A DNA stretch of 64,000 bases from Leptolyngbya sp. PCC 7375 (GTDB lineage Bacteria > Cyanobacteriota > Cyanobacteriia > Phormidesmidales > Phormidesmidaceae). Location: positions 3,768,486 to 3,832,485 of the forward strand of contig NZ_JH993797.1 of NCBI RefSeq assembly GCF_000316115.1, given 5' to 3'. The notes beneath the pieces were generated by a model that worked only from the letters and a program-made list of their open reading frames with translations, was not told where the DNA came from and searched no databases. Every line of letters starts with the position of its first letter. Positions within the stretch are counted from its first letter, which is position 1. A program made the position numbers and the translations under genes. Shown in pieces: positions 1 through 64,000 of the stretch.

Positions 1-2
1 AA

Positions 3-170
3 GGTAATAATCCTGATCCATTAGCCAGTGTAGGCATTGGCCTGCTATTCCGTCAGCAAGATATGATAGGTCGCCTGGATTGGGGCATTCCCCTCATTTC
101 TGAAGAAGATGATCGCGATTCTCTACAAAAAAATGGCCTATATTTTACGCTTCAGTATTCGTTCTTTTAG
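3..170 (+). CDS. TpsB-type outer membrane transporter, C-terminal end (partial)
   Basis: The window opens inside this gene; only the last 55 codons are seen, ending at a TAG at 168. They read as closing beta-strands of an outer membrane barrel (LASVGIGLLFR, then a final strand YFTLQYSFF ending in Phe, the usual barrel sorting signal). The next gene encodes a TpsA-type exoprotein, so the likely role is the ShlB/FhaC-family pore that exports it across the outer membrane. The N-terminal POTRA domains lie outside the window. Family assignment rests on the barrel end plus context. Confidence 0.7.
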   Translation, partial: GNNPDPLASVGIGLLFRQQDMIGRLDWGIPLISEEDDRDSLQKNGLYFTLQYSFF

Positions 171-270
171 CAATGAATTAGAAGATAACAGCAATCTATA
201 AAAAAGATTGAGCCAGCATCTAAAAGCTCACATAGTTGATAGTATCAGCACAATTTAACGTCATTGCCCT

Positions 271-3200
271 ATGACTTATCGCCCATACCTTCATTTCCTC
301 CTATTTAGTTCCATACTTGCCATTAGTCAGCTAGCAACAGTTGTTTATGCAGCCTCATCTGGTAATTCCCAGAACCATCTAGCCGCTGGATATTCTGAGG
401 GTAAAGCAACAGAGTCTCTCAGAGAAAATATGCTAATCTCCCAGATTATTCCTGATAACACATTGGGGCTTGAGTCCTCATCTATGATTAAGGAGAATAG
501 TATTGGGCGCATTAACGGTGGAGCCATCCGGGGAGAAAATTTATTTCATAGCTTTGAAGAATTCAATATCAATCCAGGGCAGCAGGTTTATTTTATAAAT
601 CCTGATGGCATTGAGATGATTCTCAGTCGGGTTACTGGCAGTAATCCCTCTGAGATTGATGGGCTATTAGGCATTGACGGCCCTGCCAATTTATATTTGT
701 TAAACCCCAATGGTATTACCTTTGGACCCAATGCTCAATTAGATATTCGCGGTGCGTTCACAGCCAGCACAGCAGGGAGCATCGAATTTACAGATGGCAG
801 TGTCTTCAGTGCTGCCAATCCACAAGGCGCTTCACTATTAACGACGAGTGTGCCACTAGGCGTCCAATTTAGTGGCTTACCTCAAGGAGATATTAACAAC
901 ACTGGGAACCTGGCAACCGGAGGCGATCTTACCCTGTTAGGGAATCAGCTGTATTTGGAAGGACAGTTAAGCGCAGGCAACAATCTGACGCTACAGGCAC
1001 AAGATACAGTGACCATTAGGGATACAGAAACTGATGCGTTTATTACCCGCTCAGGCAATGACCTCATTATCCAGGGAAATGAAAGCATTGATATTTGGAC
1101 ACTTCAGCATTTAGAGCAGACACCCTTTGTGAGTGGCAGAGATTTACTCCTCATTAGTGATGGAGAGATTTCAGCTGATGCTCACTTTGAGAGTGGTGGT
1201 GGCTTACAGTTTTTAACCCTGACCGGTACACCTGGTAATTTTGTTAGCTTATATGATCCGATTATCTTTGCCAATGGAAATGTGGTTTTCGGCAATTATG
1301 AAGGAGTCGCCCTCAAAGTTGAAGCCACAGGCAATATTCAAGCAGGCAATATTCGCATCACGGGTCCCGATACTACGTTGACGCCAGATGGTTCCGGTTC
1401 TGATGAAGACTTACTAGCCAGCAGTTCAGCTGCAATCTTGCGGGCCGGAGTCGACGCAATTGGGCAGTCTAATATACCGCAGGCATCTGGAGGAACATCT
1501 TTTACCGCAGGGTCTGTAGCTAATCAACCTCCCAGTAGTATTGTAGTCAACATTATAGATACAACATCTGTCATAGATGGGGGAGATGGAGGACCCATCA
1601 TCCTAGAAGCAGATGGTGATATCACAACTGGTGAAAATTTGCGTTCGTTTTCGCGTTCAGATATAGGCAATACTGGCAATGGCGGGCCTATTTCGATCTC
1701 CTCATTATCTGGAAATATCTTAATTGATGGCAGGATAGCCTCATTTTCGCAGGCACGGCGTGGAGATGGCAATGCCAGTAATGGCGGCAATATCTCGATC
1801 TCTTCAAGAACTGGTAACATCACAACCAACGACAGAATCAATGCTTTCTCCCTTAGCCAAAGGAACACAATCGGCAATGCTGGAAATGCTGGAAATATTT
1901 CTATTTCTTCCATATCTGGCGACCTGACAATCAATGAACGATTGAATGCGTTTTCGGAAGCATCAGCTGGCAGACCAAGTAGGGGCGGTGATATCTCTAT
2001 CTCTTCCATCACAGGTAATATCACAACGCGTGGACGCATAGATACAAATTCAACCGCACGCAATGATGGCGGCAGATCAGACAATGGCGGCAATATCTCT
2101 ATCTCGTCGAGGTTTGGAGACATCACCACATTCAACAATTTAGTAACATTCTCGGAGTCGTTTTCAAGCGACTCTGGTAATGGGGGAGACATATCTATCT
2201 CCTCAGAGACAGGAGATATCATCAACAATAATCCATTAGCAGCATTTTCGATATCACGTGCTGGCAATGCTGGCAATGGCGGGAATATTAGCCTTTTGTC
2301 AGTTCGTGGAAATATATCAACAGAAACATTTATTAGATCGTTCTCATTTGTGCGACAAGCTGGCGGCAGATCGGGCAATGGTGGAGATATTTCTTTCATC
2401 TCAAGATTTGGCAATATCTCAGCAAATGGTCGTTTGAGTTCTTTCTCATCTTCTGCGTCTTCTTTAGAGAATGGTGGTTCAGGTAATGGTGGAGATATTT
2501 TTCTATCTTCCAATTTCGGTGATATTTCCACTAACCGCATAGATTCATCATCGACCTTCTACGCACCTTCATCTAACCCAGTTTTTTCAGAACAGACTGG
2601 TGCCGTGGGGGATGGTGGTAATATCTCGATTTTCTCAGAAGTTGGTGATGTCACTAACAATAACACTTTGTTCTCAGGCTCAGTTTCACGTAATGGGGAT
2701 GTTGGCAGAGGCGGTGATATTTCTGTTCGCACTGTAGAAGGCACTATTTTTAATAACGATAATCGAATCAGTACAGTGGCCGCTTCAGAGATAAATGAAG
2801 ATACTGGAGCAGGCGGGAATGTTACTCTACAAGCATCTAGGATCTTAGATGTACAGGTATCAACTGTCTCCAGTGGTGATGCATCAGGCAACGTCACAAT
2901 ACAAGGAGGGGAAAATGACCTGACTATAAGTAATCTCAATCTAGTCACTAGTGGTCAGCTTGAGGTTATCAATCCTGTTGTAAATGATGGTCAACGCATT
3001 TCCTTAGAACTCAGTGATTTTGATCAGTCTGGCGAGGTTTTCATAATAAGTAATGGGGATCTCAATCTCAATAATGTTCAGTTGCTAAGTGATGCTAACC
3101 GGTCTGCAGATGCTGGGAATGTCAGCATCATCTCTAGAAGAGGCAATATTCAACTTGATAATAGTCAGATTTTGAGTAATACCAATACTGGTAGTAGTGG

Positions 3201-4728
3201 TAGCGGCGGTAACGTCTTCCTTGAGAGTGCAAGCAGCATCACCCTAGAGACCAATAGTAAAATCAATACGAATACGGATGGTGGAGGAACTGCAGGGGGT
3301 ATTCGCATTCGCACACCTCTATTGAATATTCAGAACGGAGCACAAATCACGGCTGCAACTAATAGCCCAGAGAGAAATGGTATTGGCGGAAGTATTAGAG
3401 TTGAAGCCGAAACAATTACCCTTGCCGATGCTGATACTGAAATCACTGCAAGTACAAATGGTCCAGCTAATGCTGGCAGCATTAGCTTAGAACCATTCAA
3501 TAGTGGTGGTAGTATTAGTGTCTCTACCATCAATAATGCGCCACAAATTTCAGCCTCTACAACAATCAACAGCAGCGGTAATGGAGGCAGCATCATTATT
3601 CGAGGTGATGAGAGTGTAACTTTAGATAATGCGCTGATAAATACCAATACTGACGGCATTGGGCGTGCAGGAAGTATCCGCATTCGCACACCTCTATTGA
3701 ACCTTCAGAACGGAGCACAATTAACCGCTGCAACTAATAGTCTAGAAGAGAATGGAGATGGTGGTGATTTTGATATTGCAGCCGATGTCATTAATCTTTC
3801 TGGTAACGAGACAGAAATATCTGTCAGTACCAATGGTTTGGCCAAGGCTGGAAACATTACTCTTAGGCCACTGAACAGTGGTGACATTATCATTGCGACC
3901 ATTACAGATGGCCCACAATTTTCCGCTTCCACAACACGTAACAGCAATGGTCAAGGCGGCAACATCATCCTTCGGGATGCAGATCTTGCAATATTGAGAA
4001 ATACCAGCCTTGTAACCGGCAGTGATGGATCTGGAGATGCAGGCAGTATCATCGTTGAGAATGTAGATGTTCTCCCTTTACGCCAGGGTAGCTTGATTCA
4101 GGCTGGGGCCAGTGCAAACGGCAACGGTGGAGATATTGATATCGATGCTAACTTGGTGCTCACGGTTCCTGATGAAGATAATGATATTTTGGCCGACACC
4201 AATACTGGCACAGGTGGCAACATTGACATTACCGCTGAGCGTATCCTTGGCTTTCGAGAAGTTCAGACCTTTAGTAATGACCTTCGCGGCAATGGTCTCA
4301 ATGATATCAGCGCCCAATCTGAAAGGGGCGGTGACGGTGAGGTCAGCATTAATAATTTAGCGGTTGATCCGAATCAAGGCTTATCGGAACTGCCCATTGA
4401 TGTGGTAGACCCTAGCAATCAAATTGCCCAAGGCTGCAATTTTGGCAACAACATTGCAGATAGTCAAGCAGGCGACTTTATTATCACTGGGCGAGGTGGT
4501 CAACCCTTGAGTCCGATGGATATTGCTAGCGAGGACCTCATACAAGACGATCTAGGACCAGGAACTACTCAACTACAGTCATCGGCTCCAATACTTACAC
4601 GTTCTCCCCATCCGGAATCTGTATTACTAGCAGATGCACAAGAAGCCGTTGTAACAGAATCAGGCGATGTCTTTTTAGTGGCTGAGGGTAGCTGGCCACC
4701 CTCAATTTCCTGCTCGTCTTTACGATAG
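271..4728 (+). CDS. Filamentous haemagglutinin-type TpsA exoprotein
   Basis: A 1485-residue secreted protein. Residues 1-27 form a signal peptide ending VVYA. Residues about 70-170 match the TPS secretion domain (INGGAIRGENLFHSF, then NLYLLNPNGITFGPNA), which directs export through a TpsB partner; the partner's end lies 100 bases upstream. The rest should fold as a long beta-helix: about ten units of 31-40 residues with the pattern GNGGNISISS..GNITT (residues about 467-830), then two 125-residue tandem units. The tail (QGCNFG, then FIITGRGGQP) is the usual end of cyanobacterial members. It is low in charge, rich in Gly/Asn/Ser, and I noticed no HIP1 site in it. Probable role is adhesion or a surface fibre; the target is unknown. 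Start chosen because it gives the signal peptide. Confidence 0.9.
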   Translation: MTYRPYLHFLLFSSILAISQLATVVYAASSGNSQNHLAAGYSEGKATESLRENMLISQIIPDNTLGLESSSMIKENSIGRINGGAIRGENLFHSFEEFNINPGQQVYFINPDGIEMILSRVTGSNPSEIDGLLGIDGPANLYLLNPNGITFGPNAQLDIRGAFTASTAGSIEFTDGSVFSAANPQGASLLTTSVPLGVQFSGLPQGDINNTGNLATGGDLTLLGNQLYLEGQLSAGNNLTLQAQDTVTIRDTETDAFITRSGNDLIIQGNESIDIWTLQHLEQTPFVSGRDLLLISDGEISADAHFESGGGLQFLTLTGTPGNFVSLYDPIIFANGNVVFGNYEGVALKVEATGNIQAGNIRITGPDTTLTPDGSGSDEDLLASSSAAILRAGVDAIGQSNIPQASGGTSFTAGSVANQPPSSIVVNIIDTTSVIDGGDGGPIILEADGDITTGENLRSFSRSDIGNTGNGGPISISSLSGNILIDGRIASFSQARRGDGNASNGGNISISSRTGNITTNDRINAFSLSQRNTIGNAGNAGNISISSISGDLTINERLNAFSEASAGRPSRGGDISISSITGNITTRGRIDTNSTARNDGGRSDNGGNISISSRFGDITTFNNLVTFSESFSSDSGNGGDISISSETGDIINNNPLAAFSISRAGNAGNGGNISLLSVRGNISTETFIRSFSFVRQAGGRSGNGGDISFISRFGNISANGRLSSFSSSASSLENGGSGNGGDIFLSSNFGDISTNRIDSSSTFYAPSSNPVFSEQTGAVGDGGNISIFSEVGDVTNNNTLFSGSVSRNGDVGRGGDISVRTVEGTIFNNDNRISTVAASEINEDTGAGGNVTLQASRILDVQVSTVSSGDASGNVTIQGGENDLTISNLNLVTSGQLEVINPVVNDGQRISLELSDFDQSGEVFIISNGDLNLNNVQLLSDANRSADAGNVSIISRRGNIQLDNSQILSNTNTGSSGSGGNVFLESASSITLETNSKINTNTDGGGTAGGIRIRTPLLNIQNGAQITAATNSPERNGIGGSIRVEAETITLADADTEITASTNGPANAGSISLEPFNSGGSISVSTINNAPQISASTTINSSGNGGSIIIRGDESVTLDNALINTNTDGIGRAGSIRIRTPLLNLQNGAQLTAATNSLEENGDGGDFDIAADVINLSGNETEISVSTNGLAKAGNITLRPLNSGDIIIATITDGPQFSASTTRNSNGQGGNIILRDADLAILRNTSLVTGSDGSGDAGSIIVENVDVLPLRQGSLIQAGASANGNGGDIDIDANLVLTVPDEDNDILADTNTGTGGNIDITAERILGFREVQTFSNDLRGNGLNDISAQSERGGDGEVSINNLAVDPNQGLSELPIDVVDPSNQIAQGCNFGNNIADSQAGDFIITGRGGQPLSPMDIASEDLIQDDLGPGTTQLQSSAPILTRSPHPESVLLADAQEAVVTESGDVFLVAEGSWPPSISCSSLR
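1669..2760 (+). repeat. Beta-helix coding repeats in the exoprotein
   Basis: About ten to eleven in-frame units of roughly 31-40 codons. Each begins near GGNISISS and contains a GNITT-like turn followed by an AFS-like strand. The units have drifted in DNA but keep the protein pattern, as expected for selected structural repeats rather than fresh duplications. Boundaries are approximate. Confidence 0.8.
3211..3963 (+). repeat. Two tandem units of about 375 bp in the exoprotein gene
   Basis: The string IRIRTPLLN appears at 3301 and again 375 bases later at 3676, followed in both by QNGAQ and TAATNS. The two units (about 125 residues each) are also similar at DNA level across this stretch (both read CGCATTCGCACACCTCTATT), so this duplication is younger than the short repeats upstream. 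Exact edges were not determined. Confidence 0.75.
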
Positions 4729-4769
4729 GCCTGATGAGTTGAATTAACTAACAGCAAGGGGTAACAGCC

Positions 4770-7682
4770 ATGAAAGTAAACGTCTTCAAACGAGGGTTAC
4801 TTAGGTCCCGTTTTTTAAGATTAATAATGGTTACCGCTGGGTTGACAGCCCTTCTAGGACTACAAACACCAGTCAGCCTATTAAACTCTGCCATAGCAAT
4901 CACTGCATCAGATGATATCTCCCTGAGTCAGCATGGGCAATCACCGTTCTATTTAACCAGTGCTCAACAACTTTTACAGCAAGGCAAAGAACATTATAGA
5001 GCCGAACAATTTACCCAGGCTGCAAATCTGTGGTTAGAAGCAGAGAAGCGCTTCTCCATTCAGCGTGATGGACTGAATCAGGCATTGGCTCTCAACAATT
5101 TAGCCCTCGCCTATCGTCAACTAGGTCAATGGTCAGAGGCTGAAAGTGCTATAGGCAAAAGTCTTGAAATACTTCAGAATATAAACCCTCTAACGACTGA
5201 AGGATTGAGACTCTATGGTCAAGCCTTAAATACTCAAGGCAGCCTGTACTTAACTCAGGGATATACACAAAAAGCATTGGCAATCTGGGAACAGACAGCT
5301 GATATTTATACGCAAGCTAACTATTCCGAAGGTGTAGTCAAAAGTTTACTGAACCAAACCCATGCCTTACGCAGGCTAGGCTTTCTACTAGAGTCCCGTA
5401 GTCGTTTGTCACAAGTAGAGGCACTTATAGAGGAACAAGACAATATCTCACTAAAAGTCGCTCTTACTCGAACTGTAGGAGATAATCAGCGTTTGCTGGG
5501 AGAATTTAAAGCATCTCAGGCTTCACTAGATAAGAGCCTACAGCTAGCTGAGGAATTTGCTGTAGATAAAGAATTAGCAGCCACTCAATTGAGTGTTGGC
5601 AATACTCTACATGTCAGGGCGCAACAACAGGAAACCTTTGCTCGCCGTACTCGAAATAAGACAGATCAGGCAAAGGCTGACACCTTATATCAGCAGGCAT
5701 TGGATACCTATGCAGCGATTTCTGTGCAAGCTCCTTTACTGATTCAAACTCAAGCCCTGTTAAATCAGTTTGATATTTCTTTGCACCGTCAGGCGTGGTC
5801 AAGGGCAAACGCTGTACAAACATCGTTACTACCAAAACTTGACTCTCTACCCCCAGGTCGCACATCTGCTTTTATTCATATGAGGCTGGCACGCTTACTC
5901 ATGGATAAATGCACAAACACCTGCCTTGCAGAGATAAATATCCCTCAACAACAGATCTATTTTTTGCTTTCCACAGCTAAGCAACAGGCTGAAGCCATCA
6001 GAGATCCAGTGGCAATATCTTATGCGCTGGGATATCTAGGCCATCTTTATGAAACAGAAGAACAGTATGTAGATGCGCAAAAACTAACTGAGGCTGCCCT
6101 GAAGCAAGTACACAATCAGTCCAGTCTTATTTATCAATGGGAATGGCAGTTAGGACGCATTGAGAACAAGCTAGAGTTTACGCGAGAACGGGTACTGTCT
6201 CACTATGATGTAGCTTTTCAAAAGGTGCAGGCAGTGCGTAACGATTTATTGTATGTAGGGCCAGATGTACAATTTTATTTTCGCGATCGCATCGAACCTC
6301 TATACCGAGAATATATCAGCCTCCTTCTACCAAAAGAAGAGATCGCGATTTCAGACAGTACAGCTCAACTGCTCCGAGCACAAACCGTCATTGATGATTT
6401 GCGCGTAGCCGAGTTAGAAAGCTTCCTGGCCTGCGGACTCATTGCACCTAATGACAATATTCAACGCACGACTATTCAGGATGTGGCAAATACAGATAAA
6501 ACCACAGCAATTATTTACCCAATTATTTTGCCAGATGAACCTGAAGGAGAACGCATTGAAGTTCTCCTTCAATTACCAGACAAAGCTCCAGACCAGACCA
6601 TCCAAAGATATTCTCCGCAAGTCAGCCAGAGCAGTTTATCGCATACACAAAATACTGACAGTCCTGAGCAGCGTTCTTCTAAGGTAGAAGCAAAACTAGA
6701 ACAGTTTCGCCATGAGCTTGAGAGAACATATAATTATGTGCTTTCTCAACCTGGGAAACAACTGGCTAACGAAATTTATGATTGGTTAATTCGCCCGGCT
6801 GAGGAACAAGGCTGGCTAGAATCCATAGACACCCTAGTCTTTGTTCTAGATGGAGCATTTCGTAATGTGCCCATGGCAGCTTTGTATGACCAACAAACAA
6901 AACAATTTTTGATTGAAAAGTATGCGATCGCAGTCACCTTCGGTGATTTAGCCATCCCCCAAGCCCCTCCCGCACAATCTTTCAGTATTTTCACAGGTGG
7001 CCTATCTTCTGCAAGTTCATTGCCCACAGCCCCAGAGCAAAGCATCACCTCAAACTCCAATGCGCCCGAGTCTACACTGTATTTCCAAGCACTTGCCTTT
7101 GTAGAAGATGAACTAGAAGCCATTCAAAACATCATGGGCGAGACAGAAAACCTGCTCAACTTAGAATTCAAGAAGAGCAGTGTACAAACCAAAATGCGCT
7201 CATCTACTCACAATATTATTCATTTCGCCACCCATGGCGTATTTGGCTTTACCCGAGACGACACTTATTTATTGGTGGCAGCATCAGAGCAACCCACAGA
7301 AAACAAAGCAGAGCAGCAAGGTCAGACTATTGAAGTAGAGAAAATGGACCTTAATGACTTTGACCGTTTGCTTAGAACTCGCAACCAAACACCCCTTGAG
7401 TTACTGGTTCTTAGTGCATGCGAAACAGCTACAGGTGATAGTCGGGAGGTATTGGGTATTGCAGGCCTTGCAGTACAATCAGGAGCTCGCAGCACTGTGG
7501 CCTCTCTATGGAGTATTAATGATTTCTCTACAGCCGAGTTAATTAAGGATTTTTACGAACAGTTAGTTAACCCAGGTATTTCTAAGGCAAAAGCTCTACA
7601 GCAGGCACAGGTAAACCTAATTAGACAGAATATCAGACCCTCTTATTGGGCTCCCTATCTATTAGTAGGAGACTGGCGTTAG
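4770..7682 (+). CDS. TPR-CHAT (caspase-like) protein
   Basis: A 970-residue protein. The N-terminus is positively charged then hydrophobic (residues 1-43), suggesting export or membrane anchoring. Residues about 60-450 are tetratricopeptide helices (for example ALALNNLALAYRQLGQW). Residues about 690-970 form a CHAT domain, a caspase/HetF-type cysteine protease fold. The catalytic dyad looks intact: His822 in HFATHG and Cys884 in LSACETATGD. It starts 41 bases after the exoprotein gene on the same strand, with AAGGGG just upstream, so co-transcription is likely. CHAT-TPR genes next to haemagglutinin-type genes recur in cyanobacteria, but the substrate is not known to me. It could process the exoprotein or act in signalling; both are inference. 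Confidence 0.87.
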   Translation: MKVNVFKRGLLRSRFLRLIMVTAGLTALLGLQTPVSLLNSAIAITASDDISLSQHGQSPFYLTSAQQLLQQGKEHYRAEQFTQAANLWLEAEKRFSIQRDGLNQALALNNLALAYRQLGQWSEAESAIGKSLEILQNINPLTTEGLRLYGQALNTQGSLYLTQGYTQKALAIWEQTADIYTQANYSEGVVKSLLNQTHALRRLGFLLESRSRLSQVEALIEEQDNISLKVALTRTVGDNQRLLGEFKASQASLDKSLQLAEEFAVDKELAATQLSVGNTLHVRAQQQETFARRTRNKTDQAKADTLYQQALDTYAAISVQAPLLIQTQALLNQFDISLHRQAWSRANAVQTSLLPKLDSLPPGRTSAFIHMRLARLLMDKCTNTCLAEINIPQQQIYFLLSTAKQQAEAIRDPVAISYALGYLGHLYETEEQYVDAQKLTEAALKQVHNQSSLIYQWEWQLGRIENKLEFTRERVLSHYDVAFQKVQAVRNDLLYVGPDVQFYFRDRIEPLYREYISLLLPKEEIAISDSTAQLLRAQTVIDDLRVAELESFLACGLIAPNDNIQRTTIQDVANTDKTTAIIYPIILPDEPEGERIEVLLQLPDKAPDQTIQRYSPQVSQSSLSHTQNTDSPEQRSSKVEAKLEQFRHELERTYNYVLSQPGKQLANEIYDWLIRPAEEQGWLESIDTLVFVLDGAFRNVPMAALYDQQTKQFLIEKYAIAVTFGDLAIPQAPPAQSFSIFTGGLSSASSLPTAPEQSITSNSNAPESTLYFQALAFVEDELEAIQNIMGETENLLNLEFKKSSVQTKMRSSTHNIIHFATHGVFGFTRDDTYLLVAASEQPTENKAEQQGQTIEVEKMDLNDFDRLLRTRNQTPLELLVLSACETATGDSREVLGIAGLAVQSGARSTVASLWSINDFSTAELIKDFYEQLVNPGISKAKALQQAQVNLIRQNIRPSYWAPYLLVGDWR

Positions 7683-8689
7683 AGAGCATTTTAAGGTGAA
7701 TACCCACTCTAACGCCAAAGGCAAGGACTACAAAGAAGACTTACGCCGATTTAACCGATTACGTCTTGGAGCAAACATAAACAGGAGCAAGACATAAACT
7801 AGTACACTCACACCAAAATAGGGAGCAAGACTATCCTGCTCAACCTCGTTCGTAATTACAGGCGCTTCCACCTGAGCTATGCTAACGAATGTTTCCATGG
7901 CTAATACAAGCCTCCACCATTGTCTAAGGGAGCATCAAGGCATTAACTCACTGGCAAAGGGGAAAGACCTGAACCACTTCAAGACCCACTCACTTAAAGC
8001 ACACCCCCTCTCAATCTTGCATCAGAAATCTCTGAAATCTAACAAGATCTTACTTTTATATACCGCTATCTATTCACACCATAAATCACCCATGCAAGTG
8101 TTTTTATATTTGCCATATTGCTTAATGTTTCGAAGACATACTTCAAGAGATTAGCAGAGGATGTTAATTATTGCTCTCTGTACTAAACTTCGGACAAATC
8201 TCACGGCTCAATCGTTTCAATCCCCACTGTTCAGATCTAAGAACACAATCCGTCAACGGTAAAAACACGCTATTTCCTTTTCTTTTGATCAGAATTAGTA
8301 GGCTCGTCGTTTTTATTTTTGTGCTAGCTATTTCCTATAGGGTTACTAATAGCCAACTCACGAAAAGAACTCTCTTGCAAAATTTTCCATACAGATGCTT
8401 GTTGAGCTTTTGCTAACTCCTGAAACTGATACCAGTGACTATCTTGATAGTCGTCTTTTCAAAAATACTTATCCAAAATACTTATCCCGCCAGGGATTAA
8501 CTCTTGCCAAGCATGCTATGTCATCTGAAATGCCACACACTTGATGCTCAATCACCTGCTGAGACCAAAGTTGCGCGTCAAAGACAGGTACGTACACATC
8601 CTCCATTTCATTCCCCAAGATTGAGAAATTGATGTATCCTTGCGGGGACAATTGGCAATATGCCTGGATAGAACGCTTTACAGGGTCAC
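7683..8689. other. 1-kb gap with decayed sequence
   Basis: No convincing intact gene. Two things stand out. At 7820-7886 the minus strand resembles the first half of a tRNA (AGCTCAGGTGG) but has no proper anticodon arm or acceptor pairing. At about 8320-8690 the minus strand carries two protein-like stretches in different frames, possibly a decayed gene. The gap ends the secretion locus and precedes the amidase gene. Confidence 0.5.
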
Positions 8690-8696
8690 ATGGCAC
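8327..8696 (-). pseudogene. Possible decayed gene of unknown family
   Basis: On the minus strand one frame (8469-8696) reads QGYINFSILGNEMEDVYVPV and stops. A different frame then reads YQDSHWYQFQELAKAQQ, then VWKILQESSF, and ends near 8327. Between them lies a near-perfect tandem repeat (AATACTTATCC twice, around 8465-8485). The amino acid make-up looks coding rather than random, but stops lie in both frames and I recognise no family. The upstream end overlaps the amidase start. Weak call. Confidence 0.25.
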
Positions 8697-10063
8697 AAAT
8701 TTTTATCTCAGCAGGCCACGGTGGATTTGAAAATGGAGTCCGCGATTCTGGAGCAAAAGTCGAGGGTATTACGGAAGCCCAGGAAATGATCCGCATTCGG
8801 GATCTAATTGTCCCGGAGTTGCGAGCACGTGGCCTCGCAGTCCTTTCTGTCCCCGACGACCTCAGCCTACAAGAAAGCATCCGCTGGATAAATGCCCGCA
8901 ACCGTCCCGGTGATGTTGCGTTAGAAATACATGTGGGAGCCTTTCAAAATAAGAACGTCCGGGGAGCAACTGCTTATTACATTGCAGGAAACAAAGCTCG
9001 AGCGGAAAATGCCCGGGTTGTGTTGGTAGCCATGCTGCGCCGGGTGCCGACGTTAACTGGCCCAGGAGGTCCAGGCGTTAGGCCAGACACGGAGGCTGGT
9101 ATGGGTCGCTTGGCCTTTTGTCGACAGGTAGAACCGCCATCCCTGTTACTAGAACTGGGCTATATAACCAATGATCGCGATCGCGGCATGATCCTCAGTC
9201 GCCGCCGCGAAATTGCCATTGGCTTAGCGGATGGTCTGGCAGCCTGGAGCCGTGAGATTAGTGGCACCCAGCCGACAGCACCCACACCCGCGCCCCAGTT
9301 TCCCATCATCAATATCACCATTAATGGCGGTCAGTATGACGAGAAAGGCGTCTTAGTCAGCGGTAACTCCTATGTGCCGATTGATGTCGCAGACCGGCTT
9401 GGACTTAATCTGGCCAGTAACGATGACATCCGCAAAGTACGGTATGGCAACGTGGTGTACGTCAAAGCCGTTGATTTAAGAGACTTTAGCATCTCCATCG
9501 GCTGGGATGCTGCTAGCCGTACCGTGCAACTCAAGTCTCAATCGGCCCTCAACATCTGCCCAGGCCTCATTGATCAAATCATGGGCCACGGCAACGCCTC
9601 TGAAATCAGCCTGATGATGTTCTTGAAGAACAATAACGAACAAGCACTTCGAGACTTCCCGGATTTACATAAAATTTATCGTCAAGAAGGAATAATTGAG
9701 GGTGTTAATTATGACATCGCTTTCTGTCAGATGTGTGTAGAAACCTCTTTTCTACGATTTGGCGGGAATGTGAAAACCTCGCAAAATAATTTTGCAGGAA
9801 TTGGCGGCCTGGGAGGGGATGCAGCAGGGGCATCCTTCCCCAGTGCACGTATTGGCGTGAGAGCTCACATTCAACACCTCAAAGCCTATGGCAGTAAAGA
9901 ACCCCTGGTGCAGGAACAGGTAGATCCCCGCTTCAAATTTGTCAGTCGGGGCAGTGCCGTACTCGTGGGTCAGCTCAGCGGTCGTTGGGCTGCTGATCCA
10001 AACTATGGCGAGAAAATTCTCAACATGGTGAGACGACTTTATGAGTCTGCAAAGCTGCTATAA
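8690..10063 (+). CDS. N-acetylmuramoyl-L-alanine amidase fused to a glucosaminidase domain
   Basis: A 457-residue peptidoglycan hydrolase with two catalytic domains. Residues 1-185 are an Amidase_3 domain: zinc ligands are expected in SAGHGG, EGITEAQEM and EIHVGA, with the catalytic Glu in LLELGYITN. Residues about 205-285 look like a copper-amine-oxidase-N-type stalk domain (NSYVPIDVADRLG). Residues about 300-455 match cyanobacterial glucosaminidase domains (CVETSFLRFGG, NNFAGIGG, GRWAADPNYG). Together they would cut both the peptide link and the sugar backbone. No signal peptide precedes the amidase domain, so export is unexplained; an in-frame start further upstream was not found. The next gene on this strand is also wall-related. 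Confidence 0.85.
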   Translation: MAQIFISAGHGGFENGVRDSGAKVEGITEAQEMIRIRDLIVPELRARGLAVLSVPDDLSLQESIRWINARNRPGDVALEIHVGAFQNKNVRGATAYYIAGNKARAENARVVLVAMLRRVPTLTGPGGPGVRPDTEAGMGRLAFCRQVEPPSLLLELGYITNDRDRGMILSRRREIAIGLADGLAAWSREISGTQPTAPTPAPQFPIINITINGGQYDEKGVLVSGNSYVPIDVADRLGLNLASNDDIRKVRYGNVVYVKAVDLRDFSISIGWDAASRTVQLKSQSALNICPGLIDQIMGHGNASEISLMMFLKNNNEQALRDFPDLHKIYRQEGIIEGVNYDIAFCQMCVETSFLRFGGNVKTSQNNFAGIGGLGGDAAGASFPSARIGVRAHIQHLKAYGSKEPLVQEQVDPRFKFVSRGSAVLVGQLSGRWAADPNYGEKILNMVRRLYESAKLL

Positions 10064-10383
10064 CTTCGCAAAAGTAGCCCCAGATAGATGTTCCTCAAAC
10101 TGGTATTATTCATGGCTAATGCCCATCGGCAAACTGTCATATACCAACTGGCACACATCCCTGTAGATATTATTCTGAGAACACCGAACTGCCTCCAAAA
10201 TAGCGCTGTTTACAGCCTTTAAGCGGTAATTTTGTCGGTTTTTCTTAGACATTGGGGTTGGCAGACAACCTTTTATGGTTATGATTTGTCACCCAGCATC
10301 TGCTTAGGTTTTAAATGCTGCTTATTACCGGGCACCCTTAGAACTGGTCTACTGATATCTGCCTCAATTCCTGACTATCTGCC
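10064..10383. other. 320-bp gap upstream of the SpoIID gene
   Basis: Separates the amidase and SpoIID genes. I see no small gene with a good start, no RNA gene and no strong terminator. Confidence 0.4.
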
Positions 10384-11523
10384 ATGCTTAATACCTCTTC
10401 TTGGCCTCTTAAACTTTTTTTAGCCCTTGGCCGTCACAGCTGGTGGGGTGCCCTTTTGTGGTTCCTTTGGGTTATTCCTGCCCATGCTACCGAGCTGAGA
10501 ATTGCTATCCGCAACAGTGCTAATCAAGTCCAGGTTGGCGCGTCTACAACAGGTGTTATTCGCGACAACCGAGGACAGGCAATTCTTCAGCTGCCTGAGT
10601 TACAGTCCATCAGCGTCGATACAAACGGTGGCCGATTGGAACTTACTGATGGCTATAGCGATTTTGGTCAAGCCAACACCTTTTGGTTAGAGCCCTCCGA
10701 CGATGGAGTTGTCTGGATTGGCGACCGTTGGTATAGAGGCAGAGTTAAGCTAATACCCAGCAATGGTGGGGTAACGGCGATTAATTATGTCGATATCGAC
10801 GATTATCTCTACAGCGTTGTTGGTAGTGAAATGCCTGCGAGCTGGCCCCAGGAAGCATTGCGATCACAAGCCGTGGCGGCTCGCTCCTATGCCATGTATC
10901 ACAAGAGCAAAGCTAACGGTCAATCCTACGACCTAAAAAGCACTCAAGCTTCCCAAGTTTATAAAGGGTTAGACGGTGAAGCAGCCTCCACCCAGTCTGC
11001 CGTAGATGCCACCCATGGCAAGGTACTCACCCATGGCGGCAAAGTGATTGAAGCCGTGTTTCATTCGTCCTCCGGCGGCCACACCGAAAATTCAGAACAT
11101 GTATGGTCTCAAGCCGTACCTTATCTGAAGGGGGTGCCTGACTTCGATCAAAATGCGCCTGTTTATAGCTGGCGAGCACAGTTTTCGTTGGAAGAAGTTG
11201 GCGCACGCATCGGCTACCCTGGCATCATCCAGGCTGTGGAAGTACTGAGTCGTAGCCCCCAGGGTCGAGCCAATCGTATGAGCATCATTGGTGATGCTGG
11301 CGCATTAACCATTACGGGCAATACATTCCGTCAAAAGTTGGGTCTACGTAGCACTAAGTTTGATCTGGCCGTCAGTCCCACCAGCATTTCAGTGGCGGGC
11401 AATGGGTTTGGTCACGGCATTGGCATGAGCCAGTGGGGAGCCCGAGGCATGGCTGAACGGGGTCAGCAATACCGTGATATTCTCACGCATTTTTATAATG
11501 GAACTCGCCTAGGGTCGCTATAG
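10384..11523 (+). CDS. SpoIID/LytB domain protein
   Basis: A 379-residue exported protein; residues 1-35 form a signal peptide ending IPAHA. A SpoIID domain follows (residues about 130-375), with the characteristic stretch SVVGSEMPASWPQEALRSQA, then AARSYAMY, VFHSSSGGHTE and the C-terminal GFGHGIGMSQWGARGMAE. SpoIID of Bacillus is a lytic transglycosylase acting on stripped glycan strands, and LytB enhances amidase activity. Lying next to an amidase-glucosaminidase gene, this protein probably helps wall remodelling outside the cell membrane. Confidence 0.88.
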   Translation: MLNTSSWPLKLFLALGRHSWWGALLWFLWVIPAHATELRIAIRNSANQVQVGASTTGVIRDNRGQAILQLPELQSISVDTNGGRLELTDGYSDFGQANTFWLEPSDDGVVWIGDRWYRGRVKLIPSNGGVTAINYVDIDDYLYSVVGSEMPASWPQEALRSQAVAARSYAMYHKSKANGQSYDLKSTQASQVYKGLDGEAASTQSAVDATHGKVLTHGGKVIEAVFHSSSGGHTENSEHVWSQAVPYLKGVPDFDQNAPVYSWRAQFSLEEVGARIGYPGIIQAVEVLSRSPQGRANRMSIIGDAGALTITGNTFRQKLGLRSTKFDLAVSPTSISVAGNGFGHGIGMSQWGARGMAERGQQYRDILTHFYNGTRLGSL

Positions 11524-11610
11524 GGAATCAAAAGTATCCATAAGAGCAACCCCAACGACGTATCCACCTTCCAGATGAGCAGATCGTAAACTTAGGCGGC
11601 GGGCAATCTA

Positions 11611-13458
11611 TTACAGCTTAGTGCCACACTCAGCACAGAATCGATGACTCACTTTGTTGTCACTGCCACAACTATGGCAATGAACAAATTCTACTGGGCG
11701 CTTAGTTGCAGGCTCAGCTAAACCAATCATCTGAGAGTTGTTCTTGCCAGGTGGAACCATAGGATAACAGTTCTCATCACGGCGGACCCACACATCCAAG
11801 AGTACTGGACCGTCATGGGCAAGCATATCAACGATGGCCTGATCAAGTTGATCAGGCGATTGCACAACAATCCCTTTTACACCAAAGGCTGCGGCCAACT
11901 TTTCAAAGTCAGGCATACCCACTTCCATATTGGAAGAGGCATAGCGCTCACCATAGAAACCTTGTTGCCACTGACGTACCATCCCTTGCCAGCCGTTGTT
12001 AATAATGACGGTTTTAACCTTGATATTGTATTGAGCCAGGGTCGCTAGCTCTTGCAAATTCATCTGGAAGCTGGCATCACCACTAATGCAAATGACCTGC
12101 TCATCACCCACACCCATTTGCACACCCATTGCCGCTGGCATACCGTAACCCATGGTGCCTAGACCCGCACTAGAGATCCATTTACGCGGACCATTCTGAA
12201 GAAACTGGGCCGCCCACATCTGATGCTGACCGACATCAGTGGTGTAGTAGGCATCAGGGGCATAACGACCCACTTGAGCAATCACCTGCTGTGGAGCAAG
12301 CTGATCGTTATACGTAGGAACTTTGAGGGGATAATCCGTTTTCCATTCATCAATGCGGGCACGCCAAGCACCTGTTTGGTCTGGGTCGGCGGGTTTGTCC
12401 AAACGAGCCAACAACTCAGCCAAAACATTTTTAACATCGCCCACAATCGGCACATCGGGAACGCGACACTTACCGACCTCAGCGGGGTCAATATCGACAT
12501 GAACGACTTTAGCGTGCTGCGCAAACTGTTCCAGGTTGCTCGCTACTCGGTCATCAAAGCGGGCACCAATGGCCACCAAAAGATCACACTCACTCACGGC
12601 AAAGTTGGCATAGGCTGTACCATGCATCCCCAGCATGCCGACAGACAGAGGATGCCGCTCATCAAAAGCCCCCTTACCCATCAGCGTCGTGGTCACAGGA
12701 ATCTGAAAATGCTCGGCTAACTTAGAAATTTCTGCATGGGCTCCGGAAATAACAGCCCCGCCACCGACATAGAGCAAAGGCTTTTGAGCGCTGCGCAGCA
12801 GTGCGATCGCATTAACAATCTGCCGGGGATTCCCTCGTGTCGTGGGCTTATACCCTGGAATTGCAATGGAGCGTGGTGCCACTGGCGCATAGTCAAATTC
12901 TTCTAAGCCAACATCCTTAGGCACATCGATCAGCACTGGACCAGGACGACCAGACTGAGCAATGTAAAAAGCTTCAGCCACTATATTTGCCATCTGTCGC
13001 GGATCGCGGACCACATAGGAATGTTTAACAATGGGCAACGTGATCCCAAAAATATCGGTTTCCTGAAATGCGTCGCTACCAATGGCCTTACGCGATACCT
13101 GACCCGTAATCGCAATCATCGGCACCGAGTCCATCTGGGCCGTTGCAATTCCTGTGACCAGGTTAGTCGCTCCAGGTCCCGAAGTGGCAATACACACACC
13201 CACCTGTCCTGTCGCCCGAGCGTACCCATCCGCCGCATGGGATGCAGCCTGTTCATGACGCACCAGAATATGCTGAATATCACCTCTCTCTTCTGACTTA
13301 TAAAGTTCGTCATAAACCGGCAGAATTGCCCCACCGGGATAGCCAAACACGTGGCGCACTCCATGGCGCACCAGGCTATCGATTAGAGCAAAGGCACCGG
13401 TCGCTCGCTGAATGACGGGTTTTGCTTTAATGGAAGGCTTAACAGACGTTGAAGTCAT
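11611..13458 (-). CDS. ilvB: Acetolactate synthase large subunit with C-terminal zinc ribbon
   Basis: A 615-residue thiamine-diphosphate enzyme that condenses two pyruvates (or pyruvate and 2-oxobutyrate) in branched-chain amino acid synthesis. The N-terminal thiamine-diphosphate domain shows [14 protein letters not shown] and [19 protein letters not shown]. The C-terminal domain has the metal-binding GDASFQMN motif and VIINN. The last 25 residues add CHSCG and CAECGTKL, a four-cysteine zinc ribbon not needed for catalysis; I believe similar tails occur in other cyanobacterial copies. The small subunit gene (ilvH) is not in the window. Start MTSTSV at 13458. It converges with the SpoIID gene. 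Confidence 0.95.
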
Positions 13459-13766
13459 AATTTTCGAAGGGCAGTCAGAAGTGCGTCAGCTACGGAAATG
13501 CTATCTAGGCATAATTGCTGATGGTTGTCTATTTTACAATCCCAATTCCAAGGAGTTAGACAAATTTCATAGAAAAACGATTTTCGAGCCTCAGATCAGA
13601 AGACTAAAGCCAACAAACAATCGGGTTCTGAGATAATAAATAGAGGAACACAACATCACCATCTGCCGCCCTAAGTAGCATGGATTCAAGGTTCCCCAAT
13701 CATTCGTCAGTTAATTCATCTCAGGACAAAATTACGTCAACACCTGATAACAAAATCAAGTTCACC
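13459..13766. other. 308-bp gap upstream of ilvB
   Basis: Must contain the ilvB promoter (minus strand). I did not find a convincing leader peptide, attenuator or small gene. Confidence 0.4.
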
Positions 13767-14285
13767 TTAATCCAAGGACAAAACAGAACAGATGAACTCA
13801 AGCGCGGTCATCGGCTGACTCCGTGCATTTATAGCCCCTATTCCCGTAGTGGAATCAGGTGAATGCCAGAGTGTTAGGTGCTCAACCGCCGGATCTGAAT
13901 AGAAGTAGCCCTGACTCTCAATCGCTGCAGGAAAGTATGTAGTGCGATGGGTCCAATGGTCATGACTCATCCGATAAATTTCCAGGTCCCCCAGTAGCGG
14001 CATGCCCCATCCATCTATTGCAATTAATCGACTGCTTCCCCCCATCTTTGTCCAGGTCATTAACATTGGGTAAGCGGCGACCACCCCAGCACTAAATGCA
14101 ATCACCTGTAACAAGCGATCGCGGCGCGGCGCTTGTGGTGAATTGAGCAGCCAGGGCAACGTTCCGGGGGCCGCCCAAATTGGCATCACCCATAACCGCT
14201 CTGGCGTAATTACCCTCAACAAAGATTGCAGGAAGTCATAGGTTAAATCGGAGGAATGATAACCAGAACAAATCAACAACTGCAT
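13767..14285 (-). CDS. Conserved cyanobacterial protein of unknown function
   Basis: About 172 residues; ATG at 14285 chosen (a GTG two codons upstream is possible). It begins LLICSGYHSSDLT and contains FSAGVVAAYPMLMTW and AIDGWGMPLLGDLEIYRMSH. The layout (a short strand, an SAG turn, conserved Asp and His) recalls an alpha/beta-hydrolase-like or Rossmann-like fold, but I cannot assign a reaction and no classic GxSxG nucleophile is seen. It is transcribed away from comFB. Confidence 0.6.
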   Translation of the reverse strand: MQLLICSGYHSSDLTYDFLQSLLRVITPERLWVMPIWAAPGTLPWLLNSPQAPRRDRLLQVIAFSAGVVAAYPMLMTWTKMGGSSRLIAIDGWGMPLLGDLEIYRMSHDHWTHRTTYFPAAIESQGYFYSDPAVEHLTLWHSPDSTTGIGAINARSQPMTALEFICSVLSLD

Positions 14286-14687
14286 CGTCACAACATGATT
14301 CGCCCGAATTGAAACAAAATGATTGCAAGGTAAAAAAACATTGCAACAGCTGTTAACTATAGTTTATTTATCAGTGTCTTCGAGTTTATTTTCCAGACAA
14401 ATATTTAGTCTTTATTAAAGATGACGCACCCTTGATTCATGGTGGGAAAAAATAACATTAGCTAAAGGCGGGGATCGCTCTTAAATATGTGATCCCCGCC
14501 TTTGAATTGAATAAGAGACCAGTCTCATATCATCTTATTCAAGCCACTTTTGGGTATGGTTTCTCAACAGACTTACATAGTGGAAATCACGGTTGAAATG
14601 ACAGAGTTTTGACTATTACATATATCCAAAACTCCATAGCCATGCCCTTGGCAACCTACCCACAATCCAGAATCGGAGATCCTCACG
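14286..14687. other. Divergent intergenic region with two strong hairpins
   Basis: Lies between two divergently transcribed genes and should hold both promoters. It also holds two adjacent perfect inverted repeats (14464-14503 and 14507-14542), which neither flanking gene needs for termination. Confidence 0.6.
14464..14542. ncRNA. Candidate structured RNA (two hairpins)
   Basis: Hairpin 1: AAAGGCGGGGATC (14464-14476) pairs perfectly with GATCCCCGCCTTT (14491-14503). Hairpin 2: TTGAATAAGA (14507-14516) pairs perfectly with TCTTATTCAA (14533-14542), with an inner GAGAC/GTCTC pairing. They sit between divergent genes, so they are not simple terminators of either. A small RNA, a terminator of an unseen transcript, or a repeated palindrome are all possible. 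Confidence 0.35.
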
Positions 14688-15014
14688 ATGGCCAACACTC
14701 TCATTAACATCGCGCTACCCGTCGTCAACGAAATTATCGATGATGTTTTAGCAGCTGGCCCTTCAGCATCCTATCGAGATACCTTTACGAGTTCTGATGC
14801 TCGCGACCGGCTAGCCACGTTTGTGCTGAGTCGTTTGCCCGCTCGTTATATGACTATTGCTGAAGAATGTTCCTTAGAACTACCGCGTAACTGCTACTCT
14901 GCGGAGCAACATCGCCAAATTCGTCAGCTGGTGTACCAGGGCATCCAAAAGGTACTCACGCGTCCCATTTCATCAACACCAGACACCTTAATACCCTCAA
15001 CCTGGTTTGGCTAA
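14688..15014 (+). CDS. ComFB-family protein
   Basis: A 108-residue protein whose core NEIIDDVLAA, then FVLSRLPARYMT, matches the late-competence ComFB family, where the segment ending LPxRY is typical. Other cyanobacterial ComFB proteins bind cyclic dinucleotides; whether this one does is untested. The start has GGAG nine bases upstream. It stands alone on the plus strand; a weak hairpin (15064-15104) follows. Confidence 0.7.
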   Translation: MANTLINIALPVVNEIIDDVLAAGPSASYRDTFTSSDARDRLATFVLSRLPARYMTIAEECSLELPRNCYSAEQHRQIRQLVYQGIQKVLTRPISSTPDTLIPSTWFG

Positions 15015-15063
15015 TAATAGCCAGTAGTTTGAGCATCAGCTTAACAAATAGTATTGTTCCAAA

Positions 15064-15104
15064 CCCCCTATGGACGTTCGGTTCTACCCCATAGTCATAG
15101 GGGG
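15064..15104 (+). terminator. Possible terminator after the ComFB gene
   Basis: CCCCCTATG (15064-15072) pairs with CATAGGGGG (15096-15104) over a 23-base loop. No real T-tract follows, so termination would be inefficient or factor-dependent. Confidence 0.35.
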
Positions 15105-15127
15105 AATCTTGCCAGTAGTCTCTAAAT

Positions 15128-15151
15128 AGACGTGTTGTCAGACGTGTTGTC
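15128..15151. repeat. Tandem 12-bp direct repeat upstream of the kinase-like gene
   Basis: AGACGTGTTGTC occurs twice back to back, 58 bases before the kinase-like gene. It could be a pair of regulator half-sites or a chance duplication. Confidence 0.4.
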
Positions 15152-15208
15152 CATATCAGCTATCGTCTGCTGATGTATGGTACGACAACTATATGCATCT
15201 AGAGGCCA

Positions 15209-16714
15209 ATGGTGGAGAAGTTTTTACCCACAATTAGTAGTCTGGTGGCCTTGGGAGAATTAGGGGCTGAGCCAATGGCTTGGGAAGGCCTCAACTCAGA
15301 CAGTGCCAGGGAAACTGACCACCAGAATCAGGCAGAGCGGGCTGAAATGGAGTGGCAGGGAGCAATTACATCCCTAGGACATCTTTTAAAGGAGACGCTA
15401 CCCCACGGTGCTGAAAAAAGCACTAAATCTAAAAAATCGGCAAAGTCGCGCCAAAGTAATCGACAAACACCAGCAGGCATCCTATTAAGTGGGCCGTTCC
15501 CTGTTCTAGATGCACCAACGCTTACGGTGCAGTTGTCCAATTGGGTGTTTATTCCCCCACCGTTAGATCAGCTATCCCAAGCATTTTCTCAATTAATGCC
15601 AGCTGATGATAAACCGCCCGTCAATACAGCCGCTGCTCGTATCTTGCCGTTAATTGACGGAGACCCTTTAGCCGGCGAACGGTTTTGTTTGTTGCTGACC
15701 GAACGTTTTAGCGTCGTACTGGTGCTGGGCCGTGATGCTGATAATGACCTACGGTTTCAGTTTTCATTTACTCCTGAGGTTATTAATCAGGTATGGCGAT
15801 TGTTGCGATCGCGCATCTACTTGACCACACCAAAACAGCTAGCCTTCCTGAATCCACTGGCTGAAAAATTTGCCCCCACAGAGCCAGATTACCGAATTGT
15901 CAGCCAGTTTAGCCGCTGGATGCTGTCTTCCCTAGCAGTCCCCAAACCTAACCCAGTGATCGAACGCATTGTTGCGGTGCCAGGTGAACCTGGCAACAGC
16001 CATGAATCCCACGGCTTGGATACCGAATTGCTCCAGGCCATGGCCCATGAAATTCGGACACCATTGACGACAATTCGTACCTTGACCCGTTCCCTAATCC
16101 GCCGCAAAGATCTAGTCGACAAAGCTAAGCAGCGACTACAGCAAATCGACAATGCCTGCACCCAGCAAATTGACCGCTTTAATCTCATCTTCAAAGCCGT
16201 CGAGTTAGAAGCAGCAACCCACAAAAGCCACCGTTCATCCTTAACAGCCACCGCGCTCAGTGAAATTATCCAATCCGCCATTCCTCAATGGGAACAAGCC
16301 GCCACTCGCCGTAACCTGTCCCTTGAAGTCAAACTCCCCAAAGACTTACCCATGGTAGCCAGTGATCCCATCTTGCTGCAGCAAGTGCTCACGGGCTTGG
16401 TAGAACTTTTTACCCATACAGTGGCTCCCAAAGGCCAAATTCAGCTGCACGTTATGGCTGCCGGTGATCAGCTCAAACTTGAATTTCAGGCTGAGGTCAG
16501 TGCTATCTGCGATAAAAACCGTCCCACCCTGAAGTCGCTTGGAAAACTACTGATGTTTCAACCTGATACAGGGGGACTCAGCCTCAATTTACAAACCACC
16601 AAGGCCCTCTTCACAGCCTTAGGCGCTAAGCTCACAGTACGAGAACGGACCAACCAGGGTGTCACTTGGATGGTTTTCCTACCTATCGAAACGGCACACT
16701 ACCCCATTGTGTAG
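15209..16714 (+). CDS. Sensor histidine kinase-like protein with degenerate ATPase domain
   Basis: 501 residues without membrane segments. Residues 1-260 are an unassigned sensory region. The dimerisation/phosphoacceptor helix is intact (MAHEIRTPLTTI, with His280). In the ATPase domain the N-box expected as NLLxNA reads GLVELFTHTV, lacking both Asn, and the G-box is reduced to DTGGLSLNL. The end, GVTWMVFLPIE, is normal for the fold. It may bind ATP poorly or be a phosphotransfer or scaffold protein. No response regulator gene is adjacent. The same domain order occurs in conserved cyanobacterial kinases, so it may be a recognised but atypical family. Confidence 0.75.
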   Translation: MVEKFLPTISSLVALGELGAEPMAWEGLNSDSARETDHQNQAERAEMEWQGAITSLGHLLKETLPHGAEKSTKSKKSAKSRQSNRQTPAGILLSGPFPVLDAPTLTVQLSNWVFIPPPLDQLSQAFSQLMPADDKPPVNTAAARILPLIDGDPLAGERFCLLLTERFSVVLVLGRDADNDLRFQFSFTPEVINQVWRLLRSRIYLTTPKQLAFLNPLAEKFAPTEPDYRIVSQFSRWMLSSLAVPKPNPVIERIVAVPGEPGNSHESHGLDTELLQAMAHEIRTPLTTIRTLTRSLIRRKDLVDKAKQRLQQIDNACTQQIDRFNLIFKAVELEAATHKSHRSSLTATALSEIIQSAIPQWEQAATRRNLSLEVKLPKDLPMVASDPILLQQVLTGLVELFTHTVAPKGQIQLHVMAAGDQLKLEFQAEVSAICDKNRPTLKSLGKLLMFQPDTGGLSLNLQTTKALFTALGAKLTVRERTNQGVTWMVFLPIETAHYPIV

Positions 16715-16800
16715 CGCTTTGACACAAGGTATGTCTACAGATCAAAGCCCTCTATACTTAGCAGTGTCAGAGTTCTACAATTCAAAACTAAGAACTGGTA

Positions 16801-17757
16801 TTAGAAAGGCAGCTTTTTTTTGCTTTCCCGGCTGCTTTCAAAGTCCAGCTCCTTGAGCTTTTTAAGAATGCGGTTAAAGTATTCACCCATGTACTCTTCC
16901 ACAGTGGTCGTTTCCGACTTATCCAAGCCAAACGTGCTATAAACCTCATCCATCTCAGCATCCAAGGGCTCACTGCCGGCACTGACCTCAGCAAATGCTA
17001 AACGATCAGCAAACTGCCATCCCCATTGAAAAAAGTTTGCAAAGCTGCGGACACCACGCAATAGGCCCAACGACATGGTTGAGACCTTCGCGTCTTCACC
17101 AGAGAGACGTTCACAGAGTCTTACCAGCTCATAGGCTCCCCAAGCTCGAGTGCCAGCCAGGGGAAAGGAACGCTTACCAGTCTCAGGTAGCTGCAATGAC
17201 CGTACAGCAAACCGAGCAATATCTTGGGTATTCATATAAGCGATGGGAGCTGCTTCACCCATGACCCAAATGGCCTGCTTCTCTAAAAGCGGAATTGCAT
17301 ATTGCCCTACTAGGCCCTGCAAGAAGCCACAGGGTCTCAGAATTGTGTAGTTTATCCCCGATTCTTCTAAGAACTTTTCCGTACAGTGCTTAATGTCCAT
17401 TAAAGGGACATGGGGGTATTTCTCACAATTAAGAATCGAAATGAATACATACCGCTCTACCTTGGCATCCACAGCGGCCTTGATTAAGTTAACTTTGCCA
17501 TCCCAGTCCACATCGTAGGCAGAATCCTGAGGGCGGGACGTTGCTGCATCAATCACAGCAGTCACATCGTCAAAACATGGTGGCAATGACTTAGGGCCAC
17601 AGAGATTCGCTTGAACCAACTGGGCTCCCCATTCTCGAAGAAATGCGGCTTTCTGGAAGTTACGCACCAGGCACTTAACGTCAAACCCTTCATCTAAAGC
17701 ATTGCGAACAATCTGACGACCCAGCGTGCCCGTTGCACCAACCACCAATATGCTCAT
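16801..17757 (-). CDS. ycf39: Ycf39-type photosystem II assembly factor (atypical short-chain dehydrogenase)
   Basis: 318 residues. The N-terminus MSILVVGATGTLGRQIVR is the NAD(P)-binding Rossmann motif, followed by CLVRN and ILRPCGFLQGLVGQYAIP, typical of Ycf39 (plant HCF244). Ycf39 works with high-light-inducible proteins to deliver chlorophyll to newly made D1 during photosystem II assembly at the thylakoid. No catalytic Tyr-x-x-x-Lys pair is expected in this family. The gene follows petM on the same strand but a strong hairpin separates them, so it likely has its own promoter. Confidence 0.9.
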   Translation of the reverse strand: MSILVVGATGTLGRQIVRNALDEGFDVKCLVRNFQKAAFLREWGAQLVQANLCGPKSLPPCFDDVTAVIDAATSRPQDSAYDVDWDGKVNLIKAAVDAKVERYVFISILNCEKYPHVPLMDIKHCTEKFLEESGINYTILRPCGFLQGLVGQYAIPLLEKQAIWVMGEAAPIAYMNTQDIARFAVRSLQLPETGKRSFPLAGTRAWGAYELVRLCERLSGEDAKVSTMSLGLLRGVRSFANFFQWGWQFADRLAFAEVSAGSEPLDAEMDEVYSTFGLDKSETTTVEEYMGEYFNRILKKLKELDFESSRESKKKLPF

Positions 17758-17833
17758 GGAGGACTCTACACAAAACTTAACGCTTTACTCAGCTTAACAG
17801 ACGCCGCTTCGTTCGAAAACCTAGGTTTGAGTT

Positions 17834-17881
17834 AAAAAAAGCAGCGGAGCTTCACCAAATGGCTAGTTTCGCTGCTTTTTT
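17834..17881 (-). terminator. Terminator downstream of petM
   Basis: AAAAAAGCAGCG at 17834-17845 pairs with CGCTGCTTTTTT at 17870-17881. Read on the minus strand it is a stem followed by a T-run, about 100 bases after the petM stop. Confidence 0.8.
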
Positions 17882-17980
17882 AATAAACTAGGCAATTTGA
17901 ATGAGCCTTAATCTGAATCCATCAAAGATTAAAATCAGCACCCACAAAAAGCACCAATCAAGCTGTGAAAATCCAAACGA

Positions 17981-18085
17981 TTACTCTTCAGCACCCTGAA
18001 GCTTCAGCATTAGAAAACCAACACCCAGCCCCACCATGACAATGACAGACATTGTGACCGCAACCGAAAAAATTTCTCCGCCCAT
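17981..18085 (-). CDS. petM: Cytochrome b6f complex subunit VII (PetM)
   Basis: A 34-residue membrane peptide: MGGEIFSVAVTMSVIVM, a single membrane helix, then FLMLKLQGAEE. The MGGEIF start and LKLQGAEE end are typical of PetM, a small thylakoid subunit of the cytochrome b6f complex. AGGAGG lies 13 bases upstream of the ATG. A perfect 9-bp inverted repeat lies further upstream (18111-18129), and a strong terminator follows. Confidence 0.88.
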   Translation of the reverse strand: MGGEIFSVAVTMSVIVMVGLGVGFLMLKLQGAEE

Positions 18086-18110
18086 AGTGCCTAATTATCC
18101 TCCTGCGTAT

Positions 18111-18129
18111 GTCTCTAATAATTAGAGAC
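18111..18129 (-). promoter_or_regulatory. Palindrome in the petM upstream region
   Basis: GTCTCTAAT, one spacer base, ATTAGAGAC: a perfect 9-bp inverted repeat 25 bases before the petM ATG. It could be an operator or a 5' leader hairpin; no known motif is recognised. Confidence 0.4.
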
Positions 18130-18205
18130 GGCATAGCTTAAATTCTTTGGTTACATTCTAAAGCAGTTTGGGCATCTAACTCTAGCAAGGTCTATACTGT
18201 TCTGC

Positions 18206-18640
18206 TTAAAGAGCAGGGCTAAACCCACCCCATTCCCCATGGTTAGGTTCAAGGGGCTCACTCGATTTCTCAAAGCCTGAGATGATTGCTAAACGCCTCA
18301 GGGGTTGAGCCCCTAAATAGAATTCTCCGTTGATTTGCCAGGTGGGATACGCGTTGATACCCACTGCATTGCAGAGGTTTACTTGCGGATTAGCCCCGCG
18401 CAGATCGCATTCAACATATGGAATGGACAGGGCAGCGTCGCCAAAGAGTTGCTTTTGCCTGGCACAGTGCGGGCACCAGTAAGCTCCATACATTTTTGCC
18501 CCCGTGTTTGACAGGTAATCAGCTAACTGAAATTCATAGCTGGGGGCAATGAGCTGGCCAATGGAGAAATCCTGGCAGCTTGCGATCGCAACCACTATCG
18601 TTACTCCCCACAAAACCATCCAAAAACCCCTACCAAACAT
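18206..18640 (-). CDS. Thioredoxin-like lipoprotein related to the VKOR/LTO1 thioredoxin domain
   Basis: 144 residues. A hydrophobic N-terminus ends in IASC (Cys22), a plausible lipobox, so it would be anchored facing the periplasm or thylakoid lumen. The stretch AKMYGAYWCPHCARQKQLFG carries the redox pair Cys56/Cys59, and AYPTWQING follows. These match the thioredoxin domain normally fused to vitamin K epoxide reductase in cyanobacteria and plant LTO1, but here it stands alone. Likely role is thiol oxidation or isomerisation of exported proteins. Confidence 0.75.
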   Translation of the reverse strand: MFGRGFWMVLWGVTIVVAIASCQDFSIGQLIAPSYEFQLADYLSNTGAKMYGAYWCPHCARQKQLFGDAALSIPYVECDLRGANPQVNLCNAVGINAYPTWQINGEFYLGAQPLRRLAIISGFEKSSEPLEPNHGEWGGFSPAL

Positions 18641-18882
18641 GACGTTTATCCCCCCATAACGACCATTACCTTACATGACCACAACCCTTGGCACTAGAAG
18701 AAATGGCTAAAATCTTCCAAAATCGCAGGTGATGATTTCCAGGGCGGGTTACCGCACACGATGCTTAAGGAAACTGGCACAATAGAACCAACTTTTTAGC
18801 CACTAACCTAGCTCCCCAACAAAGTCTAGTACAGGCCTTACGAGAGTCCTTTAGGGCCGTTATTGTCTCAGAGCATGACCTT

Positions 18883-20058
18883 ATGACGCCTTTTGATCTA
18901 CCCAAGCCCTTCAGCCATCGAATAATTCGATGGCTGATTACTTGCTGTTCAGCAATACTGCTTTGTCTGGCAGGCATGCAACCAGCAGCAGCTCTGACTC
19001 AACCAGCAGCTGAAACAACTTCATTATCGAGCGAAAGCTTTGTTGCCGCAGCTGTGCGACGCGTTGGTGAAGCAGTTGTGCGCATCGACACCGAACGCAC
19101 AATCACCCGCAACGTACCCGATTTACTCTACGACGATCCCCTTTTTAGGGGATTCTTTGGCCCTGATACATTCCAGCGAATTCCCCAGCAGGAACGCCTC
19201 AGTGGTCAGGGTTCTGGCTTCATCGTAGATAGCAAGGGCTATATTCTCACCAATGCTCACGTTGTCAACCAAGCAGACCGCGTTACAGTCACCCTCAAAG
19301 ATGGCCGACATTTTGATGGCACTGTCGAAGGATCAGACGAACTGACTGACTTAGCCGTCATCAAAATCAATACAGACAGTAAAACCTTACCAGTAGCCTC
19401 CTTAGGGGACTCTGACACAATCGATGTCGGGGATTGGGCCATTGCCGTAGGCAATCCACTGGGATTAGACAATACCGTCACACTAGGGATTGTCAGCACG
19501 CTGAAACGATCAAGCGCCACTGTTGGCATTCCCGACAAACGACTTGACTTTATTCAGACAGATGCAGCCATTAACCCAGGTAACTCTGGCGGTCCCCTCC
19601 TCAATAGCCAGGGCGAAGTCATCGGTATCAACACCGCAATTCGAGCAGATGCCATGGGTATTGGGTTTGCTATTCCTATCAACAAAGCAAAATCTATTCA
19701 AGACCAGCTAGCCCATGGTGAGCGCATTGCTCATCCTTATCTGGGGATTCAAATTGCTGATCTAACTCCAGAAATGGCAAAACGCAACAATGATGATCCC
19801 AATGCCAGCATGATCATTCCAGAAGTTAGCGGAGTCTTAGTTATCCGTGTTCTTCCTGAAACACCTGCTGCTGAAGCTGGGTTACGCCGTGGAGACGTGA
19901 TAACGCAAATTGATGAGCAGCATTTTCAAACAGCGAATCAGCTACAGTCTTATGTTGACCAAGCCCAAATTGGACAACGATTAAGACTAAACCTACATCG
20001 TGGAGAACAGACGCAGACAATCACAGTCAAAGCCGCAGCACTAGATCTAGACGCATAA
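18883..20058 (+). CDS. HtrA/Deg-family serine protease
   Basis: 391 residues with an N-terminal signal sequence (hydrophobic to about residue 38). The trypsin-like domain has the full triad: His126 in TNAHVV, Asp156 in LTDLAVIKI and Ser235 in GNSGGPL. One PDZ domain follows (residues about 285-385). Cyanobacterial homologues (HhoA, HhoB, HtrA) are periplasmic or lumenal quality-control proteases; which paralogue this is cannot be told. A 10-bp inverted repeat lies inside codons 11-18. Confidence 0.93.
   Translation: MTPFDLPKPFSHRIIRWLITCCSAILLCLAGMQPAAALTQPAAETTSLSSESFVAAAVRRVGEAVVRIDTERTITRNVPDLLYDDPLFRGFFGPDTFQRIPQQERLSGQGSGFIVDSKGYILTNAHVVNQADRVTVTLKDGRHFDGTVEGSDELTDLAVIKINTDSKTLPVASLGDSDTIDVGDWAIAVGNPLGLDNTVTLGIVSTLKRSSATVGIPDKRLDFIQTDAAINPGNSGGPLLNSQGEVIGINTAIRADAMGIGFAIPINKAKSIQDQLAHGERIAHPYLGIQIADLTPEMAKRNNDDPNASMIIPEVSGVLVIRVLPETPAAEAGLRRGDVITQIDEQHFQTANQLQSYVDQAQIGQRLRLNLHRGEQTQTITVKAAALDLDA
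18913..18935 (+). promoter_or_regulatory. Inverted repeat inside the HtrA signal-sequence codons
   Basis: AGCCATCGAA (18913-18922), a 3-base loop, then TTCGATGGCT (18926-18935), 30 bases into the coding region. In mRNA this would form a stable hairpin close to the ribosome start, which could slow early translation. Confidence 0.4.
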
Positions 20059-20204
20059 TACAAATCCGAGAATTCATTCAACCCGATGAAAGGGCAATCC
20101 TTTAGGGGCACTCCCTTAGGGATTGGTTCTCTTCCATACCGGGCGCTATCAGTCAGGATTTCGCATAAGGTCAAATCCCACAGTAATCGTAAGCCAATAA
20201 GAAT

Positions 20205-20236
20205 AAAGGGGCTAAGGAAATTCCTTAGCCCCTTTT
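20205..20236. terminator. Bidirectional terminator between htrA-type gene and rpoC2
   Basis: AAAGGGGCTAAGGAA pairs with TTCCTTAGCCCCTTT around a tiny loop, with A/T runs on both sides. It lies between convergent genes and can serve both. Confidence 0.85.
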
Positions 20237-20283
20237 ACATATCTATTTCTAGAGTACTAGCTAAACTTGCAACCCTAAATAAC

Positions 20284-23200
20284 CTAAGGAGCAGCCGTTT
20301 GATCATCAATCAAAGCATTATCATCCAAAAACGGAGATGGAGGCGTTGGAGGTGTCTCAGCAGGTCCGGGTCCCGATGCATTTGCCCCAGGAGCATTACC
20401 GCTTGGAGCACCGCCCAACATATCGTCAGTAAACATGTTAAGGCCACCTTCACGGTCATAGGCACGAGCGGTACGATCGTCTAAAACCATATCTTGCAAA
20501 GCCATATCATCCGACAGGAAAGCCTTATCGAAAGCAGGATCTATCTCAGGAGTTGAACGCTCTTCATAGGCATTAAACCCTGTACCAGCAGGGATTAGGC
20601 GACCAATGATCACGTTCTCCTTGAGACCACGTAGCCAATCAGACTTGCCTTCAATAGCAGCTTCAGTCAACACACGAGTTGTTTCTTGGAAACTTGCTGC
20701 TGAAATAAAGCTATCGGTATTCAGCGAAGCCTTAGTAATGCCCAACAATACGGGAGTGTATTCCGCCGGGGCACCCCCTGTAATCGACATCGCTTCATTC
20801 ACCTGTTCTAGCTGACGAATCTCAACGAGCTCGCCAGGTAGCATTGTGGTATCACCACCGTCTTCCACACGAGCCTTAGAAGTCATCTGGCGTACGATCA
20901 CCTCAATGTGCTTGTCAGCAATATCAATACCCTGGGATTGATACACCGACTGCACTTCATTCACCAAAAAGGTCTGTACTTTTTGCAGACTGATCATGGC
21001 AGCTTCATGAACACCTTTGGTCTCGCGGTGATACTTGAAGAAGAACTCCAAAATTTGATGAGGATTCAGAGGTCCATCCGTCAGTGGCTCAGCCAAGGTG
21101 ACCTCTTGACCATCGGAGACAATCATAGGCTGCCCCGGGGCAATTGGATACTCAGTCACCACACCATCGTCTTCGATGATTTTCACCTCTACCGTTTCAT
21201 CATCGCCATAAACAACCTGAGCATTACCCGGTCGCTCCGCTAAGACACAAGCTTCTTTAGGCTTACGAGCCTCAAGCAGCTCTTCAATCCGAGGTAAACC
21301 TTGAATGATATCCCCAGTCTTGGCACGTTCAAAGATCAACAACACCAAATTATCGCCCCGCTGAACGAGATCACCATCCTCAATGTGCAGTACCGCACCT
21401 GTTGATACACGATAAGGACGCGCAATCCGGAGAACAATACTGTCGACATTAATCGCTACAACCTGACCAGATTCTTCAGAGATAACCCCCTCAGCCAATG
21501 GAAAACCATCAACCAACAAATCTCCTTCCTTCACAGTTGGCGATTTACCATCCATAGCAATTGTCACCAGGTCACTATCACGCACGACTAGGATACGGCG
21601 AACAGATTCCACATCTTGACGAATACCACGAACCTCTCCAGCTTCCTTAGACTGGATTTCAGTACGTGCCACAACAGCACCAGGTTCTATCTGCTGGCCT
21701 TCCTCAACGAGCAAGCGCGTCTGAGTACTACCCTGGGTTTGGTCAGCAGCAATATCACGACGGATGACTAGAGTCTCTAGAATCACTAGCTGAAGGCGCT
21801 GAATCTCTGGATCATTCTGATCGGGCACCAGCTCAATATCAGCTGTCAGTTGTGACGACTCATTGTCCACATTCAGAACCAGCTGAGTCCGCAGTAACTC
21901 AACACCATCAACCGACTTCACACGCTCACCATCCTTAAAGAAGAGACGTTGAACCGCAGTGATGCCAATAGAATTATCTTCACTGTCACTCACAGCATGT
22001 TGCGTCGGAACAGCAGGCACATCAGGCACATTAAATTCCTGCACCGGGCGCAATAACAGCGCAGCTCCTTCAGGGGTTTCTACATACTCAACGAATCGAA
22101 GAGCTTCTGCCGTTACTCCAGGAATCACTTCCTCACCAGCACTAACCAGCACCCCATCCTTACCACTAGCAGCATCTGGGCTATCCACCATGTGAATATC
22201 CCCTGGCTTAATCACAATCTCCCGTAGAATGTCATTCTTTTGGGTGACTTCAACCACACCGCTAATTTGACAGAAGATATCCTTAACAACTTCAGTACCA
22301 GCTTCAATGAACTGGCCATCCTCAACCATTAGTAGGGAGATATCTTTATTGACCTCATGGGCTTCTTCTGGGATCCAAAGGAGAGTTCCACCTTTGGTAA
22401 CTTCGTACCCTTGCTTGCCCTTACTCTTCTTAGCAATTTCCACACCTGAGAACTTGATGATGCCACCGCTCTGAGTGTGGTAAGTATCATCAACGAGTTC
22501 TGCAATCACCTGACCACCAGTGACTTTAGCACCCGGTGTAGCAATTAAGGAGTAACGTACTCCTTGATCGGTTTGTAGAAAATAATGCTCACGTCCTTGA
22601 CCGCTCTCAACCGTGACTTCCGTGGTGTCCAGCATCACCGAAGCAGTAATAATCTCAACCTCACGGCTACCTTTACTATCAGAACGATCAGGCAAGCGAA
22701 CCACACCACCCCGCTCAGTGACAATTTTGGTTTCAGCCAAAATGCCGTTGGAATCAATCATGTCACCATTTTTAACCGTAGGCTCCGCACCAGGAGGTAG
22801 GTTATACACTTCACCCGAGAGCACCCACAACAACCCACCACGTTGGGCCAATTTAGTGATGTTGCCTTGACGGTCTTTTTTCTCTTCCTGCACTAAACCA
22901 GCAAATAGCACTTCACCCGACATATCGGAGGTTACGTCTTTACTGGCTTTCTCAGTTACTTTACGGACTCGCCCAGTGGTAGGTAATTCTGCGATCAAAT
23001 CACCCTTTGCAAGAACAGTCCCATCATCAACAAATGCAATGGACCCCTGTGGTAAAGAAACCGCGCGTGTCTTACCGTTCTCCATGACGATTTTGGCGTC
23101 GGTATTCGCCTCCATCACAAGAGCGTCTTCACCATGACGAGTTCGATAGGGACGGCTACGAAGGCTCGAAGGCATTTGGAACTGACCAGCTACCTTTGCT

Positions 23201-24282
23201 CGAACTTGGGGTGCTAGTTCTCCGGTAAATGTACCACCGGTATGGAAGGTACGCATAGTCAGCTGAGTACCCGGCTCACCAATAGATTGAGCCGCAATAA
23301 TACCGACAGCTTCGCCTAAATCCACCATATGCGAATGGGCCAAACTCCAACCATAACAATGCTGGCAAACAGAACGGGCTGCCTCACAGGTCAGAGCAGA
23401 ACGAACTCTAACTTGTTTAATCCCAGAATCGCCTACAGCCTTAGCCATGATTGCGTCCATAGGCTGATTGCGAGGAACGATTACTTCACCAGTTTTAGGG
23501 TGAACGGCATCGTCAGCCAGAATTCTTCCTAACAGTTTGTCCTCAAGAGAAATTAACACCCGCTCACCGTCTGTCATGGCACTTAGGGGAATGCCCCGAT
23601 CCGTACCACAATCAATTTCACGAATAATGACATCCTGTGAAACGTCTACCAGACGACGGGTCAAATAACCTGAGTCAGCTGTACGTAGTGCAGTGTCTAC
23701 AAGGCCTTTCCGGGCACCATAGGAAGAAATAATGTACTCAGTAACCGTCAGCCCTTCGCGGAAGTTAGTCTTAATCGGCAAGTCAATAATTTCACCCTGG
23801 GGATTTGCCATCAAACCGCGCATTCCCACCAGCTGACGTACCTGGGAGATATTACCGCGAGCCCCAGAGAACGCCATCATGTAAACCGAGTTGAGCGGAT
23901 TATTCTCCTTAAAGTTACGGACTACTTCATCCTTTAACTCTTCACTAGTTTCGTTCCAGGTATCAATTACCTTCTGAAAACGTTCTACCTCAGTAATTTC
24001 GCCCCGGGTATAGCGCTCTTCAGTGTCGCGAATTTCCTGCTCCGCTGCATCCAGCAATTTTCGCTTACTCGGGGGAATCTGCAAATCGTCAACACTGATA
24101 GAAACCCCCGCACGGGTAGCGTACTTAAAACCAAGGGACTTGATTTCATCAGCCATTGCAGCTGTACGAGCCGTGCCGTAGTTATCAAATGACCAGGAAA
24201 TCAGGTTTTTAAGCTGCTTCTTGTCAATAATACGGTTGCGAAAAATGATGGAGTTGGCTTGTTCGTTACCTTGATCTGCCAT
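20284..24282 (-). CDS. rpoC2: RNA polymerase beta-prime subunit, C-terminal part
   Basis: 1332 residues from ATG 24282 (MADQGNEQ); a TTG six codons earlier is less likely. It forms the C-terminal part of the split beta-prime subunit. Visible are the Cys cluster [11 protein letters not shown] for zinc and the trigger loop [16 protein letters not shown] at about residue 345. The large cyanobacterial SI3 insertion of barrel-sandwich repeats (about residues 355-985) follows, before [19 protein letters not shown]. The acidic, Pro-rich tail is variable. It is the last gene of rpoB-rpoC1-rpoC2; 54 bases separate it from rpoC1. Confidence 0.98.
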
Positions 24283-24336
24283 GGGGGGTCTCTGCCTCAA
24301 CGTGGTACTGGCTAACTGGATAAAAAACTAAAAACA

Positions 24337-26202
24337 TTAACTGGCAAGGGCCGCATGGACAGCATGGTTATAAATAATGCGCCCAGGGGTCGTATAGATA
24401 TGTTGAGATAGGAGATTGCCGTCCCCATCTTCGCGAACACGACGATGGGCATAACGCTTAGTCACAAAGCCATCTCCGTTATCAATCACCTCAACCGGGT
24501 CGCCGTCGTTTTCCACAGGACCATCAAATCGCAGCCACACCCAAGCGTGGAGATCTACCATGCCTTGTTCGTAGGCAACAATGGCGTCTTCCATACTGGC
24601 GAAATGTGAGTCAGCTCCCTTTTGCTCATAGGGATTTTCCGCAGTGAGATAGTAGCAACCCAATACCATATCCTGACTAGGCGTAATAATGGGTCGCCCT
24701 GTGGCTGGGGAAAGAACGTTATTAGACGCCAACATCAACAGCCGCGCCTCAGACTGCGCTTCCAGGGATAGTGGCACGTGCACCGCCATCTGGTCACCAT
24801 CGAAATCAGCGTTAAATGCCGGACATACAAGCGGGTGCAGTTGTAAAGCTCGTCCCTCTACCAACATTGGTTCAAATGCCTGAATACCAAGACGGTGCAG
24901 AGTTGGCGCTCGGTTAAGCATGACCGGGTGATTTTCAATGACTTCCTCCAACACACCCCAAATACTCGGGTCATTGCGCTGAATCAGTTTTTTAGCGGCT
25001 TTAATGTTATTCACCAACCCTTGACGAATCAAACGATGAATCACAAAAGGCTGGAAAAGCTCAATGGCCATCTCACGCGGCAGGCCACATTGGTGAATTT
25101 TTAGATTGGGGCCAACCACAATTACGGAACGACCAGAGTAGTCAACTCGCTTACCTAACAGGTTCTGACGGAAACGTCCTTGTTTACCCTCGATAATGTC
25201 TGAGAGAGACTTAAGAGGTCGATTATTAGCGCCAACTACTGTTCGGCCACGACGACCATTATCAATCAGAGCATCTACGGCTTCCTGAAGCATCCGCTTT
25301 TCATTACGGACAATAATCTCAGGTGCCAAAATCTCTTGCAGTCGTGCCAAGCGATTATTCCGATTGATCACACGACGATAGAGGTCGTTGAGGTCCGATG
25401 TTGCAAATCGGCCACCATCTAGCTGTACCATCGGGCGGAGGTCAGGGGGGATGACGGGAATAACATCCAACACCATCCAATCTGGACGAGATCCGGTTGC
25501 AATAAAGTTGTCAATCACACGTAGACGTTTGATCAACTTCGCCCGCTTTTGACCTTTAGAGTTATCAATATTTTCCCGCAACTGCTCAGCAACAGCTTCA
25601 AGCTCCAAATCCTGTAGCAGACGCTGAAGAGCTTCAGCTCCAATGCCGACCTCAATACCAGAAAGATCAGACTCTTCATCATAAAGCTGATCTTCAATTT
25701 CAATCCACTGATCTTCAGTCAGGAGCTGCTTGTAGCTTAAGCTGTCAGCATTACCTGGATCTAAAACAACGTAGGCGTTGAAATACACAATTTGCTCAAC
25801 ATCTCTAAGAGGCATGTCGAGCAAAATTGCAATATAGCTAGGAATACCTTTGAGATACCAAACATGAGCTACGGGAGCAGCCAGTTTGATATAGCCCATA
25901 CGATGACGACGCACACGTGACTCCGTCACTTCTACACCGCAACGCTCACAAACGATTCCGCGATGACGGACGCGCTTATATTTACCACAATGGCATTCCC
26001 AATCCTTAGCAGGCCCAAAAATGCGTTCACAGAACAGCCCGTCCATTTCAGGCTTTAAAGTTCTGTAGTTAATGGTTTCTGGCTTGGTTACTTCCCCTAC
26101 AACCGTGCCATTGGGAAGCGTACGTTCACCCCATTGACGAATACGGTCAGGCGAAGCCAGGCCGATTTTGACATAGTCAAAGCGCTGTTCTAGTTTTGGC
26201 AT
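24337..26202 (-). CDS. rpoC1: RNA polymerase gamma subunit (N-terminal part of beta-prime)
   Basis: 621 residues. It carries the zinc site CHCGKYK and CERCGVEV near residue 70-90 and the catalytic magnesium motif NADFDGDQM. Length and the separate gene are typical of cyanobacteria and plastids. Start ATG at 26202 ([14 protein letters not shown]). It lies 187 bases downstream of rpoB. Confidence 0.98.
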
Positions 26203-26389
26203 TCTCTTGATTCCTTGTACGCGGCCTATACATCAGGACATAGTTTCTGTTGATGAATCGAGGGACAGTTGTTTACAAAAGGTTGCTTCGCCTCGATTCT
26301 AAAGTGATGACATAAGCGTTCAGGTCTTTTCTAGCTACTTTGCATAGAGCTAAAAACAGACGGCTAAACGCTTATGCTCATTCATAGAG

Positions 26390-29300
26390 TTAAAGGGGCG
26401 GCTCCTCAATGGCAGGGGCAGGAGTCGCAGCTGGTGCAGCCGCAGGGGGAGCCTCAGGAGATGCTTCATCTCGAGAAATAGACTCATAGGTGGGCCGCGA
26501 TGGTGAACGTCGATTAAGAGAATCTGACATCAAGTCAACCTCTACATCACGACTGGTGCCATCTTCTTGGGTTTCTAGTTTATGCACCGCGATGTCTAAG
26601 CAGAGGGACTGTAGCTCACGCATCAATACCTTGAAGGATTCAGGCGTACCGGGTCGAGGAATTGCCTTGCCTTTAACAATGGCATTAAGGGCTTCATTAC
26701 GTCCCTGCATATCATCAGATTTGACAGTTAGCAGTTCCTGCAAAGTATAGGCAGCACCGAAGGCTTCGAGTGCCCATACTTCCATCTCTCCAAAGCGCTG
26801 ACCACCTTGCTGAGCTTTACCACCCAAGGGCTGCTGAGTAACCAGCGAGTAAGGACCTGTAGAACGAGCGTGAATCTTATCGTCTACCAGGTGAACCAGC
26901 TTCAGCATGTAGGGTTTACCAACTGTCACCGGACGGTCAAAGGCTTCCCCGGTACGGCCATCGTAAAGCTGGATTTTACCTGGATCTTCAGGATTAAACA
27001 CCCAGCCATTACCCGTGTTATCACGAGCATCTTGGAGCTTGCCATGGGTAGTTTCCATGGACGCTTCACTGCCATACATCTCATCAAAAGGCGTAATCTT
27101 GAAGCGTGCATTGAGATTCTCTCCGGCCCAGCCCAGCAAACATTCAAAGACCTGGCCTACATTCATACGAGACGGTACACCCAGAGGATTGAGTACGATA
27201 TCAATCGGAGTACCATCCGGGAGATAGGGCATATCTTCAATGGGCAAAATCCGAGAAATAATACCCTTGTTACCGTGGCGACCAGCCATCTTATCGCCTA
27301 CCTGGATTTTGCGCTTTTGGGCCACATAAACCCGCACCACCATATTGGCACCCGGAGGAAGCTCATCACCTTGCTCACGGGTGAAGACACGCACATCGAC
27401 CACACGACCTTTTTCACCATTGGGTACGCGTAGAGAATTATCCCTAACGTCCCGAGCCTTTTCACCAAAGATTGCCCGCAGCAGTTTTTCTTCTGGGGGC
27501 TGATCAGATTCACCCTTGGGTGTAACCTTACCCACCAGGATGTCGCCTGAGGTAACCCAGGCTCCAATGCGGATAATGCCGGTCTCATCTAGTTGACGCA
27601 GAGCATCTTCTCCAACATTAGGAATTTCGCGAGTGATTTCTTCAGGCCCTAGCTTGGTTTGACGCGCCTCAATCTCAAACTTCTCAATGTGAATAGAGGT
27701 GTAGAGGTCGTCGTATACTAAACGCTCGCTCAGCAGAATTGCGTCTTCGTAGTTGTAGCCCTCCCAAGGCATATAGGAAACTAAGACATTTTGGCCCAGG
27801 GCAATTTCACCCCCTTCAGTGGCTGAACCATCTGCTAGCACCTGACCTGCCACCACCTTGTCTCCAGAGAAAACTAAGGGGCGTTGGTTCAAACAAGTGT
27901 CTTGGTTAGAGCGCTGATACTTCTGGAGTTCTTGGGCATATTGCTTACCATCAGCATCAGTAACCACTACTTTCTTGGCATCAAGGAAAGTAACTTTACC
28001 ATCAACCGGGCTGACGACTACCATCCCTGAGTCACGAGCGGCCTGAGCTTCCAGACCTGTACCGACTAAGGGACGTTCGGGACGCAGCAGGGGAACAGCC
28101 TGACGTTGCATATTTGATCCCATGAGAGCACGGTTCGCATCATCGTGCTCAAGGAAAGGAATTAGTGAAGTAGCCACCGAGATAATTTGAACCGGTGAGA
28201 CGGCTACGTAATCTACCTCAGAGGCTGACGTACTGATGAAGTCTTGACGGTAACGCACAGGAACAGATTCACCCAAGATGTTGCCATCGATATCGATGGG
28301 GATATCACCTGGCGCTACACGGAAATCATCTTCCTCATCAGCTGTCATATAAACTGACGGCTGATCTTTACGAATACGACCATCTTCTACCGGGAAAAAT
28401 GGCGTTTCGATAAAGCCAAAATCATTGACGCGCGCATGGGTTGCCAGGGAACCAATCAATCCAGCATTAGGACCTTCAGGCGTCTCAATTGGGCAAATAC
28501 GACCGTGGTGCGAGGGGTGAATGTCACGAACAGCAAAACCAGCACGCTCACGGGTTAAACCACCAGGCCCAAGGGCGCTAATGCGGCGCTTGTGAGTCAA
28601 CTCAGCCAAAGGATTAGTTTGATCCATAAACTGAGACAGCTGACTGGAACCAAAGAATTCCTTGATGGCAGCGACTAAAGGCTTAGGATTAACCAGAGAT
28701 GCAGGCGTTAGGGAATCAGCATCTGAGACAGTCATCCGCTCACGGATAATGCGCTCCAAACGGTTTAGACCGACACGCACCTGGTTTTGCAAAAGCTCAC
28801 CCACGGAACGAACACGACGGTTACCCAAGTGGTCGATATCGTCAATAATGCCGATATCAAACTCTAAGTTAATGAGGTAATCAATAGCCGCTAAGACATC
28901 TTGAGGCGTCAATACGCGAACGGCATCTGGCACATTCAGGCGCAGCTTACGGTTAAGCTTATGACGCCCAACTTTACCCAAGTCATAACGTTTGGGGTCG
29001 AAGAAGCGCGAATGTAGTAACTGCTGACCACCAGATACTGTGGGAGGCTCACCAGGACGAAGCTTACGATATAGCTCTAATAGTGCCTCTTCTTCACTAA
29101 ATTGACCTTCCTTCTCAATGGTCTTTTGGAAGTATTCAGGATGACGTAAGGAGTCAAAAATCTCACCATCACTTAGGCCTAGAGCCTTAAAGAGGACTTG
29201 AGCAGAGAGCTTACGGGTTTTATCAATGCGGACCCAAACTAGATCGTTCTTATCAGTTTCAAACTTAAGCCAAGCACCTCGGTTGGGAATCAGGTTCGCA

Positions 29301-29743
29301 TTGTAAGTACGGCGACCGTGCTTATCAGTTTCGGCTTTGTAGTAAACACCAGGACTACGGACAATCTGATTTACGATCACACGCTCAGCACCATTGATAA
29401 TGAAGGTACCGCGATCGGTCATCAGTGGCAGGTCACCAATGAATACCTCTTGCTCCTTAATTTCCCCAGTTTCCTTATTAATGAGGCGCGTTGGGACGTA
29501 CATTTGTACTGAGTAAGTACTATCACGACGCTTAGCCTCATCAACCATATATTTAGGGCTTTTGAGCTTATAATCCTTACCAAGGAAATGCAGCTCCAAC
29601 TTCCCCGTATAGTCAGTAATCGGCGAGAAACTCTCAAGTTCTTCAATTAGACCTTCTTGCAAAAACCAGCGAAAACTAGAGCGCTGAATCTCAACTAGGT
29701 CAGGTAATACAAAGGAGGATTGGGAAATGGTTAGGTCAGTCAT
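26390..29743 (-). CDS. rpoB: RNA polymerase beta subunit
   Basis: 1117 residues from ATG 29743 ([16 protein letters not shown]), with GAGGAG a few bases upstream; a TTG four codons earlier overlaps this ribosome site and is rejected. Conserved blocks include [18 protein letters not shown] (rifampicin-pocket region), [18 protein letters not shown] and [13 protein letters not shown]. The C-terminal end is a short acidic, Ala/Pro-rich tail. First gene of the polymerase operon. Confidence 0.98.
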
Positions 29744-30194
29744 TCGTCTCCTCAAGCAGGTCGGGCCTAAATAAATGGGGTATAAAAGTGAGAGAGTGAG
29801 ATATAAGAGGGTTTAGTTAAATCGAACCAGTAGTGCTAAGCGACAAACAAAAGAATGACTACACTCCCTTGTAGGGCAATGCAGTCGAGCCAATATTTTG
29901 CGGGGTTTTGCTAGCATCCGATAGCTGAAATAGGTGCAATGGGCATTTTTGAAGCAACCGTTGGGCACCAGCGTTATGAATAGGATAAGTGCAAAAAGCT
30001 GAGCCGGTCGGCTATAGTAAGGCTAACGTACAGCCGAGGTAGTATATCACAAATCAGCAGTGAAATTTAATATTCTTGTCGCTTTGTATTTTTATTTAGC
30101 GATGAATCACCACAGAGATAGTGTTTTACTAAACTTCGCTCACAAATTAAGCACCTGTTTTTTACATACCTACATCATTTATTAAGGTTTGTCA
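29744..30194 (-). promoter_or_regulatory. rpoB upstream region
   Basis: A 450-bp gap between tatD and rpoB (both minus strand). It probably contains the rpoB promoter and a long leader. TATACT at 30041-30046 on the minus strand is a fair -10 candidate without a good -35. A short palindrome (AGCCG/CGGCT) lies near 30002-30013. No small gene seen. Confidence 0.4.
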
Positions 30195-31004
30195 TTAAAG
30201 ATCGAACGAAGACTCAGGAAGTTTGAACAGGGATCTTGCATTAGCAGTTGTCTGCGCTGCCAGCACTTCTAAAGGTACCTCTCGCAGCTTAGCGACACAC
30301 TCAGCCACATGGAGTACATTAGCTGGTTGATTTCGTTTTTCTTTTCGCTTTGGCACTGGAGATAGAAACGGGCAGTCAGTTTCTACGAGAATGCGATCGC
30401 ACCCCACCATTTGAGCCGAGGCCTGAACCTGCTTAGCACTCTTAAAGGTCACAATACCGCTAAAGCTAATATAAAAACCTAAATCAAGGAACCACTGAGT
30501 TTCTTCAGGGGTACCCGTCCAGCAATGCATTACACCCTGCACAGGACCATGATTCTGGGTAAATGCCTGTAGCACATCGCGCACTGCTGCCGCCGCCTCT
30601 CGACAATGAATGATTACAGGCAAATCTAACTCATGGGCAACGGACAACTGGGCCCGAAAAGCTTCAATTTGAATTGCCTGATCATCGCCCTTGTAGAAAT
30701 CCAGCCCAGTCTCCCCAATCGCCACTACCCGACGATCGGAAAGTGCCAGATGATGGATTTTCTCCGCCAAGTCTGGCGTCCACTTATCCATATCTTCTGG
30801 ATGTAGACCCACCGCAAAGGACACTTCACTAAATTGGTCAGCAATAGCCTGCATGGCAGCAAACTCTGAAGGCTGAACACAAGAATGAACAAGATGGACC
30901 ACACCAGCCTGTCGCCAAGCTGCTGCCACCTCATCTAAGTCTGCCTGAAAACTTAAGTTATCAAAGCTGTGGTGAATGTGAACGTGGGAATCAACCAGTT
31001 GCAT
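30195..31004 (-). CDS. TatD-family metal-dependent hydrolase
   Basis: 269 residues with the TatD TIM-barrel signature: DSHVHIH at the N-terminus, [27 protein letters not shown] and [12 protein letters not shown], which supply the two metal sites. Family members are 3'-5' DNases or D-aminoacyl-tRNA-related hydrolases. Between rpsT and rpoB, its usual cyanobacterial place. Start ATG at 31004. Confidence 0.93.
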
Positions 31005-31025
31005 GGATGACTACTATATGGATGA

Positions 31026-31322
31026 CTATGATGATGCTTCTTGCTTCTTACGAGCATGGGCAAGCTTAGACTTGCGACGAGCCGCTGCATTCTTATGGAT
31101 GCTGCCGCGCTTGACTGCCTTGTCGATTTTACTAAATGCAGCTGACATGGAAGAATCAACCGCTTGCTTCTTCTCATCATCAGAAGGATCAGCAGCATAC
31201 GCATCTAGAGCAGCGTAGTAGGTCTTGGTTAGAGTTTTAACCGCCGACTTGTAGGACTTATTACGTAGACGATTGCGCTCCGTAACTTGGATGCGCTTCA
31301 TCGCAGATTTAATGTTTGCCAC
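31026..31322 (-). CDS. rpsT: Small ribosomal subunit protein bS20
   Basis: 98 residues, highly basic: ANIKSAMKRIQVTERNRLRN at the N-terminus, then KNAAARRKSKLA. This is S20, which binds 16S rRNA early in 30S assembly. The start is GTG (31322) giving the conserved ANIKSA; no strong ribosome site precedes it, which fits the modest or autoregulated expression known for S20. First gene of the tatD-rpo cluster. Confidence 0.96.
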   Translation of the reverse strand: MANIKSAMKRIQVTERNRLRNKSYKSAVKTLTKTYYAALDAYAADPSDDEKKQAVDSSMSAAFSKIDKAVKRGSIHKNAAARRKSKLAHARKKQEASS

Positions 31323-31482
31323 TATTTGCCAGTGTATTTTTGTCAGGATTCCGAATTATAGCATCAAAGAGCATTCACGAGGGCTTGAACTGTCATAATC
31401 TGATTGGGCTATCCGGCTGACCCTCACTAATCCGCGCTAAGCTATAACAGTCATACTCCTCCCACTCTCGCCACCCGCCTCA

Positions 31483-32775
31483 ATGTTGCGAACTTTGTAC
31501 AAGATCAGCGAAGCGCAGGCTGAACTCCAGCGTATTTGCGATCGCATCCATACCGATCAGGTGGTTGAGCAAGAAGCCACCGTTCGAGAAATCTTAAACG
31601 CCATCCGACAGTCAGGGGATGAGGCACTCTTGCACTATACTGCCAAGTTTGATGAACAAACCCTGACCCCCCAAACCCTTCGCATTAGCGGCGCGGAAAT
31701 TGACACCGCCTACCAGCAAGTTTCCGGTGACTTGCTCCAGGCCATTCGCCTTGCCTGCAAGAATGTCAAGGCTTTCCATCAACAACGCTTGCCTAAAAAT
31801 TGGGTCACCTTTGAAGAAAACGGCGTTGTTCTGGGTAAACGTTATACCCCTGTTGCCAACGCCGGCATCTATGTACCAGGCGGCCGAGCCTCTTACCCGA
31901 GCACAGTGATCATGAATGCCATTCCTGCCCAGGTAGCAGGGGTGGAACGTTTAGTCATGGTTACCCCCACCCCCAAAGGTCACACGAACCCAGCAGTGTT
32001 AGTTGCAGCCCAAGAAGCAGGGGTGCAAGAAATCTATCGCGTGGGTGGCGCTCAGGCTATCGGGGCATTGGCCTACGGCACAGAGACCATCCCCAAGGTG
32101 GACGTCATTAGCGGCCCTGGGAATGTCTATGTCACCCTGGCTAAAAAGCAGGTTTATGGAACCGTTGGCATTGATTCCTTAGCGGGTCCATCCGAGGTAC
32201 TGATTATTGCTGACCACACGGCTAATCCTGTCCACGTTGCGGCAGATCTGCTAGCCCAAGCCGAGCACGATCCTATGGCTGCGGCTATCTTACTGACTAC
32301 AGATAGCAAACTCGCCGATAAAGTTGTGGTTGAAGTCGACCGCCAGTTAGCAGGCCACCCCCGCCAAATCCTAACTGAAAAAGCGATCGCCCATTACGGC
32401 ATCGCCATCGTCGTAGACTCCTTGGAAGAAGCTGCCCAGCTTTCCAATCAGTTTGCCCCCGAGCATTTAGAGCTTGAAGTTGAAGATCCTTGGGCACTGT
32501 TAGAAAACATTACCCAAGCAGGCGCAATTTTTCTGGGTCATGACACACCAGAAGCTGTGGGTGACTACCTGGCAGGCCCCAATCACACGTTGCCTACGTC
32601 TGGAGCCGCTCGCTACGCGTCCCCCCTGAGTACTGAAACCTTTATGAAACACTCTAGTTTGATTCAGTATTCAAAATCTGCCCTGATCAATGTCGCAGGA
32701 GCCATTGATGCCCTTACCAATGCTGAAGGTCTACCTTCCCATGGAGATTCGGTGAGATTGCGCGTAGAAGAGTAA
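31483..32775 (+). CDS. hisD: Histidinol dehydrogenase
   Basis: 430 residues. It catalyses the last two steps of histidine synthesis, oxidising histidinol to histidine with NAD. Visible are GGRASYPSTVIMNAIPA, GPGNVYVTLAKKQVYG, the zinc and substrate residues around AEHDPMA, the base pair in FAPEHLEL, and the C-terminal AGPNHTLPTSGAARYASPLS. Full length, divergent from rpsT. Confidence 0.97.
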   Translation: MLRTLYKISEAQAELQRICDRIHTDQVVEQEATVREILNAIRQSGDEALLHYTAKFDEQTLTPQTLRISGAEIDTAYQQVSGDLLQAIRLACKNVKAFHQQRLPKNWVTFEENGVVLGKRYTPVANAGIYVPGGRASYPSTVIMNAIPAQVAGVERLVMVTPTPKGHTNPAVLVAAQEAGVQEIYRVGGAQAIGALAYGTETIPKVDVISGPGNVYVTLAKKQVYGTVGIDSLAGPSEVLIIADHTANPVHVAADLLAQAEHDPMAAAILLTTDSKLADKVVVEVDRQLAGHPRQILTEKAIAHYGIAIVVDSLEEAAQLSNQFAPEHLELEVEDPWALLENITQAGAIFLGHDTPEAVGDYLAGPNHTLPTSGAARYASPLSTETFMKHSSLIQYSKSALINVAGAIDALTNAEGLPSHGDSVRLRVEE

Positions 32776-32791
32776 ATTTACTGCTCAAAAC

Positions 32792-33196
32792 CTATGGGGT
32801 CTCTTTTGATTGGCGGTTTTGCATTGCCATAAATAATTGTAATCTCAGCAAACTGGTTGCCTGAGCGATGTTAAGGGGCAATGTGGACACACCTTCTAAG
32901 CGAGACTGCACCCAGCCATCTCCCCAGTACCATTCGTGAAAACCATCCACACCTCGATGGAGCAAAAATCGGATGGCATTATCCGAGCATTCATCAACTG
33001 TGTGATCAATCTGAATGGGGCCAACGTAACTAGAAAAGGTTTGCCCTACGCCTAACGGTGCCTTAAAGCTTTCAGAAAACTGCTGTGGCCAGAGCCACTG
33101 ACGAAGCTGGTCGGGCTGGGTCAACCCCTGCCGCAACTGAGCCATGGTCGCATCTATTTCAATCCTGAGGGTGCTTTGTTGATAAATCCCAAACAT
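32792..33196 (-). CDS. SRPBCC-like conserved cyanobacterial protein
   Basis: 134 residues. The pattern (a positively framed N-terminus, LRQWLWPQQF, APLGVGQTFSSYVG, then YWGDGWVQSRLEGVS) fits a small START/SRPBCC fold that binds hydrophobic ligands. I cannot assign a ligand. It converges with hisD and is divergent from hslO. Confidence 0.6.
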   Translation of the reverse strand: MFGIYQQSTLRIEIDATMAQLRQGLTQPDQLRQWLWPQQFSESFKAPLGVGQTFSSYVGPIQIDHTVDECSDNAIRFLLHRGVDGFHEWYWGDGWVQSRLEGVSTLPLNIAQATSLLRLQLFMAMQNRQSKETP

Positions 33197-33415
33197 ATCT
33201 TGAGTACTACTTTCTAGCGATATAGCAGGTGATAAAACCCTAAATAACCGACAACCTGACGCGACGGCTCTACCTACTACAATATTAAGTATTCAAAAGC
33301 GTTGCTGATCCTCAAATGAACTTAATCTGAGAAGTTTGGACAAGTCATGTTCAGTTCAGATAGATTTATTGCGCCCATCGGCAGCGGAGCAAAACTGTAG
33401 AAACAAAGTAAAACC

Positions 33416-34324
33416 ATGGCGGATCAGCTCATTCGAGCAGTAGCAGCAGATGGCGGCATCCGAGTTGTTGGAGCCATCACCACCCGTTTAGTCGAAGAAG
33501 CCAGAACTCGCCACAAGCTTTCTTACGTTGCCACGGCTGCCCTAGGCAGAGCACTAACAGCTGGCACACTTCTAGTTTCTAATATGAAACGAGAAGATTC
33601 GCGCATTAATATTCAGATTCAAGGGGATGGACCCATTGGCGGTATTCTTGTTGATGCCCGGCTAGACGGTAGTGTCCGGGGTTATGTCTCTAACCCGTAT
33701 GTAGAGTTACCCCCCAATGCCCAAGGCAAACTTGATGTGGGTGCAGCAGTGGGGCGCAATGGCTATCTCTACGTCGTGCGTGACTCGGGCCTGGGTTATC
33801 CGTATTCCAGCACAGTGGAATTGGTATCAGGGGAGATTGGCGAAGATCTCACCCAGTACCTGGCCACATCAGAACAAACACCTTCAGCCTTAGTTTTAGG
33901 TGTATTCGTAGACAAACACGGCGTAGAAGCAGCAGGTGGCTTGCTCCTTCAGGTTTTACCTCAGGTATCCCATGATGAGCGCCTGATCTCCACCTTAGAA
34001 TCTCGACTGGCATCCTTACCTGGATTCACCCCCATGCTACGGGCACAAAAAACGCTACCTCAAATCATTGAGGACCTGGTGGGAGATATGGGGTTAGCCA
34101 TTTTTCCAGAGAGTCAACTCCTACGTTTCCACTGCCCCTGTAATGGTCAGCGCATGCTGTCTGCCCTCAAACTACTGGGCGAAGATGAGCTCCAGGACAT
34201 GATTGACAAAAGTGAGCCTGCTGAAGCCATCTGTCATTTTTGTGGAGACACCTATGAGGCTCAGTGCGATCGCTTAACCGATTTGCTCGCTGAACTCAGA
34301 TTGGAAAATGCGAATCGAGCATAA
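33416..34324 (+). CDS. hslO: Hsp33 redox-regulated chaperone
   Basis: 302 residues. The N-terminal domain begins DQLIRAVAADGGIRVVG. The C-terminal redox switch has all four cysteines: CPC (in HCPCNGQRM) and CHFC (in AICHFCGDTYE). In Hsp33 these bind zinc when reduced and form disulphides under oxidative stress, turning on chaperone activity. Its stop abuts the stop of the convergent kinase gene with no gap. Confidence 0.96.
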   Translation: MADQLIRAVAADGGIRVVGAITTRLVEEARTRHKLSYVATAALGRALTAGTLLVSNMKREDSRINIQIQGDGPIGGILVDARLDGSVRGYVSNPYVELPPNAQGKLDVGAAVGRNGYLYVVRDSGLGYPYSSTVELVSGEIGEDLTQYLATSEQTPSALVLGVFVDKHGVEAAGGLLLQVLPQVSHDERLISTLESRLASLPGFTPMLRAQKTLPQIIEDLVGDMGLAIFPESQLLRFHCPCNGQRMLSALKLLGEDELQDMIDKSEPAEAICHFCGDTYEAQCDRLTDLLAELRLENANRA

Positions 34325-35647
34325 TCATTTCGCCATGCGCTGGTAGGCGGCCGCAACAGCATCGTCGCCGCCAACGTTACCGGGAAATAGGACAACGGGC
34401 AAATTTGGAAACTGTGGGTGATCAGGCCCCGCTGTAATCACCGAAACCCCTGGAATAACCTGACCTAAAAGCCGGGCAGATGTTAGAGCTAGGCCCTTGC
34501 TAAGGGTATCGTTAGAGGTAATGCCACCCTTACTGATCAAAAAACCCAGATCCGTAGGCAGGCCACGCACAATATCCATGAGTAGGTGAGAAACAGCTTC
34601 ACCAAACGCCAAACGAGTGGCCACATCGGCGAAGGTAAGTTCTTTGCGACTGGTATAAACCACCGCTGTTGTCCCCTGAGCGTAGAGGGTGTTCACCTGG
34701 GCCAAGATTTCAACTACCATATCCTGCGCTTGGTCAGGATTCTCGTTTAACCGAGAGACATCAACTTCTACACCAGTCACCCCTGGCTGCTTGAGAAGAT
34801 ACTCCAGTTGCTGAGTTGTTTTTTTAACGTGAGAGCCCACTAAAATCACACCCGGTTTGTGGTTACGGGTGTAGCGTGACATCTCACTCGGGCCAGCCGG
34901 TTGCGCAGGTAAAGCAGCGAGAGATGTGAGCAAGCTAGCGGCACTGCGAAAGAGAAACTTTTTACCTTGGGCGGCGGCGGCCAATAGGTCTTGAGAAAAC
35001 TGATCGAGATCAGCCTGGTTTTGGGCATCAACAGCTACGCAAACATTGTTACTCAGCTGCATTAAGCGCTCCATTGTATTCTGGCGAATCACATCCAGGG
35101 TAAACCGTTTCACCTGATCGGCAACAATCTTGCCAGATGTCTTTTCGGTGACATAATCAGGTAAGTAGCTATAGCTATAACCAAATACTGAATCCTTAGC
35201 GAACTCAGTCTCATGAACAGGGATGCGTACGCCATCGGTTTCAATATAGTGGGTGCTATCGAGAGTAATACGCCCTGCTTCAAAAAATGCTGGCACCATA
35301 AAATGGGCGTCAAAGGGACCCAATTCTGACGCGATCACATCTGTTTCGAGGGGATAGTGGCCGCGCAGGGTCGAATCTGAACGGCTGACCACCAAATACT
35401 CTTGTGTGTTGGTTTCAACCAGTGCCTGTTTTAGGTTCTGGCAGACTTCACGGGTGGTACGCTCTGCTTCAGCAGGGGTGAGCGAACGGGTATTGGCCAG
35501 AATAAAGAAAATGGGAGATGCGTCTAAGAGGCCTTGGTTTAGGGTGGCCACATCCCACTTCAGCAACAGTAAACAGCTATGAACTGTTTGAGAACCGGTG
35601 GGGTCGTCGTCGATAACAATAATTTTGGGGCGGCGGGAATCAGGCAT
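34325..35647 (-). CDS. Four-carbon acid sugar kinase family protein (DUF1537)
   Basis: About 440 residues from ATG 35647 (MPDSRRPKIIVIDDDPTGSQ); an upstream GTG start is possible. The N-terminal IDDDPTGSQTVH and RSDSTLRGHYPLE motifs mark the acid-sugar-binding domain, and ISKGGITSNDTL, ITAGPDHPQ and FPGNVGGDDA belong to the nucleotide-binding domain. Characterised members phosphorylate D-erythronate, D-threonate or related acids. A pdxA gene lies 0.9 kb away, and such kinases often pair with pdxA2; see findings. Confidence 0.85.
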   Translation of the reverse strand: MPDSRRPKIIVIDDDPTGSQTVHSCLLLLKWDVATLNQGLLDASPIFFILANTRSLTPAEAERTTREVCQNLKQALVETNTQEYLVVSRSDSTLRGHYPLETDVIASELGPFDAHFMVPAFFEAGRITLDSTHYIETDGVRIPVHETEFAKDSVFGYSYSYLPDYVTEKTSGKIVADQVKRFTLDVIRQNTMERLMQLSNNVCVAVDAQNQADLDQFSQDLLAAAAQGKKFLFRSAASLLTSLAALPAQPAGPSEMSRYTRNHKPGVILVGSHVKKTTQQLEYLLKQPGVTGVEVDVSRLNENPDQAQDMVVEILAQVNTLYAQGTTAVVYTSRKELTFADVATRLAFGEAVSHLLMDIVRGLPTDLGFLISKGGITSNDTLSKGLALTSARLLGQVIPGVSVITAGPDHPQFPNLPVVLFPGNVGGDDAVAAAYQRMAK

Positions 35648-35707
35648 GGGGCAACAGCATACTGGTAGATTAACTCGAACAGGGTGGTGGGCAGTGCCCA
35701 CTTTATA

Positions 35708-36466
35708 TTACTCAGCCGATTGAGCCGGTTGAGCAGCTTTGAGGTTGTCTAGCAATTCTCCAAAGCTCTCGGGAGGAACACCAGGGGGAATGAGCAAACC
35801 ACCGATTAAAAAACTCGGGGTACCGCGTAGTTTCAGTTGTCCAGCTAGAGCCAGGTCGGCATCGATGGCGGCTTGGGCAGCATCGCTGTTGCGATCGCGC
35901 TCAAATTGTTCCATATCCAACCCTATTTGCTCAGCTAGCTCCACGTATAGCTCATCTCCCAATCGTTCTTGATTGGCAAAGAGGCCTGTGTGATAAAGCC
36001 AAAACTGATCTTGCTGAGCAGCAGCCCATGACGCTTTAGACGATGGCACTGCTTCTGGATGAATACTGGTGAGGGGGAGATGCTTGTACACGTAGAGCAC
36101 CTCTTCACCGCGTTCTTCCACAAAGTCTTTCATATGGCCCGCTGCAACAGCACAAAACAGACATTCAAAATCGGAGAACTTGACCACCACCACTTCAGCA
36201 TCAGGATTGCCTTTAGTGGGAGAGCTGCCAATAAATGTGGCCCGATCCATGGATGATAGAACCTGATTGACCTCATCCTGACGTTTCCGCCATTCTGCTT
36301 CGGCGGACTCAAGCTCAGCTTCAGTTGGGGGGGCTTCCGCCTGTTGCTGGGTTGCGGGCTGTTCCGCCGCAGAAGGCTGTGCTGAATCAGTCGCAGAGGT
36401 ACAGCCAACCGGAGCGAGCAAAGTAGCGATCGCAACTGTGCGCATCAAGACGTTTTTGAATGCCAT
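35708..36466 (-). CDS. DsbA-like thioredoxin-fold protein, probably a lipoprotein
   Basis: About 252 residues from ATG 36466. A short signal (RTVAIATLLAPVGC) ends in a Cys that could be lipidated. A Gln/Glu/Ala-rich linker follows, then a Thioredoxin_4 domain with FSDFECLFCAVAAGHM (redox pair CLFC) and RGTPSFLIGG with the cis-Pro. Likely oxidises or reduces exported thiols. It is transcribed toward the DUF1537 kinase gene and divergent from pdxA. An earlier GTG start is less likely. Confidence 0.85.
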   Translation of the reverse strand: MAFKNVLMRTVAIATLLAPVGCTSATDSAQPSAAEQPATQQQAEAPPTEAELESAEAEWRKRQDEVNQVLSSMDRATFIGSSPTKGNPDAEVVVVKFSDFECLFCAVAAGHMKDFVEERGEEVLYVYKHLPLTSIHPEAVPSSKASWAAAQQDQFWLYHTGLFANQERLGDELYVELAEQIGLDMEQFERDRNSDAAQAAIDADLALAGQLKLRGTPSFLIGGLLIPPGVPPESFGELLDNLKAAQPAQSAE

Positions 36467-36555
36467 GGGAAAGGACTGACAGTAGCAACTCACTAACGCT
36501 AACACTTTGGTTTATTGTTGGGGAAATTGAGGGGAGTCATCAGGAGGTGTGAGCT

Positions 36556-37572
36556 ATGGGTAATGCTAGACAAATCAAGTTATTGGTAACCTTAGGCGAC
36601 ATGGCCGGGATTGGGCCAGAGGTCGTGCTTAAGGCATTACCTTTGGTACAACAGGCAGCACAGCTCACATTGGTAGGGAATGAGCAACAGTTGATGGCCT
36701 ATAGCAAACGTCTAGGGCTACCGTTGACAGACCATCCAATTATCGATGTACCGTTGGCAGCCGATCAGACGATTCGTATCGGTCGGGGTGATGCTGTCAG
36801 CGGCGATCTTAGTTTTCGCAGCTTGCAAACAGCAATTGGTTATTGCTTAAAAGATGGCTATAGTGGTGTGATCACAGCTCCCATTGCCAAATCAGCTTGG
36901 TTGGCGGCAGGTCACCATTACCCAGGTCAAACAGAACTGCTGGCAGAAATGGCGGAGGTCACGCGGTTTGGCATGTTATTTGTGGCACGGTCACCCATGA
37001 CTGATTGGACCATGCGCACCCTGTTGGCAACCACCCATATCCCTCTGCGCCAGGTGCCTGAGGTGCTGACACCTGAGGTGCTGACCTTGAAACTGGAACT
37101 ACTATTAAAATGTTTAGAACGGGATTTTGGGGTAGAGAACCCAAAGGTTGCGATCGCAGGTCTCAACCCCCACAGTGGTGAACAAGGGCAAATCGGTCGA
37201 GAAGAAATAGACTGGCTAATTCCTTGGCTCAACAGTCAACGACAGCGATTTCCCCATGTGACTTTAGAGGGTCCAGTGCCACCAGATACACTTTGGGTAA
37301 GCCCGGCAAAAGCCTGGCATCATTTGGAACAACAGGCTCACCATGGCTACTTGGCTTTGTATCACGACCAGGGATTGATTCCGGTCAAAATGTTGGCGTT
37401 TGACCAAGCCGTAAATACCACCATTGGTCTGCCTTTTATTCGCACTTCCCCCGATCATGGCACCGCCTTTGACATCGCTGGTCAAGGTATAGCTCGACCC
37501 GATAGCATGGTAGCCGCGATCGACCTTGCCATTGAATTAGCAGTACAACGCCAAGTCAATGGCCGCCATTAA
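36556..37572 (+). CDS. pdxA: 4-hydroxythreonine-4-phosphate dehydrogenase
   Basis: 338 residues. It oxidises 4-phosphohydroxy-L-threonine in pyridoxal phosphate synthesis. Visible motifs: [15 protein letters not shown], the metal His in [28 protein letters not shown], and [11 protein letters not shown] with [10 protein letters not shown] at the C-terminus. AGGAGG precedes the ATG. A small in-frame tandem (PEVLT twice, near 37054-37083) is a recent 15-bp duplication. PdxA2-type activity on four-carbon acid phosphates cannot be excluded given the nearby DUF1537 kinase. Confidence 0.92.
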
Positions 37573-37740
37573 TCAATGGCTTTTGGTGTTAAAAAAAGCA
37601 CATAGGGTAACGAGAAAAACCCGTCATTTCCCTGGAGCTTTTTGGGACGTGCTATATAGGGACAGGTATTTTTTTATAGCGTTTCCCATGCAGATAAGGT
37701 AGAACTTTAGTATTGCTCAACAGTTTGATTATGTGACGTT

Positions 37741-38106
37741 ATGAAGCCGTATTCAATTGACTTGCGTCAGAAAATTGTGGACTCCTATCTTGCTGGTGGG
37801 ATTTCTCAACGTAAACTGGCAGAACACTTCAGAGTGGCTCCCAGCTTTGTGGGTAAATTGCTCAAGCAATATCGAGACACGGGCAGTGTTGCCCCCAAAG
37901 TCCGTACTCAGCAAACGCCGCCAAAACTTAATCCAGAGCAATTAGCAATCCTTGAACAATTGGTTCAGGATCATAATGATGCGACCCTAGCAGAATTACG
38001 TGAGCAACTCCATGAAGCCACTGGAGTGCTCATTGGCCGGTCCACTGTAGACCGCATGGTAAAACGGCTGAATTTGACCCTTAAAAAAAACACTACATCC
38101 CAGTGA
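37741..38106 (+). CDS. IS630 transposase, N-terminal frame (orfA)
   Basis: 121 residues holding two helix-turn-helix motifs: the N-terminal IDLRQKIVDSYLAGGISQRK and the later LIGRSTVDRMVKRL, which bind the element's ends. It runs into a run of eight A at 38083-38090 and stops at 38104. The other frame continues the protein without loss, so a +1 shift (or transcript slippage) at the A-run would make the full enzyme. Confidence 0.9.
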   Translation: MKPYSIDLRQKIVDSYLAGGISQRKLAEHFRVAPSFVGKLLKQYRDTGSVAPKVRTQQTPPKLNPEQLAILEQLVQDHNDATLAELREQLHEATGVLIGRSTVDRMVKRLNLTLKKNTTSQ

Positions 38107-38695
38107 AAAGGAAAGCGACCGTGTCCAGCGTAAACGCTTTGAATACTGGCAATTAGTACAGGGGATTCTAGCCAAAGACCTGATTTTTATCGATGAAGCC
38201 GGGATCAATCTGGCGATGACTCGTTTGTTTGCCAGAGCCCCGAAAGGCCAACGAGCCCATGGCCAACGTCCGAGTAAGCGAGGGAAAAATGTGTCGTTAA
38301 TCGGAGCCATTAGCCTGAATCGTGTGATTACTCAACTACCGATTCTGGGGGCAGTCGATGGTATTACCTTCGAGGCCTTCATCTCCCAAAAGCTGGTGCC
38401 CAAGTTATGGCAAGGCGCTTGTGTCATCCTAGACAACTGTAAGATCCATCTCGGAAAAGATGTTGAGGCCATGATTCAAGCGGCTGGAGCTCGACTAATT
38501 TATCTGCCGCCTTACTCTCCTGACTTTTCACCGATTGAAAACTGTTGGTCTAAGATCAAGGCACGGTTACGGGCTATCGGGGCAAGAACCTATCCTGACT
38601 TAGAGCAAGCTCTTGATGACGCCTTTGAAAGTGTGTCATTAGAAGATCTTTTAGGCTGGTTTACACATTGCTGTTATTGCACCTCACTAGACTAG
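38084..38695 (+). CDS. IS630 transposase, catalytic frame (orfB)
   Basis: Read from the A-run this frame gives KKTLHPSEKESDRVQRKRFE and then the DDE catalytic domain: Asp in FIDEAGINL, Asp in VILDNCKIHL, and Glu in YSPDFSPIENCWSKIK. The stop TAG (38693-38695) touches the right inverted repeat. There is no good start of its own before 38216, so expression probably needs frameshifting from orfA. The frame could also be a simple one-base inactivating mutation. Confidence 0.88.
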   Translation, partial: KKTLHPSEKESDRVQRKRFEYWQLVQGILAKDLIFIDEAGINLAMTRLFARAPKGQRAHGQRPSKRGKNVSLIGAISLNRVITQLPILGAVDGITFEAFISQKLVPKLWQGACVILDNCKIHLGKDVEAMIQAAGARLIYLPPYSPDFSPIENCWSKIKARLRAIGARTYPDLEQALDDAFESVSLEDLLGWFTHCCYCTSLD

Positions 38696-38819
38696 GAAAC
38701 GCTATAGTCAATTTCACATGTAGATAAAAAACCCAAAAATCAAGCAAATTCAGTGGTTCAAAGTGGGGTTTGATCTGTACAATAGCGAGTGACATACAAG
38801 TTTTGTTTCAAGGAACCTT

Positions 38820-38844
38820 AGGGGACTATCTAGTCCCCTTTTTC
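38820..38844 (+). terminator. Orphan Rho-independent terminator
   Basis: AGGGGACTA, TC, TAGTCCCCT followed by a T-run. No gene on the plus strand ends nearby except the IS transposase (38695) and, before the insertion, pdxA. It may end a small RNA starting near 38785 (TACAAT at 38778-38783 resembles a -10 box). Confidence 0.7.
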
Positions 38845-39126
38845 TTAGTTATTTTAGAAACCACTAAGAAATTGACAGGCCGAAGTAGGTTCTAGAACTG
38901 TATTGGAAAAGATGTATACAACCTTAAATTACGCTTACCGTCCTTTCAAGCTGTAACATGACACGTCAACCTAGACTTTGAACAGGTTGGGCATGTACGC
39001 AACCTGCTGAATGCATATCCCCACAGGAGAGGCTACGCCAACAGCAGTTTGCTGCGCACATAGCTGTTGCTATTTATAGCTTTCAGCAATAACTGTTATT
39101 GTGGTTGAGATAATTCTTCTAAATGA

Positions 39127-39204
39127 GCTGACACAGCTGATGTAGCATTAGCCAAGTTTAAAAGCTTACTACAAGAGAAGGAGATTAATCCTGCTGAGCT
39201 TTAG
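39127..39204 (+). pseudogene. Uma2-gene C-terminal relic
   Basis: 25 codons between stops read ADTADVALAKFKSLLQEK then EINPAEL and TAG. This matches the coiled, hydrophilic Uma2 tail that ends in a GIDPDxL-like motif, as in the intact gene ending at 56006 (LRSLGIDPDEI). No catalytic core remains upstream. Confidence 0.5.
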
Positions 39205-39352
39205 GAGAAAGATATGGCAAGTTTTCACACGTCTGTGTACTTATCGACTTTCACGTTTATCGTCCCCAATATCGATAAGATCTTTGAAAATACTGAGAGA
39301 CTCGCAAAGTTCTAAATCATTGTTTCATGAGAGTCTCTTGGGCTCTGGCCCT

Positions 39353-40219
39353 TCAAAACAATCCTAACTGCTGAGGTGGCGATTGAATCAGCGACCAAGG
39401 CAACGGCGGCACATCCACACCTGCTTTTTCTAGCTGCTCCTGAAAATAGCGAGCAATGGCTGGTGACTTTGCTTCGTGGGGACAATGTACAAAAAAATAA
39501 ACCGAGATACCTTGAGCTAACCAATCTCCTACCTGCTGCACCCAGCCTTTTAAAAAATCACGATTGCGATCCAGATCAGGGTGACTAATGTAGCGCACCA
39601 GCACAAATGGGGCAGTCGCTGCTGGCAGCAAAGGAACCCGAGGCTTTTTGCGTTCAGAGCGTAGTTGCGGGTCCTCTGCTGGATTACTCCAGGTATAAAT
39701 CGGACGAGTGTCCAACAAGACTCGACCTACACTCCATCGAGTTAATAGTTCGTCTAGCCGCTCTAAGTGAGGAGATTGAAACCAATCCAAATGACGGACT
39801 TCTAACGATAAGGGACATTGCTGATGAGGCCAGTTCGCCACAAACGTAGACAAGTCTGCAAACAATCTGGGGCTATATCTCGGCGGCAGCTGTGCAAATA
39901 TTGGCCCCAGCTTTGACCCCAGCCCCTGCATCAATGTGAGGAAATCCAGAGCAGCAGACCGTTGCGGCATTAACTCACCACTGTGGGTGACTGTACGAGG
40001 CAGTTTTGGACAAAACCGAAATGCATCAGGCGTATTTTCAGCCCAGCGCTGCACCGTCTCTGATGTCGGAATTGAATAGAAAGTGGTATTGCCTTCAACG
40101 CAGGTCATGCGATCGCCATAGAGACGCAAAAAATCGCTAGCACGACTGCCCTTCGGATAAAAATCTCCGAGCCATTCCCTATAAGCCCATACGGCACAGC
40201 CGATGCGAAAATCTGCCAA
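39353..40219 (-). CDS. DUF72 family protein
   Basis: 288 residues of the DUF72 TIM-barrel-like family: FRIGCAVWAYREWLGDFYP at the N-terminus, VEGNTTFYSIPT, RFCPKLPRTVTH and LSLEVRHLDWF. The biochemical role of the family is not settled. The start is TTG (40219), with AGGAAC a suitable distance upstream. Downstream of the glutaredoxin gene on the same strand, 39 bases apart, so probably co-transcribed. Confidence 0.88.
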   Translation of the reverse strand: MADFRIGCAVWAYREWLGDFYPKGSRASDFLRLYGDRMTCVEGNTTFYSIPTSETVQRWAENTPDAFRFCPKLPRTVTHSGELMPQRSAALDFLTLMQGLGSKLGPIFAQLPPRYSPRLFADLSTFVANWPHQQCPLSLEVRHLDWFQSPHLERLDELLTRWSVGRVLLDTRPIYTWSNPAEDPQLRSERKKPRVPLLPAATAPFVLVRYISHPDLDRNRDFLKGWVQQVGDWLAQGISVYFFVHCPHEAKSPAIARYFQEQLEKAGVDVPPLPWSLIQSPPQQLGLF

Positions 40220-40258
40220 TTTTTCTGTTCCTAAAAGCGTTGAATCCCAATTCTCACC

Positions 40259-40567
40259 CTATGCCACTTGGGTTAAAAGAAGGTCGAGCTGGCCTTTGCT
40301 GTCAAGAGCATACAGGTCATCACAGCCACCAACGTGATGATCATTGATAAAAATCTGAGGCACACTGCGGCGCTGATTAGACCGTTCCGCCATCTTGACA
40401 CGGGCTGCCTCATCACCATCAATTTTATATTCCGTAAAATTCACCCCTTTCCACCACAGCAGTAGCTTGGCGCGGATACAGTAGGGGCAGATCTGCCATG
40501 TATAGATTTCCACATTTGCCTTTACAGTATCAGGGTTGCGACCTAGCAAACGGTTGAGAAATTCCAT
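40259..40567 (-). CDS. grxC: Glutaredoxin
   Basis: 102 residues from ATG 40567 (MEFLNRLLGRNPDT). The dithiol active site is CPYC (Cys27, Cys30) and the glutathione pocket has RSVPQIFINDHHVGGCDDL. It reduces disulphides and glutathionylated proteins in the cytoplasm. The N-terminal extension of about 18 residues before the fold is common in cyanobacteria. A longer reading frame upstream exists but adds no recognisable signal. Confidence 0.9.
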   Translation of the reverse strand: MEFLNRLLGRNPDTVKANVEIYTWQICPYCIRAKLLLWWKGVNFTEYKIDGDEAARVKMAERSNQRRSVPQIFINDHHVGGCDDLYALDSKGQLDLLLTQVA

Positions 40568-40639
40568 GGTGTGCGTCCCTAGACAATAGATCTGCACTAA
40601 CGTCGTATTCACAGCGCTAGTATCTATATGGTAAATCTT

Positions 40640-40827
40640 TTTTAGGTGGTCGAAACTCTTTGCAAACCCTTGGCAATAATGATACCGAATAGATCAGTAC
40701 TGGGATATGAACTTAAACACGACCAGGGCATGATCATCGTCACAACTCAGACTAAATTTCCCTGGCACAATTAAGTCATTAAGGAATAACGCTTACTGCG
40801 GCTCCCACTTCGGTGGGGGCCCTTTTT
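40640..40827 (+). ncRNA. Candidate small RNA ending at the UUCG terminator
   Basis: Inferred only from the orphan terminator. The 5' end is unknown; TTGCAA near 40670 and TAATGAT near 40683 are possible promoter pieces. No known cyanobacterial RNA family (6S, Yfr1, SRP RNA, RNase P) was recognised. Confidence 0.3.
40800..40827 (+). terminator. UUCG-capped Rho-independent terminator
   Basis: GGC-T-CCCAC, tetraloop TTCG, GTGGG-G-GCC, then CTTTTT. The stem has nine pairs including one wobble. No plus-strand gene lies within 2 kb upstream. Confidence 0.85.
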
Positions 40828-40995
40828 GTATGCACCCAAAATGGGAGCATGCCAACTAGCATTTTGTAGGCTGAAGTACTTCAATATCCTGATTAATTGA
40901 CACAACTCAGGACTTTTTTCCTCATCTATCAAATCTTGATAAGTATGTCGGTAAATCTTCGGTAGGCTGAGGGCTGCCCTAATTAACATGAGTCT

Positions 40996-41817
40996 ATGCC
41001 CGGTAGCAGCTATGACATTGAATCAGCGCTGTCAGAACGTGATCCTCAAGTAATCGCATCGTTAATGCCCAAGTGGGAATGGTTTTACAACCATTACTTT
41101 CGTACCCGTACCGATGGCTGGCACCATGTACCCAAACAGGCTCTATTTGTTGGCTCTCACAATGGCGGACTGGCGGCCCCTGATCTATTGATGATGATGG
41201 TGGACTGGTTTCGCCGCTTTGGTTACGAGCGACCGATGTATGGCCTGATGCATGCCAAAATCTGGCAGGTGAATCCTGATTTGGCAAAGCTGGCTAGTCA
41301 ATGTGGTGCTGTACCGGCTCAGCCTAAGTTTGCGATCGCAGCTCTCCAACGCGGTGCCAGCGTCCTGGTTTTTCCAGGTGGAGCCCAAGACGTCTTTCGT
41401 CCCCACCGCGAGCGGCACCAAATCCAACTGATGGGACGTACCGGTTTTATCAAACTTGCCCTCAGGGAGCGAGTCCCCATCGTACCGGTGATTTCCACAG
41501 GTGCCCACGACACTTTTATAGTTCTGGAAAACTGCTACGAACAAGCCAAATGGCTTAACCAGCAAGGCCTTCTACCCTGGTTTCAAGACATCGACCCAGA
41601 AGTTTTTCCAATTTATCTAGGGCTCCCCTGGGGCTTGGCCCTTGGCCCCCTGCCCCATATTCCATGGCCCAACCAAATCCAAACCCGTGTGTGTCCTCCC
41701 ATTATGTTTGAACGCACAGGTCGTGCCGCTGCCCAGGACAAGGCATATGTTCAAGAGTGCTATGGGCAAATTGTCGACCAAATGCAACAAAATCTTGACC
41801 AATTAATTGAAACGTAA
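40996..41817 (+). CDS. Lysophospholipid acyltransferase-like protein (MGAT/DGAT2-type)
   Basis: 273 residues. ALFVGSHNGGLAAPD carries the active-site His in the HNG form seen in the LPLAT/MGAT-like family rather than the PlsC HxxxxD form. VLVFPGGAQDVFRP and HQIQLMGRTGFIKLAL are the substrate-binding blocks. It would transfer an acyl chain to a glycerolipid or wax-type acceptor at the membrane; the acceptor is unknown. ATG at 40996. Confidence 0.82.
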   Translation: MPGSSYDIESALSERDPQVIASLMPKWEWFYNHYFRTRTDGWHHVPKQALFVGSHNGGLAAPDLLMMMVDWFRRFGYERPMYGLMHAKIWQVNPDLAKLASQCGAVPAQPKFAIAALQRGASVLVFPGGAQDVFRPHRERHQIQLMGRTGFIKLALRERVPIVPVISTGAHDTFIVLENCYEQAKWLNQQGLLPWFQDIDPEVFPIYLGLPWGLALGPLPHIPWPNQIQTRVCPPIMFERTGRAAAQDKAYVQECYGQIVDQMQQNLDQLIET

Positions 41818-41853
41818 GGAAGGCCGACAGTACCTACCCTCCAAAACAAATAT

Positions 41854-42831
41854 CTATTGGCAGTTGCTGGGCGGTAAGGAAGGCCCGGCATTTATACGAG
41901 AAAAATCATTGAGTTCCAGGGTAGCGCTAGCGTAATAACGCTTACCTTCATCACCACGGGTACGACGCACCCGCAGAAATGTAGCCGGTCCCCAAAAAGT
42001 AAAGTCTTCGCCCAGGTCACGGGTAACACCATCAAACGGATAGGCTTGCCCGCTCACCGTGTTACCACTGACTCGGCCAGTTACACAGATAGCTTCGCCA
42101 TCAATGTAACTATAGGACCCAATAATCTCATCACCTGTCTTGCGAAAAACAAACAGAACGCCACCTCGACTCAGTAACTCCTGCTCAGAATAAGCCCGAT
42201 CCTCAGCTGCCCCTGACACATACCGATAATTACCATCAGCAAGGCCAGCAATCGTGTCATAAAACGTCGGGGGTGTAGCAGCAGGGCTACCTGTAGAACC
42301 GCTGGGTACTGGACTCCCCAGATCAGGCAATTCTGAACGAGACCGACCACCACTGAGGTCAGGTAGTTCTGCCGAAGCTGACGGGCGCGGCTCAGCACGA
42401 GCCGCTGGACGAGCGACCGACTCAGCACGACAAATCAATGTACTGTTGACTGGCGCAAACCCTTCTGGATCGTCAGAACCAACCAATTCTGGATAGTAAG
42501 TATCACTTGTTAGCAATAGCTGCCGCACCCGATCAATAGACTGATTCGGGAACACCAATGTTCGCTCTGAGGTGAGCACAGCCTCCACGGGACCGGGAAC
42601 AAATGCCCCTAATTGCTCATAAGATACTTCGGTTGTCCCCTCCGCTTCCCTGAGAGTGATAAACGTCCGCAGTCCCAATGGGTTAGGCGCACCCGTACTA
42701 GGGTCATAACTGCAAACAATGATGGGACTAGGCTGTGCTTGCAGTGGTTGGTTAATAGCATCTTTACCTATAACAGTTGCAATGGACGCGAACAATGCTA
42801 ACGGGAATACATGCTTACAGCGACCAACCAT
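41854..42831 (-). CDS. Exported cyanobacterial protein of unknown function
   Basis: About 325 residues from ATG 42831 (MVGRCKHVFPLALFASI), giving a signal peptide cut after QPLQAQP or nearby. The first domain (IIVCSYDPSTGAP to STLICRA) has two Cys that may pair. A Ser/Pro/Gly linker follows, then a second beta-rich domain (GLADGNYRYVSG, GSYSYIDGEAICVTG). I do not recognise a characterised family. Divergent from the kinase gene. An upstream alternative start gives no better signal. Confidence 0.65.
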   Translation of the reverse strand: MVGRCKHVFPLALFASIATVIGKDAINQPLQAQPSPIIVCSYDPSTGAPNPLGLRTFITLREAEGTTEVSYEQLGAFVPGPVEAVLTSERTLVFPNQSIDRVRQLLLTSDTYYPELVGSDDPEGFAPVNSTLICRAESVARPAARAEPRPSASAELPDLSGGRSRSELPDLGSPVPSGSTGSPAATPPTFYDTIAGLADGNYRYVSGAAEDRAYSEQELLSRGGVLFVFRKTGDEIIGSYSYIDGEAICVTGRVSGNTVSGQAYPFDGVTRDLGEDFTFWGPATFLRVRRTRGDEGKRYYASATLELNDFSRINAGPSLPPSNCQ

Positions 42832-43128
42832 GGAAAATAGCTCTCTATAGACAACAGCGCAAACCAATTTTCCAACCAGAACCGTACCTTGAGTTAAGGC
42901 ATAACAGACTGATAAGGACTAAAAGAATTCTATGGGTTAAAGGCCACCTGATAATGTTCAACGGACAATGTTAGTGAATGCATCCGCGCCATTGCTGATT
43001 TAAAGGATGAATCGATCTATAAAACTTGCCACCAGCTTAGATTTGATAGATGTCATCATACCGAGTATCAGCAATGCCCATCCTAAATATAGCCACCTTG
43101 CAGACCTAGACAGAAAAGCCTACTCACC

Positions 43129-44586
43129 ATGAAGCTTGCCCATCGTTTTGAAATACTAGAAGTTCTGGATCAAGGTGGCTATGGCATTACCTATCGGGCA
43201 ATCGACCATCATCAGCCCAGTCACCCCCAATGCGTAATTAAGCAGCTGATCCACACGAGCCCAAAAGTTTTAGGAATGTTTCGCCAAGAGGCCAGCACCT
43301 TAGAAAAAATAGGTGTACATTCTCGTATTCCGAAGCTCTTGGCCTACTTCGATGAGGGCAATAAGTTCTACATCGCTCAAGAAATGATCCATGGCCATGA
43401 CCTGCGGCAAGAAATCAAGACAAGCAAATGGCTAGACGAAAGCTACGTCACAAAATTGTTGAAGGATATTTTGAGTGTGCTGGCATTTGTTCATCAGCAT
43501 CGGACAATTCACCGCGATATTAAGCCAGCCAATCTGATTCGCCAAACAAATAACGGCGATATCTGTCTGATCGATTTTGGGGTGGTCAAAACCCTAAGCA
43601 ACAGTCAGATCGATCACAACGACAAGATGACAACCACGGTCAAAGTTGGGACAGCGGGCTATACTGCTCCCGAACAAGCACGGGGTAAACCCTGCTATGC
43701 CAGTGATCTCTATTCCGTTGGCATGGTAGCTATTGCGGCACTCACCAACATTCATCCACGGCAATTAAATATTCATCCCATCACTCATCAGGTGCAATGG
43801 GCTAATGAGACTATTAGTCCAGCCCTTGAGACGTTTATTAAACGACTCATAGAGCCTAATCCCAAAAACCGCTATAAGACTGCGGTCGAAGCTCTCAAAG
43901 CCCTTGAAAGAACAATTACAGGCATTCGCGTTGGGCAAGATAGCCGACTCCCAACCCATGTTGCAGCAGGCGTCTTACCACCGGTCGATGCTAAACCGGC
44001 AACAAAACCTGTGAAATTAATCCCACCTAAGATTATTTTGAAAGTCATAGGTTTGGTCACAGCAGTTTTGATCGTGCTTGGGTTTGGCGTCAAAGGTTAT
44101 CAATGGGCTGCCTATAACATCAGTCGCCAATGGGATACTGTGACCGCCGCCCCGAGAGGCTATGATGAAGCCAAACCAAGAGAGTTGGTAGCCCTGCTAG
44201 ACGACGGTAGCATTCAAGCCAGGCCTGATATGGTAGACGCTTTTTGGAGCATGGTGGCTGCGGCCAAAAACGAAGATGTCGAACTACTTCCTTTAGCAGG
44301 ATATCTCTCGTTATCTGAACAACGCCGACGGCTTCAAGAGAGAACAGATATAGATGTTAACCAGTGGCTTAAACAAAGTGATTATCATACTGGGTATGCC
44401 GTGGCTATTGGCGACAAAAACGCTGATGAGAGTACTGACTGGGACATTAGTTTTAAGCAGACCGATGGCTATCGCTGGCTGAAGCGATATGCAAAAAACT
44501 ATGGCTTTGAGCTGTCATATCCCCAGGGTAATCTGGCAGGAGAAGATGAACCCTGGCATTGGCGATACAGCAAGGGGCTACGATAA
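43129..44586 (+). CDS. Ser/Thr protein kinase fused to a degenerate VanY-like (M15) domain
   Basis: 485 residues. Residues 6-262 are a complete eukaryotic-type kinase: GGYGITY loop, Lys in VIKQL, catalytic HRDIKPANLI, IDFGVVKT, and TAPEQ. One membrane helix follows at about 301-324 (VIGLVTAVLIVLGFGV). Residues about 350-480 align with D-Ala-D-Ala carboxypeptidases of the VanY/M15 group: RELVALLDDGS, GYLSL, SDYHTGYAVAIGD, and EPWHWRY (Glu474, His477). Three key positions differ from active enzymes: Arg to Leu393 in GYxS, zinc His to Tyr419 in SxH, and zinc Asp to Ala426. The outside domain is probably a peptidoglycan-binding sensor, not an enzyme; that is inference. Confidence 0.88.
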   Translation: MKLAHRFEILEVLDQGGYGITYRAIDHHQPSHPQCVIKQLIHTSPKVLGMFRQEASTLEKIGVHSRIPKLLAYFDEGNKFYIAQEMIHGHDLRQEIKTSKWLDESYVTKLLKDILSVLAFVHQHRTIHRDIKPANLIRQTNNGDICLIDFGVVKTLSNSQIDHNDKMTTTVKVGTAGYTAPEQARGKPCYASDLYSVGMVAIAALTNIHPRQLNIHPITHQVQWANETISPALETFIKRLIEPNPKNRYKTAVEALKALERTITGIRVGQDSRLPTHVAAGVLPPVDAKPATKPVKLIPPKIILKVIGLVTAVLIVLGFGVKGYQWAAYNISRQWDTVTAAPRGYDEAKPRELVALLDDGSIQARPDMVDAFWSMVAAAKNEDVELLPLAGYLSLSEQRRRLQERTDIDVNQWLKQSDYHTGYAVAIGDKNADESTDWDISFKQTDGYRWLKRYAKNYGFELSYPQGNLAGEDEPWHWRYSKGLR

Positions 44587-44610
44587 GCGGGCTGCAATAG
44601 AAATCTCAAG

Positions 44611-44634
44611 AGATAAGTCAACAGATAAGTCAAC
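44611..44634. repeat. Tandem 12-bp direct repeat
   Basis: AGATAAGTCAAC twice, back to back, just after the kinase gene. Function unknown; probably a local duplication. Confidence 0.5.
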
Positions 44635-44825
44635 CTGTCTGTATAGTTCGCCTTCGAGCGCATAACAGGTATCATAAAACCATCTTGTTGTGTCGTTTAT
44701 TAGAAATGTTGAAGATTAAATAACCAAAAGTAAATTGGGGACAGGAACCTGCTTAAATCAAGAACACTAGAAAAGATTGGGGCAATTAACCGTTCTTTTC
44801 TTAACCAATCTAAAGTTTTTAACGT

Positions 44826-45140
44826 ATGAGAGATCCTACTCCAAGGCGTGCTTATTGGCGTGCCAACATTACCCTGATTCTGTCGCTACTGGCGGTTTGG
44901 GGATTTGTATCCCTGATCTGCAGCATTTTGTTGGTAGACATCCTCAATCAGATTCAGTTTTTTGGTCTACCGCTTGGATTCTGGATTGCGCAGCAAGGTT
45001 CAATTCTCACCTTTGTGGTGCTGATTTTTGTCTATGCCTATCAGATGGATAAACTCGACAAGCATTATCGAGCTCAACAGCTTATTAAACGTCATGCAAG
45101 TATTGCTGAGCATGATATAAGGAGGGGACATGCCAACTGA
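44826..45140 (+). CDS. DUF4212 small subunit of a sodium:solute symporter
   Basis: 104 residues with two membrane helices (about 14-38 and 52-75) and a basic C-terminus. DUF4212 proteins start RAYWRANITLIL and are nearly always encoded directly before an SSS-family transporter. Here the two genes overlap by 11 bases, which suggests translational coupling and a shared complex. Confidence 0.88.
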   Translation: MRDPTPRRAYWRANITLILSLLAVWGFVSLICSILLVDILNQIQFFGLPLGFWIAQQGSILTFVVLIFVYAYQMDKLDKHYRAQQLIKRHASIAEHDIRRGHAN

Positions 45141-46809
45141 GGTTTGGACGGGCCTGTTTGTCGCTGCATCATTCCTGATGTATCTCTACATCGGATGGCG
45201 TTCTCGCGTTCGTGATAGTAAAGGCTTTTATGTGGCTGGGCAAGGTATTCCCGCTATTGCCAATGGGGCTGCTACTGCCGCTGACTGGATGTCGGCAGCA
45301 TCGTTTATCTCCATGGCGGGTCTCATCTCGTTTATGGGTTATGACGGTTCGATTTATTTGATGGGTTGGACCGGTGGCTATGTTCTTCTGGCGTTGTTGC
45401 TAGCGCCCTATCTGCGGAAGTTTGGCAAGTACACAGTGCCTGATTTTGTGGGCGATCGCTACTATTCCAAGTGGGCCCGTCTGGTAGCTGTGGTAGCCGC
45501 GATCTTTGTGTCGCTCACATATATCGCGGGCCAAATGAGGGGGGTCGGCATCGTCTTTAGCCGCTTCCTACAGGTGGATGTAAACACAGGCGTGTTTATC
45601 GGCATGTTTATTGTCGGCTTTTTTGCTGTTCTGGGTGGCATGAAGGGTATTACGTGGACGCAAGTTGCCCAATACTACGTGCTGATTATTGCCTACATGA
45701 TTCCGGCGATTGCGATCGCAATCCTCCTCACCGGTAATCCTATTCCCCAGTTCGCCATGACCTTTGGCGACATCAGCACCAAACTAAACCAAATCCAGGT
45801 GGATTTGGGCTTTGCCGAATACACCCAGGCCTTTGCCAACAAATCTATGTTGGATGTGCTGGCCATCACCATCGCCTTAATGGCAGGCACCGCCGGTCTT
45901 CCCCATGTAATCGTGCGCTTCTACACGGTTAAGAACGTGCGTTCAGCAAGATTCTCTGCAGGTTGGGCCTTGTTGTTTATTGCCTTGCTTTACACAACAG
46001 CGCCTGCGTTGTCGATGTTTGCCCGTTATAACTTGGTCAACACATTGCACAATGCCACTGTTGAAGAAGTACAACAGCTGGACTGGGTACAAAAGTGGGA
46101 AAACACGAGCATGTTAGCCTTTAACGACAAAAACCAGGACGGTCGGTTTCAGCTCACTCCTGAGGAAACCAGCAATGAAATCACCATTGATCGCGACATC
46201 ATTGTGCTCTCCACACCAGAGGTGGCTAAATTAGCGCCTTGGGTAATTGCCTTGGTTGCCGCTGGTGGTCTTGCCGCTGCGCTATCAACGGCCTCAGGTT
46301 TATTGTTAGTGATTTCTAGCTCCATCGCCCATGATGTCTACTATCGACTAATTAATCCAGAAGCTTCAGAAAAGAAACGGGTGTTTGTAGGCCGTGTGAT
46401 GGTAGGGTTTGCCCTGGTAATTGCCGGATATTTTGGCATTAATCCGCCTGGCTTTGTCGGTCAGGTGGTAGCCTTTGCCTTTGGCTTAGCCGCAGCCAGC
46501 TTCTTCCCCGCGATTATCTTGGGTATTTTTGACAAGCGCACTAACCGTGAAGGTGCGATCTCAGGTATGCTTGCCGGTCTGATTTTTACCTCGTTCTACA
46601 TTATCGGTGTGAAATTCTTCGGCATGCCCACCTGGTTCTTTAATATCTCCGCTGAGGGTATTGGCACCTTGGGTATGGTTCTTAATCTGGTAGTGACACT
46701 TGTTGTTTCCCGCTTGACACCGCCACCACCACTTCACATTCAAGAACTAGTGGAAGATTTGAGATCTCCCGAAGACAGCCTTGGAGATGAACCTGCTATA
46801 GCTGCATAA
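45130..46809 (+). CDS. Sodium:solute symporter, VC_2705-type
   Basis: 559 residues with about 13 membrane helices. SSS-family blocks include FYVAGQGIPAIANGAATAAD, WMSAASFISMAGLISF and GTAGLPHVIVRFYT. The group that pairs with DUF4212 is thought to move small carboxylates such as acetate with sodium; the substrate here is not proven. A hydrophilic loop holds DKNQDGRFQL, which resembles an EF-hand calcium loop. GGAGGGG precedes the ATG, and a terminator follows. Confidence 0.92.
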   Translation: MPTEVWTGLFVAASFLMYLYIGWRSRVRDSKGFYVAGQGIPAIANGAATAADWMSAASFISMAGLISFMGYDGSIYLMGWTGGYVLLALLLAPYLRKFGKYTVPDFVGDRYYSKWARLVAVVAAIFVSLTYIAGQMRGVGIVFSRFLQVDVNTGVFIGMFIVGFFAVLGGMKGITWTQVAQYYVLIIAYMIPAIAIAILLTGNPIPQFAMTFGDISTKLNQIQVDLGFAEYTQAFANKSMLDVLAITIALMAGTAGLPHVIVRFYTVKNVRSARFSAGWALLFIALLYTTAPALSMFARYNLVNTLHNATVEEVQQLDWVQKWENTSMLAFNDKNQDGRFQLTPEETSNEITIDRDIIVLSTPEVAKLAPWVIALVAAGGLAAALSTASGLLLVISSSIAHDVYYRLINPEASEKKRVFVGRVMVGFALVIAGYFGINPPGFVGQVVAFAFGLAAASFFPAIILGIFDKRTNREGAISGMLAGLIFTSFYIIGVKFFGMPTWFFNISAEGIGTLGMVLNLVVTLVVSRLTPPPPLHIQELVEDLRSPEDSLGDEPAIAA

Positions 46810-46844
46810 CCAACATTATTATGGTCTTCATCTAAAGGTTTCAA

Positions 46845-46877
46845 AAAAGGTTTCTAAGATTTTTCTTGGAAACCTTT
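46845..46877 (+). terminator. Terminator after the symporter gene
   Basis: AAAAGGTTTC pairs with GGAAACCTTT over a 13-base loop, and a short T-run follows at 46882-46886. Confidence 0.6.
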
Positions 46878-46999
46878 CTCGCTTTTTAGACATAAGAGTT
46901 GAGAACCTTACGCTAAGATCACCCCATATATCAGAAACATACAGGATAATAAATTTGACAATAAAGACGCAGGTGTTTTGACTCTTTTTTGAGCTTAAT

Positions 47000-48076
47000 C
47001 TAACTTCTAGGTTCACAGACGACTCGAAAGCCACAGGCATTGCTACGCCCTACTTGAGTGTTTTTATCACGGGCAGCTGAACGACAGAAGTGCGTATCGC
47101 TAAACCATGAGCCACCGCGCATTACCTTAGAAGCAGTCGCATTACTCGACAGCCATTTATTAGCATCACTTGGAGCACCTTCATAACTATCGTGATAATC
47201 ATCGGAACACCATTCATGAACATTGCCATGCATGTTGTATAGGCCAAAGGCATTGGGCCAGAAGCTGTCAGCTTTTACTGGATTGTTGCGATAGTTCTCT
47301 TCATAGTTGTCAGTAAAGGAGAAGTCTGCAAAAAAGTTCGCAATTTCTGTTGTTAAGGCTTCACCAAAAGAGAATGCAGTTGTTGTTCCAGCACGACAGG
47401 CATATTCCCACTCAGCTTCACTGGGTAATCGATAGTTACGCCCTGTCAGCTCACTCAGCTGCTGGCAAAATATATCCGCATCTTCCCAGGTAATCTGCTC
47501 TACCGGCAAATCAGCACCATCTTCGCCCTGATCATCTGTAAAGTACGCCGGATTGTTGCCCATGACAGCCTCATACTGTCGCTGGGTAATCACAAAGGCC
47601 CCCAGGTAAAAGCTAGGTACCTGGATCGAACGCTGGGGTCCTTCTCTTTCTTCACGCTTAGGCTCAGACAGTGGAGACCCCATCAGAAACTCGCCAGCAG
47701 GTATTTGCACCATGCGGAGAGGTAGCACTTTACGCAACTGCCGACGTAGAAGAGGCTCATCAAAGTAATTAACTTTGATAGACGGTTCCGCAGTGATCTG
47801 GCCATTCGAATCGACTTGAACTGTCTTCAAGCCTCGGCTTTTTAGAGGTTGTCCCGTAGGTGTGATGGTCGCCGCTGCATTTTTACAGCCTACGGTCACT
47901 ACAGCAGTTGCGGTCGACACACCTAAAAACTTCAATGCTTTACGCCGTGAGCATTGATGCTGAAGACTCCGACTGCTCCAAAAAGGATTATGGTGAGTAC
48001 AACTATCCTGGGTCAGGGCAACCATGCTAGCCCCACCTATTTTCTTGATGACCTGGTAACGACGACTGCCTGCCAT
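47000..48076 (-). CDS. FGE/SUMF1-family protein with Tat-type lipoprotein signal
   Basis: 358 residues. CSRRKALKFLGVSTATAVV followed by TVGC is a twin-arginine signal with a lipobox, so the folded protein is probably exported and anchored. Residues about 120-355 are a formylglycine-generating-enzyme-like domain: IPAGEFLMGSP, LPSEAEWEYACRAGT, NMHGNVHEWCSDDY and VMRGGSWFSD. In true sulfatase-activating enzymes GGS is followed by two copper-binding Cys; here the first is Ser (WFSDTHFC), so formylglycine formation is unlikely. A later start at ATG 48025 would put the twin Arg nearer the N-terminus. Confidence 0.85.
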   Translation of the reverse strand: MAGSRRYQVIKKIGGASMVALTQDSCTHHNPFWSSRSLQHQCSRRKALKFLGVSTATAVVTVGCKNAAATITPTGQPLKSRGLKTVQVDSNGQITAEPSIKVNYFDEPLLRRQLRKVLPLRMVQIPAGEFLMGSPLSEPKREEREGPQRSIQVPSFYLGAFVITQRQYEAVMGNNPAYFTDDQGEDGADLPVEQITWEDADIFCQQLSELTGRNYRLPSEAEWEYACRAGTTTAFSFGEALTTEIANFFADFSFTDNYEENYRNNPVKADSFWPNAFGLYNMHGNVHEWCSDDYHDSYEGAPSDANKWLSSNATASKVMRGGSWFSDTHFCRSAARDKNTQVGRSNACGFRVVCEPRS

Positions 48077-48159
48077 AACTCCTTAAATAAGGACACCCTT
48101 CTCAGTGATCCAATACCAGATAATTCGCTCGTTTTTTCGGCAACACTGAACTAGTGAGG

Positions 48160-48208
48160 TAAAAAAAACCAAAACCCAATGCATTTGTGAAGTTTTACAA
48201 ATGCATTG
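48160..48208 (-). terminator. Terminator of the ABC transporter gene
   Basis: CAATGCATTTGT (48177-48188) and ACAAATGCATTG (48197-48208) form a perfect 12-bp stem; read on the minus strand a T-run follows (48160-48170). It lies just past the ABC gene's stop. Confidence 0.8.
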
Positions 48209-48227
48209 TTATCATCACATACTTGGT

Positions 48228-49982
48228 TTATGTCTGGAACTGCTTGGCATAGAAGCTGGCGTAACGTCCCGATTGCTGTAACAGTTCAGCGTGGTTTCCG
48301 GATTCGATAATACGACCTTTTTCCATTACTAGGATGCGATCGCACCGTCTTACGGTCGCCAGTCGATGGGCAATTACAAACACGGTCCGTCCATACATTA
48401 ACCTCTCCAATGCTTCCTGCACTAGCGACTCTGACTCTGCATCGAGGGCAGAAGTTGCCTCATCTAGAATTAGAATCTTTGGATCAAATAAAACGGCTCG
48501 TGCGATCGCAATTCGCTGCCGCTGCCCCCCTGACAAATTCACGCCCCGTTCCCCCACCCAGGTGTGGTATCCCTGGGAGAACTGGCTAATAAATCCATGG
48601 GCATTAGCCACCTTTGCCGCAGCTTCCACATCTGCCAGATTAAAGTCCTGTTGACCAAAGGCAATATTTTCGGCAATCGTCCCAGAGAACAAAACGTTTT
48701 CCTGGGGCACAATCCCAATCTGACGACGCAGACTCTGTAGTGTTACCTGGCGAACGTTAATGCCATCGATCAAAATTTCTCCTGTTGCTACATCATAAAA
48801 ACGCGGCAACAGATTGACTAATGTGGTTTTTCCTGCCCCCGATAGACCGACTAAAGCAATGGTCTGTCCAGGTTCGGCAGAAAGATTGACAGCCTCTAAC
48901 ACCGGCTGGTTGGCTTCATAGGCAAAGCTCACGGCGCGATAGTCTACTTTCCCTGAAACCGTCGGCAGCGATTTTGCATGGGGCTCATCCTGCACTGAGG
49001 GTTTGAGGCTCAACAGCTCTAACACACGATCTATAGACGCTTCTCCTTGCTTAAACTCATTGAAATTTTGAATCACATGATTGACCGGATCAATCAGCAG
49101 TAACGCATTGATGACATAGGTGCCAAACCCTTCACGGGCCAAATTGCCAAGGCTAATCTGCCAGGTACCGACGAGCAACAAAATCACAATCATGCCGGCA
49201 TAGAGAAACCCAACAACCGGAAACTGTACTGCCTGCAACCAAGCCACGGAATAGCGGGCATCACGATTGTTGGCGGAGGCCTTAGCAAAGCGATCAATTT
49301 CATAGTCTTCAGCTGCAAAGGCTTGAACTAAGCGAATACCGCTAAAAACTTCCGCTACCTGAGAAGAGAGATCGGCCACTTTGTCCTGACTGCGACGGGC
49401 AGCGGTCAGCATCTTTTCGCCAAACCAGCCAGATAAGACTGCCAGCAACGGAATCAGGATCAAGGCCGTCGCCGTTAGCTGCCAGTTGAGATAGATCATG
49501 TAGCCAAAAACAACCACCAGCTGTAGCGCAGAGGGGACAAAATCGTGGAATAGCTTGTAGACAACCTCGCCAATGCGATCCACATCTTCGGTCAAGCGAT
49601 AGGCCAGATCGCCCGTTTTAGTTTGTTCGAAGTAGGTCAGACTGAGGGTTTGCAGATGGCCGTAGACACAGGTACGCAGCTGATGGGCGACACGAAATGC
49701 AGCCTTCGCCATCAGGGAGTCTTGGCCATACTGAGCCGCTTTTTGGATGAGCAAACCGATCAGGGTAAGCGCGGCAACGTTACCAAAGGCCGCAACTTGT
49801 CCCTGCACCAGGGTGGAAATAGCCAGACCACCTAGCTTGGCAAGAATTGGCCAGTAAATGGTGAAAACCAGGGTGCAGATAAAGGCAGGAATTAAGATTG
49901 CCTGCTGACAACGAATGTAGGGCAGCAGCTGCCAATAGTTGGGGCGATTATCCAAGGCGTTTTGAACCAATAGGCGTGTCAT
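48228..49982 (-). CDS. ABC exporter, fused membrane and ATPase domains
   Basis: 584 residues. Six membrane helices fill residues 1-320. The ATPase domain has Walker A GLSGAGKTT, signature LSGGQRQRI, Walker B ILILDEATSALDAES and the switch His in VIAHRL. It is an MsbA/LmrA-like half-transporter that would work as a dimer to export a lipid, drug or peptide; the substrate is unknown. The start ATG (49982) is 100 bases from the divergent rdgB gene. Confidence 0.94.
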   Translation of the reverse strand: MTRLLVQNALDNRPNYWQLLPYIRCQQAILIPAFICTLVFTIYWPILAKLGGLAISTLVQGQVAAFGNVAALTLIGLLIQKAAQYGQDSLMAKAAFRVAHQLRTCVYGHLQTLSLTYFEQTKTGDLAYRLTEDVDRIGEVVYKLFHDFVPSALQLVVVFGYMIYLNWQLTATALILIPLLAVLSGWFGEKMLTAARRSQDKVADLSSQVAEVFSGIRLVQAFAAEDYEIDRFAKASANNRDARYSVAWLQAVQFPVVGFLYAGMIVILLLVGTWQISLGNLAREGFGTYVINALLLIDPVNHVIQNFNEFKQGEASIDRVLELLSLKPSVQDEPHAKSLPTVSGKVDYRAVSFAYEANQPVLEAVNLSAEPGQTIALVGLSGAGKTTLVNLLPRFYDVATGEILIDGINVRQVTLQSLRRQIGIVPQENVLFSGTIAENIAFGQQDFNLADVEAAAKVANAHGFISQFSQGYHTWVGERGVNLSGGQRQRIAIARAVLFDPKILILDEATSALDAESESLVQEALERLMYGRTVFVIAHRLATVRRCDRILVMEKGRIIESGNHAELLQQSGRYASFYAKQFQT

Positions 49983-50082
49983 GGATTACGCTACCAGGTT
50001 CCGGGCGGGTACAAGACACCACCCCTACCGTGGTTCAATACCGTGGTTAAAATGGACGCACATTGGAGACTTGCACATCACT

Positions 50083-50661
50083 ATGCCTACCGTCATCGTC
50101 GCTACGGGTAACCCTGGCAAACTCAAAGAAATGCAGGTGTATCTGACACCCCTGGGCTGGGATTTGCAGCTAAAACCCCAAGAAATTGATGTGGATGAGA
50201 CAGGGATGACATTTATTGAGAATGCGCGGCTCAAGGCAAGGGAAGTTGCGATCGCAACCAACCAATGGGCCATTGCCGATGACTCAGGGCTGCAAATTAA
50301 GGCCTTAAACGGTGCACCAGGTCTCTATTCAGCTCGCTATGGCAAGGATGACCAGGACCGTATTAATCGAGTTTTGCGGGAGTTAAGCGGCAGTGAGGAC
50401 CGTGGTGCTCAGTTTGTCTGTGCCCTGGCTCTGGCCCGCCCCAATGGCACCATCGCCCTCGAAACAGAGGGTATTTGTCCTGGGGAAATTCTGACCGAGC
50501 CCAAAGGCAGCAATGGTTTTGGCTATGACCCTATTTTTTACGTCCCGAGCCAGGGTAAAACCTTTGCAGAAATGAGCGACCCACAAAAAGAAACCCACAG
50601 CCATCGGGGTGTTGCCTTTACTCAAATTATGGAGCAGCTGAGGCAATTGCCAATGCCCTAA
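50083..50661 (+). CDS. rdgB: Non-canonical purine NTP pyrophosphatase (RdgB/HAM1)
   Basis: 192 residues from ATG 50083 (MPTVIVATGNPGKLKEM), the usual start and length of the family; an upstream in-frame extension is not homologous. Motifs: TGNPGKLKE, ADDSGLQIKALNGAPG, GFGYDPIFYVP, and the final HRGVAF. It hydrolyses dITP, XTP and ITP to keep damaged purines out of DNA and RNA. Confidence 0.95.
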   Translation: MPTVIVATGNPGKLKEMQVYLTPLGWDLQLKPQEIDVDETGMTFIENARLKAREVAIATNQWAIADDSGLQIKALNGAPGLYSARYGKDDQDRINRVLRELSGSEDRGAQFVCALALARPNGTIALETEGICPGEILTEPKGSNGFGYDPIFYVPSQGKTFAEMSDPQKETHSHRGVAFTQIMEQLRQLPMP

Positions 50662-50746
50662 GCAACCAAGTGAAGTTAGGGTCATCAAAAACAAGTACAA
50701 ATGAACCTACAATATACTGAGGCTAGCGTTTGAATTCCCGAAACCT

Positions 50747-51532
50747 ATGGTTGCCACGTCTACCAAACTGAGCATTCGTTGGGAAAAGCTACCCAAGCAT
50801 TATGTTCTACCGGATGACCCTGTGGACAATATCAGCCAACCCTTTATTGCCGCTGCGTTGAGTGAAAGCCTTTCTATTGCTGGTCGGATTTCGGAAACAG
50901 CCCTGATAACAACCAACTATGGTCTCTGTGCCACAGTCAATGACAAAACCGTAGTCAAAGCTCCTGATTGGGCGTTTATTCCCCACATCACCGTACCTAG
51001 AGCAGATATCGAACGAAGTTATACCCCATATCTAGAAGGTGATCCGCCCACAGTGGTGATGGAGTTTCTGTCAGCTACAGAGGGAGGTGAATACTCCATT
51101 AAAGCCACCTATCCACCGGGTAAATGGTTCTACTATGAGAGCATTCTCAAAGTGCCCTATTACGTCATCTTTGAGCCGACCAATGGTAGCCTCGAAGTCT
51201 ATCGTCTGGATGACGCCAATGGGTATCAACTACAGATGCCTGATAACCAGAATGGCTACTTGATAGAAAATATGGGTCTTTCCCTGGGAGTGTGGGAAGG
51301 TATTCGTGAAAATCGTTCAGGTTATTGGCTACGTTGGTGGGATACCCAGGGAAAGTTACTGCTTTGGGGCAGCGAGCTATCTGCCCAAGAGCGCCAACGA
51401 GCAGAACAGGCTGAGCAAACTCGAAATGCAGCCGTTCTTAAGTTACTATCCATGGGACTAACCACTCAACAAGTAGCTGAAGCATTGACTCTACCTGAAA
51501 AAGCTGTCATTTCAATACAGGCCTCTGATTAA
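50747..51532 (+). CDS. Uma2 family (DUF820) nuclease-like protein
   Basis: 261 residues. The Uma2 core shows the PD-(D/E)xK-type elements: KAPDWAFIPHI, VVMEFLSATEGGEY and YYVIFEPTNGSLEVYRL. The C-terminus is a helical tail (LSAQERQRAEQAEQTRNAA) with a short helix-turn-helix-like end. Uma2 families are greatly expanded in cyanobacteria and their role is unclear. One of four intact copies in this window. Confidence 0.88.
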   Translation: MVATSTKLSIRWEKLPKHYVLPDDPVDNISQPFIAAALSESLSIAGRISETALITTNYGLCATVNDKTVVKAPDWAFIPHITVPRADIERSYTPYLEGDPPTVVMEFLSATEGGEYSIKATYPPGKWFYYESILKVPYYVIFEPTNGSLEVYRLDDANGYQLQMPDNQNGYLIENMGLSLGVWEGIRENRSGYWLRWWDTQGKLLLWGSELSAQERQRAEQAEQTRNAAVLKLLSMGLTTQQVAEALTLPEKAVISIQASD

Positions 51533-51549
51533 CCTTGTGTCAGCAGCAA

Positions 51550-51581
51550 TAAAAAGCTGCCTTCTACTGAGAAGGCAGCTT
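51550..51581 (-). terminator. Terminator of psbY
   Basis: AAGCTGCCTTCT (51554-51565), ACTG loop, AGAAGGCAGCTT (51570-51581). On the minus strand it ends in a T-run (51550-51555), 44 bases past psbY. It may also stop the convergent Uma2 transcript. Confidence 0.85.
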
Positions 51582-51624
51582 ATATGAGTAATTCGATAAC
51601 TTTTCGTTACGAAAAGGGCTTTCT

Positions 51625-51747
51625 TTATTCTTCGCCAAACATGGATTGAATCTGGCCCAGTGCAGCTTGGAAAATATTAAACCCAGCCCAGCCCGCAGCT
51701 AGGGCAATGGGAGCAAGTACAGCTACAACCCGGAAATCAATGTCCAT
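51625..51747 (-). CDS. psbY: Photosystem II protein PsbY
   Basis: A 40-residue peptide: MDIDFRVVAVLAPIALAAGW, one membrane helix, then NIFQAALGQ and an acidic end. The MDxxFRV start and APIALAAGWAGFN match PsbY, a peripheral photosystem II subunit near cytochrome b559. AGGAGG is seven bases before the ATG, and a strong terminator follows. Confidence 0.88.
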   Translation of the reverse strand: MDIDFRVVAVLAPIALAAGWAGFNIFQAALGQIQSMFGEE

Positions 51748-52030
51748 TACCGAACCTCCTGCGGAGAAAAACGTTTTATGTAAATACTTATATATAATAT
51801 TCTCATAAACTAGGCGCAGTTTGAAGTGGGGATAGGATCTTCGCCGAAGGTTAATGAGTGGTGAAAGGAGCGGGAAATAGGGTTAGCCCCATGGGTGTAC
51901 ATGGCTTTTTATGCAGATAATTTTATTTAGAGCGGGTCGCAAAACCAAACACCTCAAGCATCTCAGGTTTGACAGCGGACGCTTCCGTTCACAACATCAA
52001 AAAGGTTCATAAATCATTTCTATAATTACC

Positions 52031-52777
52031 ATGACTAACCGGCCTGTCGCCGCTATTACCGGAGCCTCTAGCGGTATTGGTAGTGCTATTGCCACTCGCC
52101 TGGCGGCGGATGGATATGACTTAGCCTTGTGTGCCCGTCGTCAGCAGCGTCTGACAGAGCTAGCCGATACGTTATCTCAGCAATATGGGGCCGCAGTGTT
52201 AACTCAAAGCGTTGATCTACGCGATGAATCCCAAATTTTGGCCTGGTTTAGCGCGATCTCAACCCGCTTTAACCACCTTGATGTGCTGATCAACAACGCT
52301 GGCCTCGGCTACCAAGAATCCCTCACCAGCGGCAGTACCGAAAAATGGCGCGAAACTCTTGATGTTAACGTCATTGCCCTTTCCATCTGCACCCGCGAAG
52401 CCATTAAGCTCATGCGCAACCTGGGTAAAGACCAGGGTCACATCGTTCACATCAGCTCCATGTCGGGCCATCGCGTCCCCGGCAGCGGCATGTACTCCGC
52501 CTCTAAATTTGCCGTGCGTGCCCTCACAGAAGGACTACGTCAGGAACTCCGAGCAGACGGTAGCGCCATTCGCATCTCATCCATCAGCCCTGGCTTTGTG
52601 GAAACCGAGTTCGCCGAAAAATACTCCGGCAGTCGAGAACAAGCTCAACAGGTCTACAATCAATTTCCGGTACTCCAGCCCAATGACATTGCTAATGCCA
52701 TTGGCTATGTCCTCAGCCAACCCGACCATGTGCAGGTCCATGACATCTTGCTAAGGCCGACTCAGCAATCGAGTTAG
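52031..52777 (+). CDS. Short-chain dehydrogenase/reductase
   Basis: 248 residues. Cofactor motif TGASSGIGSA, LINNAGLG, and the catalytic Ser-Tyr-Lys in ISSMSG and YSASKFAV. The region after GxG (CARRQQRL) with Arg residues favours NADP. It is close to the YdfG/3-ketoacyl-type serine dehydrogenases; substrate unknown. Confidence 0.92.
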   Translation: MTNRPVAAITGASSGIGSAIATRLAADGYDLALCARRQQRLTELADTLSQQYGAAVLTQSVDLRDESQILAWFSAISTRFNHLDVLINNAGLGYQESLTSGSTEKWRETLDVNVIALSICTREAIKLMRNLGKDQGHIVHISSMSGHRVPGSGMYSASKFAVRALTEGLRQELRADGSAIRISSISPGFVETEFAEKYSGSREQAQQVYNQFPVLQPNDIANAIGYVLSQPDHVQVHDILLRPTQQSS

Positions 52778-52872
52778 GAGGTGCATAGAAATCAAAGTCT
52801 GATGTGGATGGGTGAATGGGTAGATAGGTGGATGGGTTGTAGCTGCAAGCGTCTTAGGCTGTTTCCATCCAC

Positions 52873-53739
52873 TCAATACATGTCTGCGTTTGCCATGTTA
52901 CTGCTGTGGAAGCGACGACCGTGCCCCGGCAGAACCCATTCAAACGAGTAATCGGTCAGGCGCTTCATGGATTTGATTTGCTCATCCCAGGAGTACCAAC
53001 AATAACGCCGGAAAGCGTAGAGACGGCCTAAGTGAACGGACCAGGCCAGGTGGTCGCCTGTGAACAAAAATTTGTTCTGATAAAGCAGAACAGTATGACC
53101 TTTGCTGTGGCCAGGCACCGGAATGATGGTAATGTCTGGTGCTAGTTGGTAAGGGTCCTGCCCCTTAAGCTGAATTTCGATGGATTGGGTATCGCTGGTG
53201 ATATCGTCCTGGTGGAGAATGCGAACTGACGAGTCAGCGCTGGTGCGATCGCAGCCAAAATGCTGCTGAAACTTGGCATGATCCGCTACATCATCCCGAT
53301 GGGTGAGATAGAGATATTGCACCCCACCCATAGACTCCAATCGTTTCACTAAGGGTGGGGTAAATCGAGGAGAATCAATCAGAACATTTCCCTCAGGCCG
53401 TTGAATAAAATAGCTGGCCGCCGCATAGGATTTCTCGGAATGATAGCCGCAATGATAAACATTGTCCTCAATTAGATCCGGCAGTTGCTCCTGGGCCTGT
53501 TTAATATCCTTGGGTGTAGCCGCCGTTCCAATCGATGCGGTGGGACACGACAACAATGCTTTTAACGCTTGAATCCGCTGCGCTGAAGTCGTTGGTTGAG
53601 CATGCACCGCCGACATCTCTCCATCTCGACCAAACACCTCTGGAGCCATCCAGCGGCAGGTATCGCAATCGATACACGTAGTATCAACAAAAAAGTCACC
53701 TTCTACATTCTCTGGACGACGAGCTTTCAGCTGAGCCAT
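52873..53739 (-). CDS. Ferredoxin-metallo-beta-lactamase fusion protein
   Basis: 288 residues. The N-terminal 75 residues form a ferredoxin-like domain with CIDCDTC and a later CPTAS, enough Cys for one 4Fe-4S cluster. Residues about 85-285 are a metallo-beta-lactamase fold: LTHRDDVADH, PGHSKGH, FTGDHLAW and VLPGHGRR. The first metal motif is HRDDVADH, a variant of HxHxDH. This fused family recurs in cyanobacteria and plants; its reaction is not known to me. Confidence 0.82.
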   Translation of the reverse strand: MAQLKARRPENVEGDFFVDTTCIDCDTCRWMAPEVFGRDGEMSAVHAQPTTSAQRIQALKALLSCPTASIGTAATPKDIKQAQEQLPDLIEDNVYHCGYHSEKSYAAASYFIQRPEGNVLIDSPRFTPPLVKRLESMGGVQYLYLTHRDDVADHAKFQQHFGCDRTSADSSVRILHQDDITSDTQSIEIQLKGQDPYQLAPDITIIPVPGHSKGHTVLLYQNKFLFTGDHLAWSVHLGRLYAFRRYCWYSWDEQIKSMKRLTDYSFEWVLPGHGRRFHSSNMANADMY

Positions 53740-53911
53740 AACATCACCATTTGTTATAGTTCCAGTTTAGTAAACGCATGAGAAAACTGTTTAATACAGA
53801 CAAAAATCATCAAAGGAAACAACCGACAAAAGAGACTCTTAGTTAAACAGAATCTTCCAAAAAGGGCAGCCAGGCCCTACACCTCAAAATGAAACCCATC
53901 GCCCATCCGCC

Positions 53912-53939
53912 AGGGCATATGAGTCTAGGGCATATGAGT
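53912..53939. repeat. 13-bp direct repeat between the DUF58 and ferredoxin-MBL genes
   Basis: AGGGCATATGAGT twice with a 2-base spacer (period 15). It lies 15 bases beyond the DUF58 stop. No regulator known. Confidence 0.5.
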
Positions 53940-53953
53940 AATAAAGGCACTTG

Positions 53954-55123
53954 TTAAACTGTTGAACTGGCATTCAGATTATTTTGTAATTGCTGTTGTA
54001 GATCATCGACAGGATTAATCACCAAGCCAGAAACCTCGCTTTCATTTGAAAGATACCCACTAGAGTGGGCGGCAGTTTTTGATAAAAACAAAACTTCAGC
54101 GCTGTTGCGGGGCAATTGTTTACCCGCTTGTGCCGTCAGCCATATGATAGGTGGGGCTGGCAATTTTTGATTACCGACATCGTTTAGTTGAATGCCTGCC
54201 AACACCGTCAAAACCGCTGTTGAATCGTGCACTAGACCCGTCCTGGAACTCCAAAACTGAGTCGCCAGACCTTGGCGCTGACCATAGTGATAGAGTGATG
54301 CTGCTGCGATTACGGCTCGTTCAAAACTGTCAATATCCCATGACTCAGAGGTATCTAAGGCAATAATTAAACTCTGGTGACTGGTTAACACCTCTAGCTC
54401 CCGCACCCGCAGTTCTCCGTAGCGGGCACTGGTGCGCCAGTGGATTAATCGAGTGGGGTCACCCCAGCGATAGGGGCGCAGAGCACGAGTGATACCTTCC
54501 GTGCCACTGGCATTGATGGCCGTTTTTTGCAGCTGCCGCCGTCCTGTTTCATCGCCCAAGGAGTCGATGACTGGACAACGCTCTAAGGACAGTACCTGAG
54601 GATAGACTACAGCCTTTGCGTTAGCGGCATGCAAACGACTGCACCAGAACAAGCCTAAAGGGGCTGCCGTTCGTAAACGGACCTTAGGCCAGGTATAAAT
54701 ACCTCGCTTTTCAGTCGGAATTTCGTAACGCCAGGTATGTTGCGATCGCGCCTGCAAACTGGCAATGGCATGGGTCGGCTGAGACCCTAACTTAGCAGGT
54801 ACAAGGTCTTGCATCTGGAGCAAACTCTTAGGGGAAGCAGTGGCATTTTTCAGCGTCACCACCATAGCTAGAGCCTCTCCTGCCGAGACAGGACGCGGCA
54901 TTTGTCGAGCCACAGATAGCCCATGCAACGCTCGCTGCGGCAAAATCGACGACACCGACAACAAGGCAATCATGATGCCACTAATCACATACAGCCAACC
55001 TGCCATGGTGTTAGTTGCCGCGCCGAAAAAACATAGCGTAATCCCCAGCAGCACCCAACCACTATACGCAGGGGTCACCCAGTTGGCTTCCATCCAATGA
55101 GATAAACGTTTTAATAAAAACAT
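53954..55123 (-). CDS. DUF58 domain protein
   Basis: 389 residues from ATG 55123. Two membrane helices near the N-terminus (about 20-60) anchor it. The DUF58 core is at residues about 190-270: GIRxxxPYRWGDPTRLIHWR is seen here as RPYRWGDPTRLIHWRTSAR, with LIIALDTSES forming the start of a von Willebrand-A-like fold. DUF58 proteins often act with MoxR ATPases and transglutaminase-like proteins; neither is adjacent here. Confidence 0.87.
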   Translation of the reverse strand: MFLLKRLSHWMEANWVTPAYSGWVLLGITLCFFGAATNTMAGWLYVISGIMIALLSVSSILPQRALHGLSVARQMPRPVSAGEALAMVVTLKNATASPKSLLQMQDLVPAKLGSQPTHAIASLQARSQHTWRYEIPTEKRGIYTWPKVRLRTAAPLGLFWCSRLHAANAKAVVYPQVLSLERCPVIDSLGDETGRRQLQKTAINASGTEGITRALRPYRWGDPTRLIHWRTSARYGELRVRELEVLTSHQSLIIALDTSESWDIDSFERAVIAAASLYHYGQRQGLATQFWSSRTGLVHDSTAVLTVLAGIQLNDVGNQKLPAPPIIWLTAQAGKQLPRNSAEVLFLSKTAAHSSGYLSNESEVSGLVINPVDDLQQQLQNNLNASSTV

Positions 55124-55229
55124 CAACTATGCTCGAAAAGAACGATTGGCCACCTTTCTGCGCTTCAGGATGCCCTAAGTAATTAGGTTAAACTAATGAC
55201 ACCATAGATGGCTTCTGAGCGATTTAACC

Positions 55230-56006
55230 ATGACAGATCTCCGCTCTACGCTACACAACGTTACATATCCTGAGTCCGACGGCCAACCAATGACGGAAAG
55301 TGACGCTACTCGCGATTATTTGTTTTATAGCGTTGAAGCCCTCAGACTTTACTTTAAAAGCCGTGGCAGCGTTTATGTGTCTGGCAATTTATTCATCTAT
55401 TACGAAGAAGGAAACCCCAAGGCCGTTATCTCACCCGATGTGTTTGTGGTATTTGGTGTGAGTCATCGCAAACGTCGTAGCTATAAAACATGGCAGGAGG
55501 ACAATAAGCTACCCTCTTTCATCCTAGAAATCACTTCAAAAACTACAAAGAAGCAAGATCAAGAACATAAACCCAAGCTCTATGCCAGTCTGGGCGTTCA
55601 AGAATATTTTCAATACGATCCAACTGCGGACTACTTAAAGCCTCAACTACAGGGAGCAAAGCTAGGGAATGGCAACTATGGGCCATTACCAGTTCAGTAC
55701 ACAGCTGACCAAATTCCATTTATCCATAGTCAAGCATTAGGGCTTGATCTACAGCTTCGTCAGGCTTTCAAAGGCATTGGTGTGGTTCCATTACCCAAAG
55801 CGCTGAGGTTTTATGACCCTCAAACTGGTCGCATTTTACCTAGCCAAGAAGAGGTCCTGGAAGAACGGGATGATGCTTTACAGGAACTCGATACCGCGCA
55901 GCAAGAACTGGATGTCGCACAGCAAGAACTGGATATCGCACAGCAACGGGCTGACGCTTTAGCAGAGAAGTTGCGATCGCTCGGTATCGATCCAGATGAG
56001 ATTTAG
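55230..56006 (+). CDS. Uma2 family protein with heptad-repeat tail
   Basis: 258 residues. Core: VISPDVFVVFGVSHRKR, FILEITSKTTKKQD and EYFQYDPTADYL. The C-terminus has near-identical short repeats (QQELDVAQQELDIAQQ), a coiled coil, and ends LRSLGIDPDEI. The last 40 bases reappear in part at 56964-56996 as a relic. First gene of the accessory patch. Confidence 0.88.
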   Translation: MTDLRSTLHNVTYPESDGQPMTESDATRDYLFYSVEALRLYFKSRGSVYVSGNLFIYYEEGNPKAVISPDVFVVFGVSHRKRRSYKTWQEDNKLPSFILEITSKTTKKQDQEHKPKLYASLGVQEYFQYDPTADYLKPQLQGAKLGNGNYGPLPVQYTADQIPFIHSQALGLDLQLRQAFKGIGVVPLPKALRFYDPQTGRILPSQEEVLEERDDALQELDTAQQELDVAQQELDIAQQRADALAEKLRSLGIDPDEI

Positions 56007-56095
56007 GTACTGGTATCTAGGTTTCGACGTTGTCCGATTTGGCTAAAGATGTCTTCAACGGTGAAGTCTTTCAAGACTTTTACTGAGCCCTTGAG
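56003..56095 (-). pseudogene. Relic of an unidentified gene
   Basis: A stop-bounded minus-strand frame reads LKGSVKVLKDFTVEDIFSQI then GQRRN and ends at 56003. It looks coding and has no start or RBS, so it is a C-terminal fragment. Family not recognised. Its stop overlaps the stop of the opposing Uma2 gene. Confidence 0.35.
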
Positions 56096-56605
56096 TTACT
56101 CACCAGCTAATTTTAAAGCTTTTAGGAGCACATCTGAACTGATGCGAAAGCCGACATCAATCAACTTTTCGTATTCATCACGGGCTGAGGATATATAGCC
56201 CTCGCGCTTTGCAATAGCGATGATACTGATGGTTCCTCGTACTGATAAGCCTAGAACAGTAGCAGCTTTGCGAGCAGCCCTATCATCGATGATGGCGTCG
56301 AAGTCTGGGTGGGAGATTAGCCATGACATCACGTAGCTTTCGCCCATACCCAAATCCCAACTGGCAACTTGAGGCGCAATGCTGTCAACTGGCTTGATAT
56401 ATTTCTGCCCTTCATTACGAATCCAGGTTACGGCAGGGTCATTGTAGCCACTGTTTTGGATTTCATCAGCAACGCCCTGGGGGATGACTAGCTGGTCACA
56501 CAGTTGGATAAGTAAATCCACCCGACCGATTTTGGCCAGGGTAATAATTGGAGATGCATTGACAGCCCAGCGCCTAGTCACGGGTGATTTCCTCTTCAAG
56601 CTCAT
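56096..56605 (-). CDS. DUF3368 PIN-like toxin
   Basis: 169 residues. PIN-fold features: AVNASPIITLAKIG, the acidic GMGESYVMSW, and IIDDRAARKAATVLG followed by VRGTISIIAIAKREG. DUF3368 proteins are predicted ribonuclease toxins. The gene overlaps the upstream UPF0175 gene by 32 bases, the usual toxin-antitoxin arrangement. Confidence 0.85.
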   Translation of the reverse strand: MSLKRKSPVTRRWAVNASPIITLAKIGRVDLLIQLCDQLVIPQGVADEIQNSGYNDPAVTWIRNEGQKYIKPVDSIAPQVASWDLGMGESYVMSWLISHPDFDAIIDDRAARKAATVLGLSVRGTISIIAIAKREGYISSARDEYEKLIDVGFRISSDVLLKALKLAGE

Positions 56606-56825
56606 CTGGGGTTACTTGGAAAGGAGAGACTTCAAAGCGGTTGAGAGCATCGAGAAAGGCTTGGCGGCTGATGCCTGCAATTTCGGCGGCTTTGGATTGG
56701 GAGACTCTGCCGATTTCGTACCATTTGACGGCAGCGGCGATGCGAAGCTCTTGGACGAACTGATCGGGGGTGCTACGAGTAACGGAGAAGACGCTTTCGG
56801 GTAGGCTGAATTGGATTTCTATCAT
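56574..56825 (-). CDS. UPF0175 family antitoxin
   Basis: 83 residues: a short strand IEIQFSLPESVF, a helix with ELRIAAAVKWYEIGRVSQSK, then AAEIAGISRQAFLDALNRF, a helix-turn-helix. UPF0175 proteins accompany DUF3368 toxins, and likely bind both the toxin and their own promoter. Confidence 0.87.
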   Translation of the reverse strand: MIEIQFSLPESVFSVTRSTPDQFVQELRIAAAVKWYEIGRVSQSKAAEIAGISRQAFLDALNRFEVSPFQVTPDELEEEITRD

Positions 56826-56867
56826 GGGTCTTTGGGTAATGGACGGATAGGTCTATGCGAGCGGGCT

Positions 56868-56964
56868 TTAGAGTTGGCCTTTGAAGGCTTTGTCGAGGAT
56901 GGCGGGGAGCAAGACCACCGAACTCGGTGGCGGTTTGGGTTTGCAGGGTACTGAGGGTAGTTAA
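56868..56964 (-). pseudogene. hsdS C-terminal relic, frameshifted
   Basis: The minus strand reads LSTLQTQTATE in one frame, then LLPAILDKAFKGQL and stop in another. This is the coiled C-terminus of a type I restriction specificity subunit (HsdS). A closely similar stretch lies at 57710-57817. Confidence 0.65.
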
Positions 56965-56996
56965 GATCGCTCGGCATCGATCCAGATAAGATTTAG
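56964..56996 (+). pseudogene. Uma2 C-terminal relic
   Basis: RSLGIDPDKI and stop, almost identical in DNA to the end of the Uma2 gene at 55230-56006 (ATCGATCCAGATxAGATTTAG in both). It directly adjoins the hsdS relic and overlaps the stop of the next Uma2 gene, marking a recombination joint. Confidence 0.6.
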
Positions 56997-57607
56997 GTCC
57001 CTGACGCAAATACGGAATCTGTAGTCAAATCCAACTCAGGAAATACCCCAGAAACCAACTTTTCTCCCGCTACAAACCGTCGAATTTGATACTCTTCTCC
57101 ATCCAGCTGACAAATCGTAATCGTCGGCTGTTTCGGCTTACCAATATGACGTACGGCTCCTAATGCTCGAAAATCAACCAGCCAATATTCAGCAATACCC
57201 ATCGCCTCATATTCGACAAACTTGTGTCCATAATCATCTCGCCAGTTGGTGCTCACAACCTCAACAACCAAGGGGGCCGTTTTACCATCCTGAATCACCG
57301 AAGCCTTTGGCCAAAGAGGTTCCTGCTTTAATAACTCACGGTTGAGGACAACCACATCAGGCATATAGCCCGATCCTTCTGCATGGGGTTTCACTAGACA
57401 AGTACGAGGAATCGAATAAGGTAACTTATTTCGTCGAATTTCAAAATTGAACTCTGCGCTCAAAAAGCCACCGATATCCTCATGGGGACCTGTTGGCAAC
57501 ATCTCAACCACAACTCCCTCAATCAATTCATATCGACGACCATCGTCTGGATACCACTCCAGAAAAGCCTCAAAACTCATCGGGCTTGCAACCCGCCCCT
57601 GAACCAT
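56993..57607 (-). CDS. Uma2 family protein
   Basis: 204 residues. Core: YELIEGVVVEMLPTGPHEDI, YMPDVVVLNRELL, PLVVEVVSTNWRDDYGHK and EYWLVDFRALGAVRHIG, with the Asp/Glu/Lys-type active-site elements in place. The last codons join the relic of another Uma2 gene, so the C-terminus may have been altered. Confidence 0.88.
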   Translation of the reverse strand: MVQGRVASPMSFEAFLEWYPDDGRRYELIEGVVVEMLPTGPHEDIGGFLSAEFNFEIRRNKLPYSIPRTCLVKPHAEGSGYMPDVVVLNRELLKQEPLWPKASVIQDGKTAPLVVEVVSTNWRDDYGHKFVEYEAMGIAEYWLVDFRALGAVRHIGKPKQPTITICQLDGEEYQIRRFVAGEKLVSGVFPELDLTTDSVFASGT

Positions 57608-57912
57608 AAGGAATCCTCAACTCGTTATGAAACCTGGGTTTAAGCCTAGCACAGGCGCAATTTACTCAGCGGTGGGGTGATGGGATTTGGGTGATGGGTG
57701 GATAGGTCTTTAGAAGTGGCCTTTGAAGGCTTTGTCGAGGATGGCGGGGAGCAGGGCGTCGAGTTCGGTGACGGTTTGGGTTTGGAGGGTACGGAGGGTG
57801 TTGATTTTGGTTAGAGATTATCGAGGTCAGTGACAATCTCACGCTACTCCCACAAAAGAGTTTCAGGAATCAACCAAGAGCCTTAAATGACCGGCTCACT
57901 TTACTACCAGAG
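57608..57912. other. Gap holding an hsdS relic
   Basis: Mostly repeats such as GGGTGATGGG plus the hsdS fragment at 57710-57817. No intact gene. Confidence 0.6.
57710..57817 (-). pseudogene. hsdS C-terminal relic
   Basis: An unbroken minus-strand frame reads LTKINTLRTLQTQTVTELDA then LLPAILDKAFKGHF and stop, the C-terminal coiled end of a type I restriction specificity subunit. An in-frame stop lies immediately upstream and no other hsd gene is present in the window. Confidence 0.7.
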
Positions 57913-58343
57913 CTATTTTGTCGCAGGAGAATTGCGAATCATTGAAACATAAACTACGGCCAAAGTAAGACGACTCCAGTTGGGCTGGTTAAGCGTAAAT
58001 GAGAGACCGCCCAAAAGGGCTAACCAACCCACTGGACCAAGCACGAGGGCAATTGCTTGACTCATTCCCATATAAACAGCAAAAGGCAAAGTAATACAGT
58101 TACAACTTGTTTCCACGATTCATCCCAAAACAGTTGCCCAATACTACCTGCCCTGAGATAGCGGATGTGATTACACAGAGTATCAACATCACTACCAAAA
58201 CCAGAGGCAGTTAGTTTTCCAAGATTGTGACGATGTTTATGGGTAGTGCCTTGGACAATTTTTTTGAACTCATGCAGCGGCATAGTATGACCAAATATAT
58301 GGTTTAGAATGCTTTTCTCTAATTTTTTCAACGCACACATCAA
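57913..58343 (-). pseudogene. Frameshifted gene with a YaaW-like C-terminus
   Basis: Two overlapping minus-strand frames. The upstream one (58062-58343) begins MMCALKKLEKSILNHIFGH and ends near VVTVLLCLL. The downstream one continues LPFAVYMGMSQAIALVLG, then PVGWLALLGG and LTLAVVYVSMIRN. A GPVGW turn followed by a xLxxAVVYxxxxR helix resembles the end of YaaW/UPF0174-like proteins. A single shift near 58085-58110 would join them. The family call is tentative. Confidence 0.45.
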
Positions 58344-58507
58344 CCAAACCGCATGATTCTTTCATGCTAGCAGGGCTATTTCATTCTAAAAATATGCTGG
58401 AGTGTGTCTAAGGCTATATTTACAGCAACGCCGCTGATAGAGCACCAGCAGCTGGCTTATCATGGTCAGTAGCCAGCTAGTCGGCTACTCAGTTAGCTAA
58501 GAAAACC

Positions 58508-59140
58508 ATGGTTGTCTCCCTACAGCGAGCAGACCGCGTCGTGCTACAGAATATCAGCTGGGAACAATTTGAGAATTTGCTTGCCAACTTGGGTGACCAA
58601 CGTGCAGCCCACATTGCCTATGACAATGGCTCACTAGAAATTATGACCCCACTACCAGAACATGAGCATTTCAAAGAAGTGCTCGGGGACGCCGTGAAAG
58701 ATATTGCTGATGAGCTAGATCTTGATTACGAAAGCTATGGTTCAACTACCTGGCGCAAACGAGCCCAGATGGCAGGTGTTGAACCAGATAATTGTTTTTA
58801 TTTTCAGAATGAAGCGGTTGTTAGGGGCAGACTTGATATAGACCTTGGCCAGGGCGATCCTCCACCAGACCTGGCTTTAGAGATTGATTTAACTAGCAAA
58901 TCTCTGGATCGGTTTCCTATCTATGCTCGCTTGGACGTTCCAGAAATTTGGTGTTACGACCAAGGAGAATTAAAGATTTATCATCTGCAATCTGGTGATT
59001 ATGTGACCGCAGAAGCAAGCTTAGCCCTACCCAATTTGCCCATCAAACAGCTACCTCAAATTATTGAAGATCATCGTAACCAAGGACGTCGGGCGATTCG
59101 CCAAGCCATACGACGATGGGTGAGGGCACAAAAATCGTAA
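58508..59140 (+). CDS. Uma2 family protein
   Basis: 210 residues. Core: YDNGSLEIMTPLPEHEHFKE, DPPPDLALEIDLTSKSLDRF, VPEIWCYDQGELKIYHL. This is the sub-type with ExDxT in place of ExxSxS. Fourth intact Uma2 copy in the window. A repeated palindrome (59157-59196) follows. Confidence 0.88.
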   Translation: MVVSLQRADRVVLQNISWEQFENLLANLGDQRAAHIAYDNGSLEIMTPLPEHEHFKEVLGDAVKDIADELDLDYESYGSTTWRKRAQMAGVEPDNCFYFQNEAVVRGRLDIDLGQGDPPPDLALEIDLTSKSLDRFPIYARLDVPEIWCYDQGELKIYHLQSGDYVTAEASLALPNLPIKQLPQIIEDHRNQGRRAIRQAIRRWVRAQKS

Positions 59141-59156
59141 ACTTTCTACCGTTGGC

Positions 59157-59196
59157 TGAGCGGAGTCGAAGCCAACATCCCCTTCGACTCCGCTCA
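59157..59196. repeat. 15-bp perfect palindrome (CCCTTCGACTCCGCTCAGGG-type)
   Basis: TGAGCGGAGTCGAAG and CTTCGACTCCGCTCA around a 10-base spacer. This sequence type is widely dispersed between genes in many bacteria. Between convergent genes, it could act as a bidirectional terminator. Confidence 0.75.
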
Positions 59197-59218
59197 GGGG
59201 ACGCTTACTGACCAACCC

Positions 59219-61015
59219 TTAACGCTTCTTAGCCAGTTTCTTCTTCGGCATCTTGCGCAGACGAATCGACTCAGGCGTTACCTCAACCATCTCATCGGAG
59301 GCAATGTATTCTAGCGACCGTTCTAGACCCATTTCTTGGGGTGTCTGCAACTGCACTAGCTCATCACCGCTCGCTGCCCGGTGGTTAGTGAGCTGCTTAG
59401 CCTTACAGATATTCAGCTCCAGATCCTGAGGCCGGTTATTCTCCCCAACGATCATGCCCTTATATACCTTCGTACCAGGCTCAATAAAGAAGATACCCCG
59501 ATCCTCAGCATTCTTCAGCGCGTAGAACGTGGCCACACCTTCCTCAAAGGCAATCAGCACACCGTTGCGACGAGCACCCACATCACCAGACATGGGGCGA
59601 TAATCCAAGAAACTATGGTTCATGATGCCCTCACCCCGAGTCTGGCGCATAAACTCACCCCGGAAGCCAATCAGACCACGGGCAGGTACCACAAACTCAA
59701 GCTGGGCACGGCCATTGCCGTCCACCATCATGTCCTGCATTTCACCGCGACGTTGACCCAGGCGCTCCATACAGCCGCCCACAGCATCTTCAGGCACATC
59801 CATCACCAGCTGCTCATAGGGCTCACAGGGCTGGCCATTGACTTCACGAAAAATCACCTGCGGCTGAGACACCTGGAACTCATAGCCTTCGCGACGCATG
59901 GTTTCAATCAAAATACCGAGGTGCAGCTCACCACGACCGGATACGCCAAAGCGATCGGGAGAATCGGTTTCTTCCACACGTAGGGCAACGTTGGTTTCGA
60001 GTTCGCGCATTAAGCGATCGCGAATCTGACGAGAGGTAACAAACTTACCTTCTTTCCCTGCAAATGGGGAGTCATTCACGGCAAACGTCATCTGTAGCGT
60101 GGGTTCATCCACCTTAATCAGCGGCAAGGCTTGGGGATCGTCAGCAGATGTGAGGGTTTCACCAATGTTGGCATCGGCAAAACCGGCGACTGCAACGATG
60201 TTGCCAGCGGTGGCTTCTTCAATGTCAGTGCGCTGTAGGCCTTCAAAACCCATCAGCTTCGAAATTTTAGACTTAACAATCTTGCCGTCTTCTTTGACTA
60301 GCGCAATCTGCTCACCAGCACGGATAGTCCCGTTGTGAACCTTACCGATCACAATCCGCCCCAAATATTCGGAGTAAGCCAGTGTAGTTACCTGCAACTG
60401 CAAAGGCTTGTCAGAATCACCGACTGGTGGTGGAACATGATGCAAAATTCCCTCAAATAGAGGCTGCATATCCTTATCTTCGTCTTCTAGCTCATTTTTG
60501 GCATAGCCAGCCAGACCAGAAGCAAACAGATAGGGGAAATCACACTGATCGTCATCAGCACCCAGCTCGATAAACAGATCCAGCACCTTGTCTACGGCAC
60601 TCATAGGCTCTGCCCGTGGGCGGTCAATCTTATTCACGACCACAATGGGGCGCAGACCTTTCTCTAATGCTTTTTTAAGCACAAAGCGGGTTTGAGGCAT
60701 CGGCCCTTCGTTTGCATCTACGATCAGGATGCAGCCATCTACCATACCGAGTACGCGCTCTACCTCACCGCCAAAGTCAGCGTGGCCAGGGGTATCAATA
60801 ATATTGATCAGCGTGTCTTGGTAGTGAACGGCTGTGTTCTTAGAAAGAATCGTGATACCGCGTTCACGCTCCAAGTCATTGGAGTCCATGACACAGGTGG
60901 GAACGTCTTCACCTTCCCGAAAAATACCAGACTGCTGAAGGAGAGAATCGACCAGGGTTGTTTTGCCGTGGTCTACGTGCGCGATGATTGCAACGTTACG
61001 GATGGGAAGGCTCAT
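59219..61015 (-). CDS. typA: Ribosome-associated GTPase TypA/BipA
   Basis: 598 residues from ATG 61015 ([20 protein letters not shown]), matching the usual length; a longer frame upstream is unlikely. G motifs: [32 protein letters not shown]. Domains III/V and the TypA-specific C-terminus ([16 protein letters not shown]) are present. It assists ribosome assembly and stress-time translation. The basic end [10 protein letters not shown] is normal for cyanobacteria. Confidence 0.97.
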
Positions 61016-61428
61016 TGGGTTGGAACTTCCAGAACTAGCGGTGTGATGTTTCGTAAAAAACCTTAACAATTGTAGCTTAGATAGCAGCGATGTCGGTCAA
61101 AGCTATATGGATTGTCAGGAAATGGGGAATAGGGAATGGGCAGTGGGCCATGAAAATAGCCCTTATAATCTGGCCAATTCTCCATTGCAAAGTTTCTAAG
61201 CTCAGGAAATTGTTCACTCTTCTATCGAGAAATAATCAATTTCCCCATTCGTAACCTGTAGGTTCTATTCTGATGTACAGACATTGCAGGCAACGTCTCT
61301 CCAGAGAAAATCCCCACCTCGCAGTTCGGTTCTACCCACTACGAGAACTCAAACGGCTTTGTTACATTGGCATTACAGCGGCAAAAGACCTAACAGCCGC
61401 TACCAGCCACGTTTTGAGTGAGGCAATC
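61016..61428. other. Gap between divergent typA and DUF760 genes
   Basis: Contains the two promoters. A G-rich short repeat (GGGGAATAGGGAATGGGCAG) lies near 61123-61142. No small gene or RNA recognised. Confidence 0.4.
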
Positions 61429-61776
61429 ATGACTAACGAGTCTTTTAACAACACAAATTCCGAATTTATGGGTGGGGCTGCTGTACAGGGCAATTCTCTG
61501 ATGCAATATGTGCAGTCTATGGAAACAGAGACAGTTGCACAGCTATCGCGTCCGGTATCCAGTGATGTCATGCAGGCAATGGAACATAACATCATTGCGA
61601 TGTTGGGTGGCCTACCCTCTGAAGGATTTGATGTCTCTGTCACTACTAGCCGTGAGAATCTAGGTCGCTTGCTAGCTTCGGCCATGATGGGTGGCTATTT
61701 CCTTAAGGGCGCTGAGCAACGTCTGGCCATGGAAACCACACTTATGGGCAGCCTGGAAACTGACCTACATGAATAA
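61429..61776 (+). CDS. DUF760 domain protein
   Basis: 115 residues from ATG 61429, with GAGG six bases upstream; the frame is open further 5' but without homology. NSLMQYVQSMETETVAQLSR and ENLGRLLASAMMGGYFL are the DUF760 signature, found in cyanobacteria and plastid proteins. Function unknown to me; it is small and soluble. Confidence 0.85.
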   Translation: MTNESFNNTNSEFMGGAAVQGNSLMQYVQSMETETVAQLSRPVSSDVMQAMEHNIIAMLGGLPSEGFDVSVTTSRENLGRLLASAMMGGYFLKGAEQRLAMETTLMGSLETDLHE

Positions 61777-61914
61777 CGCGTTCTAGATAGTGCAAATGCG
61801 CTCACCCATGGCAGGATCAGAAACAACAGTCAAGATTGATCCACAGTGGGTGAGGCAAAGAGAACACAATACAGCGTGCACGACAGTGCTGACGGTAAAT
61901 ATGGCCAAAAGCAG

Positions 61915-63039
61915 ATGTCCTTATCCCAGGCATCTGCTTTAAGTTTTGAGGGGACTGCCAATCTAGGGCATGCGGCCCCTGCACTACGGCAAGCTTTACT
62001 GACTTGGTATGGCGAACAAGGTCGTGATTTACCCTGGCGACGCAGTCGAGATCCCTATGCCATCTGGATCTCGGAAATCATGTTGCAGCAGACCCAGGTC
62101 AAAACGGTCATGCCTTACTATCAGCGCTGGTTAGAGTTATTTCCGACAGTGGCAGACCTGGCTAAAGCTGACCAGCAAACTGTACTTAAAGCCTGGGAAG
62201 GGCTGGGATATTACGCTCGAGCTCGCAACTTACACAAGACGGCACAGCTGATTGTGGAGCAGCATGATGGAGTGTTTCCAGAGATGTTTGAGGATGCGAT
62301 CGCACTCCCCGGTATTGGCCGCACCACCGCCGGAGGCATCCTCAGCGCCGCCTACAACCTACCTGTTGCCATCCTCGATGGTAATGTGAAACGGGTGTTG
62401 GCCCGACTAGTGGCCTTACCCAAGCCTCCAGCAAAGGCTATGAAAGAACTGTGGCAGCTGTCCGAGCAAATTTTGGACCCACAGCAGCCCCGCGACTTTA
62501 ACCAGGCAATTATGGATCTGGGGGCCACCCTATGCACCCGTCATCGTCCATCGTGCCTGTTATGCCCATGGCAAAGCCACTGCGCCGCTTACCGTCAAAA
62601 TCTACAGTCTGAACTACCCATGACCGAATCTCGTGCTCCTCTGCCCCATAAGCAAATTGGTGTCGCTGTTATCCACGACAATGATGGTCGCATTCTCATT
62701 GACCGTCGTAAGCAAGAAGGCCTACTGGGAGGGTTATGGGAATTTCCTGGGGGTAAAATCGAGCCTAACGAAAGTTTTGAGGAATGCGTCAAGCGGGAGA
62801 TTAAAGAAGAATTAGATATCGATATTGAGGTCAACGACCGGCTAATTACGGTTGACCATGCCTATAGCCACTTTAAGGTGACGCTGAATGTCTTTAACTG
62901 TACCCACATCAGCGGTGAGCCCAAACCCATTGAATGTGATGAAATCAAGTGGGTTACCCTAGATGAAATTGATAGTTACCCGTTTCCTAAGGCGAACGGT
63001 CAAATTATTGACGCAATTAAAGAACAGGCTAAAGGGTAA
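61915..63039 (+). CDS. mutY: A/G-specific adenine glycosylase MutY
   Basis: 374 residues from ATG 61915 (a GTG at 61846 would add 23 residues). Glycosylase domain: ISEIMLQQTQVKTVMPYYQR, LPGIGRTTAGGI, and the 4Fe-4S cluster CTRHRPSCLLCPWQSHC. The C-terminal NUDIX-like domain (GGLWEFPGGKIEPNE, REIKEEL) recognises 8-oxoguanine, and it retains a full NUDIX box, so hydrolysis of 8-oxo-dGTP is conceivable. It removes adenine mispaired with 8-oxoG. Confidence 0.94.
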   Translation: MSLSQASALSFEGTANLGHAAPALRQALLTWYGEQGRDLPWRRSRDPYAIWISEIMLQQTQVKTVMPYYQRWLELFPTVADLAKADQQTVLKAWEGLGYYARARNLHKTAQLIVEQHDGVFPEMFEDAIALPGIGRTTAGGILSAAYNLPVAILDGNVKRVLARLVALPKPPAKAMKELWQLSEQILDPQQPRDFNQAIMDLGATLCTRHRPSCLLCPWQSHCAAYRQNLQSELPMTESRAPLPHKQIGVAVIHDNDGRILIDRRKQEGLLGGLWEFPGGKIEPNESFEECVKREIKEELDIDIEVNDRLITVDHAYSHFKVTLNVFNCTHISGEPKPIECDEIKWVTLDEIDSYPFPKANGQIIDAIKEQAKG

Positions 63040-63438
63040 ACAGCCTGCCATCTGAATAATGGGAAAAAGTCTCGGAGACGTTAAGAAGTGAGAAGGGCAA
63101 CATTGTTGTTATGTCTTCTCTAATGTCAGATAACAAGCTTTACTCTTGCATCTTGAGTTTTCCCAAGGGCGACAAGTCAGTGAACGGTGTGCATTGAACA
63201 ATCTACACGTCTCGGGTGTCACACCCCCTAAAGGAGAAGAAAGAGCCCCAAAGATGCATCTCCAGGGCTCGGAATCAGGGTGCATCTACCACTCCAACAT
63301 GCTCGATATATCGAGTTATATCCGGAGTTGAACGGCGACTTCACTAAGACTTCAAACAATATCCATTGTCATCAGGGTGTTAGTAAATTTTCTAGCTAAC
63401 CTCTTTAAAGCAGGTTGCATTATTTACTTAGAACTGCC
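63040..63438. other. Palindrome-rich gap upstream of dacB
   Basis: Contains several inverted repeats: GGGTGT/ACACCC (63214-63226), GAGCCC/GGGCTC (63243-63270), and the perfect palindrome CTCGATATATCGAG (63302-63315). No gene recognised; could be a structured leader or decayed repeats. Confidence 0.45.
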
Positions 63439-64000
63439 ATGACTCTTCAATGCGTCCAGAAACCTGAACAGACTGATATTTGGGCATCTCAGAGGATGCA
63501 GATGTTCTTTTGTGTGTCCGTAAAGGGGGTATTCGGCTTGATCTGGGGACTGGGTCTCTGGCTATCAGGGGAAGCAGCTGTTGCCCAAAGCTATTGTCGG
63601 GCAGACTTGGTGGACAAGATTGATGCGATCGCAACCCGCCCCAACCTCACCCGAGCCCACCTGGGACTACTTGTAGAAACCCAAGCAGCTCAGCCTTCAG
63701 AACGCCAGATCATTCTGGAACGGAATGTCGACAAATGGTTTGTTCCTGCATCCACCTTAAAACTCCTGACCACTGCCGCCGCGCTCCAGCAACTAGGCCC
63801 AGACTTTCAAATCGAGACCTCAGCCCACCTCCAGCAACAGGGCGAACAGACCCATTTGTATGTCATAGGAAGAGGCGACCCTACCTTTGGCGATGACCAA
63901 CTCCAGGGCTTAACACAGCAAATTACCCAGCAGGGAATCAAAAAAATCGATCAGCTATTAGGATATGATAGCTACTTTGCTGGCCGCACTGTGCATCCCA
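63439..64000 (+). CDS. dacB: D-alanyl-D-alanine carboxypeptidase/endopeptidase, PBP4 type (partial)
   Basis: The first 187 codons; the gene runs off the window. A signal sequence (VFGLIWGLGLWLSGEAAVA) precedes VDKWFVPASTLKLLTTAAAL, which carries the SxxK nucleophile motif of class C penicillin-binding proteins. GRGDPTFGDDQL is the family's next block. It trims or cuts peptidoglycan cross-links in the periplasm. ATG at 63439 chosen because the signal follows; Met codons at residues 20 and 22 are alternatives. Confidence 0.85.
   Translation, partial: MTLQCVQKPEQTDIWASQRMQMFFCVSVKGVFGLIWGLGLWLSGEAAVAQSYCRADLVDKIDAIATRPNLTRAHLGLLVETQAAQPSERQIILERNVDKWFVPASTLKLLTTAAALQQLGPDFQIETSAHLQQQGEQTHLYVIGRGDPTFGDDQLQGLTQQITQQGIKKIDQLLGYDSYFAGRTVHP

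Follow-up and report, generated by a model that had tools for sequence, protein, structure and literature searches.

What might a cyanobacterial Ser/Thr kinase do with an outside domain that descends from a cell-wall carboxypeptidase and whose zinc site is broken? The question is raised by a single gene of a marine cyanobacterium, Leptolyngbya sp. PCC 7375, located within the 64,000-nucleotide stretch of DNA that was analysed as a whole (hereafter called the window). We assign a probability of roughly 0.7 to the reading that its product is a single-pass, receptor-like membrane kinase with a periplasmic pseudoenzyme domain that binds without cutting. Judged from the sequence, this domain is probably kept as a non-cutting sensor of something at the cell wall. 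Cyanobacterial Ser/Thr kinases are many and their inputs are mostly obscure, and an outside half derived from a wall enzyme provides a concrete candidate input in the form of muropeptides or the wall machinery.

The fusion protein and its surroundings

An earlier, sequence-only reading of this locus had described a kinase joined through a membrane helix to a VanY-type domain without catalytic capacity, and this description is borne out by Pfam matches to Pkinase (E 3.2e-36) and VanY (E 4.4e-19), together with a broken zinc site. The parts of the gene are arranged as follows.

43129..44586, + strand: whole fusion gene (kinase, one membrane helix and pseudo-VanY; 485 aa)
43150..43893, + strand: Ser/Thr kinase domain, residues 8-255 (Pfam PF00069, E 3.2e-36)
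43510..43518, + strand: HRD motif, residues 128-130 (motif reading)
43573..43581, + strand: DFG motif, residues 149-151 (NFG in the copy from Adonisia turfae, 96% identical, L092)
44032..44088, + strand: single membrane helix, residues 302-320 (hydropathy scan)
44158..44583, + strand: pseudo-VanY domain derived from M15B peptidases, residues 344-485 (PF02557, profile-profile comparison and structure model)

The VanY match (PF02557, residues 363-481) reaches 69 bits with a cut-off of 25, and a profile-profile comparison (hhalign) of the pseudo-VanYs with active VanYs gives a probability of 100%. Among proteins of the PDB, the relatives found by sequence are the M15 enzymes 4ox3 (YodJ; 2e-7), 4mph and 4mur, which are of the LdcB and VanXY types, and a profile of the family matches 4mph at 1.3e-17. 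In an AlphaFold2 model built from a 14-row alignment, the VanY part has a mean pLDDT of about 76-90 over most of residues 351-460, with helices and strands in the order expected for the family, while the kinase part is poorly modelled. A Foldseek search with the full-length model against the PDB and viral models returned kinases in its top rows and thereby left the VanY half untouched. The assignment of the VanY fold thus comes from sequence homology and from the confident prediction for this half, in which the elements follow the order expected of the family. This agrees with the earlier view that zinc ligands were lost from a domain whose fold was kept.

The top NCBIfam match of the kinase half is a PASTA-kinase model (1.3e-37, far below its cut-off of 450 bits). 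Five Lys/Arg residues precede the membrane segment on the kinase side and two follow it, according to a hydropathy and charge scan. Given this excess of positive charge, we infer a topology in which the kinase is cytosolic and the VanY part is periplasmic.

A divergently transcribed gene (41854-42867, - strand) adjoins the fusion gene in all genus members checked, and its 337-aa product has no Pfam match and is possibly secreted. The nearest relative has a DUF4212/sodium-solute symporter pair on the other side. Synteny around the fusion gene is confined to the genus, and gene order does not point to a partner. Elsewhere in the window (37741-38695), two consecutive ORFs of 121 and 159 aa resemble a frameshifted or split transposase.

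A decayed zinc site

In SpLdcB, zinc is held by His153, Asp160 and His207, the substrate carboxylate is held by Arg120, and Ser151 and Gln125 contact or select the terminal residue (PMC4087270). Spacing and alignment place the three zinc ligands at residues 419, 426 and 477 of the fusion protein, Arg120 at 393, Ser151 at 417 and Gln125 at 398. A residue table confirms the numbering given earlier for Leu393, Tyr419, Ala426, Glu474 and His477.

44245..44247, + strand: Trp373, invariant in 17/17 pseudo-VanYs; active VanYs have varied, mostly polar residues here (E, R, Q)
44305..44307, + strand: Leu393, where the substrate-binding Arg stood (SpLdcB Arg120; alignment, PMC4087270)
44320..44322, + strand: Gln398, equivalent of SpLdcB Gln125 (D-Ala specificity), kept here (alignment, PMC4087270)
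44377..44379, + strand: Ser417, equivalent of SpLdcB Ser151 (ligand contact), kept here (alignment, PMC4087270)
44383..44385, + strand: Tyr419, where the first zinc His (SxH) stood; Tyr in 17/17 members
44404..44406, + strand: Ala426, where the zinc Asp stood (alignment)
44548..44559, + strand: EPWH, with catalytic Glu474 and third zinc ligand His477; kept here, lost in some relatives

The His/Asp/His set of zinc ligands therefore reads Tyr419/Ala426/His477 in the window copy. Comparison with 43 active cyanobacterial VanYs reveals how far this decay extends in the family. Across the active set there is no variation in the zinc His and Asp, the substrate Arg, the SAPPG loop or EPWH. This set was chosen by the SEHxTG motif, a choice that in part guarantees an invariant motif, although the other invariant columns are independent of it. 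At the first zinc ligand, all 17 pseudo-VanYs have Tyr versus His in 43/43 active enzymes. The column of the zinc Asp is more varied (Asp in 8 pseudo copies, Ala in 7, and Val and Asn in 1 each). Zinc itself, the coordinator of the bound carboxylate, has presumably been lost from the pseudo-VanY domain. His420 was considered as a substitute zinc ligand and rejected, as it is kept in only 10/17 copies.

The sequence-only reading had described a selective decay that took the zinc His, the zinc Asp and the Arg of GYRS and spared Glu474 and His477. Across the family the decay goes beyond zinc: the carboxylate-holding Arg is lost in 13 of the 17 pseudo copies (it is kept in 4), and the SAPPG loop has gone from every one. 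Glu474 and His477 are retained in the window copy, but relatives have EPWRW, RPWQW, QPWHW or RPWHW in their place. The catalytic Glu is lost in genomes G035, G026 and G043, and either this residue or the third His is lost in these three and in G270. Just two invariant residues are specific to the pseudo-VanYs, Tyr419 and Trp373, and both are aromatic.

Distribution, descent and constraint

The profile of the dead domain was searched against 390 genomes of the class and 65 genomes of the family. Among the matches listed there are at least 17 pseudo-VanY copies (that of the window and 16 others), all of them cyanobacterial. The carriers are six of the eight genomes of the window's genus, G009 (Vasconcelosia), G011, G270, all seven genomes of the genus labelled g13, and G043 from another order. 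The two genomes of the window's genus without the fusion gene are 70% and 93% complete. The window's close relatives come from Adonisia turfae, Leptothoe kymatousa, Leptolyngbya sp. Heron Island J and L. cf. ectocarpi, and Vasconcelosia minhoensis is more distantly related to the window than those four. Most pseudo copies score at least 160 bits and active VanYs at most 148, although those of G388 and G299 (143 and 141 bits) fall within the active range and were identified by reading their sequences. Another sample, of 386 genomes spread over the phylum, yielded no extra copy at a stricter cut-off. Given this distribution among the genomes searched, the dead domain appears restricted by lineage.

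A kinase half is present in 15 of the 16 other copies; counting the window, 15 kinase halves are complete and one is cut by a contig end (G388). The exception is the G043 copy, in which a different N-terminal half with pentapeptide repeats takes the place of the kinase. This 1175-aa protein (L044 2659-6183) also matches HNH weakly, contains a membrane segment and ends in a dead VanY domain that carries SNYHSGYGLNIGD and RPWHW, and its gene is followed by one for a putative sensor histidine kinase, so named from its sequence (L044 6623-8494). In G270, a second, ordinary-looking kinase gene adjoins the fusion on the same strand (L038 2191-3801 and 4654-6255), and this second kinase groups in the tree with a kinase of G388, apart from the fusion kinases.

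A kinase-VanY fusion with intact zinc ligands would have meant that the window copy is simply an inactive allele. None is found among the matches listed from the 390 class and 65 family genomes, and open frames longer than 450 aa among these matches are dead copies without exception. The inactive-allele interpretation is rejected because Tyr occupies the zinc position in all 17 members and the gene is under purifying selection. One 437-aa frame in G158 was examined as a possible intact fusion and rejected as an ordinary active VanY with an accidental open frame upstream. Active-site motifs are also intact (SEHHTG and EPWHW) in a divergent VanY of G026 (L043 581-1138), which has no GFRS region in its open frame and sits on a very long branch in the tree. 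A viral origin of the pseudo-domain was likewise considered, and no candidate on a viral contig was confirmed. The IMG/VR viral contigs (L099-L102) do carry VanY relatives that are 55-62% identical to a cyanobacterial active VanY, and the SEHHTGxxxD site is intact in the three that were read.

In a tree with active VanYs, the pseudo-VanYs form one side of a branch with support of 99/95. The 15 complete kinase halves do the same (100/97) in a kinase tree whose 19 other members were picked from the closest matches. Since each half forms one clade, the simplest history is a single fusion of an already dead domain, and we infer that zinc loss preceded the fusion. A membrane-anchored cyanobacterial VanY carboxypeptidase lost zinc catalysis (His to Tyr) in the common ancestor. 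In the order just given, a Hanks-type kinase would then have replaced the short cytosolic tail of the dead VanY, which kept its fold core and gained the invariant Trp/Tyr pair. The genome of the window also retains a distinct VanY whose site is intact (L046 4071-4934, G000:C5:2291442-2291888).

Purifying selection acts on both halves in the genus. Within it dN/dS is about 0.1 for each, with several synonymous distances saturated so that the ratios are rough; between the window copy and that of A. turfae it is 0.12 in the kinase and 0.20 in VanY. Tyr419 and Trp373 have remained unchanged across a subtree that totals 11.0 expected substitutions for an average column, in which 14/125 columns are invariant. 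The held Tyr and Trp and the low dN/dS argue that the fusion has not drifted after inactivation.

The kinase half of the window copy has a complete core (K38, E54, D130, N135 and D149) with intact HRD, DFG and APE motifs. It thus lacks the loss of catalytic motifs that defines pseudokinases and could plausibly phosphorylate targets, which accords with the earlier call of an intact kinase. That call does not extend to the family, however, as all five core residues are kept in just 5 of 15 testable copies. The other complete cores are those of G003, G005, G007 (where the Arg of HRD is Leu) and G270 (where the Gly loop is degenerate). Even the A. turfae protein, 96% identical to that of the window, has Asn in DFG, and two or more core residues are lost in G002, G009, G011 and all testable g13 copies. 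With the core incomplete in 10/15, kinase activity cannot be the family-wide reason for retention, and most relatives probably combine a pseudokinase with a pseudopeptidase. The family offers a natural series of stepwise site loss, in the peptidase before diversification and in the kinase several times later, that would permit a direct test of whether signalling requires catalysis.

Possible functions and known relatives

Retention of the fold core and gain of the invariant Trp/Tyr pair suggest that the pseudo-VanY domain most likely binds without cutting. Its ligand might be either a cell-wall peptide or a protein partner. Binding may shift dimerisation or conformation across the single membrane helix and so control the kinase, by analogy with PknB, and relatives with a degenerate kinase half may serve as scaffolds.

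Two more specific accounts of the ligand have about equal odds, each short of even. The first, a narrower form of our preferred explanation, makes the domain a wall sensor, in the manner of PASTA kinases, for peptidoglycan stem peptides or nascent D-Ala-D-Ala ends. Ser417 and Gln398, the D-Ala contacts, are both kept in 8/8 copies from the window's genus, G009 and G270, although these copies have lost the Arg and two of the zinc ligands. Trp476 is kept in 17/17 pseudo-VanYs. In addition, PASTA matches are absent from the fusion protein (Pfam) and from the whole genome of the window, and occur in only 1 of the 39 genomes searched, which supports the proposal that this fusion differs from the PASTA route. 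(That one example, G016:C1:19769-20425 in L108-L110, has three repeats in a 299-aa open frame.) However, the Ser/Gln pair occurs nowhere else as a pair, genus g13 having lost the Gln398 equivalent and mostly the Ser417 equivalent. Furthermore, with the carboxylate Arg gone from most copies, the SAPPG loop from all and zinc presumably lost, most substrate-contact residues have decayed family-wide, and the old cleft may no longer bind a ligand. Stem-peptide binding, as first proposed, is therefore plausible for the window copy, and we treat it as a hypothesis because decay extends beyond zinc, Glu and His vary across the family, and most relatives have an eroded kinase core.

The second account, no less tentative, is that the domain is a protein-protein module that dimerises or holds an envelope enzyme, with its cleft serving as structural filling and the kinase or pseudokinase acting as a scaffold. 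Both pseudo-specific invariants are aromatic, and Trp373 occupies a helix position that is variable and mainly polar in active VanYs, which suggests a new interface. Most members have lost the kinase core but kept the fold-defining parts of both halves, and one (L044) has another cytosolic half. On the other hand, this account leaves the Ser/Gln retention in the genus unexplained, five members have a complete kinase core, and no conserved neighbour beyond the genus indicates a partner. Residual binding of D-Ala ends is possible in the window's genus, but across the family the domain looks more like a fold put to a new use.

Two other explanations fare poorly. It is very improbable that the fusion is en route to loss with both domains drifting: catalytic residues have been lost repeatedly in both halves and two of the eight genus genomes lack the gene, but dN/dS is about 0.1 in both halves, complete copies have open frames of about 490-633 aa, no stop lies within the copies read, and the Trp/Tyr pair is invariant over 11 expected substitutions per column. 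Equally hard to credit is a metallo-enzyme with an altered site of Tyr, Asp or His420 ligands; Tyr ligates zinc in some other metallopeptidases, and Asp426 is kept in the seven g13 copies and G011, with His477 in all of these but G035, but Asp is Ala in the window's genus, His420 is inconstant, and catalytic Glu or the third His is missing from G270, G035, G026 and G043.

Returning to the preferred reading of a binding domain that does not cut, we would tentatively extend it, at less than even odds, to a dead M15 carboxypeptidase that is now a dedicated cyanobacterial wall or periplasmic sensor, with a Trp/Tyr signature, various cytosolic halves, and pseudoenzymes on both sides of the membrane in most carriers. 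If this were true, most carriers would signal by conformation or scaffolding, with catalysis on neither side of the membrane.

In keeping with the earlier impression that the fusion had not been described, searches of the full text of open-access papers find no description of it, and we provisionally regard it as undescribed. A review from 2025 on Ser/Thr phosphorylation in cyanobacteria makes no mention of VanY (PMC11863333). A survey of kinases in 21 cyanobacterial genomes recorded 14 kinds of additional domain (PMC2176072); neither VanY nor a peptidase appears in its text, although cyanobacterial kinases such as cbSTKII share with the fusion an extra C-terminal domain. Bacterial pseudokinase families (GLW, DYD, CP1 and others) resemble the fusion's relatives in their degenerate motifs, and GLW pseudokinases have a membrane helix after the kinase domain, but the window copy has a full kinase core; the 2025 review of these families mentions neither VanY nor a peptidase (PMC12599244).

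Among proteins related by fold, the N-terminal domain of Sonic hedgehog is grouped with these peptidases in the LAS superfamily (PMC4087270), and thus provides a precedent for a metallopeptidase-like fold in signalling. The pseudo-VanY domain differs in having a broken zinc site and in being part of a receptor-like protein. Hedgehog retains its zinc site and is a secreted ligand. The M15B D,D- and L,D-carboxypeptidases (VanY, VanXY and LdcB/YodJ) share a homologous fold and many core residues with the pseudo-VanY domain, which departs from them in always having Tyr for the zinc His, in lacking Asp in 9/17 copies, Arg in 13/17 and the SAPPG loop, and in its fusion to a kinase. Finally, PASTA receptor kinases (PknB/Stk1/PrkC) have the same architecture of a cytosolic Hanks kinase, one helix and a C-terminal outside domain that is likely wall-facing. 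Unlike these receptors, the fusion has a dead M15 fold outside in place of PASTA repeats, and its relatives often have a degenerate kinase half.
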